Below the pieces are notes generated by a model. That model worked only from the letters and a program-made list of their open reading frames with translations. It had not been told where the DNA came from and searched no databases. Below are positions 1-64,000 of a stretch of DNA of 64,000 bases, piece by piece. Made by a program: the position numbers and the translations under genes. The stretch comes from Lentilactobacillus laojiaonis (lineage in GTDB: Bacteria > Bacillota > Bacilli > Lactobacillales > Lactobacillaceae): the NCBI RefSeq assembly GCF_020616595.1, contig NZ_CP085278.1:930001-994000 (forward strand), written 5' to 3'. Each line of letters starts with the position of its first letter. Within the stretch, counting starts at the first letter, position 1.

Positions 1-155
1 ATAAAGGTTACTTTGTCATGAGTGATGCATGGATGGAAAAATACGTTTACCAAATCGTTGTAAATAAAAATTATTTACCAAGCAATCTAAAGAAAGCTCA
101 AGCACAATCACCTAAGGTTTTAGCTCCTTGGGATCCAATGGGTGCACTTGCTTAA
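1..155 (+). CDS. pepC: Aminopeptidase C, C-terminal end (partial)
   Basis: Only the last 50 codons are in the window, read from base 3 to a TAA at 153-155. The residues SDAWMEKYVYQIVVNK and the ending PWDPMGALA are typical of the C-terminus of the bleomycin hydrolase/PepC cysteine aminopeptidases of lactic acid bacteria. In that family the C-terminal tail reaches into the active-site cleft of a hexameric cytoplasmic enzyme that trims peptides. The catalytic Cys, His and Asn lie outside the window. A terminator follows directly. Confidence 0.85.
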   Translation, partial: KGYFVMSDAWMEKYVYQIVVNKNYLPSNLKKAQAQSPKVLAPWDPMGALA

Positions 156-160
156 ATAAA

Positions 161-188
161 AAAACGAAATCTATTTAGATTTCGTTTT
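161..188. terminator. Bidirectional terminator between pepC and gpmA
   Basis: AAAACGAAATCT and AGATTTCGTTTT form a 12-bp stem with a 4-nt loop. Runs of A on the left and T on the right let it end both the rightward pepC transcript and the leftward gpmA transcript. The gpmA stop codon begins two bases past the stem. Confidence 0.85.
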
Positions 189-189
189 T

Positions 190-861
190 TTATTTAAGCA
201 ATTTTTTATTTAAAATTTTTAGGTTCTGATCAAACTCATACAAAATTGGTTGAGCATTTGGAACTTCAACTTGACTAATTTGATCATCGGAAACTTGATC
301 TAAATATTTTATCAATGCCCTTAAGGTACTTCCGTGGGCAACAATTAATTGATTATGACCATCGATTAAATTAGGAGCAATGTGATCCACCCAATATGGC
401 AAAACACGTTGCCAAGCCATTTCTAAACTTTCGCCTAATGGAATTTTAACCCCGATTTTATCATATCTTAATTCATGATCTCGCTGATCAAGTAAAGGAG
501 GCACTACTTTATAACTCCGTCGCCAAATCTTTAATTGTTGCTCGCCCACTACTGTCTTAACTTGTAATTTATTTTTTCCCCGTAAACTACCATAGTGACG
601 TTCATTTAATCTCCAAGTTTTAAACTCAGGCAAGTAATTTTGGTCAATCTCATCTAGAACAATATTAGCCGTCAAAATCGCTCGCTTTAAATATGAAGTA
701 TGGACCTCACTAAATTGGATTTGTGTATTTTTAATTAATTTTCCTGCAATATGTGCTTGGTCAACACCCTTATTAGTTAAATCAACATCACTCCAACCGG
801 TAAAAATATTTTTTTGATTAGCAACACTTTCTCCATGTCTAACAATTACTAATTTAACCAT
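190..861 (-). CDS. gpmA: 2,3-bisphosphoglycerate-dependent phosphoglycerate mutase
   Basis: Interconverts 3- and 2-phosphoglycerate in lower glycolysis, in the cytoplasm. The N-terminus has the RHGES motif with the phosphorylated His at residue 9, followed by the substrate-binding FTGWSDVDLT and the LNERHYGSLRG segment carrying the catalytic acid. A second His lies in VAHGSTLRAL near residue 175. At 223 aa it is close to the usual 228-230 aa of GpmA. The ATG follows a GAAGTGG-type ribosome site. Lactobacilli often carry several GpmA/GpmB-like paralogues, so it may not be the main glycolytic copy. Confidence 0.9.
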   Translation of the reverse strand: MVKLVIVRHGESVANQKNIFTGWSDVDLTNKGVDQAHIAGKLIKNTQIQFSEVHTSYLKRAILTANIVLDEIDQNYLPEFKTWRLNERHYGSLRGKNKLQVKTVVGEQQLKIWRRSYKVVPPLLDQRDHELRYDKIGVKIPLGESLEMAWQRVLPYWVDHIAPNLIDGHNQLIVAHGSTLRALIKYLDQVSDDQISQVEVPNAQPILYEFDQNLKILNKKLLK

Positions 862-980
862 TTCACCACTTCTTTAACATAAATAGTTTTAAATACATTT
901 AACCATTAATAATTCATAATTTCACTATATAAGTTATAAATATCTTTTGTTATAAAAAAAATTTATAATAAAAGTTGCCT

Positions 981-1008
981 TTGACTATAATTATTAGTTC
1001 GTTATACA
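981..1008 (+). promoter_or_regulatory. Promoter of fumC-frdA
   Basis: TTGACT at 981-986 and TATACA at 1003-1008 are separated by 16 bp, a good sigma-A match. It lies about 55 bp before the fumC start and immediately before the Rex-like palindrome. Confidence 0.7.
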
Positions 1009-1013
1009 ATGCT

Positions 1014-1031
1014 TTGTGAAATGCAACACAA
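1014..1031. promoter_or_regulatory. Rex-like operator downstream of the fumC -10 box
   Basis: The 18-mer TTGTGAAATGCAACACAA has the outer TTGTG/CACAA arms and the length of the Gram-positive Rex consensus (TTGTGAA, 4 nt, TTCACAA); only two inner bases of the right arm differ. It begins five bases after the -10 hexamer, where a bound repressor would block transcription. Rex releases DNA when the NADH/NAD ratio is high, which fits control of a fumarate-reducing pathway. Binding is inferred. Confidence 0.6.
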
Positions 1032-1061
1032 CTTTTAAGATGTATTTAGGAGGAACTATCA

Positions 1062-2450
1062 ATGACTGAATATCGTGAAGAAGAAGATACATTAGGAACT
1101 GTTAAAATCCCCGCAGAAGCTCTTTGGGGTCCCCAAACTGAAAGAAGTCGTAATAATTTTAAAGCCGGCTCAAAAATGCCTATCGAAATTATTCGTGCAT
1201 TAATTCAAATTAAATTAGCTGCTGCTAAAGCTAACGAAGAATTAGGTCAAATGCCTAAAGAAAAAACTGACTTAATTGTTAAAGCCGCTAATCAATTACT
1301 TGATTTAAGTGATGAAGACCTTAGAAAAGATTTTCCATTAGTGGTATTCCAAACTGGATCTGGAACTCAAACTAACATGAACGTTAACGAAGTTCTTGCC
1401 CACTTAGCTACATCACTAAGCAATGGAGAAATCACCATTTTAGCTAACGATGATGTTAACCATGGTCAAAGTTCAAATGATATTTTCCCTACTGCTATGA
1501 ACGTTACAGCTAGTGTTGCCGTTAATGAATTGAAAAAATCATTAACTCATATGATTGACGAACTAAAGAAAAAACAAGCCGAATTCTGGAAAGTTGTAAA
1601 AATTGGTCGTACTCATTTACAAGATGCAACTCCTTTAACTTTTGGACAAGAAGTTAGTGGTTGGGTAAGCATGCTTGAACACGATTTAGAATTTATCGAC
1701 TCACTTGAACCAACTTTATACAAACTTGCTATGGGTGGTACTGCAGTTGGTACCGGACTAAACGCTGCCCCACATTTCTCAGAAAAAATCATTGATATCG
1801 TTTCAAAAGCTTATGATCTTCCATTTAGCGATAAAGAAAATAAATTTTATGGTTTAGCTGCTCACTCCGGTTTAAACGTAGTGCACGGTGCATTTAAATC
1901 ATTAGCTAGTGATTTAATGAAAATCGCTAACGATATTCGGTTCTTAGCCAGTGGTCCTCGTGCCGGTTATAATGAATTAAATATTCCAGCAAACGAACCT
2001 GGATCATCAATTATGCCCGGAAAGGTTAACCCAACGCAAGCTGAAGCAATCACAATGGCTGCTGCTCGTGTATTAGGTAACGATGTAACAGTTTCAATTG
2101 CTGCTAGTCAAGGTAACTTTGAAATGAACGTTTATAAACCCGTTATTATTCTTGCCTTCTTAGAATCTGCTAACCTATTAACTGAAACTATGCTTGGCTT
2201 TACTGATCGTTTAATCACTGGTTTAACTGTTAATAAAGTACGTATGGAAGAACTAGTTAATAATTCATTGATGACTGTAACCGCCCTTTCTCCACACATT
2301 GGTTACCATGAAAGTGCCAAGATTGCACAATTTGCCGAGAAAAATGGTTTAACTCTCAAGGAAGCCGCTTTACAATCCGGTCTAGTAAATGAAGAACAAT
2401 TTGATCAATGGGTTGATCCTCTTGCTATGACTAATATTGATCGTAAATAA
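1062..2450 (+). CDS. fumC: Fumarate hydratase class II
   Basis: Reversibly interconverts malate and fumarate in the cytoplasm, as a homotetramer without an iron-sulfur cluster. The fumarase/aspartase signature GSSIMPGKVNP sits near residues 314-324, and the catalytic-loop segment HGQSSNDIFPTA begins near residue 134. The length of 462 aa is standard. AGGAGG lies 8 nt before the ATG. The fumarate reductase flavoprotein gene starts 24 nt downstream, so the two form an operon. Together they would turn malate into succinate and reoxidise reduced cofactor, a partial reductive TCA branch common in lactobacilli. Confidence 0.95.
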   Translation: MTEYREEEDTLGTVKIPAEALWGPQTERSRNNFKAGSKMPIEIIRALIQIKLAAAKANEELGQMPKEKTDLIVKAANQLLDLSDEDLRKDFPLVVFQTGSGTQTNMNVNEVLAHLATSLSNGEITILANDDVNHGQSSNDIFPTAMNVTASVAVNELKKSLTHMIDELKKKQAEFWKVVKIGRTHLQDATPLTFGQEVSGWVSMLEHDLEFIDSLEPTLYKLAMGGTAVGTGLNAAPHFSEKIIDIVSKAYDLPFSDKENKFYGLAAHSGLNVVHGAFKSLASDLMKIANDIRFLASGPRAGYNELNIPANEPGSSIMPGKVNPTQAEAITMAAARVLGNDVTVSIAASQGNFEMNVYKPVIILAFLESANLLTETMLGFTDRLITGLTVNKVRMEELVNNSLMTVTALSPHIGYHESAKIAQFAEKNGLTLKEAALQSGLVNEEQFDQWVDPLAMTNIDRK

Positions 2451-2474
2451 TTTATTTAATTAAGGAGAATTATT

Positions 2475-3866
2475 ATGGCTAAATATGTATTTAACCCTAC
2501 AAATATTAACGAACTAAAAAGTGAATATGATGTAGTTATCGTAGGATCTGGTAGTACTGGTTTAGTTAGTGCTTTACAAGCTCACGAATTAGGTCTTAAA
2601 CCTGTAATCTTTGAAAAAATGCCAAAACTTGGTGGTAATACTACCCGTGCTTCATCCGGTATGAATGCCGCTGAAACTTACGTTCAATTAAAAAATAGCG
2701 TGGTGGATAGTTTTGATGAATTTTATAACGAAACTTTGATTGGTGGGGGTAATTTAAACGATCCTGAACTTTTAAATTACTTCACTACTCATAGTGCTCT
2801 ATCAATTGATTGGCTTAAAGATCACGGCATTATTTTAGATGACCTTACTATTGCTGGTGGTATGAAAAAGAAACGTGTTCATCGTCCAAGTAGTATGGCT
2901 CCTATTGGTGCTTTCTTAATTACTGAACTTTTAAAATTAGTTGATAAAACTGATATTCCAGTCTTTACTAATGTAAAAGTTTTAGACATTAACGAAAAGG
3001 ATAATAAAGTTTCTGGGGTAACTATCGAAATTGAAGATGGTACTAAAAAAGAGATTGCATCAAATTCTGTAGTTCTAGCTACTGGTGGTTATGGTGCTAA
3101 CCAAAAACTTATCGGTAAATATCGTCCTGACCTAGAAAGCTACAATACCACTAACCAACCCGGTGCCTTAGGTGACGGAATTAGCCTTGCTACTAAGATT
3201 GGTGCTGCTACCCGTGATATGGATCAAATCCAAGTTCACCCTACTGTTCAACAAGATACTAGCCATACCTTTTTAATTGGTGAAGCAGTTCGTGGTGAAG
3301 GTGCTATTTTAGTTAACAAAGCTGGTGAAAGATTTGTTAATGAACTAGATACTCGTAAAAATGTAACTAATGCTATTAATGGATTAAATGAAAATGGTGC
3401 TTTCTTGATTTTTGATCGTGCTATTCGTGATCGCGTTAAAGCTATTGAATTCTATGACCACGTTGGTTTAGTTAAAACTGGTCAAACCTTAGCAGAACTA
3501 GCTAATGAAAATGGTATCAATGCAGAACATTTAGAAGCCACTGTAAGTGCTTGGAACGATAAAGTTAAAAATCACAACGATAGTGACTTTAACCGTGAAA
3601 CTGGGATGGATCGTGGCATTGAACAAGCTCCTTTCTATTCAATTCACATTGCACCAGCCATTCACTATACAATGGGTGGATTAAAAATTAATACTAAGAC
3701 TCAAGTTTTAGATAATGATGGTAACGTCATTCCTGGTCTATACGCTGCCGGAGAAGTTGCTGGTGGTTTACATGGTAATAACCGTATTGGTGGAAATTCA
3801 ATTGCCGAAACCGTTATTTTTGGTCGCCAAGCTGGAATGCAAGTATATAATTATCAAAATAAGTAA
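2475..3866 (+). CDS. frdA: Fumarate reductase flavoprotein subunit (soluble FAD-dependent)
   Basis: A 463-aa FAD enzyme of the fumarate reductase/succinate dehydrogenase flavoprotein family. The dinucleotide-binding segment VVIVGSGSTGLVSA is near residues 20-33, and the C-terminal FAD-binding segment GLYAAGEVAGGLHGNNRIGG is near residues 420-440. No haem-binding, FMN-binding or signal sequence is seen, so it is probably the single-subunit cytoplasmic form that reduces fumarate to succinate. AAGGAG precedes the ATG. It is co-transcribed with fumC and followed by a strong terminator. Electron donor and exact substrate are not visible; a related alpha,beta-unsaturated acid reductase is possible. 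Confidence 0.85.
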   Translation: MAKYVFNPTNINELKSEYDVVIVGSGSTGLVSALQAHELGLKPVIFEKMPKLGGNTTRASSGMNAAETYVQLKNSVVDSFDEFYNETLIGGGNLNDPELLNYFTTHSALSIDWLKDHGIILDDLTIAGGMKKKRVHRPSSMAPIGAFLITELLKLVDKTDIPVFTNVKVLDINEKDNKVSGVTIEIEDGTKKEIASNSVVLATGGYGANQKLIGKYRPDLESYNTTNQPGALGDGISLATKIGAATRDMDQIQVHPTVQQDTSHTFLIGEAVRGEGAILVNKAGERFVNELDTRKNVTNAINGLNENGAFLIFDRAIRDRVKAIEFYDHVGLVKTGQTLAELANENGINAEHLEATVSAWNDKVKNHNDSDFNRETGMDRGIEQAPFYSIHIAPAIHYTMGGLKINTKTQVLDNDGNVIPGLYAAGEVAGGLHGNNRIGGNSIAETVIFGRQAGMQVYNYQNK

Positions 3867-3883
3867 ATAATTAATTAATTAAC

Positions 3884-3917
3884 AAAACAAGATTGGCATT
3901 TTTGCCAATCTTGTTTT
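3884..3917 (+). terminator. Terminator of fumC-frdA
   Basis: A 15-bp perfect stem (AAAACAAGATTGGCA with its complement) around a 4-nt loop, ending in a T-rich tail. It separates the fumC-frdA operon from the LysR gene 31 bp further on. Confidence 0.9.
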
Positions 3918-3953
3918 ATATTAAAGGAAACTTTATTTAGGAGTTTCTTGTTA

Positions 3954-4853
3954 ATGAATACACGTGAATTACTTTATTTTTTAACTTTAGTACGAGTAAA
4001 AAGCTATACCCAAACAGCAAATTTATTTAAAGTTAGTCAGCCGACCATCACTATGGCTATTAAACGTTTAGAAAATGAGTTTAATACTAATTTGTTAGAT
4101 CGAACAGGAACTAACAAATCAAAAATTCAATTAACGAAGGCGGGAAATCTTTTAGCGATTCGAGCTCAACAAATTATCGATATAATTGATTTAGCCCATA
4201 AAGAAGTTAATCAGGCTGATGAAACCAAAATTAAATTTGGATTACCACCCATTATTGGCGAAATTTATTTTCCTAATATAATTAAGCAATTAAATCAATT
4301 TGATTTACTATCCAAGCTTAAAACTAGTGAGGCGGGTTCCCAAAAGCTGTTAGAAGAATTAAAGGGTGGTAATATCAATATTGCTCTTTTAGGATCATCT
4401 CAACCCTTAACTGATCCTAAAATTAACGCTATTCACTTAGCTGTACGCCCCTTCTCAATCATTGTTAGCCAGGATCACCCGCTTGCTAAACAAACCACCA
4501 TTTCTTTTAAAGACTTAAAGAATGAAAAATTTATTAGCTTAAACGGAACTTTTATTCATTCCAAAGCCTTAAAAGTATATAGTCAGTTTGCCGGTTTTGA
4601 TCCCAATATTATTTATAGTTCTCCAGAAATTTTATTAGTAAAAGAGTTGATCAAGCAAGACATTGGGATTGGTTTTATGGTAGCCGATGCCGTTAAAAAT
4701 GATTCCCAATTAGTTTCAATTCCTTTAAATGATCCCATTACCGAAAACTTCAACGTATCCATCGCCACAAGAAAAGACTATCCTTTAACCCCTGATGAAC
4801 AGCAGTTAATAGATAGCCTAAAAACTTTAGAAACTATTTTTAAGAATGACTAA
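3954..4853 (+). CDS. LysR-family transcriptional regulator
   Basis: The N-terminal winged helix-turn-helix (about residues 1-60, MNTRELLYFLTLV then SQPTITMAIKRLENEF) is typical of LysR regulators, and the rest has the length of the periplasmic-binding-like effector domain. The ATG at 3954 gives the canonical MNTREL start; an in-frame TTG at 3948 sits nearer the AGGAG at 3939-3943, so a form two residues longer is possible. Its position after fumC-frdA suggests a regulator of C4-dicarboxylate metabolism, as for MleR of malolactic fermentation, but that is inference. The 3' end overlaps the convergent EamA gene by 14 bp. Confidence 0.85.
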   Translation: MNTRELLYFLTLVRVKSYTQTANLFKVSQPTITMAIKRLENEFNTNLLDRTGTNKSKIQLTKAGNLLAIRAQQIIDIIDLAHKEVNQADETKIKFGLPPIIGEIYFPNIIKQLNQFDLLSKLKTSEAGSQKLLEELKGGNINIALLGSSQPLTDPKINAIHLAVRPFSIIVSQDHPLAKQTTISFKDLKNEKFISLNGTFIHSKALKVYSQFAGFDPNIIYSSPEILLVKELIKQDIGIGFMVADAVKNDSQLVSIPLNDPITENFNVSIATRKDYPLTPDEQQLIDSLKTLETIFKND

Positions 4854-5817
4854 TATGATGGTGATGGAATAGCACATTTAAATGCATATCAGAAACCTTA
4901 TTAATAATAACCCCAATTAATGATCCTAATATGATGACAATAATTCCAATTGTCATAGTTAGGGTTATTTTTTCATGAATTAATATGCTGGCTAATACTG
5001 GAGCTAGAGCGGGTTTAATAAAGAATACTAGGGATGCCTTAGTTAATCCACCGGTTTCCATAGCTAAAAAGTAAAAAGCAAATCCCCCACCAGTAACACA
5101 TACGCTAATAAAAAATAGGATCCAAAAATTACTTAAATTAACATTTTTAGTAATGGGGATTCTCACAAAGGGTTTTAGCCAAGAAACATTTTCCATTCTC
5201 AAAGCAATCCCTTTAACATTAGTTAATAAAATCATTACAAATAATTCAATTGATCCAGCAATAAAAGTAAAGGCTGTCATTGTAATACCGTCCAAGCCAT
5301 CGATAATATTGCCAAGTCTCGAAACTACACTATATAATCCAAACGTCAAAGCCGATAAAACACCTAAGAACATTCCCACTGGATTATTTAAATTAGTGGG
5401 ATTAACAATTATAATTAATCCAATAATTGTAATAACTAATGATAGTACTTCTGCTCGACTAAGTTTTTCATGGAGTAGGATAAATGCAAATAATAACGCA
5501 AATACTGGGTTACAACTAAATAACACGGCTACAGTCGCTGGTTTGTCATACATTATTGCTAATTGATATAGTGTCATACTAACAATGACACATAAAAATC
5601 CAGTTGTAGCAAATATAATCCAATCTAATTTGGAAATACTTTGATGAGCTCGATGTAAATTATGTAATGCCAACGGTAACAATATTAGTCCTCCAACTAA
5701 AAACCTAATAAAATTCAATTGGATAGGATTATATAAATTTCCCACTGATTTTAGCGCTATCTCCATAGAACTAAACATAAATGTTGAAACTAAAATGTAC
5801 CAAAATGTTTTTTTCAA
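4840..5817 (-). CDS. EamA/DMT-superfamily transporter
   Basis: A 325-aa integral membrane protein with about ten hydrophobic helices in two EamA repeats (for example ATVAVLFSCNPVFALLFAFILLHEKLS in the first and FFIKPALAPVLASILIHEKITL in the second). Drug/metabolite transporters of this type export amino acids or other small metabolites; the substrate cannot be read from sequence. The C-terminus ends in HHHHISHS, an unusual short His-rich tail coded in the stretch overlapping the LysR gene. The start lies after a GGAGTG-type ribosome site. Confidence 0.8.
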   Translation of the reverse strand: MKKTFWYILVSTFMFSSMEIALKSVGNLYNPIQLNFIRFLVGGLILLPLALHNLHRAHQSISKLDWIIFATTGFLCVIVSMTLYQLAIMYDKPATVAVLFSCNPVFALLFAFILLHEKLSRAEVLSLVITIIGLIIIVNPTNLNNPVGMFLGVLSALTFGLYSVVSRLGNIIDGLDGITMTAFTFIAGSIELFVMILLTNVKGIALRMENVSWLKPFVRIPITKNVNLSNFWILFFISVCVTGGGFAFYFLAMETGGLTKASLVFFIKPALAPVLASILIHEKITLTMTIGIIVIILGSLIGVIINKVSDMHLNVLFHHHHISHS

Positions 5818-6001
5818 ACCGTGTCACTCCAAATATTTTAATAATAACAAAATAATTATAACACAATTAGATTTATGAGTTAGATCACTAAGTTTTAATT
5901 ATTAAATTATAGTTAAATAACTTGTTTATCTACTCTTTATTAATTATATTAATTTATAATTTTTTATGTTACTTACTTATTAACTAATCAGAGGTAAAAA
6001 C

Positions 6002-7141
6002 ATGCCAGAAAATAATAATGATTTCGATAAAGTTTATTCACGAAGGTCTGAAAAAAAGCCCCACTATACTAAAAATAGTCATAAAAGAAAAGTCGGTTGG
6101 ACAATTTTCTTTGTTATCCTGGTTATTTTAATTGGAGGACTAATTTGGGGGTACGGTGCATATAAGAATGCTAAACAAACCTTCAATAAGACGTATGACG
6201 ATGCTAATATTCAAAAATCACGTAACGTTTCTTCAGTTATAAAGAAAGGCAAACCACTTTCTATCTTACTATTAGGAACTGATACGGGAGCACTTGGGCG
6301 ACATGATACCGGTAGAACCGATACCTTAATTGTTGCAACAGTTAATCCCAAAACCGATACAGTCAATTTAACTAGTATTCCTCGTGATACTAAAGTAACA
6401 GTTCCTGGTGATACCATGTCTTACGAAAAGATCAATGCCGCTTATACAATTGGTGGCGCCAACACGGCGGTTAAAACAGCAGAAAACCTATTAAATATTC
6501 CAATTGACTTTTATGCAATTGTTAATATGAGTGGGTTAAGAACTATGGTCGACGCTGTAGGTGGAATTGAAATCACTCCATCTCTTACCTTCTCTTACGG
6601 AAACGCCCATGTTACTAAAGGTCAAAAAGTTAAATTAAACGGTAAGCAAGCATTAGACTATGCTCGTATGCGTCATGATGATCCTCTAGGAGACTATGGT
6701 CGTCAGAAACGTCAACGACAAGTACTACAAACTCTAGTAATGAAAGCAATTAATATTTCTTCACTAACTAGATATAAAACTATTCTTAAATCATTAAATG
6801 GTAACATGATGACTGATATGAGTTTTGAAGATATGGTTGCTGTCAGAAGTAAATATGGAGACGCTACCCACCATATCAAATCTCAAACTCTTCAAGGTTC
6901 AGAGGCTATTATTGATGGTTTATCATACCAAGTTATTGATGAAAGTGAACTCTTAAAAGTTACTAACATTATTCGTACATCTCTTGGATTATCCAAAGCA
7001 ACTGCTTTAACTGATAAACAAACTGCCTCAGAAGGTAGTTCTACAGATGGCTACAGTGATTCTACTTATGATAGTGGTCAATCCTATGGTTACGATGCTT
7101 CAACTAACACACAAGCTAATAACACAGTTGCTATGTATTAA
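6002..7141 (+). CDS. LytR-CpsA-Psr (LCP) family cell-wall polymer ligase
   Basis: A 379-aa protein with a short cytoplasmic N-terminus rich in Lys/Arg, one membrane anchor near residues 31-52, and an extracellular LCP domain (about 85-240) with LLLGTDTG, RTDTLIVATVNP, SIPRDTKV and the arginine-rich ALDYARMRHDD. LCP enzymes transfer undecaprenyl-linked teichoic acids or polysaccharides to peptidoglycan. The C-terminal 50 residues are Ser/Thr/Tyr/Gly-rich and probably disordered outside the cell. It is a single-gene unit closed by a terminator. Confidence 0.9.
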   Translation: MPENNNDFDKVYSRRSEKKPHYTKNSHKRKVGWTIFFVILVILIGGLIWGYGAYKNAKQTFNKTYDDANIQKSRNVSSVIKKGKPLSILLLGTDTGALGRHDTGRTDTLIVATVNPKTDTVNLTSIPRDTKVTVPGDTMSYEKINAAYTIGGANTAVKTAENLLNIPIDFYAIVNMSGLRTMVDAVGGIEITPSLTFSYGNAHVTKGQKVKLNGKQALDYARMRHDDPLGDYGRQKRQRQVLQTLVMKAINISSLTRYKTILKSLNGNMMTDMSFEDMVAVRSKYGDATHHIKSQTLQGSEAIIDGLSYQVIDESELLKVTNIIRTSLGLSKATALTDKQTASEGSSTDGYSDSTYDSGQSYGYDASTNTQANNTVAMY

Positions 7142-7143
7142 TA

Positions 7144-7173
7144 AAAAAAGCTCGCCTATTGGCGAGCTTTTTT
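7144..7173. terminator. Bidirectional terminator between LCP and ManO genes
   Basis: AAAAAAGCTCGCC and GGCGAGCTTTTTT form a 13-bp stem with a TATT loop. It serves the rightward LCP gene and the leftward mannose PTS operon. One arm also encodes the last codons and stop of the ManO gene. Confidence 0.9.
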
Positions 7174-7527
7174 CTTATGCACATATCTTTTAACTTTACC
7201 ACTTGGCAGTTTTCGATTAAAAACATGTACTAAGTCCTTGGTTTTACTAGTTACAAAATTAAACCGTTGACCTTCATTAGTCTCTATAAAAATTCCGCGA
7301 TAAAATTTTTTAAAAATTATTTGAACCTCAACACTTTTAATCTCACTATAAGGAATTTGAATAAAGCCATTTTTAAATTGGCGTTCAAATTCTACCCCAG
7401 TATTTCCTAGGGTTAAACTGCCTGCCATAGCAGTCAATTGATTTACAAATAAGTTAGCATTAACTTGTTTTTCAACAAATTGATTTAAGGGATTATGCGT
7501 TTGAAATTTAAGTAATTTATTCATCAA
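7156..7527 (-). CDS. manO: DUF956 family protein (ManO-like)
   Basis: A 123-aa protein whose central part (FIQIPYSEIKSVEVQIIFK) and C-terminal part (FNFVTSKTKDLVHVFNRKL) match the DUF956/ManO family, usually found at the 3' end of mannose PTS operons. ManO has been proposed to modulate mannose PTS expression; no enzymatic motif is seen. It lies 62 bp after the IID gene, with a hairpin between them. The C-terminus is very basic (KRYVHKKKARQ), and the terminator stem overlaps its last codons. Confidence 0.75.
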   Translation of the reverse strand: MMNKLLKFQTHNPLNQFVEKQVNANLFVNQLTAMAGSLTLGNTGVEFERQFKNGFIQIPYSEIKSVEVQIIFKKFYRGIFIETNEGQRFNFVTSKTKDLVHVFNRKLPSGKVKRYVHKKKARQ

Positions 7528-7542
7528 AGTGTCTCCTAATGA

Positions 7543-7582
7543 ATAAAAGCTGAATAATCTAAAACGATTATTCAGCTTTTAT
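7543..7582 (-). terminator. Hairpin between IID and ManO genes
   Basis: A 16-bp perfect stem (ATAAAAGCTGAATAAT with its complement, 8-nt loop) begins 8 bp after the IID stop. It has A/T-rich flanks rather than a long U-run, so it may terminate only partly and lower ManO expression relative to the transporter, or protect the 3' end of the upstream message. Confidence 0.65.
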
Positions 7583-7589
7583 TTATTTG

Positions 7590-8453
7590 TTATTTTGGTG
7601 CAATTCCGAAGATACCTGCCCAGTATCCTAGAATACCAACAATAAATAATCCAAAGATTATCCAAATTGCGTTAACTTTCTTTCTAAGTAGCCAAATACA
7701 AATAAATGTAAGAACTAATGGCATTAATCCAGGAAGAAGTTGATCAAAGATATCTTGTAAAGTAGTTACCGTGGTTTTACCACCAGTATGTACTCTTGAA
7801 ATAACAATTGGGAAATACATCTTAGTCCATCTAGGAACTAAAACCCCCATAATAAACATACCTAGGATTGAGGCACCTTCAGTAAGCTTTTGAAGTAATC
7901 CCCCACCCAAACTTTGAGTAATATTGGTTCCTTGCTTGTAACCTAACATCTGAGTATACCAACGGAAACTTAGGCGAAGGATGTTCCAAGTAAGGAAGAA
8001 AATAATTGGTCCTAATAAACCGGATCCACTCATTGCTAATCCGGCAGAGAAAGCTCCGATAACTGGACGAGCAGTTCCCCACCAAATTGGGTCACCAACA
8101 CCGGCTAGGGGTCCCATCATACCAACCTTTACACCATTAATGGCGGAGTCGTCGATATCAGCCCCATTAGCACGTTGTTCTTCCATTGCCAAGACAACCC
8201 CAGTAATTGCAGATTGCATATATGGAGTAGTATTAAAGAATTCCATATGACGTTTCATTGCACTAATTCGATCATCTTTTTCTGGATATAAACGTTTAAT
8301 AGCTGGTGACATAATATATGCGAAACCTAAATTTTGCATTCTTTCATAGTTCCAAGAAGCTTGTTCAAAACCTGAGCGCCAAAAGATACTTACCATATCG
8401 TGACGCGTTAATTTTAATTTATTATCATTATTTTGTTGTACATTTTCTGCCAT
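7590..8453 (-). CDS. manZ: PTS mannose/fructose/sorbose-family IID component
   Basis: A 287-aa membrane subunit that forms the sugar channel with IIC. It contains the family's GPLAGVGDPIWWGTARP segment near residues 115-131 and MKRHMEFFNTTPYMQ near residues 65-79, followed by several hydrophobic segments; the C-terminus ends in two membrane spans. The IIC gene ends 15 bp upstream. The operon order IIA-IIB-IIC-IID-ManO is that of glucose/mannose PTSs of lactobacilli. Sugar specificity cannot be fixed from sequence; mannose, glucose or fructose are all possible. Confidence 0.9.
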   Translation of the reverse strand: MAENVQQNNDNKLKLTRHDMVSIFWRSGFEQASWNYERMQNLGFAYIMSPAIKRLYPEKDDRISAMKRHMEFFNTTPYMQSAITGVVLAMEEQRANGADIDDSAINGVKVGMMGPLAGVGDPIWWGTARPVIGAFSAGLAMSGSGLLGPIIFFLTWNILRLSFRWYTQMLGYKQGTNITQSLGGGLLQKLTEGASILGMFIMGVLVPRWTKMYFPIVISRVHTGGKTTVTTLQDIFDQLLPGLMPLVLTFICIWLLRKKVNAIWIIFGLFIVGILGYWAGIFGIAPK

Positions 8454-8468
8454 ATCAATCGGCCCCCT

Positions 8469-9290
8469 TTATAGGTCTTCAAGTTCTCGATCCAGCTCAT
8501 CTTCTGCCGATAAATTACCGGAATCACTATTATCATTACCATTGCCATTTGAGCTACCATTAAATCTTGGTGACAATTGTAAGTAAATTAGGGCAAAACA
8601 TAGGCCTAAAATACCCATAGCAATTAAATTAAGTTCAGTGATTGCTGACATAGCAAAACCGATAAAGAACCATGGCCAAAGTTCGCTGTTAGCCATCATA
8701 TTGATAACCATGGCATAACCAACTGCCACAATGAATCCACCCGCAACGTTTAATCCATTAGTAATTACATCTGGGATGGCTTTTAAGGCACCCTGAACTG
8801 CTTGAGGACTAGCTAATAGCACTAATCCCATTGGGATCATAATACGAAGTCCTTGAAGCACTAAACCAGTTAAGTGAATTAAATCCAGTTTATGTAAATT
8901 ACCAGTATCGGCAGCTCCATCAGCAGCATGTACTAAACCAACAACAATAGTTCTAACAAAAATAGTTAAAACTTGACCAGCAATGGCAAGCGGAATCGCA
9001 ATAGCAATTCCTTCCTTAACTGATAAATGAGATGGTCCACATACTAACCAAGCTGATACAACTGATGCTAAGGCAGCATCAGGAGCAATAGCAGCACCAA
9101 TGTTCATCCAACCTAAAGCGATCATTTGTAATGATCCCCCTAGTAAAACCCCCGAAGCAATGTTTCCGGTTGCAATTCCGACCATGGTACATGCCAAAAT
9201 TGGTTGATGAAATTCCCATTCATCTAATATTCCTTCAATTCCGGCTAAAAATGAAATAATTAAAACCAGAATAATTGAAATTGCTGACAT
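8469..9290 (-). CDS. manY: PTS mannose/fructose/sorbose-family IIC component
   Basis: A 273-aa polytopic membrane protein with the mannose-class IIC features: the N-terminal GIEGILDEWEFHQPI segment and the loop GSLQMIALGWMNIGAAIAPD near residues 50-70. It forms the transmembrane pore with IID. The last 25 residues are hydrophilic and rich in Gly, Asn, Ser and acids (NGSSNGNGNDNSDSG), longer than in many homologues. The ATG follows GAGGGGG. The gap to IIB (89 bp) is the longest inside the operon and contains a hairpin. Confidence 0.9.
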   Translation of the reverse strand: MSAISIILVLIISFLAGIEGILDEWEFHQPILACTMVGIATGNIASGVLLGGSLQMIALGWMNIGAAIAPDAALASVVSAWLVCGPSHLSVKEGIAIAIPLAIAGQVLTIFVRTIVVGLVHAADGAADTGNLHKLDLIHLTGLVLQGLRIMIPMGLVLLASPQAVQGALKAIPDVITNGLNVAGGFIVAVGYAMVINMMANSELWPWFFIGFAMSAITELNLIAMGILGLCFALIYLQLSPRFNGSSNGNGNDNSDSGNLSAEDELDRELEDL

Positions 9291-9336
9291 AAAAATTCCC
9301 CCTCTTTAATTGGGTATAAAATAATTTCAGAACCAG

Positions 9337-9365
9337 CTTATTAGTAATATATACCTACTAATAAG
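9337..9365 (-). other. Intercistronic hairpin between IIB and IIC
   Basis: CTTATTAGTA and TACTAATAAG form a perfect 10-bp stem with a 9-nt loop, with no downstream U-run. This looks like an mRNA-stabilising or processing hairpin, which could set different amounts of soluble IIAB and membrane IICD proteins. Confidence 0.5.
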
Positions 9366-9379
9366 CGATAATATAATAA

Positions 9380-9883
9380 TTAGAAACCTTTTTTAGCAAG
9401 TAAATCAATTAAATCTTGTTTTTTATCATTTGGAACTTTTTGGGCAAATACTTCTAAACCAAAGTCATCATGTAATTTATGAATATCTTTAGCGATTGTA
9501 TCGTTAACTGCAATTGCATCAGTAATCATAGTCATACCATCAGAATAAGCTAAACTACCAATATCGATTCCAGTCTTTTTAAAGTCCACGCCACCTTCGG
9601 CAAGTTTTAACATATCTTCAACATTTTCAGTTAATAATAATGTATTAAATACATCAAAACGTGGATCAGAATAAATTTGAATCATTTTATCAATTGTAAT
9701 TACGTTAGCTTTTACCCCAGGAGGAGCTGCTTGAGTAATAAGGGTTTTTCTTAAATTGTCTTTAGCAACGCTATCTGAAATTGCTAAGATACGGTTAGGT
9801 TTAACTGCTTTAGTCCAAACAGTCGCTACTTGGCCATGAAGTAAACGGCTATCTACACGAGCTAAACGAATATCCATTGTCAT
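9380..9883 (-). CDS. manX: PTS mannose/fructose/sorbose-family IIB component
   Basis: A 167-aa cytoplasmic phosphocarrier. RLARVDSRLLHGQVATVW at residues 6-23 carries the phosphorylated His at residue 16. It receives phosphate from IIA and passes it to the incoming sugar on IICD. The start overlaps the IIA stop (ATGA), indicating translational coupling. IIA and IIB are separate polypeptides here, unlike the fused IIAB of some mannose PTSs. Confidence 0.9.
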   Translation of the reverse strand: MTMDIRLARVDSRLLHGQVATVWTKAVKPNRILAISDSVAKDNLRKTLITQAAPPGVKANVITIDKMIQIYSDPRFDVFNTLLLTENVEDMLKLAEGGVDFKKTGIDIGSLAYSDGMTMITDAIAVNDTIAKDIHKLHDDFGLEVFAQKVPNDKKQDLIDLLAKKGF

Positions 9884-10299
9884 AGTAAATCATCTCCATC
9901 ATCTTGTTTTAATTCTAGGTGTTTAACACCATCCTTGGCAGTTTCTTCCAAGTGTGGAACAATTTGTTCTAAGTTCATGGTTAATCTAGAAGCGTAGGCT
10001 TCAATTAACATTGGTAAATTTAACCCAGTAACTAATGCCATTGTGTCTAAATGTTCAGCAACAATTCGACTGGCAGCGTTAAATGGTGAACCACCCCAAA
10101 GATCAACTAGGAATAATACTTCATTACCATCATCAAGATTACTTAAAACTTGATTGTATTTTTCCATTAAATCATCGGGTCCTTCATTAGGCATAAAGGT
10201 AACTGAACCTACTTGTTCTTGTTTTCCAAAAATCATTTCAGCAGATTGCATGATTCCTTCGGCAAATTTTCCGTGACTAGCTACAATAATTGATAACAT
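9880..10299 (-). CDS. manX: PTS mannose/fructose/sorbose-family IIA component
   Basis: A 139-aa soluble phosphocarrier beginning MLSIIVASHGKFAEG, with the phosphorylated His at residue 9, followed by VLFLVDLWGGSPFNAA, the family's second conserved segment. It takes phosphate from HPr. It is the first gene of the leftward PTS operon; a strong ribosome site (AAAGGGGGTG) precedes the ATG, and a promoter with an overlapping cre-like site lies 80-110 bp upstream. Confidence 0.9.
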   Translation of the reverse strand: MLSIIVASHGKFAEGIMQSAEMIFGKQEQVGSVTFMPNEGPDDLMEKYNQVLSNLDDGNEVLFLVDLWGGSPFNAASRIVAEHLDTMALVTGLNLPMLIEAYASRLTMNLEQIVPHLEETAKDGVKHLELKQDDGDDLL

Positions 10300-10380
10300 T
10301 TTTTCACCCCCTTTAAATGTGTCATAAATATTTGAAATAAATTCCCCTTAAAATAAAATTTATTCATAAATTATTTATTA

Positions 10381-10411
10381 ATTATAATATACCATAAAAA
10401 AACGCTTACAT
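10381..10411 (-). promoter_or_regulatory. Mannose PTS promoter with cre-like CcpA site
   Basis: On the minus strand ATGTAAGCGTTTTTT (10397-10411) matches the cre consensus WTGNAANCGNWNNCW at all but one fixed position. A TATAAT box follows at 10381-10386, so CcpA would cover the -35 region. No sigma-54 -24/-12 element (TGGCAC/TTGC) was seen, although many mannose PTS operons use one. Catabolite control is inferred. Confidence 0.55.
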
Positions 10412-10501
10412 AGCATTTATTTACTAGGTTTTGAATTTTTTCACTTATTTTTAATAATTAACTCATTTTATTAATCCGCTAGTAATAACTATCAAAGCGT
10501 T

Positions 10502-11116
10502 TTACAAATCAAGCATTTCTTTGGGATCATTAAATAAATAATCTGCCTCTTTAAATTTATCAGTAAATTTAGTTTGCCAACCGGCCAAGCCAAAGGCTAC
10601 ATTAGCATTATGTGCCGCTTGTAGATCATAGATCGTATCCCCTACGTAAATGGTATTTTCAGGATTAAGATTTAAATCTTGGATAACTTTTAAAATCATA
10701 TCAGGATATGGTTTACCTCGTTTTATTTGGTCAGCCAATACTATATCGGACAAAAATTTATCAATATCAAACCGTTTAACATCCCGTATATATTCTTCTC
10801 TAACCTTTGAGGATGCAATCGCCAATTCTTTCTTCTCACTTAAAATACTTAAAGTTTCTAATATGCCATCAAATAAGTTAACATCTTTAGCGTAATCAGG
10901 AATTAAGGCCATCCATTTTTCTAAAATGATATCAATATCGCTTTCTGCCACATTTAACATTTTTAAAGCATCTAACGAAGTAATCCCAAAAGTATTTGCA
11001 CATTGTTCATAACTAACTGGATACCCGTTTTCATTTAGTACCTTTTTTAAAGGTAACATATACATTTTTTCAGTATTTAAAAGAGTTCCATCGATATCAA
11101 AAATGAAATTGTCCAT
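10502..11116 (-). CDS. HAD-superfamily phosphatase (phosphoglycolate phosphatase-like)
   Basis: A 204-aa hydrolase with motif I FDIDGTLLN (nucleophile Asp7, acid Asp9), a Ser/Lys-bearing middle (IASSKVREE and RGKPYPDM), and motif IV YVGDTIYDLQAA. An alpha-helical cap sits between motifs I and II, as in beta-phosphoglucomutase/Gph-type enzymes. The substrate is unknown. The frame can be extended to a GTG at 11134, but the Shine-Dalgarno GGGAGG would then be inside the gene, so the ATG at 11116 is preferred. It is a single-gene unit on the minus strand. Confidence 0.8.
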   Translation of the reverse strand: MDNFIFDIDGTLLNTEKMYMLPLKKVLNENGYPVSYEQCANTFGITSLDALKMLNVAESDIDIILEKWMALIPDYAKDVNLFDGILETLSILSEKKELAIASSKVREEYIRDVKRFDIDKFLSDIVLADQIKRGKPYPDMILKVIQDLNLNPENTIYVGDTIYDLQAAHNANVAFGLAGWQTKFTDKFKEADYLFNDPKEMLDL

Positions 11117-11227
11117 TTTTATTCCTCCCTTCACGATCTAATCATTTATTTAATTAATATAGTATACTAATTTGCCAATATAATAAAACATTATCTATCA
11201 CTATATTATTTACTAGTTATAATTTAA

Positions 11228-11256
11228 AAAACCAGCCATAATATTGGCTGGCTTTT
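11228..11256 (-). terminator. Terminator of the ABC exporter gene
   Basis: CCAGCCA and TGGCTGG form a GC-rich 7-bp stem with a short loop just after the ABC transporter stop, followed on the minus strand by six T residues. Confidence 0.8.
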
Positions 11257-11261
11257 ATTTA

Positions 11262-13037
11262 TTACTCAAATTGTGAATTGTACAATCTAGCATAAGCCCC
11301 ATTTTTTTGCATCAGTGTTTGATGATTACCAATTTCAATAACATGACCACTATCCATAACTACGATTTGATCAGCATTATGAATGGTCGACAAACGATGC
11401 GCAATAACTAATGAAGTCCTACTTTGCATTAGATTTTCTAAGGCTTTTTGAATGGTCTTTTCAGATTCATTATCTAGACTTGCCGTAGCCTCATCTAAAA
11501 TAACGATTTGGGCATCTTTAATTAAAGCTCGTGCAATCGAAATTCTTTGTTTCTGTCCGCCCGATAACTTAACTCCGCGCTCCCCAACCTGAGTTTCCAT
11601 CTTTTCCGGTAAGCTATCAATATAATCAGCTATATCAGCTAATTTAGCAGCTTGCCAAATTTCTTGATCACTTGCATCACGTTTTCCATACCTAATATTT
11701 TCTTTAATTGAACCATCAATCATATAACTATCTTGGGATACAATTGAAATATTTTCTCTTAAAGACTTAATATCGATATCTTTAATATTTAAATTATCAA
11801 AACTAATTTCACCACTATCCACATCATATAAACGATCAATTAATTTCGTTAGAGTACTTTTACCTGAGCCCGAATGGCCGACTAATGCAGTTGTTTTACC
11901 ATATGGAATTTTAAAAGTAACATCTTCAACAGCTACTAAAGCTGCATTTTCATCTAATAAATGATCGATGGGATAAGTAAATGATACATCTTTTAAATTA
12001 ATTCCCTCTTTAATAACTGGAAATTGAGATACATTATTAGAATTATTAATGGTGGGAATAATAGCCAAGATATCCATAATTCGGCCATACGACACTAAGG
12101 ATTGCTGGAGTTGATTTAAGATTCGTGTAAAGGCTCGAATTGGACTTTGAAGCATGGCCACATAGCTTAAATATGCGACTAATTGACCAATCGTTAACTC
12201 TTGTCGAATTACAAAATAAGCTCCTAAAGCTAATATAATCGCTACACCCAAATAATTAACAAAATCAATTAGTGGTGAAAAAATTGCCTGATTTTGAGTA
12301 GCGTTAATCATATCATTTTTATTTTGACTAGCTATGTCATTAAAATTATCTTCTTCTAAATCTTCGTTAGTGTAACTTTTAATTAGATTTATTTGGGTTA
12401 AGGTATTTTGCATTTGATTTGACATTTGAGCTTGAGATAAACGGGCGGCCTTAAAAGCTGCTCGAATCCGATTTCTAAAAACTCGATAAATCATAAACAT
12501 AAGTGGAAAAGTTACCGTTACCGCAATAGCCATTGGCCAGTTAATAATAAATATATATACCCAAACAAAGATAAATGTAAAAATACTGCCAATCATCGAT
12601 AACATGTTTGCAGAAATTAAACTTTGTAAATTACTAATATCGTTAGTTAACCTAACCATTAAGTCTCCCGTCTTACTGGATTGAAAAAAGCTTGTATCTA
12701 ATTTTAATATATAACTATATAGTTGGTTTCTTAATCCTGTTATTGCGTTTTGACTCATTACTCCCATGTAGTATGTAGATACATAGTTTAAAATCCCCAA
12801 AACTATCGCCGTTAGTAACAAAATTACGATGACCTTAAATAATAAATTGACATCTTGTTTGGGAATTACTTTATCAATAATATATTGTTCAAACTGGGGA
12901 ATTACAAATTCTAATAACGAAATTATAATTAACGCTAAAACATTTAAAATTAATAATCCCCGTCTACGCAATACCTGATTGAAAACAAATTCAAACATTT
13001 TTTTCAGGGTGACTTCCTCTTTTTTAGCATTTTCCAA
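11262..13037 (-). CDS. ABC exporter, fused permease and ATPase (multidrug/lipid type)
   Basis: A half-transporter of about 591 aa: roughly six membrane helices (residues about 25-310), then an ATPase domain with Walker A GHSGSGKST, signature LSGGQKQRISIARAL and Walker B IVILDEATAS, followed by the switch His in IAHRLST. It would act as a homodimer exporting drugs, lipids or peptides; the substrate is unknown. The frame runs up to an ATG at 13061, but AAAGGAG at about 13044-13050 makes the TTG at 13037 the likely start. No second half-transporter is adjacent, which favours a homodimer. Confidence 0.85.
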   Translation of the reverse strand: MENAKKEEVTLKKMFEFVFNQVLRRRGLLILNVLALIIISLLEFVIPQFEQYIIDKVIPKQDVNLLFKVIVILLLTAIVLGILNYVSTYYMGVMSQNAITGLRNQLYSYILKLDTSFFQSSKTGDLMVRLTNDISNLQSLISANMLSMIGSIFTFIFVWVYIFIINWPMAIAVTVTFPLMFMIYRVFRNRIRAAFKAARLSQAQMSNQMQNTLTQINLIKSYTNEDLEEDNFNDIASQNKNDMINATQNQAIFSPLIDFVNYLGVAIILALGAYFVIRQELTIGQLVAYLSYVAMLQSPIRAFTRILNQLQQSLVSYGRIMDILAIIPTINNSNNVSQFPVIKEGINLKDVSFTYPIDHLLDENAALVAVEDVTFKIPYGKTTALVGHSGSGKSTLTKLIDRLYDVDSGEISFDNLNIKDIDIKSLRENISIVSQDSYMIDGSIKENIRYGKRDASDQEIWQAAKLADIADYIDSLPEKMETQVGERGVKLSGGQKQRISIARALIKDAQIVILDEATASLDNESEKTIQKALENLMQSRTSLVIAHRLSTIHNADQIVVMDSGHVIEIGNHQTLMQKNGAYARLYNSQFE

Positions 13038-13103
13038 TTTACTCACTCCTTTACTAGTCATAGTTAACTATTATTAAAAACAAATTTAACTATCTAGGCA
13101 AAT

Positions 13104-13137
13104 AAAAAGCCTACAAACTTAAGTTTGTAGGCTTTTT
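13104..13137. terminator. Terminator after the iron alcohol dehydrogenase
   Basis: A perfect 34-bp palindrome (17-bp arms, AAAAAGCCTACAAACTT and its complement) with T-run flanks, just after the adh stop on the minus strand. Confidence 0.9.
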
Positions 13138-13142
13138 ATAAT

Positions 13143-14333
13143 TTAAAATCCCATTGTTAGCATCGAAGCTTTAAAAATATTTTTTACATCATCAACACTA
13201 AGTTTGACATAAGCCTTAGTATCTAATGAACCATATTTAACAGCCTCCATAGCCATTTCATCAAATTTTGAAGTATCCTCAATACCCACCTCTGGTAATG
13301 TCATTGGAGCATTTAAGGAACTAATCCATTCGTAGGTTTTTTGAATAGCTAATTCAGCGGTATTTTGATCATCTTGTCCTTGGATGTCCCAAACATTACG
13401 ACCAAATCGAGCAAATAATGCCACAGTATCCTTATTTAAAATTAATTTCATCCAGCGAGGAGTTAAAATTCCTAAACCAATTCCATGCGTAATATCATAA
13501 TATGCCGAAAGTTCATGTTCCATCGGGTGAGCCGACCAGGTATTTTGCGTTCCAGTTCTAACAATTCCATTTAAAGCCATTGTTGAAGCCCACATTAAAT
13601 TGGCACGCGCTTCATAGTTATCAGGTTCATCAATGGCAACTGGTGCCCATTTAATAACCGCACGCATGAGTCCTTCAATCATCCCTTTAGAAATATCATT
13701 ATCCTTAGCACTATCAAAATATTGTTCCGTTAAATGACTAAAAATATCAATTGAGCCAGCGGCTGTTTGATAAGCAGAAACTGTATAAGTTAATGTAGGA
13801 TCTAAAAATGAAATAGCTGGAGAATTGGGACCCTTAGTACCTAATTTTTGATTAACTTCTGGATTAGAAATAACTGAGTTAACATTCATTTCTGTTCCAG
13901 TTGCTGCTAAAGTTAAAATATCAATTACTGGTAATTGATCAATTCCCATACGGTTAGTAGGATTATCACGATCTACAAAGTCCCATGGATCGCCGTCATA
14001 GAACTTAGAAGAAGCAATGACTTTACTTGCATCAATAACTGAACCACCACCAACTGCTAAAATTACATCAATATCATTAGACTTGGTTAATTTTTGTCCC
14101 TCTCGAATTGAAGCAATTTTAGGATTAGGTTCAATCCCTGGTAATTCAGTAATATTTAATCCCTTAAGTAAGTTCATAATGCGATCATACAAACCTGACT
14201 TCTTAATTGATTGGCCCCCATAAACTAATAAAACATTTTTTCCAAATTGTTCAACACTTTCACGCAATTCGTTATCAATATGATCAGTACCGAAACGGAT
14301 GTCGGTCGAGTTTTTAAAATTAAAATTTTGCAT
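13143..14333 (-). CDS. Iron-containing alcohol dehydrogenase
   Basis: A 396-aa type III alcohol dehydrogenase, closest in style to the butanol dehydrogenase/YugJ-YqhD branch. The nucleotide-binding GGGSVIDASKVIA is near residues 95-107, and metal ligands are visible in the Asp-His segment DIFSHLTEQYF (near 207-217) and in HPMEHELSAYYDITHGIGL (near 265-285). It would reduce aldehydes with NAD(P)H, regenerating oxidised cofactor. The gene is divergent from the POT transporter leader and shares with it a region holding a perfect 18-bp inverted repeat. Confidence 0.9.
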   Translation of the reverse strand: MQNFNFKNSTDIRFGTDHIDNELRESVEQFGKNVLLVYGGQSIKKSGLYDRIMNLLKGLNITELPGIEPNPKIASIREGQKLTKSNDIDVILAVGGGSVIDASKVIASSKFYDGDPWDFVDRDNPTNRMGIDQLPVIDILTLAATGTEMNVNSVISNPEVNQKLGTKGPNSPAISFLDPTLTYTVSAYQTAAGSIDIFSHLTEQYFDSAKDNDISKGMIEGLMRAVIKWAPVAIDEPDNYEARANLMWASTMALNGIVRTGTQNTWSAHPMEHELSAYYDITHGIGLGILTPRWMKLILNKDTVALFARFGRNVWDIQGQDDQNTAELAIQKTYEWISSLNAPMTLPEVGIEDTSKFDEMAMEAVKYGSLDTKAYVKLSVDDVKNIFKASMLTMGF

Positions 14334-14385
14334 TTTAAATTACCCTCTAACTTTTTTATTAAATTTAGAATACCATAAAATTCCA

Positions 14386-14429
14386 CATACTCATTTTAAA
14401 ATTTACAGTGCAATTTTAAAATGAGTATG
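14386..14429. repeat. Perfect 18-bp inverted repeat between divergent adh and POT genes
   Basis: CATACTCATTTTAAAATT (14386-14403) and its exact complement (14412-14429) flank TACAGTGC. The candidate promoter boxes of both divergent genes overlap the repeat: TTTACA then TATGTT rightward, TTGCAC then TATGTG leftward, each with an 18-bp spacer. No T-run follows, and both genes point away from it, so an operator is more likely than a terminator. The binding protein is unknown. Confidence 0.7.
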
Positions 14430-14466
14430 TTATAGTTAATCATATTCTAATACAGGAGTGAGTTTA

Positions 14467-14520
14467 ATGCTATACACATCTAAATTACAATTAAATATTA
14501 CTGCCTGGCTTAGCTATTAG
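14467..14520 (+). CDS. 17-residue leader peptide of the POT gene leader
   Basis: ATG at 14467 to TAG at 14518-14520, encoding MLYTSKLQLNITAWLSY. AGGAG at 14454-14458 lies 8 nt before the ATG, as good a ribosome site as that of any gene nearby. The last two sense codons and the stop codon fall inside segment A, so a ribosome finishing the peptide would cover A and leave segment C free to pair with B. There is no run of a single amino-acid codon, so classical amino-acid attenuation is not obvious; nascent-peptide stalling is an alternative. Confidence 0.5.
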   Translation: MLYTSKLQLNITAWLSY

Positions 14521-14673
14521 AGCATGTCCGTAACCTAAACTGTTAGATACGGGCATTAAACGACAATGTTCGTATCTAATAGCTGGCAATTTTATGATGC
14601 AACCTATTAGATATGTTAATCAAATCTAATAGGGGCACTCAGCTGAATTAAATTAAAAACCTTTAATACCCTT

Positions 14674-14725
14674 CCATTAGATTTGACCATTGTCGATTAA
14701 ATTCTAATGGATTTTTTATTTTATT
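14674..14725 (+). terminator. Intrinsic terminator (attenuator) ahead of the POT gene
   Basis: CCATTAGA (14674-14681) pairs with TCTAATGG (14703-14710), extended inward by TTT/AAA with one bulge, and is followed by ATTTTTTATTTTATT. It would end transcription before the POT gene unless segment F is captured by segment E. Confidence 0.7.
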
Positions 14726-14737
14726 GGAGGTTTTTTA

Positions 14738-16216
14738 ATGGATCAGCAAGATATTAATAAAGATAATAAGTATCCACGGAAATTTTTTGGTCATCCGGGA
14801 ACTCTAAGAACACTTTTTATGACCGAATTTTGGGAAAGATTCAGTTACTATGGTATGCGAGCTATTTTACTTTACTACATGTACACTGCCATTAGCCAAG
14901 GAGGCTTAGGTTTAGATGTAAAATTAGCTACCTCGATTATGGCCATTTATGGATCATTAGTATATATGACTAGTGCCATTGGTGGATATGTTAGTGATCG
15001 TTTAATTGGTAGTGCTAAATCCGTACTTTACGGCGGTATCCTTATTATGATGGGTCATATATTTTTATCAATGCCAATGCGATTAAATGGGTTAATCTTA
15101 TCAATTATTTTCATTACCATTGGTACCGGATTACTTAAGCCAAACGTTTCTGAAACTGTCGGTTCGCTATACGTTAACGATCCTCATAAACGAGACTCCG
15201 CATTTAGTATCTTTGTGATGGGAATTAACTTAGGTTCATTAATTGCTCCATTAGTAGTATCCTTTGTCGGTCAAACCTATAATTACCACATGGGATTTTT
15301 ATTAGCTGCGATTGGAATGGGTTTTGGACTTATTGGTTACATTTTACAAATTAAAAATTTACCAGTCCTTAGTAAGACCGTTACTAATCCACTAACTAAG
15401 GCCGAAAAAAATTCTCTCATTAAAAAATTAACTTTAGCAATAGTATTTATTTTGATTGTGCTATTAGCCCTTAAATTAACTAATTTACTTACTGCTAATG
15501 TAGTTATCTTAATTTTTACCATTATTGGGATATTTTTGCCGGTATACTATCTAATCAATATGTTTAATAGTAAGAAAGTTACTAAGACCGAAAAACTACA
15601 CTTAAAAGCCTATTTACCACTGTTTATTTGTGAAATTTTATTTTGTATTATTGTGGAACAAGGCGGGGTTGTCCTAGCATTATTTGCCGAAGACCAAACT
15701 CAATTAAATATTGGTAGCCTTCATTTACAAGCTGGACAATTTCAATCATTAAATCCCCTATTTATTATTATCTATTCTCCAATTTTTGCCATTTTATGGA
15801 CTAAATTAGGAAAACACCAACCTAGTGCTCCAACTAAATTTGCACTTAGCTTAATTTTTAGTGGGCTATCATTTGCTGTCATGGCCATTCCCGTCGCACT
15901 TTTTGGTGCCAGTGCCAAGGTTAGTCCTTTATGGTTAGTACTAAGTTGGGCCATCCTCGAAATTGGTGAATTACTAATTTCTCCAATTGGTCTTTCGATT
16001 ACTTCTCAACTATCTCCTAAAGCCTTTAAATCTCAAATGATGAGTATGTGGTTTTTAGGTAATGCTTGTGCACAAGCATTTAACTCACAAATCGTAAGAT
16101 TATATACCCCTAATAATGAAGTTATGTACTTTAGTATCATTGGGCTTGTTTCTATCATAGCAGCGTTTGTATTACTAGCTTTAACTCCTAAGATTAAGGA
16201 ATTGATTAAGGCTTAA
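14738..16216 (+). CDS. dtpT: POT family di-/tripeptide transporter (DtpT-like)
   Basis: A 492-aa proton-coupled oligopeptide transporter with about 14 hydrophobic segments. The POT signature region [20 protein letters not shown] (proton-coupling ExxERF) is at residues 30-49, followed by GGYVSDRL and the second signature GTGLLKPNVSETVG near residues 129-142. It imports di- and tripeptides for amino-acid supply. TTGGAGG lies 8 nt before the ATG. It is preceded by a long structured leader, unlike its paralogue at 28070-29560, so the two are probably regulated differently. Confidence 0.92.
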   Translation: MDQQDINKDNKYPRKFFGHPGTLRTLFMTEFWERFSYYGMRAILLYYMYTAISQGGLGLDVKLATSIMAIYGSLVYMTSAIGGYVSDRLIGSAKSVLYGGILIMMGHIFLSMPMRLNGLILSIIFITIGTGLLKPNVSETVGSLYVNDPHKRDSAFSIFVMGINLGSLIAPLVVSFVGQTYNYHMGFLLAAIGMGFGLIGYILQIKNLPVLSKTVTNPLTKAEKNSLIKKLTLAIVFILIVLLALKLTNLLTANVVILIFTIIGIFLPVYYLINMFNSKKVTKTEKLHLKAYLPLFICEILFCIIVEQGGVVLALFAEDQTQLNIGSLHLQAGQFQSLNPLFIIIYSPIFAILWTKLGKHQPSAPTKFALSLIFSGLSFAVMAIPVALFGASAKVSPLWLVLSWAILEIGELLISPIGLSITSQLSPKAFKSQMMSMWFLGNACAQAFNSQIVRLYTPNNEVMYFSIIGLVSIIAAFVLLALTPKIKELIKA

Positions 16217-16295
16217 TCTTTTAATTAATTCCTTATAAGTGTTAATCTTGATTATGGTAAATTATTTTCAATATAGACATCAGGAGGTAATTGCT

Positions 16296-16487
16296 ATGAA
16301 AACTTTAGACTACATTGCTTTAGTCTTACTAATCATTGGTGGTATTAACTGGTTATTAGTAGGAGTCTTTCAATGGGACCTAGTAGCTGCATTATTTGGT
16401 GGTGCAGCTGGTATCATTTCTAGAATCATTTATATTTTAGTAGGTATCAGTGCTCTATATTGTATTAAATTATTATTTACCAATTAA
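16296..16487 (+). CDS. DUF378 small membrane protein
   Basis: A 63-aa protein with two hydrophobic segments (LDYIALVLLIIGGINWLLVG and IISRIIYILVGISALYCI), matching the DUF378 family of small membrane proteins of unknown function; the GGINWLLVG segment is the family hallmark. The frame continues upstream to 16239, but AGGAGG lies 9 nt before the ATG at 16296, which sets the start. It is followed by its own terminator. Confidence 0.85.
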   Translation: MKTLDYIALVLLIIGGINWLLVGVFQWDLVAALFGGAAGIISRIIYILVGISALYCIKLLFTN

Positions 16488-16519
16488 AAAAAGCTTCCCG
16501 AAAATGGGAAGCTTTTTTT
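16486..16519 (+). terminator. Terminator after the DUF378 gene
   Basis: AAAAAAAGCTTCCC and GGGAAGCTTTTTTT form a 14-bp stem with a 6-nt loop, overlapping the DUF378 stop codon. Confidence 0.9.
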
Positions 16520-16587
16520 AGCAATTTTATATATATGGATGATATATTAGTACTATCCAACTAGTGATTATTAAGGAGGCTTTTGCT

Positions 16588-17076
16588 ATGGATATGGATA
16601 ATCAAATGAATAATTCTAACTATAATCCCAATGACCAAGTACCTTTAGAGGGGTTAATGGTTGCCCAAGCTCCTAATTTTAAGAAAGGCGATTCCGTTAC
16701 TCTTTTAGTAGATCACGTTATGGCTCATATGGTAATGAAAATGAAAGGTGCCCCTGCTACGATCGTGGCAGGATATAATACTCGGGCCTATGCCGTTGAT
16801 TTTTATACCACCAACGACCATACACTAGTTAAAGATCACAAATGGATAATTCAACGTGAGATCAAAGGTGAAACTGATGACTCCCCAGCCCTTTCGATTG
16901 GGTCTAAAATAACTATCGAAGCTAACCATATGCCAGGTATGAGAGGCGCTGAAGCTACCATTGTTGATTCACAAGAAGGCAACATCTATATTGTTGACGT
17001 GCCCGCCTACGAAGGACAAAAACCAATGATGAATCATCGCTGGTTTATGCAAGATGAAATGAAACCTCGTAATTAA
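16588..17076 (+). CDS. Protein with two DUF1541 (YdhK-like) repeats
   Basis: A 162-aa protein with two copies of a repeat of about 60 residues. The first begins FKKGDSVTLLVDHVMAHMVMKMKGA and ends KDHKWIIQRE; the second has SIGSKITIEANHMPGMRGAEAT and ends MNHRWFMQDE. This is the DUF1541 domain of B. subtilis YdhK. YdhK is a lipoprotein, but no signal peptide or lipobox is seen here. Repeated His and Met residues suggest metal binding, which is inference only. AAGGAGG sits upstream of the ATG at 16588; the longer frame from GTG 16564 would contain that box. Confidence 0.8.
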   Translation: MDMDNQMNNSNYNPNDQVPLEGLMVAQAPNFKKGDSVTLLVDHVMAHMVMKMKGAPATIVAGYNTRAYAVDFYTTNDHTLVKDHKWIIQREIKGETDDSPALSIGSKITIEANHMPGMRGAEATIVDSQEGNIYIVDVPAYEGQKPMMNHRWFMQDEMKPRN

Positions 17077-17091
17077 ATTTAATAACTTTAG

Positions 17092-17120
17092 CAGGAACTA
17101 AGATCTTAGTTCCTGTTTTT
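17092..17120 (+). terminator. Terminator after the DUF1541 gene
   Basis: A perfect 24-bp palindrome (CAGGAACTAAGA and its complement) followed by TTTTTATC. Confidence 0.9.
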
Positions 17121-17144
17121 ATCTCTAATAAATTAGACAAAAAT

Positions 17145-17170
17145 AAAAAGCCTACATTTGTAGGCTTTTT
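17145..17170 (-). terminator. Terminator after tRNA-Leu
   Basis: AAAAAGCCTACA and TGTAGGCTTTTT form a 12-bp stem just downstream of the tRNA-Leu gene on the minus strand, with a T-run on that strand. Confidence 0.85.
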
Positions 17171-17201
17171 TTGATACTTTATAAATTTAAGTATATCTAT
17201 A

Positions 17202-17286
17202 TGCGGCCAAGAGGATTCGAACCTCCACCGGGATAATCCCGACAAGATCCTTAATCTTGCGCGTCTGCCAATTCCGCCATGGCCGC
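17202..17286 (-). tRNA. tRNA-Leu (anticodon AAG)
   Basis: An 85-nt class II tRNA with a long variable arm. The acceptor arms GCGGCCA/TGGCCGC pair fully, followed by discriminator A. The anticodon stem CAAGA/TCTTG holds the loop TTAAGGA, giving anticodon AAG, which reads CUU and, if A34 is edited to inosine, also CUC and CUA. The T-loop GGTTCGAATCC is canonical. CCA is not encoded. Confidence 0.93.
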
Positions 17287-17299
17287 ATCAACATATAAA

Positions 17300-17328
17300 A
17301 TTATATCAAGATTAAATATATAATTCAA
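17300..17328 (-). promoter_or_regulatory. Promoter of tRNA-Leu
   Basis: On the minus strand TTGAAT (17323-17328), a 17-bp spacer and TATAAT (17300-17305) lie 14 bp before the tRNA 5' end. Confidence 0.75.
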
Positions 17329-17345
17329 TATGTTTATTAAAATAA

Positions 17346-18227
17346 TTACTCGCCACGAAGGGTTGCACCCACGTTATCGATATCTAGAATTCGAAGGCTG
17401 CCATTTAAATTGATTTTTTGTAATTCAATACGCAATTCTGATAGTTTATTTTTGTTTGATATGGTAGCTATAGTAGGACCAGCTCCACTCAAATAAGTTC
17501 CATAAATTCCCAATTTATGAGCTATTTCGCGAATTTGATCTAATTCGGGAACTAAGTCTTTTCGATAAGGTTCATGAAATTGATCATTTTCTACAAAAGG
17601 TAAGGCCTGTTCCCATTTTCCTTGGCTAGCTAGGGCTAAAAACACGTTAGCAGTACTACTTGAGTAAACTGCTTGCATCAAATTAATATCTTTAGGTAAC
17701 TTAGCTCGGCTGTCTTTTTCGCTAATACCATCTGGTCTGATATACATTAATGCACCTAAATCATCCGGCATTTTAACATCAACGGCAGTTGCTATTTTTC
17801 CATCATATGTTGAAGCAACCATATTACCTAATAGGGCTGCTGAGACACTTTCAGCATGGCCTTCCATCTTGGCACCCATATTAATTTGTTCTTCAATTGA
17901 TAAATTCATATCTCCTAAAGCATTGGCAATTTTAATTCCTGCTACTACCGCAGTTGTACTAGATCCTAGTCCATGTGTTACTGGAACATCGGAAATAACA
18001 GTTAATTGATGCGGATGAATGGTAGGATTAACTTTTAAAATGGATTGAACAATTAAATTACGTTCATCGGTTGGAATTCCCTTACCTTGAGCATGATTAA
18101 CTTGCCATTTGTCCATTTCTTCTTCAACAATTACAGTAAAGTATAAATGAAATGCAATACCAATTGAATCCATCCCTGAGCCTAGATTTGCAGAAGTTGC
18201 CGGAACTCGAACAATGATTTTTCCCAT
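17346..18227 (-). CDS. thrB: Homoserine kinase
   Basis: A GHMP-family kinase that phosphorylates homoserine on the way to threonine. It has the N-terminal RVPATSANLGSGMDS motif, the ATP-binding loop HGLGSSTTAVVAG near residues 86-98, and the C-terminal GTYLSGAGPTIA motif. At about 293 aa it has the usual size. The ATG at 18227 is preferred because AAAGGTGG lies 8 nt upstream and overlaps the GTG of the longer frame. Homoserine dehydrogenase (hom) and threonine synthase (thrC), commonly adjacent, are not in the window. Confidence 0.88.
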   Translation of the reverse strand: MGKIIVRVPATSANLGSGMDSIGIAFHLYFTVIVEEEMDKWQVNHAQGKGIPTDERNLIVQSILKVNPTIHPHQLTVISDVPVTHGLGSSTTAVVAGIKIANALGDMNLSIEEQINMGAKMEGHAESVSAALLGNMVASTYDGKIATAVDVKMPDDLGALMYIRPDGISEKDSRAKLPKDINLMQAVYSSSTANVFLALASQGKWEQALPFVENDQFHEPYRKDLVPELDQIREIAHKLGIYGTYLSGAGPTIATISNKNKLSELRIELQKINLNGSLRILDIDNVGATLRGE

Positions 18228-18277
18228 CAAGAGTACCACCTTTCAAAATTGTTTTGCTTAGTACTAATTATAATCAA

Positions 18278-18718
18278 TCAAGTTACATTTTTAAATATTA
18301 TGTTTCCACGACATTTTCCACAACATCTTAATTTTAAATTGATTTTTCTTTGGCGATAATATTTTTGATGGCATTTTACACATTCATAAATATATTTATA
18401 CTTTGGTGAATCAATTGACGGTACATACCTTAATCCACCAACTTTATTTAGTAATTGTTTAAACTCTTTAGTACTATGCCGTCCCGATTGACCTGCTAAG
18501 TGCAAATGATAGTGGCAAAGTTCGTGCTTAATTATTCCAATTAAAATTTGCGGATGGTGAATAAATTTAGGATTAATATCAATATTATGATTTTTTATAT
18601 GATATCGACCTCCGGTAGTTTTTAAGCGGTTATTAAAAGTTGCTTGATGTTTAAATTCCCGCTTAAATTCACTAATAGAAATTTTTTCAATTAGCTGTTG
18701 TAATTCTTGATCTGACAA
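18278..18718 (-). CDS. SprT-like zinc protein (YdcK family)
   Basis: A 146-aa protein with the HELCH zinc-binding motif inside GIIKHELCHYHLHLAGQ near residues 83-99 and a C-terminal zinc ribbon (CVKC, then CGKC). SprT/Spartan-like proteins are putative metalloproteases; the function of the bacterial short form is unknown. It begins 10 bp after the tex stop, the same tex-sprT order as B. subtilis ydcI-ydcK. HELCH keeps the catalytic Glu. Confidence 0.88.
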   Translation of the reverse strand: MSDQELQQLIEKISISEFKREFKHQATFNNRLKTTGGRYHIKNHNIDINPKFIHHPQILIGIIKHELCHYHLHLAGQSGRHSTKEFKQLLNKVGGLRYVPSIDSPKYKYIYECVKCHQKYYRQRKINLKLRCCGKCRGNIIFKNVT

Positions 18719-18728
18719 TTATTAATCA

Positions 18729-20900
18729 CTAACCTTCCTTAGGTTCGATCATAGTAAGTTGAATTCTTTGACGATCCAAATCAACGGCAGTTACCCAGAC
18801 ATTAACAATTTCACCAACCGAAACTACTTCAGCAGGGTTTTTAATAAATTGATCAGTTAATTGAGAAATATGCACTAATCCATCCTGTTTCACACCAATA
18901 TCCACAAAAACTCCAAAATCTACTACGTTTCTAACGGTACCCTTTAATTGCATTCCAACTTTTAAATCTTCCATCGATAACACATCTTGTCTTAACAAAG
19001 GTGAATTCATATTGTCACGCACATCACGACCTGGGGTAATTAATCCTTTAATAATATCAACTAAGGTTACTTTACCAATTTCCAGTTGATCAGCTAATGA
19101 ATCTAAATCGACTTTAGCTAATACGGCAGCAAGCTCTTCAGATCCTAAGTCTTTTAAATCAAAATGATACATTGCTAGAATTTTTTTAGCTAACGTGTAG
19201 TTTTCTGGATGAATATCCGTATTATCTAATGGATTATTGCCATCAATGATCCTTAAAAATCCTACCGATTGCTCATAGGCTTTAGGACCCAACCGAGGAA
19301 CTTGTTGTAATTGGCTGCGCTTAATAAATTTACCATTATCTAAACGATACTTAACAATATTATTAGCCACAGTTTTACTTAGACCGGAAATATGCGTTAA
19401 CAAGTCTGGACTAGCGGAATTTAAATCAATTCCCACTTGATTAACAGCCGTTTCAACTACTTGATCTAATTTTTGAGTTAAATTTTTTTGAGATACATCA
19501 TGTTGATATTGACCAACTCCGATAGACTGGGGGTCAATTTTGACTAGTTCTGCCAATGGGTCCTGAATTCTTCTACCAATACTTACTGCTGAACGTTCTT
19601 CAACATTAAAGTCAGGGAACTCTTCTCGGGCAACTTTACTGGCCGAATATACAGAAGCTCCTGCTTCATTAGTAATTACGTAATAAACTGGATAGCCGAT
19701 TTTTTTAATTGCTTCTGCTACAAATAATTCTGACTCTCGGCTGGCAGTCCCATTACCAATAGCAATCATTTCAACGTGATATTTTTCAACAAAGTCAATA
19801 AATTCTGGCATGGCTTGTTTACGTTTAGCTTCACTAGCTGGTTTATGAGGATAGATTACCTTTTTAGCTAAAAAGGCTCCATTTTGATCCATTATGGCTA
19901 ACTTGCAACCAGTACGATAAGCCGGGTCAAATCCCATCACGATTTTACCTTTTAACGGAGCTTGCATTAATAAGTTATATAAGTTGTTACCAAATACATC
20001 AATGGCGTGTCGATCTGCAATTTCAGTTAATTCCTTACGAATTTCTCGTTCAATTGCCGGACCGATGAACCGACTGTAAGCATCTCCAATTGCATCGTCT
20101 ATCAATTGTTGAGCTAAGTTATTTTCAGATTTAACCAGTTGATGATGTAAATACTGATTAATTTTAATTTCATCAACTTTAATCTTAACCGTAAGTATGG
20201 CGGATTTTTCTCCTCGATTAATTGCCAGTACTCTAAAGGATGGCACTGTCTTAATTAATTCTTCAAAATCATAATATTGTTGATAAACCTGTTTTTCATC
20301 CTCAGCTTTCCCATTTCGCTTTACTTTTGAAACTAATAATCCCGTCTGCTTAGTATATCCACGAATCCATTTTCTAAAACTAGCTTGTTCACTGATATAT
20401 TCTGATAAAATTTCGTGAATTCCAGTAATCACACTATCCCGATCAGCTAAATCCTGGTTAGGATCAATCGCTTGATTAATTTTTTCAGATAAATGATTAT
20501 TAAATTTTAATACAGCTTGAGCTAGTGGCTCTAGGCCTTGTTCCTTAGCAATAGCTGCCTTAGTTCGACGTTTTTGTTTATAGGGCAAATATAAGTCCTC
20601 AACCTGTTGTAAATTGGTTGCTTGATTAATTTCGGTTTGCAGTTGCTTAGTTAACATTCCCTGTTCAGAAATTTTTTTAGTAACCTCATCCTTACGGTTA
20701 TTTAGCGTGGTTACCTTATGCGCGATTTCTTGAATATCACGAATTTGAACCTCATCTAAATTATGCGTCCGTTCTTTACGATATCTAGCAATAAATGGTA
20801 CCGTATCCCCATCGTTTAGCATTTCTAAGGTTGCTTTAATTTGTTGGGTATTAATCCCCGATAATGACTGATGAACTTCCTCGATTAAATTAAAAGTCAT
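18729..20900 (-). CDS. tex: Tex family RNA-binding transcription accessory protein
   Basis: A 723-aa Tex/YhgF protein. Domain order: N-terminal helical domain with VPFIARYRKERT near residues 34-45, the YqgF RNase H-like fold with VMGFDPAYRTGCKLAIMD near 321-338, a helix-hairpin-helix region (LLTHISGLSKTVANNIVKYR near 500-519), and a C-terminal S1 RNA-binding domain (about 645-720, GMQLKGTVRNVVDFGVFVDI). Tex influences transcription and tolerance to toxin expression in several bacteria. It is co-transcribed with the SprT-like gene. Confidence 0.93.
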   Translation of the reverse strand: MTFNLIEEVHQSLSGINTQQIKATLEMLNDGDTVPFIARYRKERTHNLDEVQIRDIQEIAHKVTTLNNRKDEVTKKISEQGMLTKQLQTEINQATNLQQVEDLYLPYKQKRRTKAAIAKEQGLEPLAQAVLKFNNHLSEKINQAIDPNQDLADRDSVITGIHEILSEYISEQASFRKWIRGYTKQTGLLVSKVKRNGKAEDEKQVYQQYYDFEELIKTVPSFRVLAINRGEKSAILTVKIKVDEIKINQYLHHQLVKSENNLAQQLIDDAIGDAYSRFIGPAIEREIRKELTEIADRHAIDVFGNNLYNLLMQAPLKGKIVMGFDPAYRTGCKLAIMDQNGAFLAKKVIYPHKPASEAKRKQAMPEFIDFVEKYHVEMIAIGNGTASRESELFVAEAIKKIGYPVYYVITNEAGASVYSASKVAREEFPDFNVEERSAVSIGRRIQDPLAELVKIDPQSIGVGQYQHDVSQKNLTQKLDQVVETAVNQVGIDLNSASPDLLTHISGLSKTVANNIVKYRLDNGKFIKRSQLQQVPRLGPKAYEQSVGFLRIIDGNNPLDNTDIHPENYTLAKKILAMYHFDLKDLGSEELAAVLAKVDLDSLADQLEIGKVTLVDIIKGLITPGRDVRDNMNSPLLRQDVLSMEDLKVGMQLKGTVRNVVDFGVFVDIGVKQDGLVHISQLTDQFIKNPAEVVSVGEIVNVWVTAVDLDRQRIQLTMIEPKEG

Positions 20901-20962
20901 TTGATTCCTCCACCATTCGCTTTAGTTATTATTAATTATAGCATCATAAAATTTACCCAAAC

Positions 20963-20992
20963 AAAAAAGAGATACCTAAGCATCTCCTTTTT
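20963..20992 (-). terminator. Terminator after the 143-residue protein gene
   Basis: On the minus strand AAAGGAGAT pairs with ATCTCTTTT around a short loop and runs into T residues, immediately after the stop at 20996. The stem is short, so this is a moderate call. Confidence 0.6.
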
Positions 20993-20995
20993 ATT

Positions 20996-21427
20996 TTATA
21001 AGGAATTCATAATTCTTCCGGTAGTATTAGAAACCTTTCCAATTGCGGCTTCTTGATCTTTTTCAGATTGTTGGAATTTGGCTACATCAACCTTTTGGTT
21101 TGAAGCATCAATACTATCTGTCATATCTTGACAAGCTTGAGCATATTCTTTATATGCATTAATTAATTGAGTATTTTTACCCATTAATTTGACGGGAACT
21201 TTTAAATTTTGTAGTTTATTAACATTTTCTTGATAACGATCCGTACCATCTTGAAAATGTTTTTTGATGCGAGATAATTCATCGGTATCTAATTGAGCAA
21301 CAGAATCACTATCCATAGATTTTTTTATTAATTCATAATCGTCATTTAAATCCTCACCATTTTTGGTAGTACTATCAATTACATCAGTTAGAACCTTTGT
21401 ATAAGTTGCATAGTCATTTCTTTTCAT
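20996..21427 (-). CDS. Uncharacterised 143-aa helical protein
   Basis: Not recognised. The sequence is hydrophilic and mostly helix-forming, with many Asp, Lys and Gln, no Cys and no signal peptide or membrane segment. A likely coiled-coil stretch covers about residues 55-100 (DELSRIKKHFQDGTDRYQEN onward). AGGAAG-type ribosome site before the ATG. It forms a single-gene unit between nadE and tex with its own terminator. It may be a cytoplasmic protein specific to lactobacilli; no function is proposed. Confidence 0.7.
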   Translation of the reverse strand: MKRNDYATYTKVLTDVIDSTTKNGEDLNDDYELIKKSMDSDSVAQLDTDELSRIKKHFQDGTDRYQENVNKLQNLKVPVKLMGKNTQLINAYKEYAQACQDMTDSIDASNQKVDVAKFQQSEKDQEAAIGKVSNTTGRIMNSL

Positions 21428-21557
21428 TTAAATCTTCCTTTCATTCCAATATTCATTCACCAAATAAAAATATTTCTTTACTAATTATATTCAATAGTTA
21501 AATATTTATATGGAGTTTGAATCTGAAATTTCTAATTATTAATAAAGTATTTAAAAC

Positions 21558-22385
21558 TTACTTCCAAAAGTCATCATAGATATTAATTGGTAAATGACGT
21601 TTGTGCATGGTTTTGTGATACCAATTTTCAATTCGTTGGGCTACTAGTTCCTCAACGGCCTTACCTTCTAAATAATCATCAATTTCATTATAGGTAACCC
21701 CTAAAGCAATTTCATCCGGTAATGCCGGACGATCTTCCTCTAAATCAGCTGTAGGAACTTTTTCGTAGAGATGTTTAGGAGCATTTAAATACTCAAGCAT
21801 TTGGCGACCCTGACGTTTATCCAAACGCCATAAAGGAGTAATATCGGCTGCTCCATCTCCAAACTTGGTATAAAAACCAGTCACTGCTTCAGCGGCATGA
21901 TCGGTTCCCAAGACTGCTCCACTGGTAGTTCCAGCAATTCCAAATTGAGCAATCATACGCTGTCTAGCTTTAATGTTTCCCTTATTAAAATCAGACACTT
22001 CCAAATGATTATTTTCCAATTGGACTAACATCTGGTCAGTAGCTGGTTTAATGTCCACTACCATAGTCTGATCGGCTTGCATAAATTTAATAGCATCCAA
22101 AGCATCGGATTCATCTGCTTGAACTCCATAAGGTAATCGAACCGCAATAAATTGGTAAGAATACTTACCAGTTTCATCACGAAGTTCTTGAATGGCCATT
22201 TGAGCTAGTTTACCTGCTAACGTTGAATCTTGTCCTCCAGAAATTCCTAAAACTAAGGTTTTCAAAAAAGGATATTTTTTTAAATAATCTTTCATAAAAT
22301 CAATACTTTTACGAATTTCAATTTTAGGATCAATCGTTGGTTGTACTCTTAAATCTTGAATAATTTTTGCTTGTTGTGGTCTCAT
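21558..22385 (-). CDS. nadE: Ammonia-dependent NAD synthetase
   Basis: Makes NAD from nicotinate adenine dinucleotide, ATP and ammonia. The adenylation P-loop [16 protein letters not shown] begins near residue 44, and [19 protein letters not shown] provides the usual ATP/NaAD-binding segment. Starting at the ATG 22385 gives 275 aa, the size of E. coli NadE; the frame extends to GTG 22400, but GTGAGG is then inside it. No glutaminase domain is fused. It follows pncB by 15 bp, forming a niacin salvage operon. Confidence 0.95.
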
Positions 22386-22400
22386 CTTACAGTGCCTCAC

Positions 22401-23858
22401 TTAGTATTTTATCTTATTAATATATGAATGCACTCGATTAATAATCATATTTTTATTGTCCCAACATTTTTTGGATAAATCAACTGGATAATCTTCAGGA
22501 TTTAACTCACGTTTGTATTCGGGCCAAAGAGCTGATAATGATTTATCTGCAAATTTCTTAATTTGTTGAATATTAGGTAATTCATAAATTAATTTACCGT
22601 CTTTAACGATATCTTGTAATACTGGACGAGCATCAAAATTCTGAACTTCCTTATTAATATAAGTATATTGAGGATGGAACATATATAATGATGCTTCATC
22701 ATTAGGATTTTCATCCGCTAGAGTAATATAGTCTCCTTCAGATTTACCATCTGCTTTATCGGTAATTCTCCAAACTTGCTTTTTACCGGGAGTAGAAATT
22801 TTTTCGGCATTTCCAGAAATCTTGATGCGATCTTCCATTTCACCTTGATCATTTTCCATTGAAACTAATTTATATACTGCTCCTAAAGCAGGTTGATCAA
22901 AGGAAGTGATTACTTTAGTTCCCACTCCCCAAACATCAATTTTAGCGTGTTGCATTTTCAAACTATTAATTGTATCTTCATCTAAATCATTTGATGCATA
23001 AATTTTGGCATTAGGATAGCCAGCATTATCTAACATTTCTCGAACTTTTTTAGAAAGGTAAGCCATATCTCCAGAATCAATGCGAATACCTAAAAAGTTA
23101 ATTTTATTGCCCATTTCATCAGCAACTTTAATTGCGTTAGGAATACCACTTTTTAAGGTATCAAAAGTATCTACTAAAAAGCAGCAATCATAATGCGTTT
23201 CGGCGTAAGCCTTAAAAGCATCATAATCATTACCAAAGGCTTCCACCATAGAATGAGCGTGGGTTCCACTAATCGGAATTCCAAATTCTTTACCAGCTAA
23301 TACATTAGAAGTCGCATCAAATCCACCAATTAAGGCAGCTCGGGTGCCCCAAATGGCCGCTGACGTCTCTTGGGCTCTACGGCTACCAAATTCCAGTAAT
23401 GGATCTTTACCGGCCGCAGTTCTAATTCTAGAAGCTTTAGTAGCAATTAAGGTTTGATAATTAACGATATTTAAAATTGCGGTTTCGATTAATTGGCATT
23501 CCGCTAAACCACCTTCTACTTGAAGGATCGGTTCGTTATTAAAAACTAAATCACCTTCTAGAGCTGAACGAATTGTTCCTGTAAATTTGAAATTTCTTAA
23601 GTAATTTAAAAAAGATTCTGAAAAATCATATACTTCGTTTAAATATTTGATATCATCATCTGTAAACTTAATGTTTTTGATATATTCAATAATGTGTTGT
23701 AATCCTGCAAAGACTGCATATCCATTTCCAAATGGTAAATTTCTAAAATACACTTCAAAAACGGCATGTCGATTATGCATCCCTTTTTCAAAATAAGTAT
23801 CCATCATATTTAATTCATATGCATCGGTATGTAGGGTTAATTTATTTTGATCTAACAT
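22401..23858 (-). CDS. pncB: Nicotinate phosphoribosyltransferase
   Basis: Joins nicotinate with PRPP to give nicotinate mononucleotide, the first step of NAD salvage. The 485-aa protein has the family start (TLHTDAYELNMMDTYFEKGM), ILNIVNYQTLIATKASRIR, the substrate segment LEFGSRRAQETSAAIWGTRA, and SGTHAHSMVEAFG. The ATG at 23858 is 6 nt after GGAGG; upstream in-frame codons precede the ribosome site. The operon pncB-nadE lacks a de novo pathway nearby, consistent with a nicotinate requirement. Confidence 0.94.
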   Translation of the reverse strand: MLDQNKLTLHTDAYELNMMDTYFEKGMHNRHAVFEVYFRNLPFGNGYAVFAGLQHIIEYIKNIKFTDDDIKYLNEVYDFSESFLNYLRNFKFTGTIRSALEGDLVFNNEPILQVEGGLAECQLIETAILNIVNYQTLIATKASRIRTAAGKDPLLEFGSRRAQETSAAIWGTRAALIGGFDATSNVLAGKEFGIPISGTHAHSMVEAFGNDYDAFKAYAETHYDCCFLVDTFDTLKSGIPNAIKVADEMGNKINFLGIRIDSGDMAYLSKKVREMLDNAGYPNAKIYASNDLDEDTINSLKMQHAKIDVWGVGTKVITSFDQPALGAVYKLVSMENDQGEMEDRIKISGNAEKISTPGKKQVWRITDKADGKSEGDYITLADENPNDEASLYMFHPQYTYINKEVQNFDARPVLQDIVKDGKLIYELPNIQQIKKFADKSLSALWPEYKRELNPEDYPVDLSKKCWDNKNMIINRVHSYINKIKY

Positions 23859-23949
23859 GGACATCCTCCTGTAGTTACAAATTATTTTATCACAAACTTG
23901 CAAACTTATAATCATTTCAACAATTATTTATTATGAAAGGTTCTCCCTA

Positions 23950-24669
23950 ATGACAACTAACTCAGTTAAGATATTAGATATTAATTTCATCAATACCACC
24001 TTTAACCAATTTACCAATCAGTTACATAAAAGAATTGATCAACATCAAAAAACTTTTGTAGTTACTGCTAATCCAGAGATTGTTATGTACGCTAAGCAAC
24101 ATCCTAGTTATAAAAAAATTATTCAAACTGCTGATTTTATTACTGCTGATGGCACTGGAATTGTAATGGGATCCAAAATCATTAAGGACCCACTTCCAGA
24201 AAGAATTACTGGTTTTGACTTGTTTATTAACTTACTAACTTGGGGTAACCAACACCACAAATCCGTTTATTTATTGGGTAGTAAACCTGAAGTTATTAAA
24301 AAAGTGGTTCAAAAGGTGCAACAAAACTATCCTAATCTTAAAATAATTGGTTTTAATGATGGTTATTTTAAAGATGATACCCCTATTATTGAAAAAATTA
24401 AAGCCGGCCAACCCGATATGGTTTTTGTAGCCACTGGTTTTCCTAAGCAAGAAGAATTTATTTATCATAACCAACATTTAGCTAACGGCCTATGGATGGG
24501 AATTGGCGGTTCATTTGACGTATTAGCTGGAAATGTTAAACGAGCTCCTCAAATTTGGCAAAAGATGCATTTAGAATGGTTATATCGAGTAATTAAAGAG
24601 CCTAGTCGAATTACTAGATTGTCAGTACTACCTAAATATTTAAAATTAGTAATCAAACAAAAAAGGTAA
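23950..24669 (+). CDS. tagA: WecG/TagA/CpsF family glycosyltransferase
   Basis: A 239-aa GT26 enzyme, in teichoic acid synthesis adding N-acetylmannosamine to lipid-linked GlcNAc on the inner face of the membrane. Seen are VTANPEIVMYA near residues 38-48, TADGTGIVMGSKI (catalytic Asp region) near 65-77, VFVATGFPKQEEFI near 158-171 and the C-terminal LEWLYRVIKEPSRITRL. The sugar cannot be fixed: some members make other surface polymers. It is divergent from pncB and stands alone, without other tag genes in the window. Confidence 0.88.
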   Translation: MTTNSVKILDINFINTTFNQFTNQLHKRIDQHQKTFVVTANPEIVMYAKQHPSYKKIIQTADFITADGTGIVMGSKIIKDPLPERITGFDLFINLLTWGNQHHKSVYLLGSKPEVIKKVVQKVQQNYPNLKIIGFNDGYFKDDTPIIEKIKAGQPDMVFVATGFPKQEEFIYHNQHLANGLWMGIGGSFDVLAGNVKRAPQIWQKMHLEWLYRVIKEPSRITRLSVLPKYLKLVIKQKR

Positions 24670-24689
24670 TCATAATGATTACCTTTTTT
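24659..24689. terminator. Bidirectional terminator between tagA and nagR
   Basis: AAAAAGGTAATCAT and ATGATTACCTTTTT pair with almost no loop. The tagA stop codon is inside the stem, and the convergent nagR gene ends two bases past it. Confidence 0.85.
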
Positions 24690-24690
24690 A

Positions 24691-25395
24691 TTATCCTTTT
24701 TCTAAATAAAATTCAAAACGATCTGCCACATATTGTGTTCTTACGTATTCAAATGGCTTTCCATTTTTGAGATAAGTGGTCTGTCGTAACATTAAGATGG
24801 GATCACTTCGTTTAATATCCAAATATTCAGCAATTTTTTCGGCAGCTAAAGTAGATGAAATCGTTTGTTGAGCTTTGCCAATTATCATATTATTTTTTTG
24901 TTCTAGTGATTGATATAAAGAGCTAGTTACTTCGGATTTATCTAAACCATCAATAAATTTTTCGGGAATCGTAGCAACTTCAAAACAAATTGGCACATTA
25001 TCCCCATAACGAATTCGCTCCATTCTCAAAACTGGTTCATTTTCTTTAATTCCTAAAATCTCCACTTCACTTAAAGAAGGTTCCATAATATGATAAGAAA
25101 TTGTTTTACTTGAAGGAACTTTATTTTGAGCTAACATCAAATCAGTAAAACTAGTAACGGTACTCATTTTTTCTTGAACTTTTTGATTGGCTACATAAGT
25201 ACCAGATCCAACCCGTCGTTCTAAAATTCCTTCATCCACTAAAGTTTGAATTGCCTGTCTTAAAGTCATTCGACTTACCCCAAAATCAATCGATAGTTCA
25301 CGCTCAGAAGGAATACGGTCTCCAATCTTCCATTTACCATCTTCAATATTAGTTTTAATTTCATTATGAATTTGAATATAAATTGGTAAGCCCAT
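24691..25395 (-). CDS. nagR: GntR/HutC-family repressor NagR (YvoA-like)
   Basis: A 234-aa regulator with an N-terminal winged helix (residues about 8-72, PSERELSIDFGVSRMTLRQAI, GSGTYVA) and a UTRA effector domain (about 95-232, PVLRMERIRYGD and FEYVRTQYVADRFEF). This is the architecture of YvoA/NagR, which represses N-acetylglucosamine genes and is released by amino-sugar phosphates. It lies 13 bp after nagA, and a matching dre operator sits in the nagA promoter, supporting autoregulated control. Confidence 0.88.
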   Translation of the reverse strand: MGLPIYIQIHNEIKTNIEDGKWKIGDRIPSERELSIDFGVSRMTLRQAIQTLVDEGILERRVGSGTYVANQKVQEKMSTVTSFTDLMLAQNKVPSSKTISYHIMEPSLSEVEILGIKENEPVLRMERIRYGDNVPICFEVATIPEKFIDGLDKSEVTSSLYQSLEQKNNMIIGKAQQTISSTLAAEKIAEYLDIKRSDPILMLRQTTYLKNGKPFEYVRTQYVADRFEFYLEKG

Positions 25396-25408
25396 CTTTT
25401 ATCAACCC

Positions 25409-26545
25409 CTAATTCTTATTTAGCTTATTTCCATAACTATAAGTATTTAATAAATCCAATTCCTTACTAAATACATTTAAATCTGCATCATAGCCCACTT
25501 CAAGATGACCTTTTGATGATAGTCCAAATTCAGTAGCTTGATTAGTTGAACTCATCCACACAGCCATTTCAATGGAACAGTCGGTAAATTGAATAACATT
25601 TTTAAAAGCATCATCAAATCTAAGCACTGAACCAGCTAAATTACCACTTTCTAGGCGAGCTTGTTTATCTTTAACGATTACTTTTTGGCCACCTAATTCA
25701 CTGACACCTTCACCAATTCCTTTAGCTCGCATAGAATCAGAAACTAATTCAATTTTATGTGGACCTTTTTGATCAAATGCTAATTTAATCATGTCTGGAA
25801 CTACGTGGAAACCATCGCAAATTAGTTCGACATAAATGTTATCTTCTAACATAGCATGACCAGTTACCCCTGGTTGGCGATGTTTAAATTCTCGTTGGGC
25901 ATTATATAAATGAGTAACATGCGAAGCTTTACTTTCTAAAAGTTGCTCACGAGTAGCATTACTATGTCCGACTGACGGAACGATATTATGTGATAGACAA
26001 TAACTTTCAAATTCCTTTGATCCAGGATCTTCAGGAGCATATGTAATTAATCTTACTCGATTACCCGAAAGCTTATTCCAGTGATCTAACAAAGCAACAT
26101 CGGGATCTTTAATGTATTTTTCAGGTTGGGCGCCTTTAAAGATCGAAGCAATAAAAGGACCTTCCAAATGTACACCTTGGATTAAACGGTTAGTTTTAGC
26201 AACTTCGTTAATCGCAGCCATTGAATTATCAATATTGTCATTAGATTGAGTCATAGTAGTTGGGAAAATACTAGTAATTCCTTCTAATGCCATTAAATTA
26301 AGCATTTTGTTTAATTCTTCTGCATTTCCATCCATGGTGTCATAACTGTAACCACCATGAGTGTGGACATCAATAAATCCTGGTACAATTACGCGATCAC
26401 GTAAATATTCAATTTCATCATCTGGTAATGCGACATAGTCTTTCATTGGACCAACCGCTTCAATCTTTTCACCAAATCGAATATAACCATCCTTAATCAC
26501 TCGATCTCCAGTATAAATTGTTGCATGTTTTAAAACTGTACTCAT
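25409..26545 (-). CDS. nagA: N-acetylglucosamine-6-phosphate deacetylase
   Basis: Removes acetate from GlcNAc-6-phosphate, feeding amino sugars from cell-wall recycling or uptake into glycolysis and peptidoglycan synthesis. The 378-aa amidohydrolase has the HTH metal motif in IDVHTHGGYSYDTMDG (about 57-72), VHLEGPF with the bridging Glu, GHSNA and THLYNA His ligands, and LVSDSM carrying the catalytic Asp. nagB is not adjacent. Confidence 0.95.
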   Translation of the reverse strand: MSTVLKHATIYTGDRVIKDGYIRFGEKIEAVGPMKDYVALPDDEIEYLRDRVIVPGFIDVHTHGGYSYDTMDGNAEELNKMLNLMALEGITSIFPTTMTQSNDNIDNSMAAINEVAKTNRLIQGVHLEGPFIASIFKGAQPEKYIKDPDVALLDHWNKLSGNRVRLITYAPEDPGSKEFESYCLSHNIVPSVGHSNATREQLLESKASHVTHLYNAQREFKHRQPGVTGHAMLEDNIYVELICDGFHVVPDMIKLAFDQKGPHKIELVSDSMRAKGIGEGVSELGGQKVIVKDKQARLESGNLAGSVLRFDDAFKNVIQFTDCSIEMAVWMSSTNQATEFGLSSKGHLEVGYDADLNVFSKELDLLNTYSYGNKLNKN

Positions 26546-26575
26546 AATAAATAGCCTCCTTAACTTATTATCTTA

Positions 26576-26604
26576 ATTATAATCGGTATATACCAAACTT
26601 ACAA
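26576..26604 (-). promoter_or_regulatory. nagA-nagR promoter with embedded dre operator
   Basis: On the minus strand TTGTAA (26599-26604), a 17-bp spacer and TATAAT (26576-26581). The spacer contains the palindrome GGTATATACC (26585-26594), an exact match to the HutC-type dre consensus NGTMTAKACN used by NagR. Repressor bound here would exclude RNA polymerase. Confidence 0.75.
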
Positions 26605-26605
26605 A

Positions 26606-27409
26606 TTATTTTGATATTTTATTTGCACTTTCAACAGTGGCATCGATTCCTTTGATAACTGCATTTAAGAATCCTTTTTGCTCCATTTTAAGCAAGCCTT
26701 TGATGGTATCTCCACCTGGAGAACTAACTTTGTCGATAATATCAGTAGGTGATTGTTTAGATTCAATAACTACTTTAGCTGATCCAAGCATAGTTTGAGA
26801 AACAATTTCAATTGCTTGTTGTTTAGATAAACCATACTTAACCCCAGCTTTACTCAAGCACTCAATAAAGTAATCAATATAAGCTACTCCACTTCCTGAA
26901 ATTGCACTAAAACTTGGAAATTGTGCTTCACTTAATTCAATTACTTCGCCACCTAAACTAAACACCTGAAGAGCCTTTTGGAATTGTTCTGAAAGATTTT
27001 TTAAAGTTGGATTAGCACAATAAGCTGTCATTCCTAATCCATATTCTGAATTTACATTTGGTAATGTCCGTAGAATCGGTTGATCAGGATTCGTTAATTC
27101 ACTTAAATGTTGTAAATCAAATCCCGAAATTACTGAAATGACTGGTCGATTAGTGGGAAAAGTAAGTTGGCTAATTACTTTATCAGCTACTTTTGGTAAT
27201 AAAGCTAAAACAATTAAATCACTTTGATCAATTAATTCTTGATTACTACTTATCGGCGTTAATTGATAAGCTTGAGCATAGTTTTTGTAATTATCAGCGT
27301 GTTGGCTGTGAACCAAAATATCTTTAGAATTTATTTTGGCTTTAGAGATTAATATTCCTTGAATAATTGCCTTGGCCATTGAACCTAATCCGATAAATCC
27401 AATTTTCAT
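26606..27409 (-). CDS. proC: Pyrroline-5-carboxylate reductase
   Basis: Reduces pyrroline-5-carboxylate to proline with NAD(P)H. The 267-aa protein starts with the Rossmann motif IGFIGLGSMAKAI, has LRTLPNVNSEYGLG and AISGSGVAYIDYF in the middle, and the family C-terminal signature VSSPGGDTIKGL near residues 228-239. proA and proB are not in the window, so the precursor may come from elsewhere (arginine/ornithine or a distant proBA). Single-gene unit. Confidence 0.93.
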   Translation of the reverse strand: MKIGFIGLGSMAKAIIQGILISKAKINSKDILVHSQHADNYKNYAQAYQLTPISSNQELIDQSDLIVLALLPKVADKVISQLTFPTNRPVISVISGFDLQHLSELTNPDQPILRTLPNVNSEYGLGMTAYCANPTLKNLSEQFQKALQVFSLGGEVIELSEAQFPSFSAISGSGVAYIDYFIECLSKAGVKYGLSKQQAIEIVSQTMLGSAKVVIESKQSPTDIIDKVSSPGGDTIKGLLKMEQKGFLNAVIKGIDATVESANKISK

Positions 27410-27539
27410 TAGTAATTCCCTCTTTGCTAAGTTATTAAGTATTATTATAACTTTCTTGGAATATCACTAACAGTTATAATTTTTGATTATTAAAATAATT
27501 TAAACTAGAAATTATTTTAATATTATATAAATAGTTATA

Positions 27540-27576
27540 AAAAAAGTCGTAATTACTAAATTGTAATTACGACTAA
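27540..27576 (-). terminator. Terminator of the tRNA-Gln copy 1 transcript
   Basis: AGTCGTAATTAC and its exact complement form a 12-bp stem with a 6-nt loop, followed on the minus strand by a T-run. Confidence 0.85.
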
Positions 27577-27582
27577 ACGTAG

Positions 27583-27654
27583 TTGGGCTAGCTGGGATCG
27601 AACCAGCGCATGATGGGATCAAAACCCATTGCCTTACCGCTTGGCTATAGCCCA
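27583..27654 (-). tRNA. tRNA-Gln (TTG), copy 1
   Basis: A 72-nt cloverleaf with acceptor TGGGCTA/TAGCCCA, anticodon loop TTTTGAT giving TTG, T-loop GGTTCGATCC and discriminator A. Sequence identical to copy 2 at 27780-27851. Confidence 0.95.
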
Positions 27655-27736
27655 ATAATATGTATCAAATTAACATATAGTATATTACTAGAATTAATAT
27701 ACTAAGTCAAGGGTTTTATTAATAATTAGTAATAAA

Positions 27737-27764
27737 AAAACACCATAACCAGGTTATGATGTTT
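27737..27764 (-). terminator. Terminator between the two tRNA-Gln genes
   Basis: On the minus strand ACATCATAACC pairs with GGTTATGGTGT (one G-T pair) and is followed by seven T residues, ending the tRNA-Tyr/tRNA-Gln copy 2 transcript. Confidence 0.8.
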
Positions 27765-27779
27765 AAACTACTTTATGTA

Positions 27780-27851
27780 TTGGGCTAGCTGGGATCGAAC
27801 CAGCGCATGATGGGATCAAAACCCATTGCCTTACCGCTTGGCTATAGCCCA
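27780..27851 (-). tRNA. tRNA-Gln (TTG), copy 2
   Basis: Identical over all 72 nt to copy 1. It follows tRNA-Tyr by 5 bp on the same transcript. Confidence 0.95.
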
Positions 27852-27856
27852 ATAAA

Positions 27857-27939
27857 TGGAGGGGAGTGGATTCGAACCACCGAACCCGAAGGAGTGGATT
27901 TACAGTCCACCGCGTTTAGCCAGACTTCGCTACCCCTCC
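27857..27939 (-). tRNA. tRNA-Tyr (GTA)
   Basis: An 83-nt class II tRNA with acceptor GGAGGGG/CCCCTCC, anticodon stem GTGGA/TCCAC around CTGTAAA (anticodon GTA), a long variable arm and discriminator A. Confidence 0.95.
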
Positions 27940-27978
27940 GTATGACTACTCGGTGTTACCACCGAATCAACATATATT

Positions 27979-28007
27979 ATAATACAAAAAATACTCGCAA
28001 CCGTCAA
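27979..28007 (-). promoter_or_regulatory. Promoter of tRNA-Tyr/tRNA-Gln
   Basis: On the minus strand TTGACG (28002-28007), a 17-bp spacer and TATTAT (27979-27984). The same two hexamers and spacing are seen in rrn promoter P2. A small hairpin around TCGGTGGTAACACCGA lies between promoter and tRNA. Confidence 0.75.
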
Positions 28008-28040
28008 CCCTTTTTAGCAAAAAAGTTGTTTTTTTGTATA

Positions 28041-28072
28041 AAAAAAAGCGCCGATAAATCGGCACCTTTTTA
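28041..28072 (-). terminator. Terminator of the second POT transporter gene
   Basis: GCCGAT and ATCGGC with flanking A/T runs form the stem at the end of the POT gene; eight T residues follow on the minus strand. Confidence 0.8.
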
Positions 28073-29560
28073 ATTTACACCTTCCATTAACTTTTTAACC
28101 GGTTTTACTAAGAAAAATAGAATAATTCCGGCAATAATGGCTACTATACCAACTATTGAAAAGTATTTAATTTCATTGGCTGGTGTATAGAATTTAACGA
28201 TTTGTGAGTTAACTGCTTGACCAGCTGCATCAGCTAAGAACCACATACTCATCATTTGTGATTCAAAAGCCTTTGGAGCTAGTTTAGTTGTAACTGATAA
28301 TCCAATTGGAGAGATTAATAATTCAGCAATTTCTACAATTGCCCAACTACCTACCAACCATAATGGACTAATTTTTGAATGAGTTCCAAACATAGTAACT
28401 GGAATAACCATAAACAAGTATGATAATCCGGCTACTAACATTCCAGTTGCGAATTTAGCTGGTGAACTAGGTTGTTTTTTACCTAATTTAACCCATAATA
28501 ATGCAAATAATGGTGTGTATGCCATAATGAATAATGGGTTTAGTGATTGATACCAAGCAGCTGGAATAGTAAAGCCTAAGAAATGGTTATTAACTTGATT
28601 TTCAGCAAATAATGCTAAAACCACAGATCCTTGTTCTTCAATTGCCCAAAAGATTGCTGCAGCAATGAATAGTGGAATATAAGCCATAACTCTTGAACGT
28701 TCTTTGTCTGTAATCTTTTTACTTGTAATAATAATAATGAAGTAAACAATTGGTGTCAAAATAGCTAAAATACTTAATAAGGTAATAAAACTATCAATAG
28801 TAAGAATACCCATGAATTTAAATAGTAAAACAATTAATGCAAATACTACAATTCCTAAAATAACACGAATTGATAATTTTTTGGCATCTTCTGGTTCTAA
28901 TGGATCATTGGGATATAAACTTGGACTTGGTAAACTCTTCTTACCACCTAAGTAATATTGCAAAAGTCCAAAGAACATTCCAATAGCAGCTAAAGAAAAT
29001 CCGAGATGGAAGTTAACGTGCATTCCTAAGTATCCGACTAATAGTGGAGCAATAAATGATCCTAAGTTAATTCCGAAAACAAAGATAGTAAATCCAGAAT
29101 CTCTTCGTCCATCAGATTCAGTATATAAACTACCTACCATTTCAGAAACATTGGGTTTTAAAAATCCGGTTCCTAAAATAATTAAAGCAATTGAACCAAA
29201 TAAAGCGTAAGCACCAAGTGGTAAGGCTAAGACGATATGTCCGACCATAATTAAGATACCACCATTAAATACTGTCTTACGACTACCCCATAATCGATCA
29301 CTTACATATCCACCAATAACTGATGATAAGTAAACTAATGATCCATAAATTGCCATTATCGAAGCAGCGGTTGTTTGTGAAAATCCTAAACCGCCTTGTG
29401 ATACTTTAAAATACATATAGTAAAGTAAAATAGCACGCATACCATAATAACTAAATCGTTCCCACATCTCAGTAAAGAATAACGTTGACAACCCCTTCGG
29501 TTGTCCGAAGAACGATGCATCCTGCATCTTCTCGAGATCTAACTTTTGCTGTTCTTGCAT
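28070..29560 (-). CDS. POT family di-/tripeptide transporter, second copy
   Basis: A 496-aa proton-dependent oligopeptide transporter clearly paralogous to the protein at 14738-16216: both share [40 protein letters not shown] and [11 protein letters not shown] or close variants. About 14 membrane segments. AGGG-type ribosome site before the ATG, and an ordinary short upstream region with no structured leader. Two POT systems suggest reliance on small peptides for nitrogen. Confidence 0.92.
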
Positions 29561-29654
29561 AAAGAACCCTCCAAAAATTTAATTAATGTTAAGAGTATAT
29601 AACTAAAAATATCATAAAACAAGACATTTATGAGAAAAATTCTAATTTTAAAAT

Positions 29655-29695
29655 AAAAAACTAGTAACCTATTTATTTTTGGTTACTAGTTTTTT
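29655..29695 (-). terminator. Terminator of the orphan PTS IIB-IIA genes
   Basis: ACTAGTAACC and GGTTACTAGT with A/T flanks form a 15-bp stem. The last codons and stop of the IIA gene lie inside the first arm. Confidence 0.85.
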
Positions 29696-29992
29696 AAAGT
29701 ATAAATTAACAAATTTTTCAGTTATAAATTGAATAGTTTCGGTATTAGATAACGTATCCTGAGCATGACAAACCAGTACCGAATATTCAATATTTTCAAT
29801 ATCAGCTAATAATTTATTTTGCGCTTTATGAGCATTTATTAGAAAATTATGAGAATTATCTAATTGGTTATCAATATAATCCAAACTAAGTTCATGTTGC
29901 GATAAATCGTCCCAAATATTATTAAGTATATTTTTGGCATGCCCGCTTTGAATTAGCATCTGCATGGCTAAGGATTCACTAGACGGTTGCAT
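29669..29992 (-). CDS. PTS lactose/cellobiose-family IIA component
   Basis: A 107-aa soluble helical phosphocarrier of the IIA-Lac/Chb type. AHKAQNKLL and VCHAQDTLSN match the two conserved segments; the His in HAQD is the phosphorylated residue, and its Asp is the expected Mg ligand of the trimer. Start: GTGAGG lies 6 nt before the ATG at 29992, while the longer frame from 30004 would contain that box. The start overlaps the IIB gene by 14 nt. No IIC gene is in the neighbourhood. Confidence 0.82.
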   Translation of the reverse strand: MQPSSESLAMQMLIQSGHAKNILNNIWDDLSQHELSLDYIDNQLDNSHNFLINAHKAQNKLLADIENIEYSVLVCHAQDTLSNTETIQFITEKFVNLYFKKLVTKNK

Positions 29993-30302
29993 CATTATCC
30001 TCACTAGTTAAATTAAGCTCATTTTTAATGAATTTAACTAATCTTTCACCATTGGTCCATCCATAAACATCATCAGGAATTAATTTAACCGGAACATGCT
30101 TAGTTTTAATTTGTTGCTTCTTAAATTCAGCTTGTGGTGCCACCAATATAAGATCTAAATCATCTGATACTTCCCCATAAGTATCTATATCTGAAGTTAT
30201 TAGATTAATTGGTAAATTGTAATGTTCAATAAATATACGGGCAGAATCAGATAAAGATTTACTAGAAATTCCATCTTTACAAATCAATAATACATTATTC
30301 AT
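29979..30302 (-). CDS. PTS lactose/cellobiose-family IIB component
   Basis: A 107-aa phosphocarrier. The N-terminal strand and P-loop VLLICKDGISS keeps the phosphorylated Cys at residue 8, and LILVAPQAEFKKQQIK matches the family's second loop. The P-loop (CKDGISSKSL) is less typical than the usual C..GMST pattern. It sits with IIA but without a membrane IIC, so the pair may serve a distant or shared IIC, or have a regulatory role. Confidence 0.78.
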   Translation of the reverse strand: MNNVLLICKDGISSKSLSDSARIFIEHYNLPINLITSDIDTYGEVSDDLDLILVAPQAEFKKQQIKTKHVPVKLIPDDVYGWTNGERLVKFIKNELNLTSEDNDATV

Positions 30303-30367
30303 AATGTTATTCCCCTTTACTCAATATATATTTATAATAGCAAAACTAATTAATTAAACACAATAAT

Positions 30368-31042
30368 TTAGTCTTTCAAAAGAAACTTTTTTAAATTATG
30401 CTGACTAGCTGAAATTTTATATAGGTATTTCGCTTGAACAAACGTCCGTTGATTTGATTGATAGCTACTTACACAAGTAATCATTGTTAATACCTTAAGA
30501 TCCTTTTTATCATCAATAACTTCTACATTATTCGCCATAATTTGGCCATTATGTATAATTTTATATACATAGACATTTTTTAAATCGGTTAGATATACTT
30601 TATAACCATATTTTGCTAAATGTAAATTATGAAAAATACTATTTAAACGCATATAATGTCCGGCTAAGGCATAATTTCGTTCTCCCATACTTTGGTTTGG
30701 TTTCATTGTAGATACTCCATTTAGCATATTATAGCCATTCTCACCGTATCCATTGTATATTAAGTTTTTCATTTCTAATTTTGGTATGCTCATTATACCG
30801 ACTACATTTTGTTTATATTTATTTTGTCGCATTAAATTAAAGGTTGATAGATCGGTAATATTAGAACTACTAAAATTTCCATTTTTTGTCTGATTTTTCC
30901 TTATAATTCTACGATTCATCTTCTTAGTAACTGAGATAGTATTATTATTAACGATAAAATGATGAAGATAATTAGATCGATTGATATAAATAATAAATAA
31001 TGCAAATAGTATTAATACTTTAATTATATTTTTTATTTTCAT
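30368..31042 (-). CDS. srtA: Class A sortase
   Basis: A 224-aa membrane-anchored transpeptidase that attaches LPXTG-type proteins to peptidoglycan. An N-terminal anchor covers about residues 6-24. The catalytic domain has GERNYALAGHYM (catalytic His), LTMITCVSS (catalytic Cys) and QRTFVQAK (Arg), in the order of class A sortases. No LPXTG substrate gene is adjacent. It ends 65 bp before the PTS IIB gene, so shared transcription is possible but functionally unexplained. Confidence 0.88.
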   Translation of the reverse strand: MKIKNIIKVLILFALFIIYINRSNYLHHFIVNNNTISVTKKMNRRIIRKNQTKNGNFSSSNITDLSTFNLMRQNKYKQNVVGIMSIPKLEMKNLIYNGYGENGYNMLNGVSTMKPNQSMGERNYALAGHYMRLNSIFHNLHLAKYGYKVYLTDLKNVYVYKIIHNGQIMANNVEVIDDKKDLKVLTMITCVSSYQSNQRTFVQAKYLYKISASQHNLKKFLLKD

Positions 31043-31110
31043 TTTTCTTATCCTTTATAATTTATTTTCATTATTAAGTACGAAAAAAATATAATTAAAA
31101 TTATAAAAAT

Positions 31111-31147
31111 AAAAAGCAACAGTCAATTAATTTGACTGTTGCTTTTT
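31111..31147. terminator. Terminator between tRNA-Thr and the sortase gene
   Basis: AAAAAGCAACAGTCAA and its complement form a 16-bp stem, downstream of tRNA-Thr on the minus strand and followed there by a T-run. Confidence 0.85.
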
Positions 31148-31168
31148 ATTTTTTACGATAATTATAAA

Positions 31169-31241
31169 TGCCGACTGCAGGACTTGAACCTGTGACCCTC
31201 GGTTTACGATACCGATGCTCTACCAACTGAGCTAAGTCGGC
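31169..31241 (-). tRNA. tRNA-Thr (CGT)
   Basis: A 73-nt cloverleaf with acceptor GCCGACT/AGTCGGC, anticodon stem TCGGT/ACCGA around ATCGTAA (anticodon CGT), T-loop GGTTCAAGTCC and discriminator A. It lies beyond the rrn terminator, so it depends on read-through or an unseen promoter. Confidence 0.95.
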
Positions 31242-31260
31242 AAAATTATAATATAAACAA

Positions 31261-31286
31261 AAATGCTAACCAATCAGTTAGCATTT
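31261..31286 (-). terminator. Terminator of the rRNA operon
   Basis: AAATGCTAAC and GTTAGCATTT form a 10-bp stem with a 6-nt loop, followed on the minus strand by TTGTTT, just after tRNA-Asn. Confidence 0.75.
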
Positions 31287-31294
31287 CAACAAAA

Positions 31295-31367
31295 CTCCGG
31301 CAGGCGGGCTCGAACCGTCGACAACCTGATTAACAGTCAGGTGCTCTACCAACTGAGCTATGCCGGA
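31295..31367 (-). tRNA. tRNA-Asn (GTT)
   Basis: A 73-nt cloverleaf with acceptor TCCGGCA/TGCCGGA, anticodon stem CCTGA/TCAGG around CTGTTAA (anticodon GTT), and discriminator G. It is the last gene of the rRNA operon, 7 bp after 5S. Confidence 0.95.
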
Positions 31368-31373
31368 ATAAAA

Positions 31374-31490
31374 GCATGGCAACTTCCTACCCTCGCAGGG
31401 GGCGATCCCCCAACTACTATCGGCGTTCAGAAGCTTAACTACTGTGTTCGGCATGGGAACAGGTGTATCCTTCTGGCTATCGCCACCACA
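31374..31490 (-). rRNA. rrf: 5S ribosomal RNA
   Basis: About 117 nt from TGTGGTGGCGATAGCCAGAA to the complementary CCATGC end, containing the conserved CCGAACACAG and GGGGGATCGCCCCC parts. Ends are approximate. Confidence 0.95.
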
Positions 31491-31572
31491 CTATATATCT
31501 AGAAAGAACTTCGTTCTCTCAAAACTAGCTAATATTAATTTTTCCGCATTGAGAACACCAAATCAACTCTAT

Positions 31573-34492
<2,920 letters not shown>

Positions 34493-34654
34493 TCACAACC
34501 TACGGTTGTGCATTAGTTATTGAGTATTTGCGATTTTTTCTTGTTAAAAACTCAAAATTACGCGGTGTTCTCGGTTTAATTATATTTATTATAATTACTA
34601 CAGAAAAATTAATATTATCTAGTTTTCAAAGAACCAAGTTTGACTTTACGCCAA

Positions 34655-34727
34655 TGGAGAATAGCGGGATCGAACCGCTGACCCCCTGCTTGCAAAGCAG
34701 GTGCTCTCCCAGCTGAGCTAATTCCCC
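34655..34727 (-). tRNA. tRNA-Ala (TGC)
   Basis: A 73-nt cloverleaf in the 16S-23S spacer with anticodon stem CCTGC/GCAGG around TTTGCAA (anticodon TGC), T-loop GGTTCGATCC and discriminator A. Confidence 0.95.
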
Positions 34728-34754
34728 AAGTTACTGCCGGCCTATGGTCGGTGA

Positions 34755-34828
<74 letters not shown>

Positions 34829-34910
34829 ATAAGTGTAACTCACTTATTTGTATGAGAGTAGACCTCTCAAAACTAAACAAAGTTTCGATTAATGTGCAGG
34901 CTTCCTTTAT

Positions 34911-36490
<1,580 letters not shown>

Positions 36491-36677
36491 AAAATGATTA
36501 AGCTTGTAAGCTCATTTTGTTGTTCTATTTACTAGCGAATTGACTTCGCAAATGTTTTGGTCATAAACCGAAATGATTTATGACGCCCTGCACATTTGTT
36601 TAATCGAAACTTTGTTCAGTTTTCAAAGATCTACTTCGTTGTCATAACTTATTTATTACCGTTTTGACAACTATTTA

Positions 36678-36706
36678 ATAATAACAGATTCAATTGCTTG
36701 CGTCAA
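36678..36706 (-). promoter_or_regulatory. rRNA operon promoter P2
   Basis: On the minus strand TTGACG (36701-36706), a 17-bp spacer and TATTAT (36678-36683), leaving a leader of about 180 nt before 16S. Confidence 0.85.
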
Positions 36707-36759
36707 CAACTTTTTTAAAATTAAATTTAATAAGTTATCGGTATCAAACAGCATAAATA

Positions 36760-36788
36760 ATAATATTATAATTAATAAGTTTTGTCAA
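36760..36788 (-). promoter_or_regulatory. rRNA operon promoter P1
   Basis: On the minus strand TTGACA (36783-36788), a 17-bp spacer and TATTAT (36760-36765). P1 lies 82 bp upstream of P2 and directly after the lysS terminator. The 329-bp stretch 36491-36819 holds these two promoters, the rrn leader and the lysS terminator, and no gene. Confidence 0.85.
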
Positions 36789-36790
36789 TA

Positions 36791-36819
36791 AAAAAAGATG
36801 ACTAAATAGTCATCTTTTT

Positions 36820-36820
<1 letters not shown>
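36791..36820 (-). terminator. Terminator of lysS
   Basis: AAAAAAGATGACTA and TAGTCATCTTTTTT form a 14-bp stem with a 2-nt loop at the lysS stop, ahead of the rrn promoters. Confidence 0.88.
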
Positions 36821-38337
<1,517 letters not shown>

Positions 38338-38380
38338 TCACGTCATTGTTGTAAATAATCATACCATAATTAACGAAATT

Positions 38381-39388
38381 TTATTCGATAATTTCTGAAC
38401 GTTTTGCTTCACGTTCTAAGGTTTTATCAAGGAATTCATCAAAAATTTCATCCATTGCCTTTTCACCATCAGCATTATTTAAAGCTGCTTTAGTTCTAGC
38501 TGAATGAGAGATGCCCTTTAAGTAATAAGCAGCTTGGCCTCTAAATTCATGTGAACCTGCATAGTCACCTTTTAATTCAACTAAGCGATGCAAATGTTCT
38601 TTAGCTGTTTCAATTTTTTCAGTAGCTGAGGGTTCATCAATTAATTCACCAGTAGCTAAATAATGTTCAGTTTGTTTTAGTACCCAAGGGTTACCTTCTA
38701 CAGCACGACCCATCATTACTGCATCGGCACCAATTTCTTCCAACATGCGTTTAGCATCTTGAGGGGTTTTAATATCACCATTACCCATAAATGGAATCTT
38801 AATTTGACTGGCTACTTCTTTTAAAATATCCCAATCTGCATGACCAGTATACATTTGTTTTCTAGTTCGACCATGCATTGCTAAAGCACTAGCTCCGGCG
38901 CGTTCAGCAGCAAGGGCATTTTCAACTGCTAATATATGATTTTCATCCCAACCAGTTCTCATTTTTACAGTTACTGGTTTTTTAACTGCATCAGTAACAT
39001 ATGAAACCATTTCATAAACTTTGTTAGGGTCTAATAACCAACGAGCACCTGCATCCGTCTTAACTACTTTATTAACCGGACATCCCATATTGATATCAAT
39101 AATATCCGCATTAGTATTTTGATCAACAAATTTAGCAGCTTCCACTAAAGTTTCCTTAGTGCCACCAAAAATTTGAATACTCATTGGATGTTCAACTGGA
39201 TCAACAAACATCATATCAAGAGTTTTTTGGTTCTTATACATGATTCCGCGATCCGAAATCATTTCGCAAACTACTAAACCGGCACCAAATTTTTTACAAA
39301 TTACACGAAAGGCTGAATTAGTTACACCAGCCATTGGCGCTACAACTACCTGATTCGGAATAGTAACGTCACCAATTTTCCACTCCAT
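38381..39388 (-). CDS. dusB: tRNA-dihydrouridine synthase (DusB type)
   Basis: An FMN enzyme that reduces uridines in tRNA D-loops. The 335-aa protein has the TIM-barrel start VVAPMAGVTNSAFR near residues 15-28, the catalytic Cys in INMGCPVNKVV near residue 100, MHGRTRKQMY, and FMGNGDIKTPQDA with VMMGRAVEGNPW for FMN phosphate binding. AGG-type ribosome site before the ATG. It lies between hslO and lysS in the housekeeping block. Confidence 0.95.
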   Translation of the reverse strand: MEWKIGDVTIPNQVVVAPMAGVTNSAFRVICKKFGAGLVVCEMISDRGIMYKNQKTLDMMFVDPVEHPMSIQIFGGTKETLVEAAKFVDQNTNADIIDINMGCPVNKVVKTDAGARWLLDPNKVYEMVSYVTDAVKKPVTVKMRTGWDENHILAVENALAAERAGASALAMHGRTRKQMYTGHADWDILKEVASQIKIPFMGNGDIKTPQDAKRMLEEIGADAVMMGRAVEGNPWVLKQTEHYLATGELIDEPSATEKIETAKEHLHRLVELKGDYAGSHEFRGQAAYYLKGISHSARTKAALNNADGEKAMDEIFDEFLDKTLEREAKRSEIIE

Positions 39389-39470
39389 TTTTTCACCTCA
39401 TTAAACATTTAACTCAATATAAAATATGCGTTTTTTATCGTATCACAAAAATTATCAAAAAAATAGATTG

Positions 39471-40367
39471 TTAATCATTTGCTTTGCTTTTAGCAATCTC
39501 AATAATTTCCTTTAATTCATCTTCTGAATATTCATAGTGTGATTCACAGAAATTGCAAGTAACGCTGACTCCGTGATCTTCATTTAGCATGGTTTCTAGT
39601 TGATCAATTGGTAATCCCGTTAAATCATCACCAAATTGTTTTTTAGAACAATCACAATAAAATTCAACTGGGATTTGTTCCAACACTTTTAGATTGTCAC
39701 TACCAAAAATTAATTCTAAAATTGCTTCGGGAGTTTGATCTGCTAATAATAATTCAGACAGCATTGGTAATGATCGAAGGCGTTCTTCTAATTTGGTAAT
39801 CGATTCATCACTGGCCCCCGGTAAAACTTGAATAAAGTAACCACCAGCAGCACCAATGGTATTATCATCATTTACAAAAACAGATACACCAACTGCTGAA
39901 GGAATTTGTTCCGATTGTGCTAAATAAAAAGTAAAGTCGTCACCAATCTCACCAGATGTTAAAGGCACACTACTATTTGTAGGTTCCATTCCTTTTAACA
40001 TCTTAGTTACTTGTAAAAATCCGTTAATTCCCACCGCTTTACCAACATCAATCTTATGATGATCGTTTAATGGTAAATGGACTTGGGGATTTTGAATATA
40101 CCCTTTAACATGTCCTTTAGAATCACTATCAACAATAATGCTACCGACTGGACCACCACCATTAATCTTAGTAGAAATAATTGCCCCACTCTTATCCAAT
40201 GAGGATGCCAATAATGTAGAAGCAACAATCGAACGTCCTAAAGCGGCCGAAGAAGCACTTAAAGTATTATGATCCTTTTGAGCAGTGTTAACCGTTTCTT
40301 TAGCAGTAATGGCATAAGCTCTAAATTGATTGTCTTTGGTAATAGTTTTAACTAAATAATCTTTCAT
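39471..40367 (-). CDS. hslO: Redox-regulated chaperone Hsp33
   Basis: A 298-aa holdase activated by oxidation and unfolding. The C-terminal zinc centre is visible as CDC (near residue 238) and CNFC (near 271), giving the CxC...CxxC pattern whose disulfides switch the protein on. The N-terminal domain has STLLASSLDKSGAIISTKIN and GPVGSI. It follows ftsH after a terminator, as in other Firmicutes. Confidence 0.96.
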   Translation of the reverse strand: MKDYLVKTITKDNQFRAYAITAKETVNTAQKDHNTLSASSAALGRSIVASTLLASSLDKSGAIISTKINGGGPVGSIIVDSDSKGHVKGYIQNPQVHLPLNDHHKIDVGKAVGINGFLQVTKMLKGMEPTNSSVPLTSGEIGDDFTFYLAQSEQIPSAVGVSVFVNDDNTIGAAGGYFIQVLPGASDESITKLEERLRSLPMLSELLLADQTPEAILELIFGSDNLKVLEQIPVEFYCDCSKKQFGDDLTGLPIDQLETMLNEDHGVSVTCNFCESHYEYSEDELKEIIEIAKSKAND

Positions 40368-40396
40368 AATTTTCTCCGTATTTGTATTGAAATAAC

Positions 40397-40426
40397 AAAA
40401 ACGAGCTTAGGAAAATCCTAAACTCG
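40397..40426 (-). terminator. Terminator of ftsH
   Basis: On the minus strand CGAGTTTAGGA pairs with TCCTAAGCTCG (one G-T pair), followed by TTTTTGTT, 9 bp after the ftsH stop. Confidence 0.8.
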
Positions 40427-40434
40427 CAAATGTA

Positions 40435-42576
40435 TTAGAAATTATTTGAATCATCATCATGATCATGGCGATCTTTTGGCGGATTAACAATTTCATCTGG
40501 TTTTTCAACATCTTCATCTGGATAATCATGTGGTACATTATCTTGATTGTCCTTTTTAGAGGTGTCGGAATTATTTTCCATATGTTTTTGTCGTTCTGCT
40601 TCACGACGTTCAAGTTCACGTTTAGATTCTTCAAAAGTTGCTGCATGTTCACTTGGAAATTCATTACTGTTATCATCTTCTGGCATATGACCAGTCTTAA
40701 ATAATGAAATAATTTGTTTTTCATCCAAAGTTTCATATTTAAGTAATGCTTCAGCAATAACCTTATGTTGTTCACGATGTTCTTGAATAATTTTAATTGC
40801 TTGTTGATGACCTTCATCAGTAAATCGACGAACTTCTTCATCAATTTCTGCTGCAGTTTGTTGTGAATATCTTGGTCCATAAGTTTCTTGACTAGGATTT
40901 TCTAATTGAACAGTTCCTAATTTTTCACTCATACCATATTGGGTAACCATGGCACGTGCCATATTAGTAGCTTGTTCGAAATCGTTTGAAGCTCCTGAAG
41001 ATTGTGAATCAAAGATAATCTCTTCAGCGGCGCGTCCACCCATCAAACCAGCAATTTGTTCCATAGCATCTTTCTTAGACAATAACTGTTGATCTTCTTT
41101 AGGAAGCATAATTGCATAACCTCCAGCGCGTCCACGAGGAACAATGGTAACCTTGTGAACTACTCGAGCATCATTTAATACTAAACCAACAATTGTATGA
41201 CCAGCTTCATGGTATGCAACCGTTTGTCGTTCTTTTTGTGAAATTACTCGATTACGTTTAGCCGGTCCCGCAATTACTCGGTCTTCAGCTTCGTCTAAGT
41301 CACTAGCATCAATTTGCTTTTTATTGCGGCGAGCAGCTAATAAAGCAGCTTCATTAAGCAAGTTAGCAAGATCAGCCCCTACAAAACCAGGTGTTTGTTG
41401 GGCAACTTCATGTAAATCAACATCATTTGTTAATGGTTTATTTTTAGCATGAACTTTTAAGATAGCTTCACGTCCATTAATATCAGGGCGTCCTACTAAG
41501 ATCTTACGATCAAAACGTCCTGGACGAGTTAACGCAGGGTCTAAAACATCTGCACGGTTAGTAGCAGCAATAACGATTACTCCTTCATTACCACTAAATC
41601 CGTCCATTTCAACTAATAATTGGTTAAGGGTTTGTTCACGTTCATCGTGTCCGCCTCCCATACCATTACCACGTTTTCTACCAACGGCATCAATTTCATC
41701 AATAAATATGATTGCAGGAGCAGCTTTTTTAGCCTGTTCAAATAAGTCACGCACACGACTAGCACCTACCCCGACAAACATTTCAACGAAATCAGAACCA
41801 GAAATTGAGAAGAAAGGAACGCCAGCTTCACCAGCTACAGCCTTAGCTAATAAAGTCTTACCAGTTCCGGGAGGTCCCTCTAAAAGTACCCCATGGGGAA
41901 TAATAGCCCCAAGCGAGGTAAATTTTCTAGGGTCTTTAAGAAATTCAACAACTTCAACAAGTTCTTGTTTTTCTTCTTCTTCACCGGCAACATCTGAAAA
42001 TCTAACCGTATTCTTTTTACTGTCGGCTGGTTTGGCACGAGATTTACCGAAGTTCATAACTCGACCATTTCCGCCGCCTTGGCCGCCAGCACGACCCATC
42101 ATTGAATAAAAGATCCAGACTAAAATAATTAATGGAACAATAGTAACCAATAAGTTTACCCAAAATCCACTAGATTCTTCCGGTTTAACATTCATTTTTA
42201 CATTATTACTTTGAGAAGCCTTAGTAATTTCAGCAATCGATGAATTGTTTTCTAAAACTGTAGTAGTAAATCGTTCGACATTATTACTTTGACGATTGTT
42301 TTTAACTAAAAAGCTGTTAGATGCGGAATCATTGGCTTTTTGTGGTTTACGATAGCTACCAGAAATTTTATAAACTCCACCAGAAGGTTGAACTGAAAAA
42401 CTCTTAACCTGATTATCTTTTAAATTTTGGACAAATTGACTGGATTGAATTTCTTGTGATTGAGTACCATTATTACTTCCGTTAAAGAAGTAAATAACTC
42501 CCATGATCAACAAAAATACTACAATGTAGAACAGACTATTTTTAAAAAGTCCATTCCCATTTTTATTTGAGTTCAT
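40435..42576 (-). CDS. ftsH: ATP-dependent zinc metalloprotease FtsH
   Basis: A membrane-bound AAA+ protease that degrades misassembled membrane proteins and short-lived regulators. Order: membrane segment near residues 10-28, extracellular domain, second membrane segment near 135-157, AAA module with Walker A GPPGTGKT and Walker [15 protein letters not shown] region [19 protein letters not shown], and zinc site HEAGH. The acidic tail after about residue 640 (many Asp, Glu, His) is poorly conserved in the family. The ATG at 42576 is 6 nt after AGGAGG; the longer frame from 42591 contains that box. Confidence 0.97.
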
Positions 42577-42647
42577 CAATATCCTCCTCATAAAAATATT
42601 TTTTATGTTGATGTCCTGATATTAACATATTTGACCATTTTTGACCA

Positions 42648-43190
42648 TTACTTAGTAGAATAAATTTCTGGTTTTAAAACACCGATATATGGAAGATTAC
42701 GATATTTTTCATCATAGTCTAATCCATAACCAACTACAAATTCATTAGGAACTTCAAAACCAACAAATTTAGAACTAGCTTCTACCACTCGTCCACTTGG
42801 TTTATCTAATAATGAACAAACTTCAATTGATTTGGCACCACGATCTTTTAAAGTATCCATAAGAAATTTCAAAGTTCTACCTGTGTCGACAATGTCTTCC
42901 ACAATCAAAATGTCTCTTCCTGAAACATCCTTAGTTATATCTGTTACTAATTTTACTTCTCCTGATGAAGAAAGACCACCATGATAACTCGAAACATCCA
43001 TAAAATCTAATTCCATGTAAATATCGGCATATCTAACTAGGTCAGCCATAAAGAACATTGATCCCTTTAAAACCCCGATTACGATTGGAGTTTTTCCTTT
43101 ATAAAAGGTAGAGATTTCTTTTCCTAAACGTTTACATGCTGTTTGAATATCTTCTTTACTATATAAGGTTTTTAAAATATCGTTGTTCAT
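42648..43190 (-). CDS. hpt: Hypoxanthine phosphoribosyltransferase
   Basis: Salvages hypoxanthine and guanine with PRPP. The 180-aa protein has VIGVLKGSMFFMADL near residues 38-52, the PRPP-binding motif ILIVEDIVDTGRTL near 95-108, and FVVGYGLDYDEKYRNLPYIG near the C-terminus. It lies between tilS (20 bp upstream) and ftsH, as in B. subtilis. Confidence 0.96.
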   Translation of the reverse strand: MNNDILKTLYSKEDIQTACKRLGKEISTFYKGKTPIVIGVLKGSMFFMADLVRYADIYMELDFMDVSSYHGGLSSSGEVKLVTDITKDVSGRDILIVEDIVDTGRTLKFLMDTLKDRGAKSIEVCSLLDKPSGRVVEASSKFVGFEVPNEFVVGYGLDYDEKYRNLPYIGVLKPEIYSTK

Positions 43191-43209
43191 TAAAATTCCC
43201 TTTCATTTA

Positions 43210-44550
43210 TCAATTAATTTTTAATATATATGGTTTGGCATTAACATTAATGGGTCGATAAGCGTTTTTTACACCAATAATAGCAAGCACTTCTTTCTTA
43301 CTATTAATTAATAGCTGAGTATTAGACCGTTGATCACTAGGAATTTTTGCATTAATTAGAGCTCGTTCAATTGATTGATGGCCATTTTTTAATGCAAGTT
43401 TATCATCTTGGTGAGCTTTCCTGATTGTCAAAGGAAAGTCCGAATCCAATAACCATAAATTCGCTAATTTAAGATCCTTTACTGGGCTTATCTGAATTTT
43501 CAAACGATTAAGTGTCAAAAACCATTTGTTTAATACTAACACAAACTCGCTTGGTATTTTATCGTTATTTTGCGTTTCTAACACATTTTTTTGAATTTTA
43601 ATTCGATCATATTTTTTTTCAAATTTAAATTGATCAATCCATACATAACCCTGTGGTTTTTGTAGATTATTAATTAATTTAACCAATTGAATAATTTGAT
43701 CTTGTTTAAATTTTTTAACGAGTAGATTTTGGCCTAAAATTTGTTCTAAAATTACCATTTGAGTTTTTTGCGAATACTTTTTTAAACTAACTAAATCAAT
43801 CTCATCTTGACCAGACATGACTTGCTGCACCACCGGTTGGAGTAGTTCATTTAAAACCGATTCATTATCGTCAATTTGACGCGAGTAAGCTAGTAAATGA
43901 TCTAACAAACGAGAATTTTCCGTTTTTAGTTTGGGAAGATACAGATTGCGAACACGGTTTCTAAAAACTTCTAACTGCTGATTAGTTACATCTTCATACC
44001 ACTGTAATTTATACTTTGTAGCATATTGCCGAATACTAGACTTACTAAAACTCAAAAGGGGCCGAATTAATTTTCCACTATAAAATGAACGAACTTCCTT
44101 AATACCAATTAATTGGGCCAATTTACCGCCTCGCACTAATTTCATTAAAATAGTTTCAGCTAAATCATCACCATGATGTGCGGTTAATAGAATTGAAGCA
44201 TTGTATTGAAGCATCACTTGGTTAAAAAACGTATATCGAAAGTTCCTAGCCGCTTCTTCAATTCCATGCTTGGGATGATCCATTTTCGGCCAAAAAGTAG
44301 TTTCTAAGCTTAGATGATGTTTCTTACAATAGTCTTTTATAAACTGAGTTTCTTGCTTACTCTGCTTACGTAAATCATGATCTACGTAAGCCACTATAAT
44401 CTGTGGTCGTAAAGTATGTGGTAAATTTTCTAATAAATTTACCAGTACCATGGAGTCAACCCCAGTAGAAACTGCTACTACTACCTTTTGATCAGCTTTC
44501 CACCATTTTTTATCGCGAACTAAGAAATTAAACTTTTGCTGAAGATTCAA
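43210..44550 (-). CDS. tilS: tRNA(Ile)-lysidine synthase
   Basis: Converts the wobble C of tRNA-Ile(CAU) to lysidine, essential for decoding AUA. The 446-aa protein has the PP-loop as VAVSTGVDSMVLVNLL near residues 25-40 (SGGxDS replaced by STGVDS, as in many lactobacilli), the HHGDDLAETILMKLVRG segment near 130-146, and a C-terminal domain ending ...NAYRPINVNAKPYILKIN. It overlaps no neighbour and begins the tilS-hpt-ftsH unit. Confidence 0.93.
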   Translation of the reverse strand: MNLQQKFNFLVRDKKWWKADQKVVVAVSTGVDSMVLVNLLENLPHTLRPQIIVAYVDHDLRKQSKQETQFIKDYCKKHHLSLETTFWPKMDHPKHGIEEAARNFRYTFFNQVMLQYNASILLTAHHGDDLAETILMKLVRGGKLAQLIGIKEVRSFYSGKLIRPLLSFSKSSIRQYATKYKLQWYEDVTNQQLEVFRNRVRNLYLPKLKTENSRLLDHLLAYSRQIDDNESVLNELLQPVVQQVMSGQDEIDLVSLKKYSQKTQMVILEQILGQNLLVKKFKQDQIIQLVKLINNLQKPQGYVWIDQFKFEKKYDRIKIQKNVLETQNNDKIPSEFVLVLNKWFLTLNRLKIQISPVKDLKLANLWLLDSDFPLTIRKAHQDDKLALKNGHQSIERALINAKIPSDQRSNTQLLINSKKEVLAIIGVKNAYRPINVNAKPYILKIN

Positions 44551-44570
44551 TTTTTACCTCCAAATAGCAA

Positions 44571-44601
44571 AAAAGATCGATACGGCTATTCGTATTCGAT
44601 C
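44571..44601 (-). terminator. Terminator between yabR and tilS
   Basis: On the minus strand GATCGAATACG pairs with CGTATCGATC (one bulged A), followed by TTTTTT. It would separate the yabR transcript from tilS-hpt-ftsH, or attenuate it. Confidence 0.75.
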
Positions 44602-44618
44602 CCTAGATTTCATTAACA

Positions 44619-45083
44619 CTAACTGCGTCTTCCACCGCGGCCACCACGTTTACCTTCGGTGTTTTTACGTAAGGTAGATAAACGATCTTCACTGTCTTTA
44701 AGAAAACCTGACATTAAGTCATCAAAACTAGCAGTTTTCTTAACGCTTCTACGGTTACTATTTGCATTTCCTTGGTAGTGACGGTTGCTGTCATGGTTAC
44801 GTGTTGCATGTCCCCCATGATGGTTAGAATCCTGGTCTTTAGGTTTTGGACGATCCGATGCTTTACGAATTGACAAACTAATTTTTTTATCGTCAACTTT
44901 TAGTACCTTAACTACTACATCGTCTCCAACTTTAAGTACATCATGAATATCTTTAACAAATCCGTCAGATACTTCACTAATATGCACTAATCCTGTTTTA
45001 TCATTTCCTAAATCAACGAAAGCCCCAAAATTGGTAATTCCAGATACCTTACCATTTACTTTCTGCCCAACTTCAATTGCCAT
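44619..45083 (-). CDS. yabR: S1-domain RNA-binding protein (YabR family)
   Basis: A 154-aa protein with one S1 domain at residues 1-72 (GQKVNGKVSGITNFGAFVDL, TGLVHISEV) and a disordered tail rich in His, Asn, Ser, Arg and Gly. The C-terminus ends in RGGRGGRRS. Likely binds RNA or ribosomes; in related bacteria members act in translation or stress survival. It follows divIC, the same position as yabR in B. subtilis. Confidence 0.9.
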   Translation of the reverse strand: MAIEVGQKVNGKVSGITNFGAFVDLGNDKTGLVHISEVSDGFVKDIHDVLKVGDDVVVKVLKVDDKKISLSIRKASDRPKPKDQDSNHHGGHATRNHDSNRHYQGNANSNRRSVKKTASFDDLMSGFLKDSEDRLSTLRKNTEGKRGGRGGRRS

Positions 45084-45175
45084 CTAAATTATATTTCCTC
45101 CTATACAAAATTGTATAAATAATGCTATTAGTATAGCATACTTTAAATTAGGTTTGTCACTAAATTGTTTCAAAA

Positions 45176-45214
45176 AAATAAGGAACTATCAGTAAGAATT
45201 GATAGTTCCTTATT
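45176..45214 (-). terminator. Terminator of divIC
   Basis: AATAAGGAACTATCA and its complement form a 15-bp stem followed on the minus strand by seven T residues. The divIC stop codon is at the base of the stem. Confidence 0.85.
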
Positions 45215-45614
45215 TAACATCATTTGCTACTTCATTTGGGAAACTATAAACAGTTTCGCCGGGTTTAGTATAGTAGTATTTGTCACGGATAATTTTTTCT
45301 ACATAGTCTTTATCGTTTAATTGTTTTACTTCTTGATTGAGTTTAACTGTTTCCGCTTTTTGCATACCAATGCTAACTGATTTAGCTTGGATTCGAGAAT
45401 TTAAGCTATTTAAACTAGCATGTGCACTGATGATTTGGAAGGTAAATAATAATGCAAAAATTACAAAAACACATGATAGTGAAAGTCGAATGATATTTTG
45501 ACGACTGCTAATTTTCTTAGCAGCTTGAATTTTGTGATGTTCACGAATTTTTTGTTCGTGTTGTCTAGTAAATTCATTATCTAACTTTCTAACATTCCCA
45601 CCATACATTTCCAT
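45210..45614 (-). CDS. divIC: Septum formation initiator DivIC (FtsB-like)
   Basis: A 134-aa bitopic membrane protein of the DivIC/FtsB family. A basic cytoplasmic N-terminus of about 42 residues precedes one membrane segment (near 43-65, IIRLSLSCVFVIFALLFTF), then an extracellular coiled coil (about 66-105) and the family ending KDYVEKIIRDKYYYTKPGE. It acts in the divisome with FtsL and DivIB. ATG 9 nt after AGGGAG. Location between rqcP and yabR matches B. subtilis. Confidence 0.92.
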   Translation of the reverse strand: MEMYGGNVRKLDNEFTRQHEQKIREHHKIQAAKKISSRQNIIRLSLSCVFVIFALLFTFQIISAHASLNSLNSRIQAKSVSIGMQKAETVKLNQEVKQLNDKDYVEKIIRDKYYYTKPGETVYSFPNEVANDVK

Positions 45615-45709
45615 AACTAAACTCTCCCTATTTGTTAATAATTTGAGTATAGCAATTCGAAATTAGGTTGTCTATGCAACTTTTTACAACTTTACCTTAT
45701 GTTAAACTT

Positions 45710-45979
45710 TTAGTCTTTAAAATTTTGAGCGTAATCTTCACTAACAATTTCATACATACGAATGGCATCATCTTTTTTAGTAGTATCTAATAATTCTTTA
45801 ACTTTAACTGTTAAAGTCTTATTTCCAAAATGAATTTCAATTTCATCCCCAGAACGAACATCGCTTGAAGATTTGGCTACTTTACCATTAATTGAGATTC
45901 TGCCTTTATCTGCAATTTCCTTAGCTACTGAACGGCGCTTAATAATTCTGGATACTTTTAAAAATTTATCTAGTCTCAT
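45710..45979 (-). CDS. rqcP: RNA-binding S4-domain protein RqcP (YabO)
   Basis: An 89-aa protein that is almost entirely an S4 domain ([22 protein letters not shown]..., [21 protein letters not shown]). RqcP binds stalled 50S subunits and helps poly-alanine tailing with RqcH. The frame extends to 46039, inside the upstream flippase gene, but AGGAG lies 5 nt before the ATG at 45979, giving the family's usual start and length. Confidence 0.92.
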
Positions 45980-45990
45980 AACTTCTCCTA

Positions 45991-47547
45991 TTACTTTCGT
46001 ATTCGTATAAACTTTTTGAGCAACGGTACTTGATTCCATTCTTCAAGTGTAAATAATTTTAGTTTCAAACTTCCTAAAATAAAAATTATCACTCCTAGTG
46101 GAATGTTAATTAACAATATTATAAAACTGTTGATTCGTAAGTTATTAAATAACATTAAATTAAGTCCGTTAGCCACTAGTCTAACACCAATTCCCATAAA
46201 CAATAATAAAAATATTAATTTAGTAACCTGAATTGATTTAACTATTTTAGGAACTTTAACACCTGAATGGAATTTTAACAATAGTAGCATACTAGCTAAA
46301 CTTAAAACAGTTGATAAACTAGCACCTATGATTCCTAATTTAATAACCATCAATTTAGTAATTAATACTTTAACTATAATTCCTAAAAGAACCGCTTTGA
46401 TTAATGGTAAATAGATATTGCGACTCAATAAGATGCTGTTATAGATCAACAAAATCGTCACTAAAATAATACTAAAACAATAAATACTAATAGTAAGATC
46501 TAAACTAGCTGTCTTGAATAAAAGTCGATTTATTTCAGGCATTAAAGCGGTTAAACCTACCCAGATAGCCATCGCAATTGCCAAATTAACATGGAAAATA
46601 TTTTTCGTTAACTGCCAAAATTGATCTTCACGCTGCTTTTTAAACAATAAGGTTAATGTTGGTAGCATCGCCGAAGAGGCCGATACCCCCAAAACCAATC
46701 CCAACTGGACCAAGGTTTGAGCACGATCATAAATTCCCTTAACATTTTGCGACCAATAGATTCCTTTACCCATTTGCTTTAATCCATTCACCACCGAAAA
46801 AGAATCTACCAATTGTAAAATCACCATAATTGCTGTAATCAGGCAGATAGTCCCACCTTCTATTAGCAGCTTTTTAGCTAATCGCTTGTTAATTTTAAAT
46901 TGAAATTGATCGCGATTAAATAAGAAGAAACTTTTCGGCAGAATCACGATCAACGCTACTAACCCCGCAATCGGTGATGATAACATGGCTAGCGTGCCAG
47001 TTTTATAAGGATCATAGTTCATTTTAGAAGATAAATAAGCAACCAATATAATAATACTGACTCGGATAAATTGCTCAATAACCTGAGAATAAGCCGTTGG
47101 TCGCATATCTAATATTCCTTGATAGTATCCGCGGCTCATTGATAAATACGGCATCAATAAAAACATCCAGCTAACTGATTTAATGACGGGCGCTAACAAT
47201 ATATCTCCCATCAAATCGGCTAGCATAAATGAACCAAAGTATAGCAACATAAAAATACTCATTGAAGTCATAATTAATATTCTAGAAGTATCTCGAATTA
47301 CCAATTCACGCTGATTAGCATCTTCATTTTCTGCGACCAGTTTAGAAATAAAAGTTGGTAACCCATTTAAAGCTAAAGTCATCCCAATTCCATAAATCGG
47401 ATAAATTTGTTGATAAACGTAAAAGCCACGATTACCAACTAAATTTTGAAAAGGAATGCGATAAAAAGCACTTAGTACTTTGGCAATTAATGCTGCTAAT
47501 GTTAATAAATATGTTCCCTTAAGGGCTTTTTGATTTACCTCATGCAT
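45991..47547 (-). CDS. yabM: MurJ/SpoVB-like lipid flippase family protein (YabM)
   Basis: A 518-aa polytopic protein with about 14 membrane segments, starting [26 protein letters not shown], the typical opening of the SpoVB/YabM polysaccharide-flippase branch of the MVF/MATE fold. Likely moves an undecaprenyl-linked precursor across the membrane; lipid II is plausible but not proven. It starts inside the mfd end (8-bp overlap), indicating translational coupling. GAGG lies 8 nt before the ATG. Confidence 0.9.
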
Positions 47548-50500
47548 CAGCTGCTTCCTCTACATGTCGATGTCTAATTTCAGCTAATTTATTCACTAAA
47601 GTAGCTAGCTGTTCTAACCAATCAGTAAGGTTGGGTTGAATGACTAACTTGATTTGATATTTATCATCTAGGGTATTGATAGTTGCTCGAAAATCAGTTG
47701 TTGCAATGGCTTCTAATAGATCTTTACTACTATATTCATCAGAAGCTAATTTAGCAAAAGTTAAATTTAATTTTGGACTATCTTGTTGAATCTTTTCAAT
47801 CATTGCATAGTCTGCGTTCGCCTTAATTTCTGATACTTTTAATAAATTAGCCACTGGCTGAGGATAATCACCAAAACGATCCATTAAGTCATCTGTAACC
47901 TCATTTAACTGATCAATATTGCTAATTTGGCGAATACGTTTATATAGCTCAATCTTTTGGCGACCATCTTCAATATATTCACTAGGTAAATAGGCTTCAA
48001 CATCAATTTCAATGGTAGCATCAGTTTGATAAGTTTTCGTTTTGCCTTGTTTTTGAGATACTGCGTCTTCTAGCATCTGCGTGTATAAATCATAGCCTAC
48101 TGAATCAATAAATCCATGCTGTTGCTGACCTAAAATGTTTCCTGCTCCTCGAATTGATAAGTCGCGCATAGCAATCTTAAATCCAGAACCCAATTCTGTG
48201 AAATCTCGAATAGCTTCTAATCGTTTTTCACCAATTTCTGTTAATACTTTATTAGGTTGGTACATAAAATAAGCATAGGCAATGCGACTACTCCGGCCAA
48301 TTCGACCACGCAATTGATAAAGCTGCGATAATCCCATATGATCAGCGTTCTCAACAAATAACGTATTAACGTTAGAAATATCAACCCCGGTCTCAATAAT
48401 GGTGGTTGTAACTAACACATCATACTTGCCACCGATAAATTCAACTAAAACATCTTCTAATTGTTTCTCAGTCATTTGGCCATGAATATAAGTGATTCGG
48501 GCATCGGGAACTAATTCTTGTAAATTAGCTACGACTTTTTCAATGTCTTCAACGCGATTATGCAAGTAAAAGACTTGACCATTTCTAGCTAGTTCTCGTT
48601 CGATTCCATCCCGAATAGCACCGGCATTTTGTTCCATGACATATGTTTGAATTGGATATCGATTAGATGGAGGAGTTTCAATGACAGATAGGTCTCTAAC
48701 TCCCATCATAGACATATTTAAGGTGCGAGGAATTGGAGTGGCCGTTAAAGTCAAAACATCAATATTAGTACTTAATTGTTTAATTTTCTCTTTATGCTTT
48801 ACTCCAAACCGTTGCTCTTCGTCAATAATTAATAGACCTAGGTCTTTAAATTCAACGTCTTTAGACAATAGTCTATGAGTACCAACTACCATATCAACAC
48901 TACCATCTTTTAAACCAGCCAAGGTTTCTTTAACTTGGGCCTTAGTTTGGAAACGGGATAAAACTCGAACCTCAATGGCATAGTTTTTAAACCGGTTCAA
49001 CATAGTTTCGTAATGTTGCTGAGCCAATATAGTAGTAGGAACTAGCATTGCTACCTGCTTGCCACCATCAATGGCTTTAAATGCAGCCCTTAAGGCTACT
49101 TCCGTTTTACCGAAACCTACATCCCCCACTAGCAAACGATCCATGGGATGACGTTTTTCCATATCATCTTTAATCTCTTGGGTACTTCTAATTTGATCAG
49201 GAGTCTCATTATATGGAAAATCATTTTCAAAATCATGTTGCATGGCATCATCCTTAGGAAAGGCAAAACCAACTTCTTTGTTTCGTTGGGCATATAACTC
49301 AATTAAATCATCAGCTATATCCTCAATTTTAGCAGCTACCTTACGTTTGGTCTTAGCCCATTCACTGCCCCCTAATTTGCTTACTTTAGGTGTCTTATCT
49401 TCTGATGATACATATTTTTGGATTAAATTTAACTGAGTAACTGGAATAAATAACTTATCGTTTTTTTGATAAGCAATGGTTAAATAGTCTTGATGTAAGC
49501 CATCTACCTCTAAGGTTTGCATTCCTTCGAATTTACCAATCCCGTGATTAACGTGTACCACATAATCACCAGGTTTTAAATCAGTATAATTTTTAATTCG
49601 TTGAGCATTGTTAAATGTCTGAACTCGTCGAGTTTTTTTAGCTACTTGGCCAAACATTTCTTTTTCCGTAATAAAGGCAATCGCACCAATTGGAATTTCA
49701 AATCCCGCTGATAGATTTCCTGTTACTAGTTGCACCTCATGCAAGTCTAAGTGTTCTAAGTCTGTCGATTTAACTTGGATCTTAAAATCACTTAAGGTGC
49801 TTTTAACTTTATCTAATCGATTTTCATTTTCAACCATAATAACTACAGTTTGTTTTTCTTGTTGGAAACGATCGATTTCTGATTTAAGCATCGGCATTTG
49901 TGAATAAAATTGTTGCATTGGTCGGGTGGTTATCTCAATAATTTGGGCTAACTTTAATCGGCCGAGACCTTTTTTAAATAGTGAAAATAATAATTGAGCA
50001 TGCTGATCATGGCTAATTATTTTAGAAAAAGTATTAGTATATGAAAGTTTAGGCAGAACTTCTAAATTTTCAATTTTACTAGTTAACCAATTAGCTTCAT
50101 CCGTGGCCAACTGTTTTTCAGTATCTAATATTCTAGAATAGTCATTTAAGACTACGATGCCGTCACTACCTAAATAGTCTAAAATTGAAGTTTTTTTATC
50201 ATAAAAATATTCAGTAAATAATAGCCAGCGTGGATCATAGAGTCCCTTCTTAAGATCACTTAAACGCATTTCTAAATTGGACATAAACTGTTCTTGATCG
50301 GATTGAGACAAGCTATCCGCATATTTTTTCATATCCTTTTGCAACTTATCTACCGCTTGTAAGCGTTGTTCATCAGTAACCAATAAATCATTAGCCGGTA
50401 AAACAGTAATTTCTTCAATATTTTCAATGCTTCTTTGAGTCGCTGCATCAAAAACTCTCATGGAGTCAACTTCCGTATCAAAAAAATCAACTCTAACCGG

Positions 50501-51064
50501 ATACTCATTATTTAAGGGATAAATATCCATAATAGAACCACGAATAGAAAATTCGCCCGGAGCAGCTACTAAATTTTGTTTAGTATATCCCATTTGATTT
50601 AACAGTAACTGAAGCTGATCGATTTCATAATCGGAACCTAGTTTCAACTGTAATTGCATATTTTCAAATTGTTGTACGGTTGGTAATAAGCGATTAATAC
50701 CAGATACTGAAGTAACAACGACCGCTGGTTTTTTAGTAATTAGCGCATGTAATGCAGTAACTCGTTGAGCCCGATAATCCGGCGAGCTAGTAGCAATTTC
50801 AGCAGCTACCGTTTCTTCGACGGGAAACTCATATAACTGATTATTATTAACTAAATTACTTAAATCATCCATCATTTGTTCAGCATGATATAAAGTATCG
50901 CAGACAATTAGCATCGGTTGAGTTAAATTTTCAAATAAAGTATCAATTAACAAAACCATTGAAGAGTCATTCATTCCCGTTACCAATTGCCGGTCTTTAT
51001 TAGGAATGGCCGTAATCAATTGGTCGTATTGCGGTAATGTTGTCAATATTTGACTAAGTTTCAC
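47540..51064 (-). CDS. mfd: Transcription-repair coupling factor
   Basis: Removes RNA polymerase stalled at DNA lesions and recruits UvrA. The 1,174-aa protein has an N-terminal UvrB-like region, the RNA-polymerase-interacting CarD-like domain (about 495-560, [19 protein letters not shown]), then the RecG-like motor with Walker [15 protein letters not shown] near 655, [15 protein letters not shown] and QLRGRIGRS, and the C-terminal TRCF domain. The GTG at 51064 is 8 nt after AGGAG; a GTG three codons earlier overlaps that box. Confidence 0.96.
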
Positions 51065-51076
51065 ATATACCACTCC

Positions 51077-51634
51077 TTAATTAAATTGATTAGCTAAATT
51101 AGAAACACTAGCTCCATTTACCCATTCATTCAATAATTCCATGGACTGGTCAACAGTTTGATTTAATAAGGGAACTTCATCTTTATTAAATTTACCTAGA
51201 ACATGATCCACTACATTATTATTAGCTGGATGACCAATACCTACTTTTAATCGAGTAAATTCACGAGTACCTAAATGATCAATTAAACTTTTAATTCCAT
51301 TATGGCCACCTGCAGATCCCTTAGCTTTAATTCTAAGCTTGCCTACTGGTAAATCCATATCATCATGAACTATGATCACATCATTAATATCAATATCATA
51401 GTAATCCATTAGAGGTCTAACAGCTCTTCCTGATTCATTCATAAAAGTAGTGGGTTCCACTAAAATAACTTTTTGTGTACCAACCATTCCAATTCCAAAC
51501 TTAGCGTTTAACTTACGATTATTTAATTCGATATTATGTTCAGCAGCGAACGCATCAACCACAATAAAACCAGTATTATGTCTAGTATTATCATATTGTG
51601 GTCCGATATTTCCTAATCCAACGATCATTTTCAT
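51077..51634 (-). CDS. pth: Peptidyl-tRNA hydrolase
   Basis: Releases tRNA from prematurely dropped peptidyl-tRNA. The 185-aa protein starts MKMIVGLGNIGPQYDNTRHN, with the catalytic His in NTRHNTGF, and has PTTFMNESGRAV, VHDDMDLPVGKLRIK and GSAGGHNGIKS. The ATG at 51634 is 8 nt after AGGAG; the longer frame from 51658 contains the box. It heads the pth-mfd-yabM-rqcP-divIC group and is divergent from ldh. Confidence 0.96.
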   Translation of the reverse strand: MKMIVGLGNIGPQYDNTRHNTGFIVVDAFAAEHNIELNNRKLNAKFGIGMVGTQKVILVEPTTFMNESGRAVRPLMDYYDIDINDVIIVHDDMDLPVGKLRIKAKGSAGGHNGIKSLIDHLGTREFTRLKVGIGHPANNNVVDHVLGKFNKDEVPLLNQTVDQSMELLNEWVNGASVSNLANQFN

Positions 51635-51659
51635 AATTATTTCTCCTATATTCAACACA

Positions 51660-51690
51660 AAAGGCTGAACAAAATTATTTGTTCAGCTTG
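51660..51690 (-). other. Terminator-like hairpin in the pth leader
   Basis: On the minus strand GCTGAACAAA and TTTGTTCAGC form a 10-bp perfect stem with a TAAT loop, followed by CTTTTG, ending about 15 bp before the pth ribosome site. It lies between divergent ldh and pth, so it cannot terminate an upstream gene unless there is distant leftward read-through; it may attenuate pth or stabilise its message. Confidence 0.55.
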
Positions 51691-51759
51691 CTTACTTTAT
51701 GTGAATTATACCATATTGTTATTATTTTAATTAAATCTGACTATAAGACTTTCATACCC

Positions 51760-51788
51760 TTATAAATTTGTGAAGAACATGGTATAAT
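51760..51788 (+). promoter_or_regulatory. Promoter of ldh
   Basis: TTATAA (51760-51765), a 17-bp spacer and TATAAT (51783-51788), 43 bp before the ATG. The spacer contains TTGTGAA, half of a Rex site, but the other half is not conserved. Confidence 0.6.
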
Positions 51789-51810
51789 TTATCGGTAGTT
51801 ACTATCTTAA

Positions 51811-52785
<975 letters not shown>

Positions 52786-52790
52786 TAAAT

Positions 52791-52822
52791 AAAAAAGACC
52801 AACGTGTTAGTTGGTCTTTTTT
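52791..52822 (+). terminator. Terminator of ldh
   Basis: AAAAAGACCAAC and GTTGGTCTTTTT form a 12-bp stem with a 6-nt loop, followed by a T-run. Confidence 0.9.
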
Positions 52823-52922
52823 TATTTGCTAATTATTAAAACTAATTCAAAAATATTTACTTACTTTAAAAGTTATATGTTACTATAAAGTGGAAGTCAA
52901 ATATAAGTTGGAGGGGTTTGCC

Positions 52923-53573
52923 ATGTTGTTAAAAACACTTATCAAGCCTAAAGATCGTCTAACCACCGTCAAAGAAAATGCTACTTTACAAGAAGCTTTA
53001 GACGTATTAGAGGATTCTGGTTATCGTTGTATTCCGATACTTGATGAAACCGGTACTATTTTTAGAGGAAATATCTACAAAATGCATATTTATCGCCACA
53101 TTGCTCGTGGTGGTGAAATGGATTTACCAGTTACTACTTTATTAAAAAATGCTACCAAGTTCATCAATATTGATTCAGCTTTCTTTAAAGTATTTTTCTC
53201 AATTAAAGATTTACCTTTTATTGCCGTTTTAGATGAAGACAATCATTTTTATGGTATCTTAACTCATACTCGTTTACTAGATATGCTTTCCCAATCTTGG
53301 AATGTTAACGTTGGTAGTTACGTATTAACCGTAATTGCTAGTGGTGAACGTGGTGAACTCGAAGAAATGTCAAAAATTATTACTAAATACACTTATATTG
53401 CAAGTGTTATTACCCTAGATTCTCAGGAAAGTAAATTAATTCATCGAATTATGTTTACACTTCCCGGTGATGTTAACAAAGAACGTGTAAATCGAATTAT
53501 TGCTGCTCTTGAGAGAAAAGATTATAAAGTCGTTGAAGTCGAAAACCTGGTCGAAGAAAAAAGTAATAAATAA
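52923..53573 (+). CDS. cbpA: CBS-domain protein, CbpA-like (likely cyclic-di-AMP receptor)
   Basis: A 216-aa protein with two CBS motifs (about 1-65 and 70-130: LDVLEDSGYRCIPILDETG and FFSIKDLPFIAVLDEDN) followed by an ACT-like domain (about 140-205, YVLTVIASGERGELEEMSKI). The layout is that of the Listeria CbpA-type c-di-AMP-binding proteins of unknown effector role; ligand binding here is inferred. GGAGGGG lies 6 nt before the ATG at 52923, so the longer frame from 52890 is rejected. Single-gene unit with its own terminator. Confidence 0.75.
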   Translation: MLLKTLIKPKDRLTTVKENATLQEALDVLEDSGYRCIPILDETGTIFRGNIYKMHIYRHIARGGEMDLPVTTLLKNATKFINIDSAFFKVFFSIKDLPFIAVLDEDNHFYGILTHTRLLDMLSQSWNVNVGSYVLTVIASGERGELEEMSKIITKYTYIASVITLDSQESKLIHRIMFTLPGDVNKERVNRIIAALERKDYKVVEVENLVEEKSNK

Positions 53574-53581
53574 ACAACTAT

Positions 53582-53622
53582 AAAAAATAGACTAAGCAGA
53601 TATTTCTGCTTAGTCTATTTTT
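53582..53622. terminator. Bidirectional terminator between the CBS gene and mazF
   Basis: AAAAAATAGACTAAGCAGA and its complement form a 19-bp stem with a 4-nt loop, serving two convergent transcripts. Confidence 0.92.
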
Positions 53623-53637
53623 TATGTATGTAAGGTT

Positions 53638-54000
53638 TCATTTCATAGTAACTCCAATGCTTATTTCTAAAGCCTTATCAACTTCAAGCATGACCGCATC
53701 ACTTAAATGAGTAACCTTTTCTCTTAACCGTTGCTTATCAATAGTGCGAATTTGTTCTAATAAAATTACTGATGGTCGTTCAACCCCATCTACTTCAGTT
53801 ATACCAACATGCGTTGGCATTTTAGGCTTAGTAATTTTAGCAGTTATCGCAGCAACAATAATTGTCGGACTATAATGATTACCAACATCATTTTGGATAA
53901 TCAGAACTGGCCTCATACCCCCCTGTTCTGATCCAACGACCGGAGATAAGTCCGCATAAAATACATCTCCCCGTTTGTAGGTAATGTTACTCACTGACAA
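53638..54000 (-). CDS. mazF: MazF/EndoA mRNA interferase toxin
   Basis: A 120-aa ribosome-independent RNase of the PemK/MazF fold: [27 protein letters not shown] at residues 10-36, then [21 protein letters not shown] and [13 protein letters not shown], all typical of Firmicutes EndoA. It probably cleaves a short U-rich motif. It lies 21 bp after its antitoxin and downstream of alr, the standard B. subtilis arrangement. Confidence 0.95.
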
Positions 54001-54021
54001 ACACCCCCAGTTTTGGGAACC

Positions 54022-54309
54022 TTATCCTAGCGTTGAATTATCTAATACTTGTAATGAATTCAAAAAGCAAATATCAGCCTCTTCCTCACAAGGTGTAAAT
54101 GCTTTAGTGATTTCCTGATTTAAACTAGCCATTTCTCGATAGCCATTCATTAACAATTCAATAGTTTTTGAATCGCTAAAAAAGTAGCTAACCACAACAT
54201 CAGCAGTTGATAAATTAGAAATATCTATATCATCATACCATTGACGAACGCGATTGGCAGCTTCATCATTTAAAATGACTGAAAAACGTTGTTTACTCAT
54301 AGATTTCAT
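54022..54309 (-). CDS. mazE: MazE-like antitoxin (EndoAI family)
   Basis: A 95-aa protein with an N-terminal ribbon-helix-helix-like start (QRFSVILNDEAANRVRQWYDD) and an acidic C-terminal tail (EEEADICFLNSLQ) that would wrap the toxin. It matches the EndoAI type rather than the E. coli MazE fold. GGGG lies 9 nt before the ATG. The position between alr and mazF supports the call more than sequence does. Confidence 0.82.
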   Translation of the reverse strand: MKSMSKQRFSVILNDEAANRVRQWYDDIDISNLSTADVVVSYFFSDSKTIELLMNGYREMASLNQEITKAFTPCEEEADICFLNSLQVLDNSTLG

Positions 54310-54375
54310 TAAATAGGACCCCTAATAAAAGTTTACTTTATATAAATAATATACTATATTTTGAAAAAAATGTTG

Positions 54376-55506
54376 TTAAATGTATTTTCTTGGAAGACGT
54401 ACACTAAATCCACAAATAATTTCGTAACTAATTGTTCCTAAATGGTCAGCAATATCATCAGCAGTGATAGTTTCATTGCCAGATGTTCCCATTAAGGTAA
54501 CTGGTGTATTCACATCATATTTTTTAGGAAGTCGGATCATAAATTGATCCATGCAAACTCGTCCAACTACGGGACATTTTTGGCCATCAACCAACACATA
54601 GTATCCCTGCATATTTCGTGAATAGCCATCTGCATAGCCTACTGGAACCGTTCCAATCCACTGATCTTCATCAGTTTCATAAGTTGCTCCATAACCAATA
54701 GAACGGCCTTTTTCTACATACTTAGTATAAACTAATTTGGAAGTAAATGACATGGCCGGTTTTAACTGGTATGGTAAATCCGCGATTTCTCTACCAGAAG
54801 GATTTAAGCCATAGCCAGCAATTCCTAAACGTACAATGTTAGTTTGACCATATTGATGCCATAGACTAGTGGCCGAGTTAGCCACATGTACGTATTTAGG
54901 CTTTTTATCAACTACTTCCATAAATTCCTTAAAACGTTGCTTTTGAATTTCAAAGTAATCGGTATTAGAACTATCAGCCGTTGAAAAGTGCGTAAAAATT
55001 CCCTCAAAATTAAAATGATTATTATTACTTTCTAAATAATTTATGGCATCTTTTAATTCCGATGGTTTTTGGAAGCCAATTCTACCCATTCCTGTATCTA
55101 ATCCAAAATGAATATTTAAAATTGGAGATTCATTTGGTAGATCTGAAAGCACTTGTTCTGCTCTTTGTAACCATTCAATTGAACCAACGGTAACCGAAAT
55201 TTGATTTTCTGCGGCAACCATTGCATCTAATGGATCAATAATTCCCAATACCAAAATAGGTACATCAACAATTCCAGCCTGACGTAATTGCAAAGCTTCA
55301 TCTAGGATCGAAACACAAAATCCATCAGCACCAGCTTGTTGAGCAACTCGAGCCACCTGAACCGCTCCATGACCGTAACCATCTGCTTTTACAACCATAA
55401 AAAGATTAGTGTTTGGTTGTAAATGCTTTTTAGCATTACTAATATTTTCATAAAGTGCTTTTTGATCAATAACAATTTGTGCGGGACGATGATTTCCAAC
55501 TGTCAT
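54376..55506 (-). CDS. alr: Alanine racemase
   Basis: Makes D-alanine for peptidoglycan and teichoic acids. The 376-aa PLP enzyme has the cofactor Lys in MVVKADGYGHGAVQVARVA (Lys40), GLDTGMGRIGF near 135-145, the second catalytic Tyr in GRSIGYGATYET near 262-273, and VCMDQFMIRLP. Start overlaps acpS by 4 bp. Confidence 0.97.
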   Translation of the reverse strand: MTVGNHRPAQIVIDQKALYENISNAKKHLQPNTNLFMVVKADGYGHGAVQVARVAQQAGADGFCVSILDEALQLRQAGIVDVPILVLGIIDPLDAMVAAENQISVTVGSIEWLQRAEQVLSDLPNESPILNIHFGLDTGMGRIGFQKPSELKDAINYLESNNNHFNFEGIFTHFSTADSSNTDYFEIQKQRFKEFMEVVDKKPKYVHVANSATSLWHQYGQTNIVRLGIAGYGLNPSGREIADLPYQLKPAMSFTSKLVYTKYVEKGRSIGYGATYETDEDQWIGTVPVGYADGYSRNMQGYYVLVDGQKCPVVGRVCMDQFMIRLPKKYDVNTPVTLMGTSGNETITADDIADHLGTISYEIICGFSVRLPRKYI

Positions 55507-55871
55507 AATGCATTCTCCTCGTTTTCCAAAATTATTTCTGTAAACACTAGGTCGTGGGTATGAGAAATCGAAACATGGATATTACCATTAAATTGTTGAT
55601 TTATCGCAATTGGTTTACCATTTGCATCATTTAAAATTGATAAATCTTGAAAAGAAAATCCATGTCCAACTCCCAAACCAAGCGCCTTACTAAATGATTC
55701 TTTAGCAGAAAATCTTCCTGCTAAATATAATTTTTGTTGTTGCTTTGATAATTGTTGATAAACTTTATATTCACTGTCCGTTAAAACTCGTTTGGCAAAC
55801 CTCGGTTGTCGAAGATTTACCTGATTAATTCGTTTTACTTCTGTTATATCTATGCCAATTCCAATTATCAT
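55503..55871 (-). CDS. acpS: Holo-[acyl-carrier-protein] synthase
   Basis: Transfers 4'-phosphopantetheine from CoA to ACP. The 122-aa protein has IGIGIDITEVKRI with the metal-binding Asp at residue 8 and GRFSAKESFSKALGLG carrying the catalytic Glu. The ATGA overlap with alr shows coupling; acpS-alr-mazEF is conserved in Firmicutes. Confidence 0.95.
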   Translation of the reverse strand: MIIGIGIDITEVKRINQVNLRQPRFAKRVLTDSEYKVYQQLSKQQQKLYLAGRFSAKESFSKALGLGVGHGFSFQDLSILNDANGKPIAINQQFNGNIHVSISHTHDLVFTEIILENEENAL

Positions 55872-55925
55872 AATCTATGCCTCAATTTTTACTTAGTCTT
55901 CATAGTACCATATTAATGGTACAAA

Positions 55926-55953
55926 AAAAAGCCAGAGAACTTCTCTGGCTTTT
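55926..55953 (-). terminator. Terminator of cshA
   Basis: GCCAGAGAA and TTCTCTGGC form a 9-bp GC-containing stem with A/T flanks; eight T residues follow on the minus strand. Confidence 0.9.
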
Positions 55954-55958
55954 GATTA

Positions 55959-57524
55959 TTAATCGTTATTTTTAATTGTAAAGTTTTTCTTTGGTCGATC
56001 GTTGTTACGTTTGCGATCATTGTTATCATTGCGACGACGATTACCGTTACCATTGTTACGACGATCGTTGTTGCCACCACGACGGTCATTATTACGGCGA
56101 TCACCATTGCCATTACGACGACGGTCTCCACCATTACCACGACCTCCGCGATAGCCACCACCACGACGATCATTGCGACGACGACCACCATTGCTCTTAC
56201 GGTGTCTTGATGGTAATGGACGTTCTGGAGTAATTTTAACCTTAACGTCAGAATCACCAGTAAGTTGGTTTAATAAAGTTGCTACTAAATCAACTGCATC
56301 GTATTCAGTCAACAATTTATCAGCAGTATCTTTATAGATGCTAGTATCAGTCTTTTGAACTAAGTCAGCAACTTCGCTTTCTGCTGAGCTTAATTGACCA
56401 ACAATAGCTTCTTCTTTAGTAGGTGGTTTTAATGGGAGCATACGCACCTTAGTTAATTTTTCAATTTCTCTTAGATAATCCATTTCATTTGGAGTAGCAA
56501 AAGTTACTGAAATACCCTTTTTACCGGCACGGCCAGTACGACCAACACGGTGAACATAACTGTCTGGGTCTTGAGGAATATCATAGTTATAAACATGAGT
56601 AACTCCAGAAATATCAATACCTCTGGCAGCCACGTCAGTAGCTACTAAGAAATCAATCTTACCGTTTTTAAATTCACGCATAATTTGTGATCGGCGAGCT
56701 TGAGTTAAATCACCATGTAAACCGGCAGCTTTATAGCCACGAGCTTCAAGTCCTTTAGAAACTTCGTCAACTCGGCGTTTAGTACGACCGAAAACAATAG
56801 TAACTTCAGGAGATTGAACATCAAAGAAACGAGTCATTGTATCAAATTTTTCGAATTCTTTTACTTTTACATAGTATTGTTCAATTAAGTCAGTAGTTAA
56901 TTCTTTAGCTTTAATTTTAACCTGCTTAGGATCACGCATAAATTGAACAGCTACACGTTTGATACCAGCTGGCATAGTTGCTGAGAATAAAAGAGTTTGG
57001 CGAGATGCGGGAGTTTCTTTAAGAATTGATTCAATATCTTCTAAGAATCCCATGTCTAACATTTCGTCAGCTTCATCTAGAACTAAAAATTTAAGATCTT
57101 CTAATTTTAAAGTACGTCTTCTAATGTGGTCTAAAATACGACCAGGAGTACCAACCACAATTTGTGGGTGATTTTTAAGTGAGTTAATTTGGCGTCTGAT
57201 ATCAGAACCACCATAAACTGCTTGCACCTTGGCACCTTCATCTTTACCTAAGCGATATAATTCTTCTTGGGTTTGGATAGCTAATTCACGAGTTGGTGAA
57301 ATAACTAATGCTTGTACCTTAGGGTCTTTTAAATCAATTTTTTCAAGAATTGGTAAACCAAAGGCTGCGGTTTTACCGGTACCAGTTTGGGCTTGTCCGA
57401 TAACGTCATTTCCTTCTAGTACCAATGGAATAGTTTCTGCTTGGATTGGGGTTGCTTCTTCAAAACCACTTTTTTCAATTGCTGATAAAATATGGTCTGA
57501 TAGATTTAATTCACTAAACTTCAA
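55959..57524 (-). CDS. cshA: DEAD-box RNA helicase CshA
   Basis: A 521-aa helicase of mRNA turnover and cold adaptation. Seen in order: Q motif GFEEATPIQAETIP, motif I AQTGTGKT, DEAD box VLDEADEMLDMGF, SAT, and motif VI HRVGRTGRAG. The tail from about residue 435 is built of short Arg/Asn/Gly/Asp repeats (RRNDRRGG, RRNGNGDRRNN), an RGG-like RNA-binding disordered region. A 5' region of about 150 nt with several small hairpins lies upstream. Confidence 0.95.
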   Translation of the reverse strand: MKFSELNLSDHILSAIEKSGFEEATPIQAETIPLVLEGNDVIGQAQTGTGKTAAFGLPILEKIDLKDPKVQALVISPTRELAIQTQEELYRLGKDEGAKVQAVYGGSDIRRQINSLKNHPQIVVGTPGRILDHIRRRTLKLEDLKFLVLDEADEMLDMGFLEDIESILKETPASRQTLLFSATMPAGIKRVAVQFMRDPKQVKIKAKELTTDLIEQYYVKVKEFEKFDTMTRFFDVQSPEVTIVFGRTKRRVDEVSKGLEARGYKAAGLHGDLTQARRSQIMREFKNGKIDFLVATDVAARGIDISGVTHVYNYDIPQDPDSYVHRVGRTGRAGKKGISVTFATPNEMDYLREIEKLTKVRMLPLKPPTKEEAIVGQLSSAESEVADLVQKTDTSIYKDTADKLLTEYDAVDLVATLLNQLTGDSDVKVKITPERPLPSRHRKSNGGRRRNDRRGGGYRGGRGNGGDRRRNGNGDRRNNDRRGGNNDRRNNGNGNRRRNDNNDRKRNNDRPKKNFTIKNND

Positions 57525-57684
57525 GTATGTTTCCTCCTAAATTTGAAACAATCTGTGGTGCCACAAATAGCTAAAGAAAAATCCGTTTCTCATGGTGCGC
57601 TTTTTGTTTGACCGAAATAATGTCATTATAAAATAACTTTTCAAGTTTACACCGGTTAGGATAAATAAGCAAGTTTCTTTATTC

Positions 57685-57735
57685 AATAAAAAAATAAACT
57701 CAAATCTTAGTAATCGATTTAAGTTTATTTTTTTC
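57685..57735 (-). terminator. Terminator of murF
   Basis: On the minus strand AATAAACTTAAATC pairs with GATTTGAGTTTATT (one G-T pair) around a 9-nt loop, with a long T-run, directly after murF. Confidence 0.82.
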
Positions 57736-57738
57736 AAA

Positions 57739-59118
57739 TTATTCAGTTAAGTTATTAATTACTTTTTCGAGGTGAATTCCGTGACTAGCTTTTAATAGCA
57801 CTATATCATCACCAGTTAAGTTAGCTTGCAAATCATGACTCAATTGATCTAATTCACCATCTTCATAATAATGAACTTTATCAGGAGAAAATTTATTAAT
57901 TAATATTGCATTTAGATTTTTCATGTCATTTCCAATTAAATAAATTTCATCAAATTCTTCAGGATTTAGATAATCAGCCAATTGCTCGTGCATTTCTTTA
58001 GAATGGGCTCCTAGTTCCAGCATATCTCCTAAAACGGCAATACGATGGTTATTAGTAGGAACCTTCTTAAAAGTCTGTAAAACCTCTTTAACTGCCGTAG
58101 GGTTGGAATTATATACGTCACTTAGAATTTTTTCATTATGATTTCCAACTAACCATTCCGTACGGTTTTTGGTTAGATCAAATTTCTTTAATGCTCCTGC
58201 AATTAAATGCGGATGAAGTCTAAATAAACTTCCTACTAGGATTGCAGCTAAAGCATTCGAAACATTATAATCTCCCATTAATGGAATCGTAAACTCTTCA
58301 TCCCATAAATTAGTTTTGAAAGTTGTTTTAGAACCTTGGCTAACAATATCAATTGGATAAATATCATTTTGTGTACCTAAACCAAAAGTCTTTTCGAAGT
58401 TATCTAAGTCTTTAGCACGTTCTACTAACAATGGTTCATCCCCATTGTAGATGAAATAGCCATCATCTTTTAATCCATTAGTAATTTCCATTTTAGCATC
58501 TGCAATTTTATCGCGCGTGCCAAAGAATTCAATATGAGCTTCACCAATCATAGTGATGATAGTAAAGTCCGGTTCAACTAATTTACTTAAAAAGTCCAAT
58601 TGTCCGGGACGATCCATACCTAATTCCACTACTAAACATTCCGTATTAGGTTCCATTTGTAAAACTGTAAAGGGAACGCCAATTTCATTATTAAAATTAT
58701 CTTTAGTCTTAGTGACATTAAATTCATTAGATAAAATAGCTGCAACCATATCCTTAGTAGTGGTTTTACCATTGCTTCCTGTAATAGCAACTACTTTGGG
58801 ATTAATTTTTTTAAGGTAATATTTGCTTAATTCTTGTAAAGCTTCTAATGGATTATTAACCAAAAGAGCTGGAATTTCTAATGGTAAATCATTTTTGCGA
58901 CGTTTATCCCAAAAAGTAGCCGTAGCCCCATTTTCAATTGCGTTTTGAATATAATCATGTCCATCATTTTCACCAGACAATGGAACAAACAAGGCTCCAG
59001 GTAAAAGTTGTCTTGTATCAAAAGAAACGTTGGTAATTTCAGTGTTTAATACTTCAGTTGACAAGTCAGTAGTTGATGCATTAACAGCTTTTGCTATTTC
59101 GCCAATTGTCATTTTCAT
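57739..59118 (-). CDS. murF: UDP-N-acetylmuramoyl-tripeptide--D-alanyl-D-alanine ligase
   Basis: Adds D-Ala-D-Ala to the UDP-muramoyl tripeptide. The 459-aa Mur ligase has the ATP-binding AITGSNGKTTTKDMVA near residues 110-125, the central FNNEIGVPFTVLQ and VELGMDRPGQL, and the C-terminal AVLGDMLELGAHSKEMH with LLKASHGIHLEKV. Usual genomic position next to cshA/alr in lactobacilli. Confidence 0.96.
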   Translation of the reverse strand: MKMTIGEIAKAVNASTTDLSTEVLNTEITNVSFDTRQLLPGALFVPLSGENDGHDYIQNAIENGATATFWDKRRKNDLPLEIPALLVNNPLEALQELSKYYLKKINPKVVAITGSNGKTTTKDMVAAILSNEFNVTKTKDNFNNEIGVPFTVLQMEPNTECLVVELGMDRPGQLDFLSKLVEPDFTIITMIGEAHIEFFGTRDKIADAKMEITNGLKDDGYFIYNGDEPLLVERAKDLDNFEKTFGLGTQNDIYPIDIVSQGSKTTFKTNLWDEEFTIPLMGDYNVSNALAAILVGSLFRLHPHLIAGALKKFDLTKNRTEWLVGNHNEKILSDVYNSNPTAVKEVLQTFKKVPTNNHRIAVLGDMLELGAHSKEMHEQLADYLNPEEFDEIYLIGNDMKNLNAILINKFSPDKVHYYEDGELDQLSHDLQANLTGDDIVLLKASHGIHLEKVINNLTE

Positions 59119-59147
59119 TTAAAATTCTCTCCAATTCAATTTACTAA

Positions 59148-59903
59148 CTATTCCCATTTTAAATCCCATTGTTTATTTAAAATATCATAAATCAAGTGAC
59201 CAGATAAAGTAGCATTTTGATTAATTTCATTAGTTTTTAAAGTAATCGATGCTTTCTCAGGGTCATTTAAAATATATAAAGGAATTTGATAGTTTCTTTT
59301 ATGTTCTTTAATCTCACCAAACATAATAATCAATCCGTCGTTAGCTTTGGTAATTAAATCAATTAAGATTGAATTATCAATATCTTTAATCGCAAGGGAT
59401 CTCGCAAACATCCTTCTTGAATTATGTAGTTCGCGCAAATTACGTTTAATACTGATTTCCAATATGTGATTAAAATCAGAAAAACGACGATAGTAGCTAC
59501 GAATAGTTTCATCGGGTTGAGTTAAATAAATATACTCATTCATTAACTTAGACGAAAACGGGCGATGCATAGGAACCCCCATATGTGCCATATAAAGCAA
59601 GGCAGCAATTTCAGTAGGTAAAAGGTTAGCTAAGCTATCTTCACCTTTAAAATCAATGAATTTTTTACGTATTGTGGTTTTTTTGAGTAGATAACGTCTT
59701 ATTTCTGACGAACCCGTGACTAAGTTAAATTTAATATGGGAGTTATAATTATTAGCGGCCTCTTCATCATCGTTTAATAAGATAATACTTTCCGGAAGTT
59801 CATCTAAACCATTGATATAATCGGCAGCTGTAATCCCATAAGACCAAATCATATTAGTTAATGGATTGGTATTAATAAAAATATAATTGTCTTTAACTAC
59901 CAT
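59148..59903 (-). CDS. Uncharacterised 251-aa protein upstream of murF
   Basis: Not recognised. It has no signal peptide or membrane segment. The N-terminal third looks alpha/beta (NYIFINTNPLTN, SIILLNDDEEAAN); the middle contains LLPTEIAALLYMAHMGVPMHRPF and is helix-rich, Arg/Asn-rich around residues 120-165; the C-terminal third is beta-rich (DGLIIMFGEIKEHKRNYQIP). It ends 29 bp before the murF start on the same strand, so the two are probably co-transcribed, hinting at a cell-wall or morphology role. No known motif supports a function. Confidence 0.7.
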   Translation of the reverse strand: MVVKDNYIFINTNPLTNMIWSYGITAADYINGLDELPESIILLNDDEEAANNYNSHIKFNLVTGSSEIRRYLLKKTTIRKKFIDFKGEDSLANLLPTEIAALLYMAHMGVPMHRPFSSKLMNEYIYLTQPDETIRSYYRRFSDFNHILEISIKRNLRELHNSRRMFARSLAIKDIDNSILIDLITKANDGLIIMFGEIKEHKRNYQIPLYILNDPEKASITLKTNEINQNATLSGHLIYDILNKQWDLKWE

Positions 59904-60047
59904 TTAGACTCTCCTTTAATATAATCTTAGTTACTAACTGTAATTGTACAACCAAATGCTAAAAAAGTCCTTTATAATTTGCGCTTTTTTTAAAAGCTTG
60001 GTAATATTAACTACCATTAATTAAAAACTAAAAGGATGTAATTGTTA

Positions 60048-60509
60048 ATGACTAATGTATTATTCGTTTGCCTTGGTAACATTTGTCGTTCACCTATGGC
60101 AGAAGCAATGTTTAAAAAGATGATTGCTGAGCAACATCTTGAACAACAAATTTTTGTTAAATCTGTCGCTACTAGTAGTGAAGAATTTGGTAATTCACCT
60201 CATCCTGGAGCACAAGCTGAAATGGATAAGCATGCTTTAAATTATGCTGGTCATACTTCTCGACCAATTACTAAAGATGATTTCAAATGGGCCGATTTGA
60301 TTATTGGGATGGATAGTCAAAATATTCATCAATTAAAACGGATTGCTCCTAGCCAAGAAGACCTTAATAAGATTAAACTCTGTTATGATATTTTACCAGA
60401 TAAGCAAGGAGTAGAAATTGCTGATCCCTGGTATGATCATCGCTTCGATCGTACTTATCGACAACTTTCAGAAACCCTTCCTCACTGGCTAGATTTTATT
60501 AAAAATTAG
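60048..60509 (+). CDS. Low-molecular-weight protein tyrosine phosphatase
   Basis: A 153-aa cytoplasmic phosphatase. The P-loop VCLGNICRS (CX5R) is at residues 7-15, and the general-acid DPWYDHRFD is near residue 127. Likely dephosphorylates protein tyrosines or small phosphate esters. The ATG at 60048 gives the canonical MTNVLFVCLGN start; an in-frame TTG at 60042 has better spacing from AAAGGA and cannot be excluded. It is divergent from the murF-upstream gene. Confidence 0.9.
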   Translation: MTNVLFVCLGNICRSPMAEAMFKKMIAEQHLEQQIFVKSVATSSEEFGNSPHPGAQAEMDKHALNYAGHTSRPITKDDFKWADLIIGMDSQNIHQLKRIAPSQEDLNKIKLCYDILPDKQGVEIADPWYDHRFDRTYRQLSETLPHWLDFIKN

Positions 60510-60511
60510 CC

Positions 60512-60547
60512 AAAAGCATCGATTAATTTTAATCGGTGCTTTTTTTA
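60512..60547 (+). terminator. Terminator of the phosphatase gene
   Basis: AAAAGCATCGATT and AATCGGTGCTTTT form a 13-bp stem (one G-T pair) with a T-run. Confidence 0.85.
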
Positions 60548-60654
60548 TAACTTATATATAATTCTTCAATAACATTATTGCTTGTACCAATAATAAAATT
60601 ATACTATTATTTTATTTAGACACTATTTAATAATTTAATAAGGAAGTATTTATT

Positions 60655-61878
60655 TTGACAGAAGTTAATAAGCCAAAAGAAACCTCTTGGCAGCGTAATC
60701 TATTTGTTTTGTGGTTTGGAACGTTTATGGCTGGAATTGGTTTTAGTGAAATCCTTCCTTTCCTTTCACTTTATGTTGACTCAATGGGCCATTTTTCTCA
60801 TAATCAATTGAGTTTATATAGTGGGTTAGCATTTTCGGCTACTTATCTAGTATCAGCCATCGCATCTCCTTTTTGGGGACGTTTAGCCGATCGAACGGGT
60901 AGAAAATTAATGCTTTTACGATCTTCCATTGGAATGGCAATTGTTTTTGTTTTAATGGGCTTAGTTACTAATGTATGGCAATTAATTGTTTTAAGATTAA
61001 TTCAAGGAATTTTTTCAGGATATGTTAGTAATGCAAATGCCTTGATTGCCACCCAAGTGCCTAAAGAAAAGAGTGGTAAGGCTCTTGGAACCCTAGTTAC
61101 TGGAAATGTTTCAGGAACTTTATTAGGTCCTTTATTGGGCGGAACTTTGGCATCATTTTTTAGCTATCGATTAACTTGTATAATTACTGGGGTAATTTAT
61201 GTATTGGTTTTTGCAATTACTGTTATTTTTGTCCATGAAAATTTTGCTCCGGTTGAAAAAGAAGCAATGCTAAGTACTCGTGGAGTAATTAAAGCACTTA
61301 TTAGCCCTCAACTAGTATTTGGAATGTTTATTACTACCCTATTAATTCAGGCTGCTAATAATTCGATATCTCCAATTTTGGCGCTGTATGTTCGTCAAAT
61401 TATGCATGGTAGTCCTCAAACCACATTTTATAGTGGAATTGTGGCTGCCATTCCCGGAGTAGCTACTCTGATAGCAGCCCCTCGGTTAGGCGCTTTAGGT
61501 GACCGGATTGGTACGGAACGCATCTTAATCATTGGTTTTACCTTAGCAATTATTGTTTATATTCCAATGGCTTTCGTAACCAACGTTTGGCAATTAATTG
61601 GTTTAAGATTCTTGATTGGAATTTCCAATGCCTCCATGTTGCCAGCGGTACAAACCATTTTAGCCAAAAATACGCCTCCCGAAGTTACTGGTCGTATATT
61701 CAGTTGGAATCAGTCGTTCCAAAACATGGGATCAGTAGTCGGACCGATGTTAGGCTCAATCGTTTCATCTATTTTTAACTATTCCGCCGTGTTCATTTCC
61801 ACTTCAGTTGTTGTCGTTATTAACTTAATTATGGTATATAACGAAACTCGAACCCTTCGAAAACAACATAGAAATTAA
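60655..61878 (+). CDS. MFS multidrug efflux-type transporter
   Basis: A 407-aa major facilitator with 12 hydrophobic segments in two halves. Motif A appears as GRLADRTGRKLMLLRS in the loop after helix 2, and GNVSGTLLGPLLGG (motif C, antiporter type) marks it as a drug:proton antiporter similar to PmrA/NorA-class exporters. The substrate is unknown. The TTG start at 60655 follows AAGGAAG; no ATG is near the N-terminus. Confidence 0.87.
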   Translation: MTEVNKPKETSWQRNLFVLWFGTFMAGIGFSEILPFLSLYVDSMGHFSHNQLSLYSGLAFSATYLVSAIASPFWGRLADRTGRKLMLLRSSIGMAIVFVLMGLVTNVWQLIVLRLIQGIFSGYVSNANALIATQVPKEKSGKALGTLVTGNVSGTLLGPLLGGTLASFFSYRLTCIITGVIYVLVFAITVIFVHENFAPVEKEAMLSTRGVIKALISPQLVFGMFITTLLIQAANNSISPILALYVRQIMHGSPQTTFYSGIVAAIPGVATLIAAPRLGALGDRIGTERILIIGFTLAIIVYIPMAFVTNVWQLIGLRFLIGISNASMLPAVQTILAKNTPPEVTGRIFSWNQSFQNMGSVVGPMLGSIVSSIFNYSAVFISTSVVVVINLIMVYNETRTLRKQHRN

Positions 61879-61881
61879 AAT

Positions 61882-61917
61882 AAAAAAGGATGTAGACAAA
61901 TGTCTACATCCTTTTTT
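61882..61917. terminator. Terminator after the MFS gene
   Basis: AAAAAAGGATGTAGACA and TGTCTACATCCTTTTTT form a 17-bp stem with a 2-nt loop. The flanks allow it to act for the convergent rpmE2 as well. Confidence 0.92.
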
Positions 61918-61945
61918 GTATAGGACTGAGATAATCTCAATCTTA

Positions 61946-62194
61946 TTAGTTGTTTGAAAAACCGTATTTCTTGTTGAAACGATCCACAGCGCCATCTGCT
62001 TGGGTAAATTTTTGTTTACCAGTGTAGAATGGGTGTGAGTCAGAAGTAACTTCCACACGAATTAATGGGTAAGTGTTGCCTTCAAATTCAACGGTTTCTT
62101 CAGAATTCTTAGTAGAAGATGATAAAAATTTAAATCCAGTACTAGAATCTTGAAATACTACTTGGTGGTAATCTGGGTGAATTCCTTTTTTCAT
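61946..62194 (-). CDS. rpmE2: 50S ribosomal protein L31 type B
   Basis: An 82-aa L31 of the zinc-independent type [21 protein letters not shown] with no CxxC motif, ending [19 protein letters not shown]. The zinc-free paralogue often replaces the zinc-bound L31 when zinc is scarce, but many lactobacilli carry only this form. ATG after GGAGC-type site; it lies downstream of murA on the same strand. Confidence 0.95.
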
Positions 62195-62273
62195 TATATA
62201 TCGCTCCTTTGCCCTGAATCATTTGTGATCCAGAGATTATCGATTAGTCAACTTTTTTAGTTTATCATAAAAA

Positions 62274-63575
62274 TTATTCTGGTTCAATATCTTTCGTAAC
62301 TGATTCTTGATTAACTAATTCTACATTGGCACCAATATTAGTTAATTTTTTAACCAAGCTACCATATCCTCGAAGAATATTATCAGCTTCACGAATTTCA
62401 GTGGTTCCACTAGCCATTAAACCAGCAATCAATAGTGAGGCACCGGCTCTAATTTCACCAGCCTCAACTACTGCTCCATGTAAATCAAGTGATTCATTAA
62501 CTTTAATAATGCCTTCTTCAGCATCAAAGGATTCAATATTTGCTCCCATTTTGTTAAGTTCAGCAATATGTTTAATTCGTTTTGGATAAATGGTATCTAC
62601 AATAGTACTTTCACCCTTAGCTTTAAATAACAATGGAGTGATTGGTTGTTGAAGATCCGTTGCAAAGCCTGGGAAAGGCATAACTTTAACTTGAATTGGA
62701 TTCAAGTTTTTAGAAGGTCCAACATAAATACTATCTTGGCGAATAATTAGGTCACAGCCTAATTCTTCAAACTTAGCTAAAAATGCATCTAAGTGTTCAG
62801 GAATAACATTATTAATTAAAATTCCATCACCAGCAGCGGCCGCTAATGATAAATAGGTTCCCGCTTCAATACGATCTGGAATAATAGTATGCGTGTTTTG
62901 GGCTCTTAAAGATGAAACCCCTTCGATACGAATTACATCCGTACCAGCTCCACGAATATTAGCACCCATATTGTTTAAGAAGGTTGCTAAATCAATAATT
63001 TCCGGTTCCTTAGCCGCATTGCTAATAGTAGTAGTTCCTGGTGCCTTAACTGAAGCTAAAATTGCATTAATGGTAGCACCAACTGAAACCATGTCTAAAA
63101 AGATTGGAGCACCATGTAAACCATTTTCTCCAGTCTTAATAGTTACCGTGCCATCATTTTCAGTAACTTCTGCTCCTAAAGCTCTAAAGGCTTTAATGTG
63201 TTGGTCAATAGGTCGTGGCCCAATGTTATCTCCACCAGGAAAACTAACGATTGCGCGATTGAATTTACCTAATAAGGCTCCCATAAAGTAGTATGAGGCT
63301 CTTAGGCTTTTGATTGCTTTACTGGGTAATGGAGCTTCCTTAATGTTTGTTGGGTCAATATCTAGAATATCATTTTCAAATTTTGACGTTACATTCATAG
63401 ATTCTAAAATTACCATTAGATTATGAACGTCTAAAATATCAGGTACAGAGTCAAAACGAACGGGAGTATCCGCTAAAATTGCAGCTGGAATTAAAGCTAC
63501 CGTACTGTTTTTTGCGCCCCCAATAGTTATCTCCCCGGAAAGCCGATTACCTCCATGGACAATTAATTTTTTCAT
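62274..63575 (-). CDS. murA: UDP-N-acetylglucosamine 1-carboxyvinyltransferase
   Basis: First committed step of peptidoglycan synthesis: transfers enolpyruvate from PEP to UDP-GlcNAc. The 433-aa protein has the start LIVHGGNRLSGEITIGGAKN (substrate Lys22 and Asn23), RASYYFMGALL, and the active-site loop PGGDNIGPRPIDQH. Residue 116, where E. coli and most MurA have the reactive Cys, is Asp (codon GAT, 63228-63230 on the minus strand). Asp still supports catalysis in known enzymes but prevents fosfomycin alkylation. It lies between pyrG and rpmE2, as in other lactobacilli, and could be the MurZ-type second copy. Confidence 0.95.
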   Translation of the reverse strand: MKKLIVHGGNRLSGEITIGGAKNSTVALIPAAILADTPVRFDSVPDILDVHNLMVILESMNVTSKFENDILDIDPTNIKEAPLPSKAIKSLRASYYFMGALLGKFNRAIVSFPGGDNIGPRPIDQHIKAFRALGAEVTENDGTVTIKTGENGLHGAPIFLDMVSVGATINAILASVKAPGTTTISNAAKEPEIIDLATFLNNMGANIRGAGTDVIRIEGVSSLRAQNTHTIIPDRIEAGTYLSLAAAAGDGILINNVIPEHLDAFLAKFEELGCDLIIRQDSIYVGPSKNLNPIQVKVMPFPGFATDLQQPITPLLFKAKGESTIVDTIYPKRIKHIAELNKMGANIESFDAEEGIIKVNESLDLHGAVVEAGEIRAGASLLIAGLMASGTTEIREADNILRGYGSLVKKLTNIGANVELVNQESVTKDIEPE

Positions 63576-63599
63576 TTATAACTTTCCTCACTTTGCTCT

Positions 63600-63617
63600 T
63601 TCGTACATATTCGTACA
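63600..63617. repeat. Direct repeat upstream of murA
   Basis: TTCGTACA occurs at 63600-63607 and again at 63610-63617, spaced one DNA turn apart, within 45 bp of the murA start and next to an AT-rich -10-like region (TATATT on the minus strand). It could be an operator; no regulator is suggested. Confidence 0.4.
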
Positions 63618-63690
63618 ATATATCATATCATCAATAATATTAAAGAAAATTTGCATAAATTACAATACTTTTTATATAAATAAATATGAC

Positions 63691-63728
63691 AAAAAAGGAA
63701 CCACAATACAAATTGTGGTGCCTTTTAT
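63691..63728 (-). terminator. Terminator between pyrG and murA
   Basis: On the minus strand GGCACCACAAT pairs with ATTGTGGTTCC (one mismatch) and runs into six T residues. Two further hairpins (CTGAATTT/AAATTCAG at 63766-63793 and GCGTAA/TTACGC at 63735-63762) precede it. Confidence 0.8.
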
Positions 63729-63869
63729 TAGCATAGCGTAATTAATCTCAGATCATTTACGCCCAGCTGAATTTTAAACTTATTAAATTCAGTTCAACTT
63801 TCAATATAGGAACATCTTAATACATTTAAATATATAAAATCAATAAATATGAATTAACTAAAATATTTA

Positions 63870-64000
63870 TTATTTTTGGTGATTGAAAGCAGTCTTAACA
63901 AAGTCAGTAAAGAGTCCTTCAGGACGGTTTGGACGAGAGATAAATTCTGGGTGATATTGTGAAGCAACAAAGAAATCATTTGTAGGTACTTCTACTACTT
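63870..64000 (-). CDS. pyrG: CTP synthase, C-terminal end (partial)
   Basis: The last 43 codons are present, ending in TAA at 63870-63872. [19 protein letters not shown] is the C-terminal part of the glutamine amidotransferase domain of CTP synthase and includes the catalytic His-Pro-Glu (HPE). The enzyme converts UTP to CTP using glutamine. pyrG followed by murA is a common lactobacillar order. Confidence 0.93.

Follow-up and report, generated by a model that had tools for sequence, protein, structure and literature searches.

Between an iron-type alcohol dehydrogenase gene (13143–14333, minus strand) and the divergent gene of a POT family peptide transporter lies a leader of about 300 nt, and the locus raises the question of how this leader acts on the transporter gene. 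The window, that is, the whole 64,000-nucleotide stretch of Lentilactobacillus laojiaonis DNA analyzed here, carries the POT gene at 14738–16216 (plus strand, as for all features below unless stated otherwise). The gene is intact and encodes a di/tripeptide:H+ symporter of 492 aa (PF00854, E = 1.1e-63; TIGR00924, E = 1.2e-118). The second POT gene of this genome (28085–29554, minus strand), which is 55% identical to the first, has no such leader according to model R2 (described below). An imperfect palindrome with 39-nt arms that are 82% complementary (14365–14450) is found between the alcohol dehydrogenase gene and the leader, and it is perhaps an operator common to both divergent promoters. 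In another part of the window (62204–62235, minus strand), an L31-Firmicutes ribosomal protein leader was found (Rfam RF03156, 35.6 bits).

The leader begins with a Shine-Dalgarno sequence (AGGAG, 14454–14458) located 8 nt upstream of the ATG of a 17-codon open reading frame (MLYTSKLQLNITAWLSY*, 14467–14520; stop codon TAG at 14518–14520), an arrangement that can be read from the sequence alone and that is expected of a ribosome-mediated attenuator. Arm A, the 5′ strand of a hairpin named P2, and arms B, C, D, E, F, and G follow in this order, the chain of arms beginning inside the leader ORF and ending with an intrinsic terminator in front of the POT gene. Arm A (14512–14521) overlaps the last leader codons, and its partner is arm C (14570–14588), with which it forms 10 perfect base pairs (14512–14521/14575–14584). 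The P2 hairpin (14525–14532/14548–14555) has its 3′ strand within arm B (14543–14555), which can alternatively pair with C through nine Watson-Crick pairs and one G-U pair (14543–14552/14570–14579); both of these pairings covary in the homologues. Arm C can also pair with D (14603–14612) through 9 bp (14574–14582/14604–14612), and D with E (14620–14633) through 10 bp (14603–14612/14624–14633). Arm E can instead form an antiterminator of 11 bp with F (14673–14686; pairing 14620–14630/14676–14686), while F and G (14703–14711) are the two strands of the terminator, with 9 bp (14673–14681/14703–14711) followed by TTTTTT (14712–14717). Terminator and antiterminator are thus mutually exclusive. Bases 14450–14720 fold at −73.6 kcal/mol (z = −6.7), and 0 of 200 shuffled sequences folded as well. 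An earlier note on this DNA had described seven competing arms downstream of a leader peptide; the arms are where it had placed them, and the lengths that it gave to A:C (10 bp), B:C (9 bp), and D:E (10 bp) stand, while F:G is 9 bp instead of its 8 bp. The P2 hairpin is additional to these seven arms.

Does the leader belong to a known class? In the Rfam search, no family, T-box included, was found in it at the gathering score. A relaxed search gave eight weak matches, none of them a T-box, the best being RF02863 (sRNA_2410; 21.9 bits, E = 0.14), which is nearly colinear with the leader and whose gathering score of 61 was not reached. A stretch GGCTTAGC...AGAGCA, which by eye resembles the 5′ half of a tRNA, was set aside. 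The RF02863 model itself matched 157 of 295 genomes of the order Lactobacillales at E ≤ 0.001, of which 71 exceeded the gathering score, whereas the 14 control genomes gave no match; at E ≤ 0.001 it matched neither the window genome nor Lapidilactobacillus dextrinicus, the species with the other POT-linked copy. Model R2 was built from an alignment of 72 of the 76 non-redundant loci, the other four lacking an identifiable end of arm C, and without the two POT copies. Of 77 sources searched with R2, the two POT leaders came out on top (E = 0.0077 and 0.014), and in the window genome the leader was the only match at E ≤ 10 (E = 0.037). R2 matched 139 of 397 Lactobacillaceae genomes at E ≤ 0.1. 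Among 299 Bacilli genomes, it matched 26 at E ≤ 0.01, including 5 from outside Lactobacillales. Conversely, model R1, built from the window and L. dextrinicus copies only, found 8 further genomes among the 397; three of these matches are at R2 sites (G469, 2.1e-6; G613; G590), and a trpX-like gene lies 3′ of these common sites. Model R3 was built from 61 hand-picked diverse members, again without the window and L. dextrinicus. In the 1.24-Mb window genome it significantly matched the core of the leader (14487–14587) with 40.2 bits and E = 4e-5, the next best match having 18.0 bits and E = 6.7 (these E-values are rough, the calibration being short), and it gave 51.3 bits to the L. dextrinicus leader. 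Homology of the window leader to the RF02863 family can be taken as established, though the leader falls below the family's cut-off. The earlier note, which was made from the letters alone and could identify no known leader motif, was not in a position to see this homology.

The L. dextrinicus copy allows a direct comparison. A DNA search of 201 Lactobacillaceae genomes (E ≤ 0.001) yielded nine matches: the window's own, one true leader, and weak matches in seven other genomes (L005–L011), which on visual inspection were taken for look-alikes of terminators or ribosome-binding sites and were rejected. The genome with the true leader (G014) is, we infer, NZ_AYYK01000014.1 of L. dextrinicus DSM 20335. 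Here, too, the copy (L201; L042:1619–3060) is followed by a POT gene, but one that has lost its N-terminus and contains a frameshift. The leader ORF likewise carries a frameshift, yet most of the RNA arms are kept. With the ORF shifted and the gene decayed, it does not provide a second intact POT-linked copy. Between the two leaders, the terminator stem is kept with a wholly different sequence, and TCAAATC in E and GATTTGA in F are identical. Window positions 14579 (arm C), 14607 (arm D), and 14629 (arm E) are all changed, and by this triple change C:D and D:E both remain paired though they are mutually exclusive. The automatic arm search recovered neither A:C of L. dextrinicus (p = 0.07), which has mismatches, nor its C:D (p = 0.43), whose pairing requires that the arms be defined by the alignment.

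The genes behind the family members were examined in 160 loci, comprising 20 loci given by the RF02863 search, 100 regions picked for genus diversity among its listed matches, 30 from the R2 search of Lactobacillaceae genomes, 8 from the R1 search, the window, and L. dextrinicus. In this set, which is not a random sample, the next gene encodes a trpX-like ABC binding protein in 103 loci, shikimate dehydrogenase (aroE) in 41, and DAHP synthase in 4, so that one of these three is next in 148 of the 160. The rest are MFS transporter (3), aminotransferase (2), and POT (2) genes and, in one locus each, genes for prephenate dehydratase, an ABC permease, shikimate kinase, a protein without Pfam match, and an unclassified product. 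One representative of each of ten gene classes was checked against Pfam. The ABC binding protein is called ABC_sub_bind there, and we take it to be the protein that goes under the names trpX-like and COG2984. A POT gene is present in 157 of the 201 Lactobacillaceae genomes, and the leader was seen before it only in the window and L. dextrinicus: at 74 other POT loci (29 + 45, some from the same species), neither R2 nor R3 found a leader at E < 0.5, several of the contigs ending close upstream.

The chain of pairings is also found across the family. A:C, C:D, and E:F outperformed 100 shuffles (p ≤ 0.05) in 93%, 92%, and 86% of 103 loci, respectively; these include the window and L. dextrinicus and exclude 12 of 115 loci in which the terminator was mis-picked or no room was left for D. 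The median energies in the 103 loci are −17.0 kcal/mol for A:C, −15.4 for C:D, −14.4 for E:F, −15.5 for D:E, and −19.7 for the terminator. A simple scan found an intrinsic terminator in 159 of the 160 loci, some of them mis-placed. For P1/P2, 14 pairs were changed on both sides as compared with 3.8 in shuffles in a first analysis, and 15 as compared with 6.4 in a second; for the competing B:C, 25 cells were changed on both sides as compared with 5.8, these being shuffle tests that can be exceeded through relatedness alone. Slid controls, in which relatedness is kept, were lower on all five measures in both P1/P2 analyses; for B:C they were lower on four measures and at best equal on the number of further pair types (14). 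The two-state logic proposed in the earlier note (C:D with E:F open; D:E with F:G closed) is borne out by the homologue pairings that beat shuffles and by the joint C/D/E change that keeps both states. Two of the checks that it had suggested, for compensatory changes and with covariance models in related genomes, gave, respectively, this triple change together with the covariation of P1/P2 and B:C, and the leader homologues described above.

Covariation of this kind fits an attenuator and a ligand-binding riboswitch alike. In the latter case, the core would be the aptamer for an aromatic amino acid or a precursor, as proposed for the leader gbs2033 (PMC4448216), and the leader ORF would be incidental. 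The strong conservation of the core, the covarying P1/P2, the tightly conserved QLN box nucleotides, and the fact that the equilibrium folds by themselves need no ribosome are in keeping with such a riboswitch, as is the premature termination seen by RNA-seq for gbs2033 in Streptococcus agalactiae (PMC4448216), if gbs2033 is indeed a member of this family. What speaks against it is the coding evidence. At the expected place, running into arm A, a leader ORF was found in 156 of the 160 loci by a finder that favors aromatic and QLN-bearing frames, with a typical end of ...QLNNYYFSYFR* and a mean of 4.8 aromatic residues in the last 9 of the peptide. A Shine-Dalgarno sequence was counted in 128 of the 156, some being missed through sequence cutting. 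A test that involves no choice of ORF was also made, on the 72 of 76 non-redundant members with TTTAGCT in arm A: within the 30 nt upstream of arm A, the leader frame contains stops in 0 of 72 members, and the other frames in 62 and 51 of 72. In addition, the synonymous share of single-base codon differences is 0.309 in the leader frame as compared with 0.249 and 0.210 in the others, a value reached by 3 of 200 column shuffles (in a subset of 40 members). The aromatic codons sit in the part that covers arm A, the insertions in arm A among Lactobacillaceae are of 3 nt, and only two columns are invariant in the broad family alignment. The coding evidence thus favors translation, and we hold the riboswitch to be quite improbable; attenuation is the best explanation of the leader, the riboswitch being disfavored.

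Several features of the leader peptide deserve description. The window ORF is homologous to the family's other leader ORFs. The QLN box (CAA TTA AAT, 14488–14496) is kept in most of the family and is aligned by R3. When non-redundant members were selected for this motif, all 53 of 53 used AAT for Asn, and 47 of these 53 had an A just 5′ of the box; the Asn codon AAC does occur elsewhere in the family (L238). The nucleotide conservation of the box is tighter than the peptide alone demands. In the window, QLN is followed by ITAWLSY*: most aromatic codons are gone, one Trp (14506–14508) and one Tyr codon being left after the box. The window TGG touches an extension of P1 and may thus reflect RNA pairing. 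Trp codons near the leader end occur in only 3 of the 156 ORFs, namely in the window, in L. dextrinicus (in a shifted frame), and in the leader of the shikimate kinase gene. The last nine codons of the 100 trpX-like loci with a leader ORF include 307 Phe, 167 Tyr, and 0 Trp codons, so many such importers may carry Phe or Tyr and not Trp. The MFS-linked members (L253, L254, L255) have leaders such as MTRCILNKDYYYGFAYFS*, and these transporters may have an aromatic substrate. The leaders of the two class I/II aminotransferase loci (L229 and L232) end in ...QLNAYYYFRFFS and ...QLNAYYYFRFFR, which suggests an aromatic aminotransferase.

Taken together, the window leader is probably a ribosome-mediated transcription attenuator of the trp/his type, and its most likely trigger, held with fair confidence, is translation of the leader peptide. 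The following course can be envisaged. The leader ORF would be translated while the RNA is being made. Without a ribosome, A:C, D:E, and F:G would form, and transcription would stop. If charged tRNA is scarce and the ribosome stalls around the Ala-Trp-Leu codons, it would cover A, and C:D would form, leaving E free for E:F; with no terminator, the peptide transporter would be made. A stall would thus open the leader, and the importer would be on when an amino acid of the leader is scarce. A ribosome that reaches the stop codon would also cover the 5′ strand of P2, so that B:C, D:E, and the terminator form. In this scheme, B:C would be displaced by C:D as long as P2 can form, and A:C would persist once formed.

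This course was modeled by folding the RNA with the ribosome-covered part removed, the RNA being taken as free from the base 16 nt downstream of the start of the P-site codon. For the family, 87 of 90 loci preselected for the chain (C:D p ≤ 0.05, E:F p ≤ 0.10) were folded as transcripts ending after D. Their mean C:D pairing was 0.22 when the P site was 12 codons short of the stop, 0.67–0.73 at −9 to −5, where the Tyr-Tyr-Phe-Ser-Tyr codons are in the A site, 0.28 at −1, and 0.34 at the stop. With the ribosome at the last codon or the stop, the 5′ strand of P2 is covered and B:C pairs in these 87 loci. The folding suggests three states: closed without a ribosome, open with a stalled ribosome, and closed with a finished one. 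Before D is made, B:C at the stall positions was 0.53–0.62 in the family and 1.00 in the window; since C is already paired with B there, C:D must displace B:C, and A:C must persist. When the full terminator was included in the equilibrium folds, the 87 loci showed no average dip of termination, and almost every placement of the ribosome left them closed. It is therefore the transcripts cut after D that carry the family result.

For the window with the transcript to 14614, C:D was 0.87, 0.92, 0.55, and 0.90 with the Ala, Trp, Leu, and Ser codons, respectively, in the A site, and 0.01–0.02 from two codons before the stop onward. Changing the footprint to 13 or 18 nt gave 0.87 or 0.63, respectively, with Trp in the A site. 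The contrast with the unstalled state varied: 0.41–0.46 with the ribosome upstream versus 0.92 with Trp in the A site for the transcript to 14614, 0.81 without a ribosome versus 0.76 for the transcript to 14616, and about 0.5 upstream versus 0.36 in the setting used for the 87 loci. Thus, the closed state that the model gives the window without a ribosome depends on the transcript cut and is not robust; the Trp codon sits where a stall would free C:D, but the effect varies with the transcript end. In the whole leader, the terminator probability was 0.92 without a ribosome, 0.05 with Ile in the P site, and 0.71 with Trp in the A site; it ranged from 0.05 to 0.79 at the stall positions Ile to Leu and was 0.94 from Ser to the stop. 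Once E was made (transcript to 14650), D:E was 0.98–0.99 at all ribosome positions, and with the transcript to 14698, E:F was 0.43 with or without a stalled ribosome.

The lack of a robust contrast between the ribosome-free and stalled states would also be expected if the window element were a relic of an aromatic amino acid attenuator that now works as a constitutive partial terminator, and the loss of most aromatic codons and the decay of the only other POT-linked copy found point in the same direction. However, the ORF, the Shine-Dalgarno sequence, and arms A–G are all intact in the window, five of the six pairings are free of mismatches and B:C has one G-U, and a ribosome at the stop closed the leader in all the settings tried (C:D of 0.01–0.12). 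We therefore regard a relic as unlikely.

If the leader is a working attenuator, the amino acid sensed in the window would most likely be Trp, perhaps Leu or Tyr, and in the rest of the family Tyr or Phe. A stall may in principle have another cause. In TnaC, the ribosome is arrested in response to free Trp, and the QLN box with the aromatic residues might similarly stall the ribosome on a free amino acid, acting through the same RNA chain. Such a regulated arrest by the nascent peptide is suggested by [QKH][LI]N, which 129 of the 156 leader ORFs retain ahead of the aromatic run, including that of the window, where the run is mostly gone. In its simplest form, however, it would turn the genes on at high supply, which does not fit biosynthetic genes, and the conservation may be that of the RNA, as the invariable AAT codon of the selected members indicates. 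Arrest of this type seems highly improbable to us, and stalling at codons that lack charged tRNA is preferred.

The mechanism class is a known one. The trp, pheA, and his attenuators of enterobacteria have a leader peptide with codons for the regulated amino acid, alternative hairpins, and a terminator, the his leader having a chain of six segments. The family described here differs in that it is Gram-positive, has the conserved QLN box, and uses one element across transport and biosynthesis genes; it also has the extra pairing B:C, which would act when the ribosome reaches the stop. In Firmicutes, T-boxes usually do the work of leader-peptide attenuation. According to the accessible text of a 2010 report (PMC2965389), leader-peptide attenuation had, before the His leader of bacilli, been shown outside Proteobacteria and Actinobacteria only for ermC.

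As for the family itself, sRNA_2410 (RF02863) is recorded, in the part of the source available, as an Enterococcus faecium sRNA with two transcripts (PMC5593968). It has the same core fold as the window leader, with a trpX-like gene next in the best-scoring genomes (e.g., L043); what is filed there as an sRNA is read here as a leader-peptide attenuator, located in the window before a POT gene. Another report (PMC4448216) describes gbs1262 and gbs2033, leaders found in Lactobacillales before two paralogous ABC transporter operons, as elements that terminate prematurely and can fold in alternative ways, and it proposes them as aromatic amino acid riboswitches; gbs2033 is also located before E. 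faecium aroFBC-tyrA, as our loci L084–L086 are before a DAHP synthase gene. Set beside the family by its description, gbs2033 probably belongs to RF02863, but the text consulted describes both leaders without a leader peptide, whereas the family here has a leader ORF. Two further systems are comparable, as far as the consulted portions of their sources go. The uORFC-13-1 of Acholeplasma, located 5′ of aroF, is a leader ORF that contains one or more Phe codons and is followed by an intrinsic terminator and the gene for DAHP synthase, as in our family; the genus is different, and the likeness is one of description (PMC8632094). The trpXYZ leader of S. suis likewise subjects a trpX operon to Trp-supply control with a terminator, but it is a T-box, a tRNA-binding RNA (PMC9382623), and the window leader has no T-box match. 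According to the same source, a Trp tripeptide raised the growth of an S. suis trpX mutant, so the import of peptides can stand in for an importer of aromatic amino acids (PMC9382623). No leader peptide was described for the RF02863/gbs2033 family in a partial survey of the open-licence literature; as far as could be seen there, the family is partly recorded and apparently unrecognized as a leader-peptide attenuator. The use of this probable attenuator before a POT gene with an altered codon set is new.

A bolder reading is that the three-state QLN-box switch is one of the main means by which Lactobacillales control aromatic amino acids, and that it has been redirected in the window, with both the codons (Tyr/Phe to Trp) and the target (a peptide importer) changed. 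We put this forward as a doubtful conjecture. In its boldest form, the QLN peptide would itself act as an arrest peptide, causing ribosomes to pause at the appropriate codons.

The leader thus bears on a family that is on record as an sRNA, and probably also among the riboswitch candidates, and that looks like a leader-peptide attenuator common in Lactobacillales. If this is true, it would provide a control of the synthesis and uptake of aromatic amino acids that can be tested directly, and many trpX-like importers behind Tyr/Phe-rich leaders would serve Tyr or Phe. In L. laojiaonis, the attenuator would have been passed to a peptide importer in a genome (88.8% complete) in which no shikimate dehydrogenase was found (PF08501, 0 matches at E ≤ 0.001), and the importer would be switched on where no trpX-like importer was found either (PF04392, 0 matches at the same threshold).
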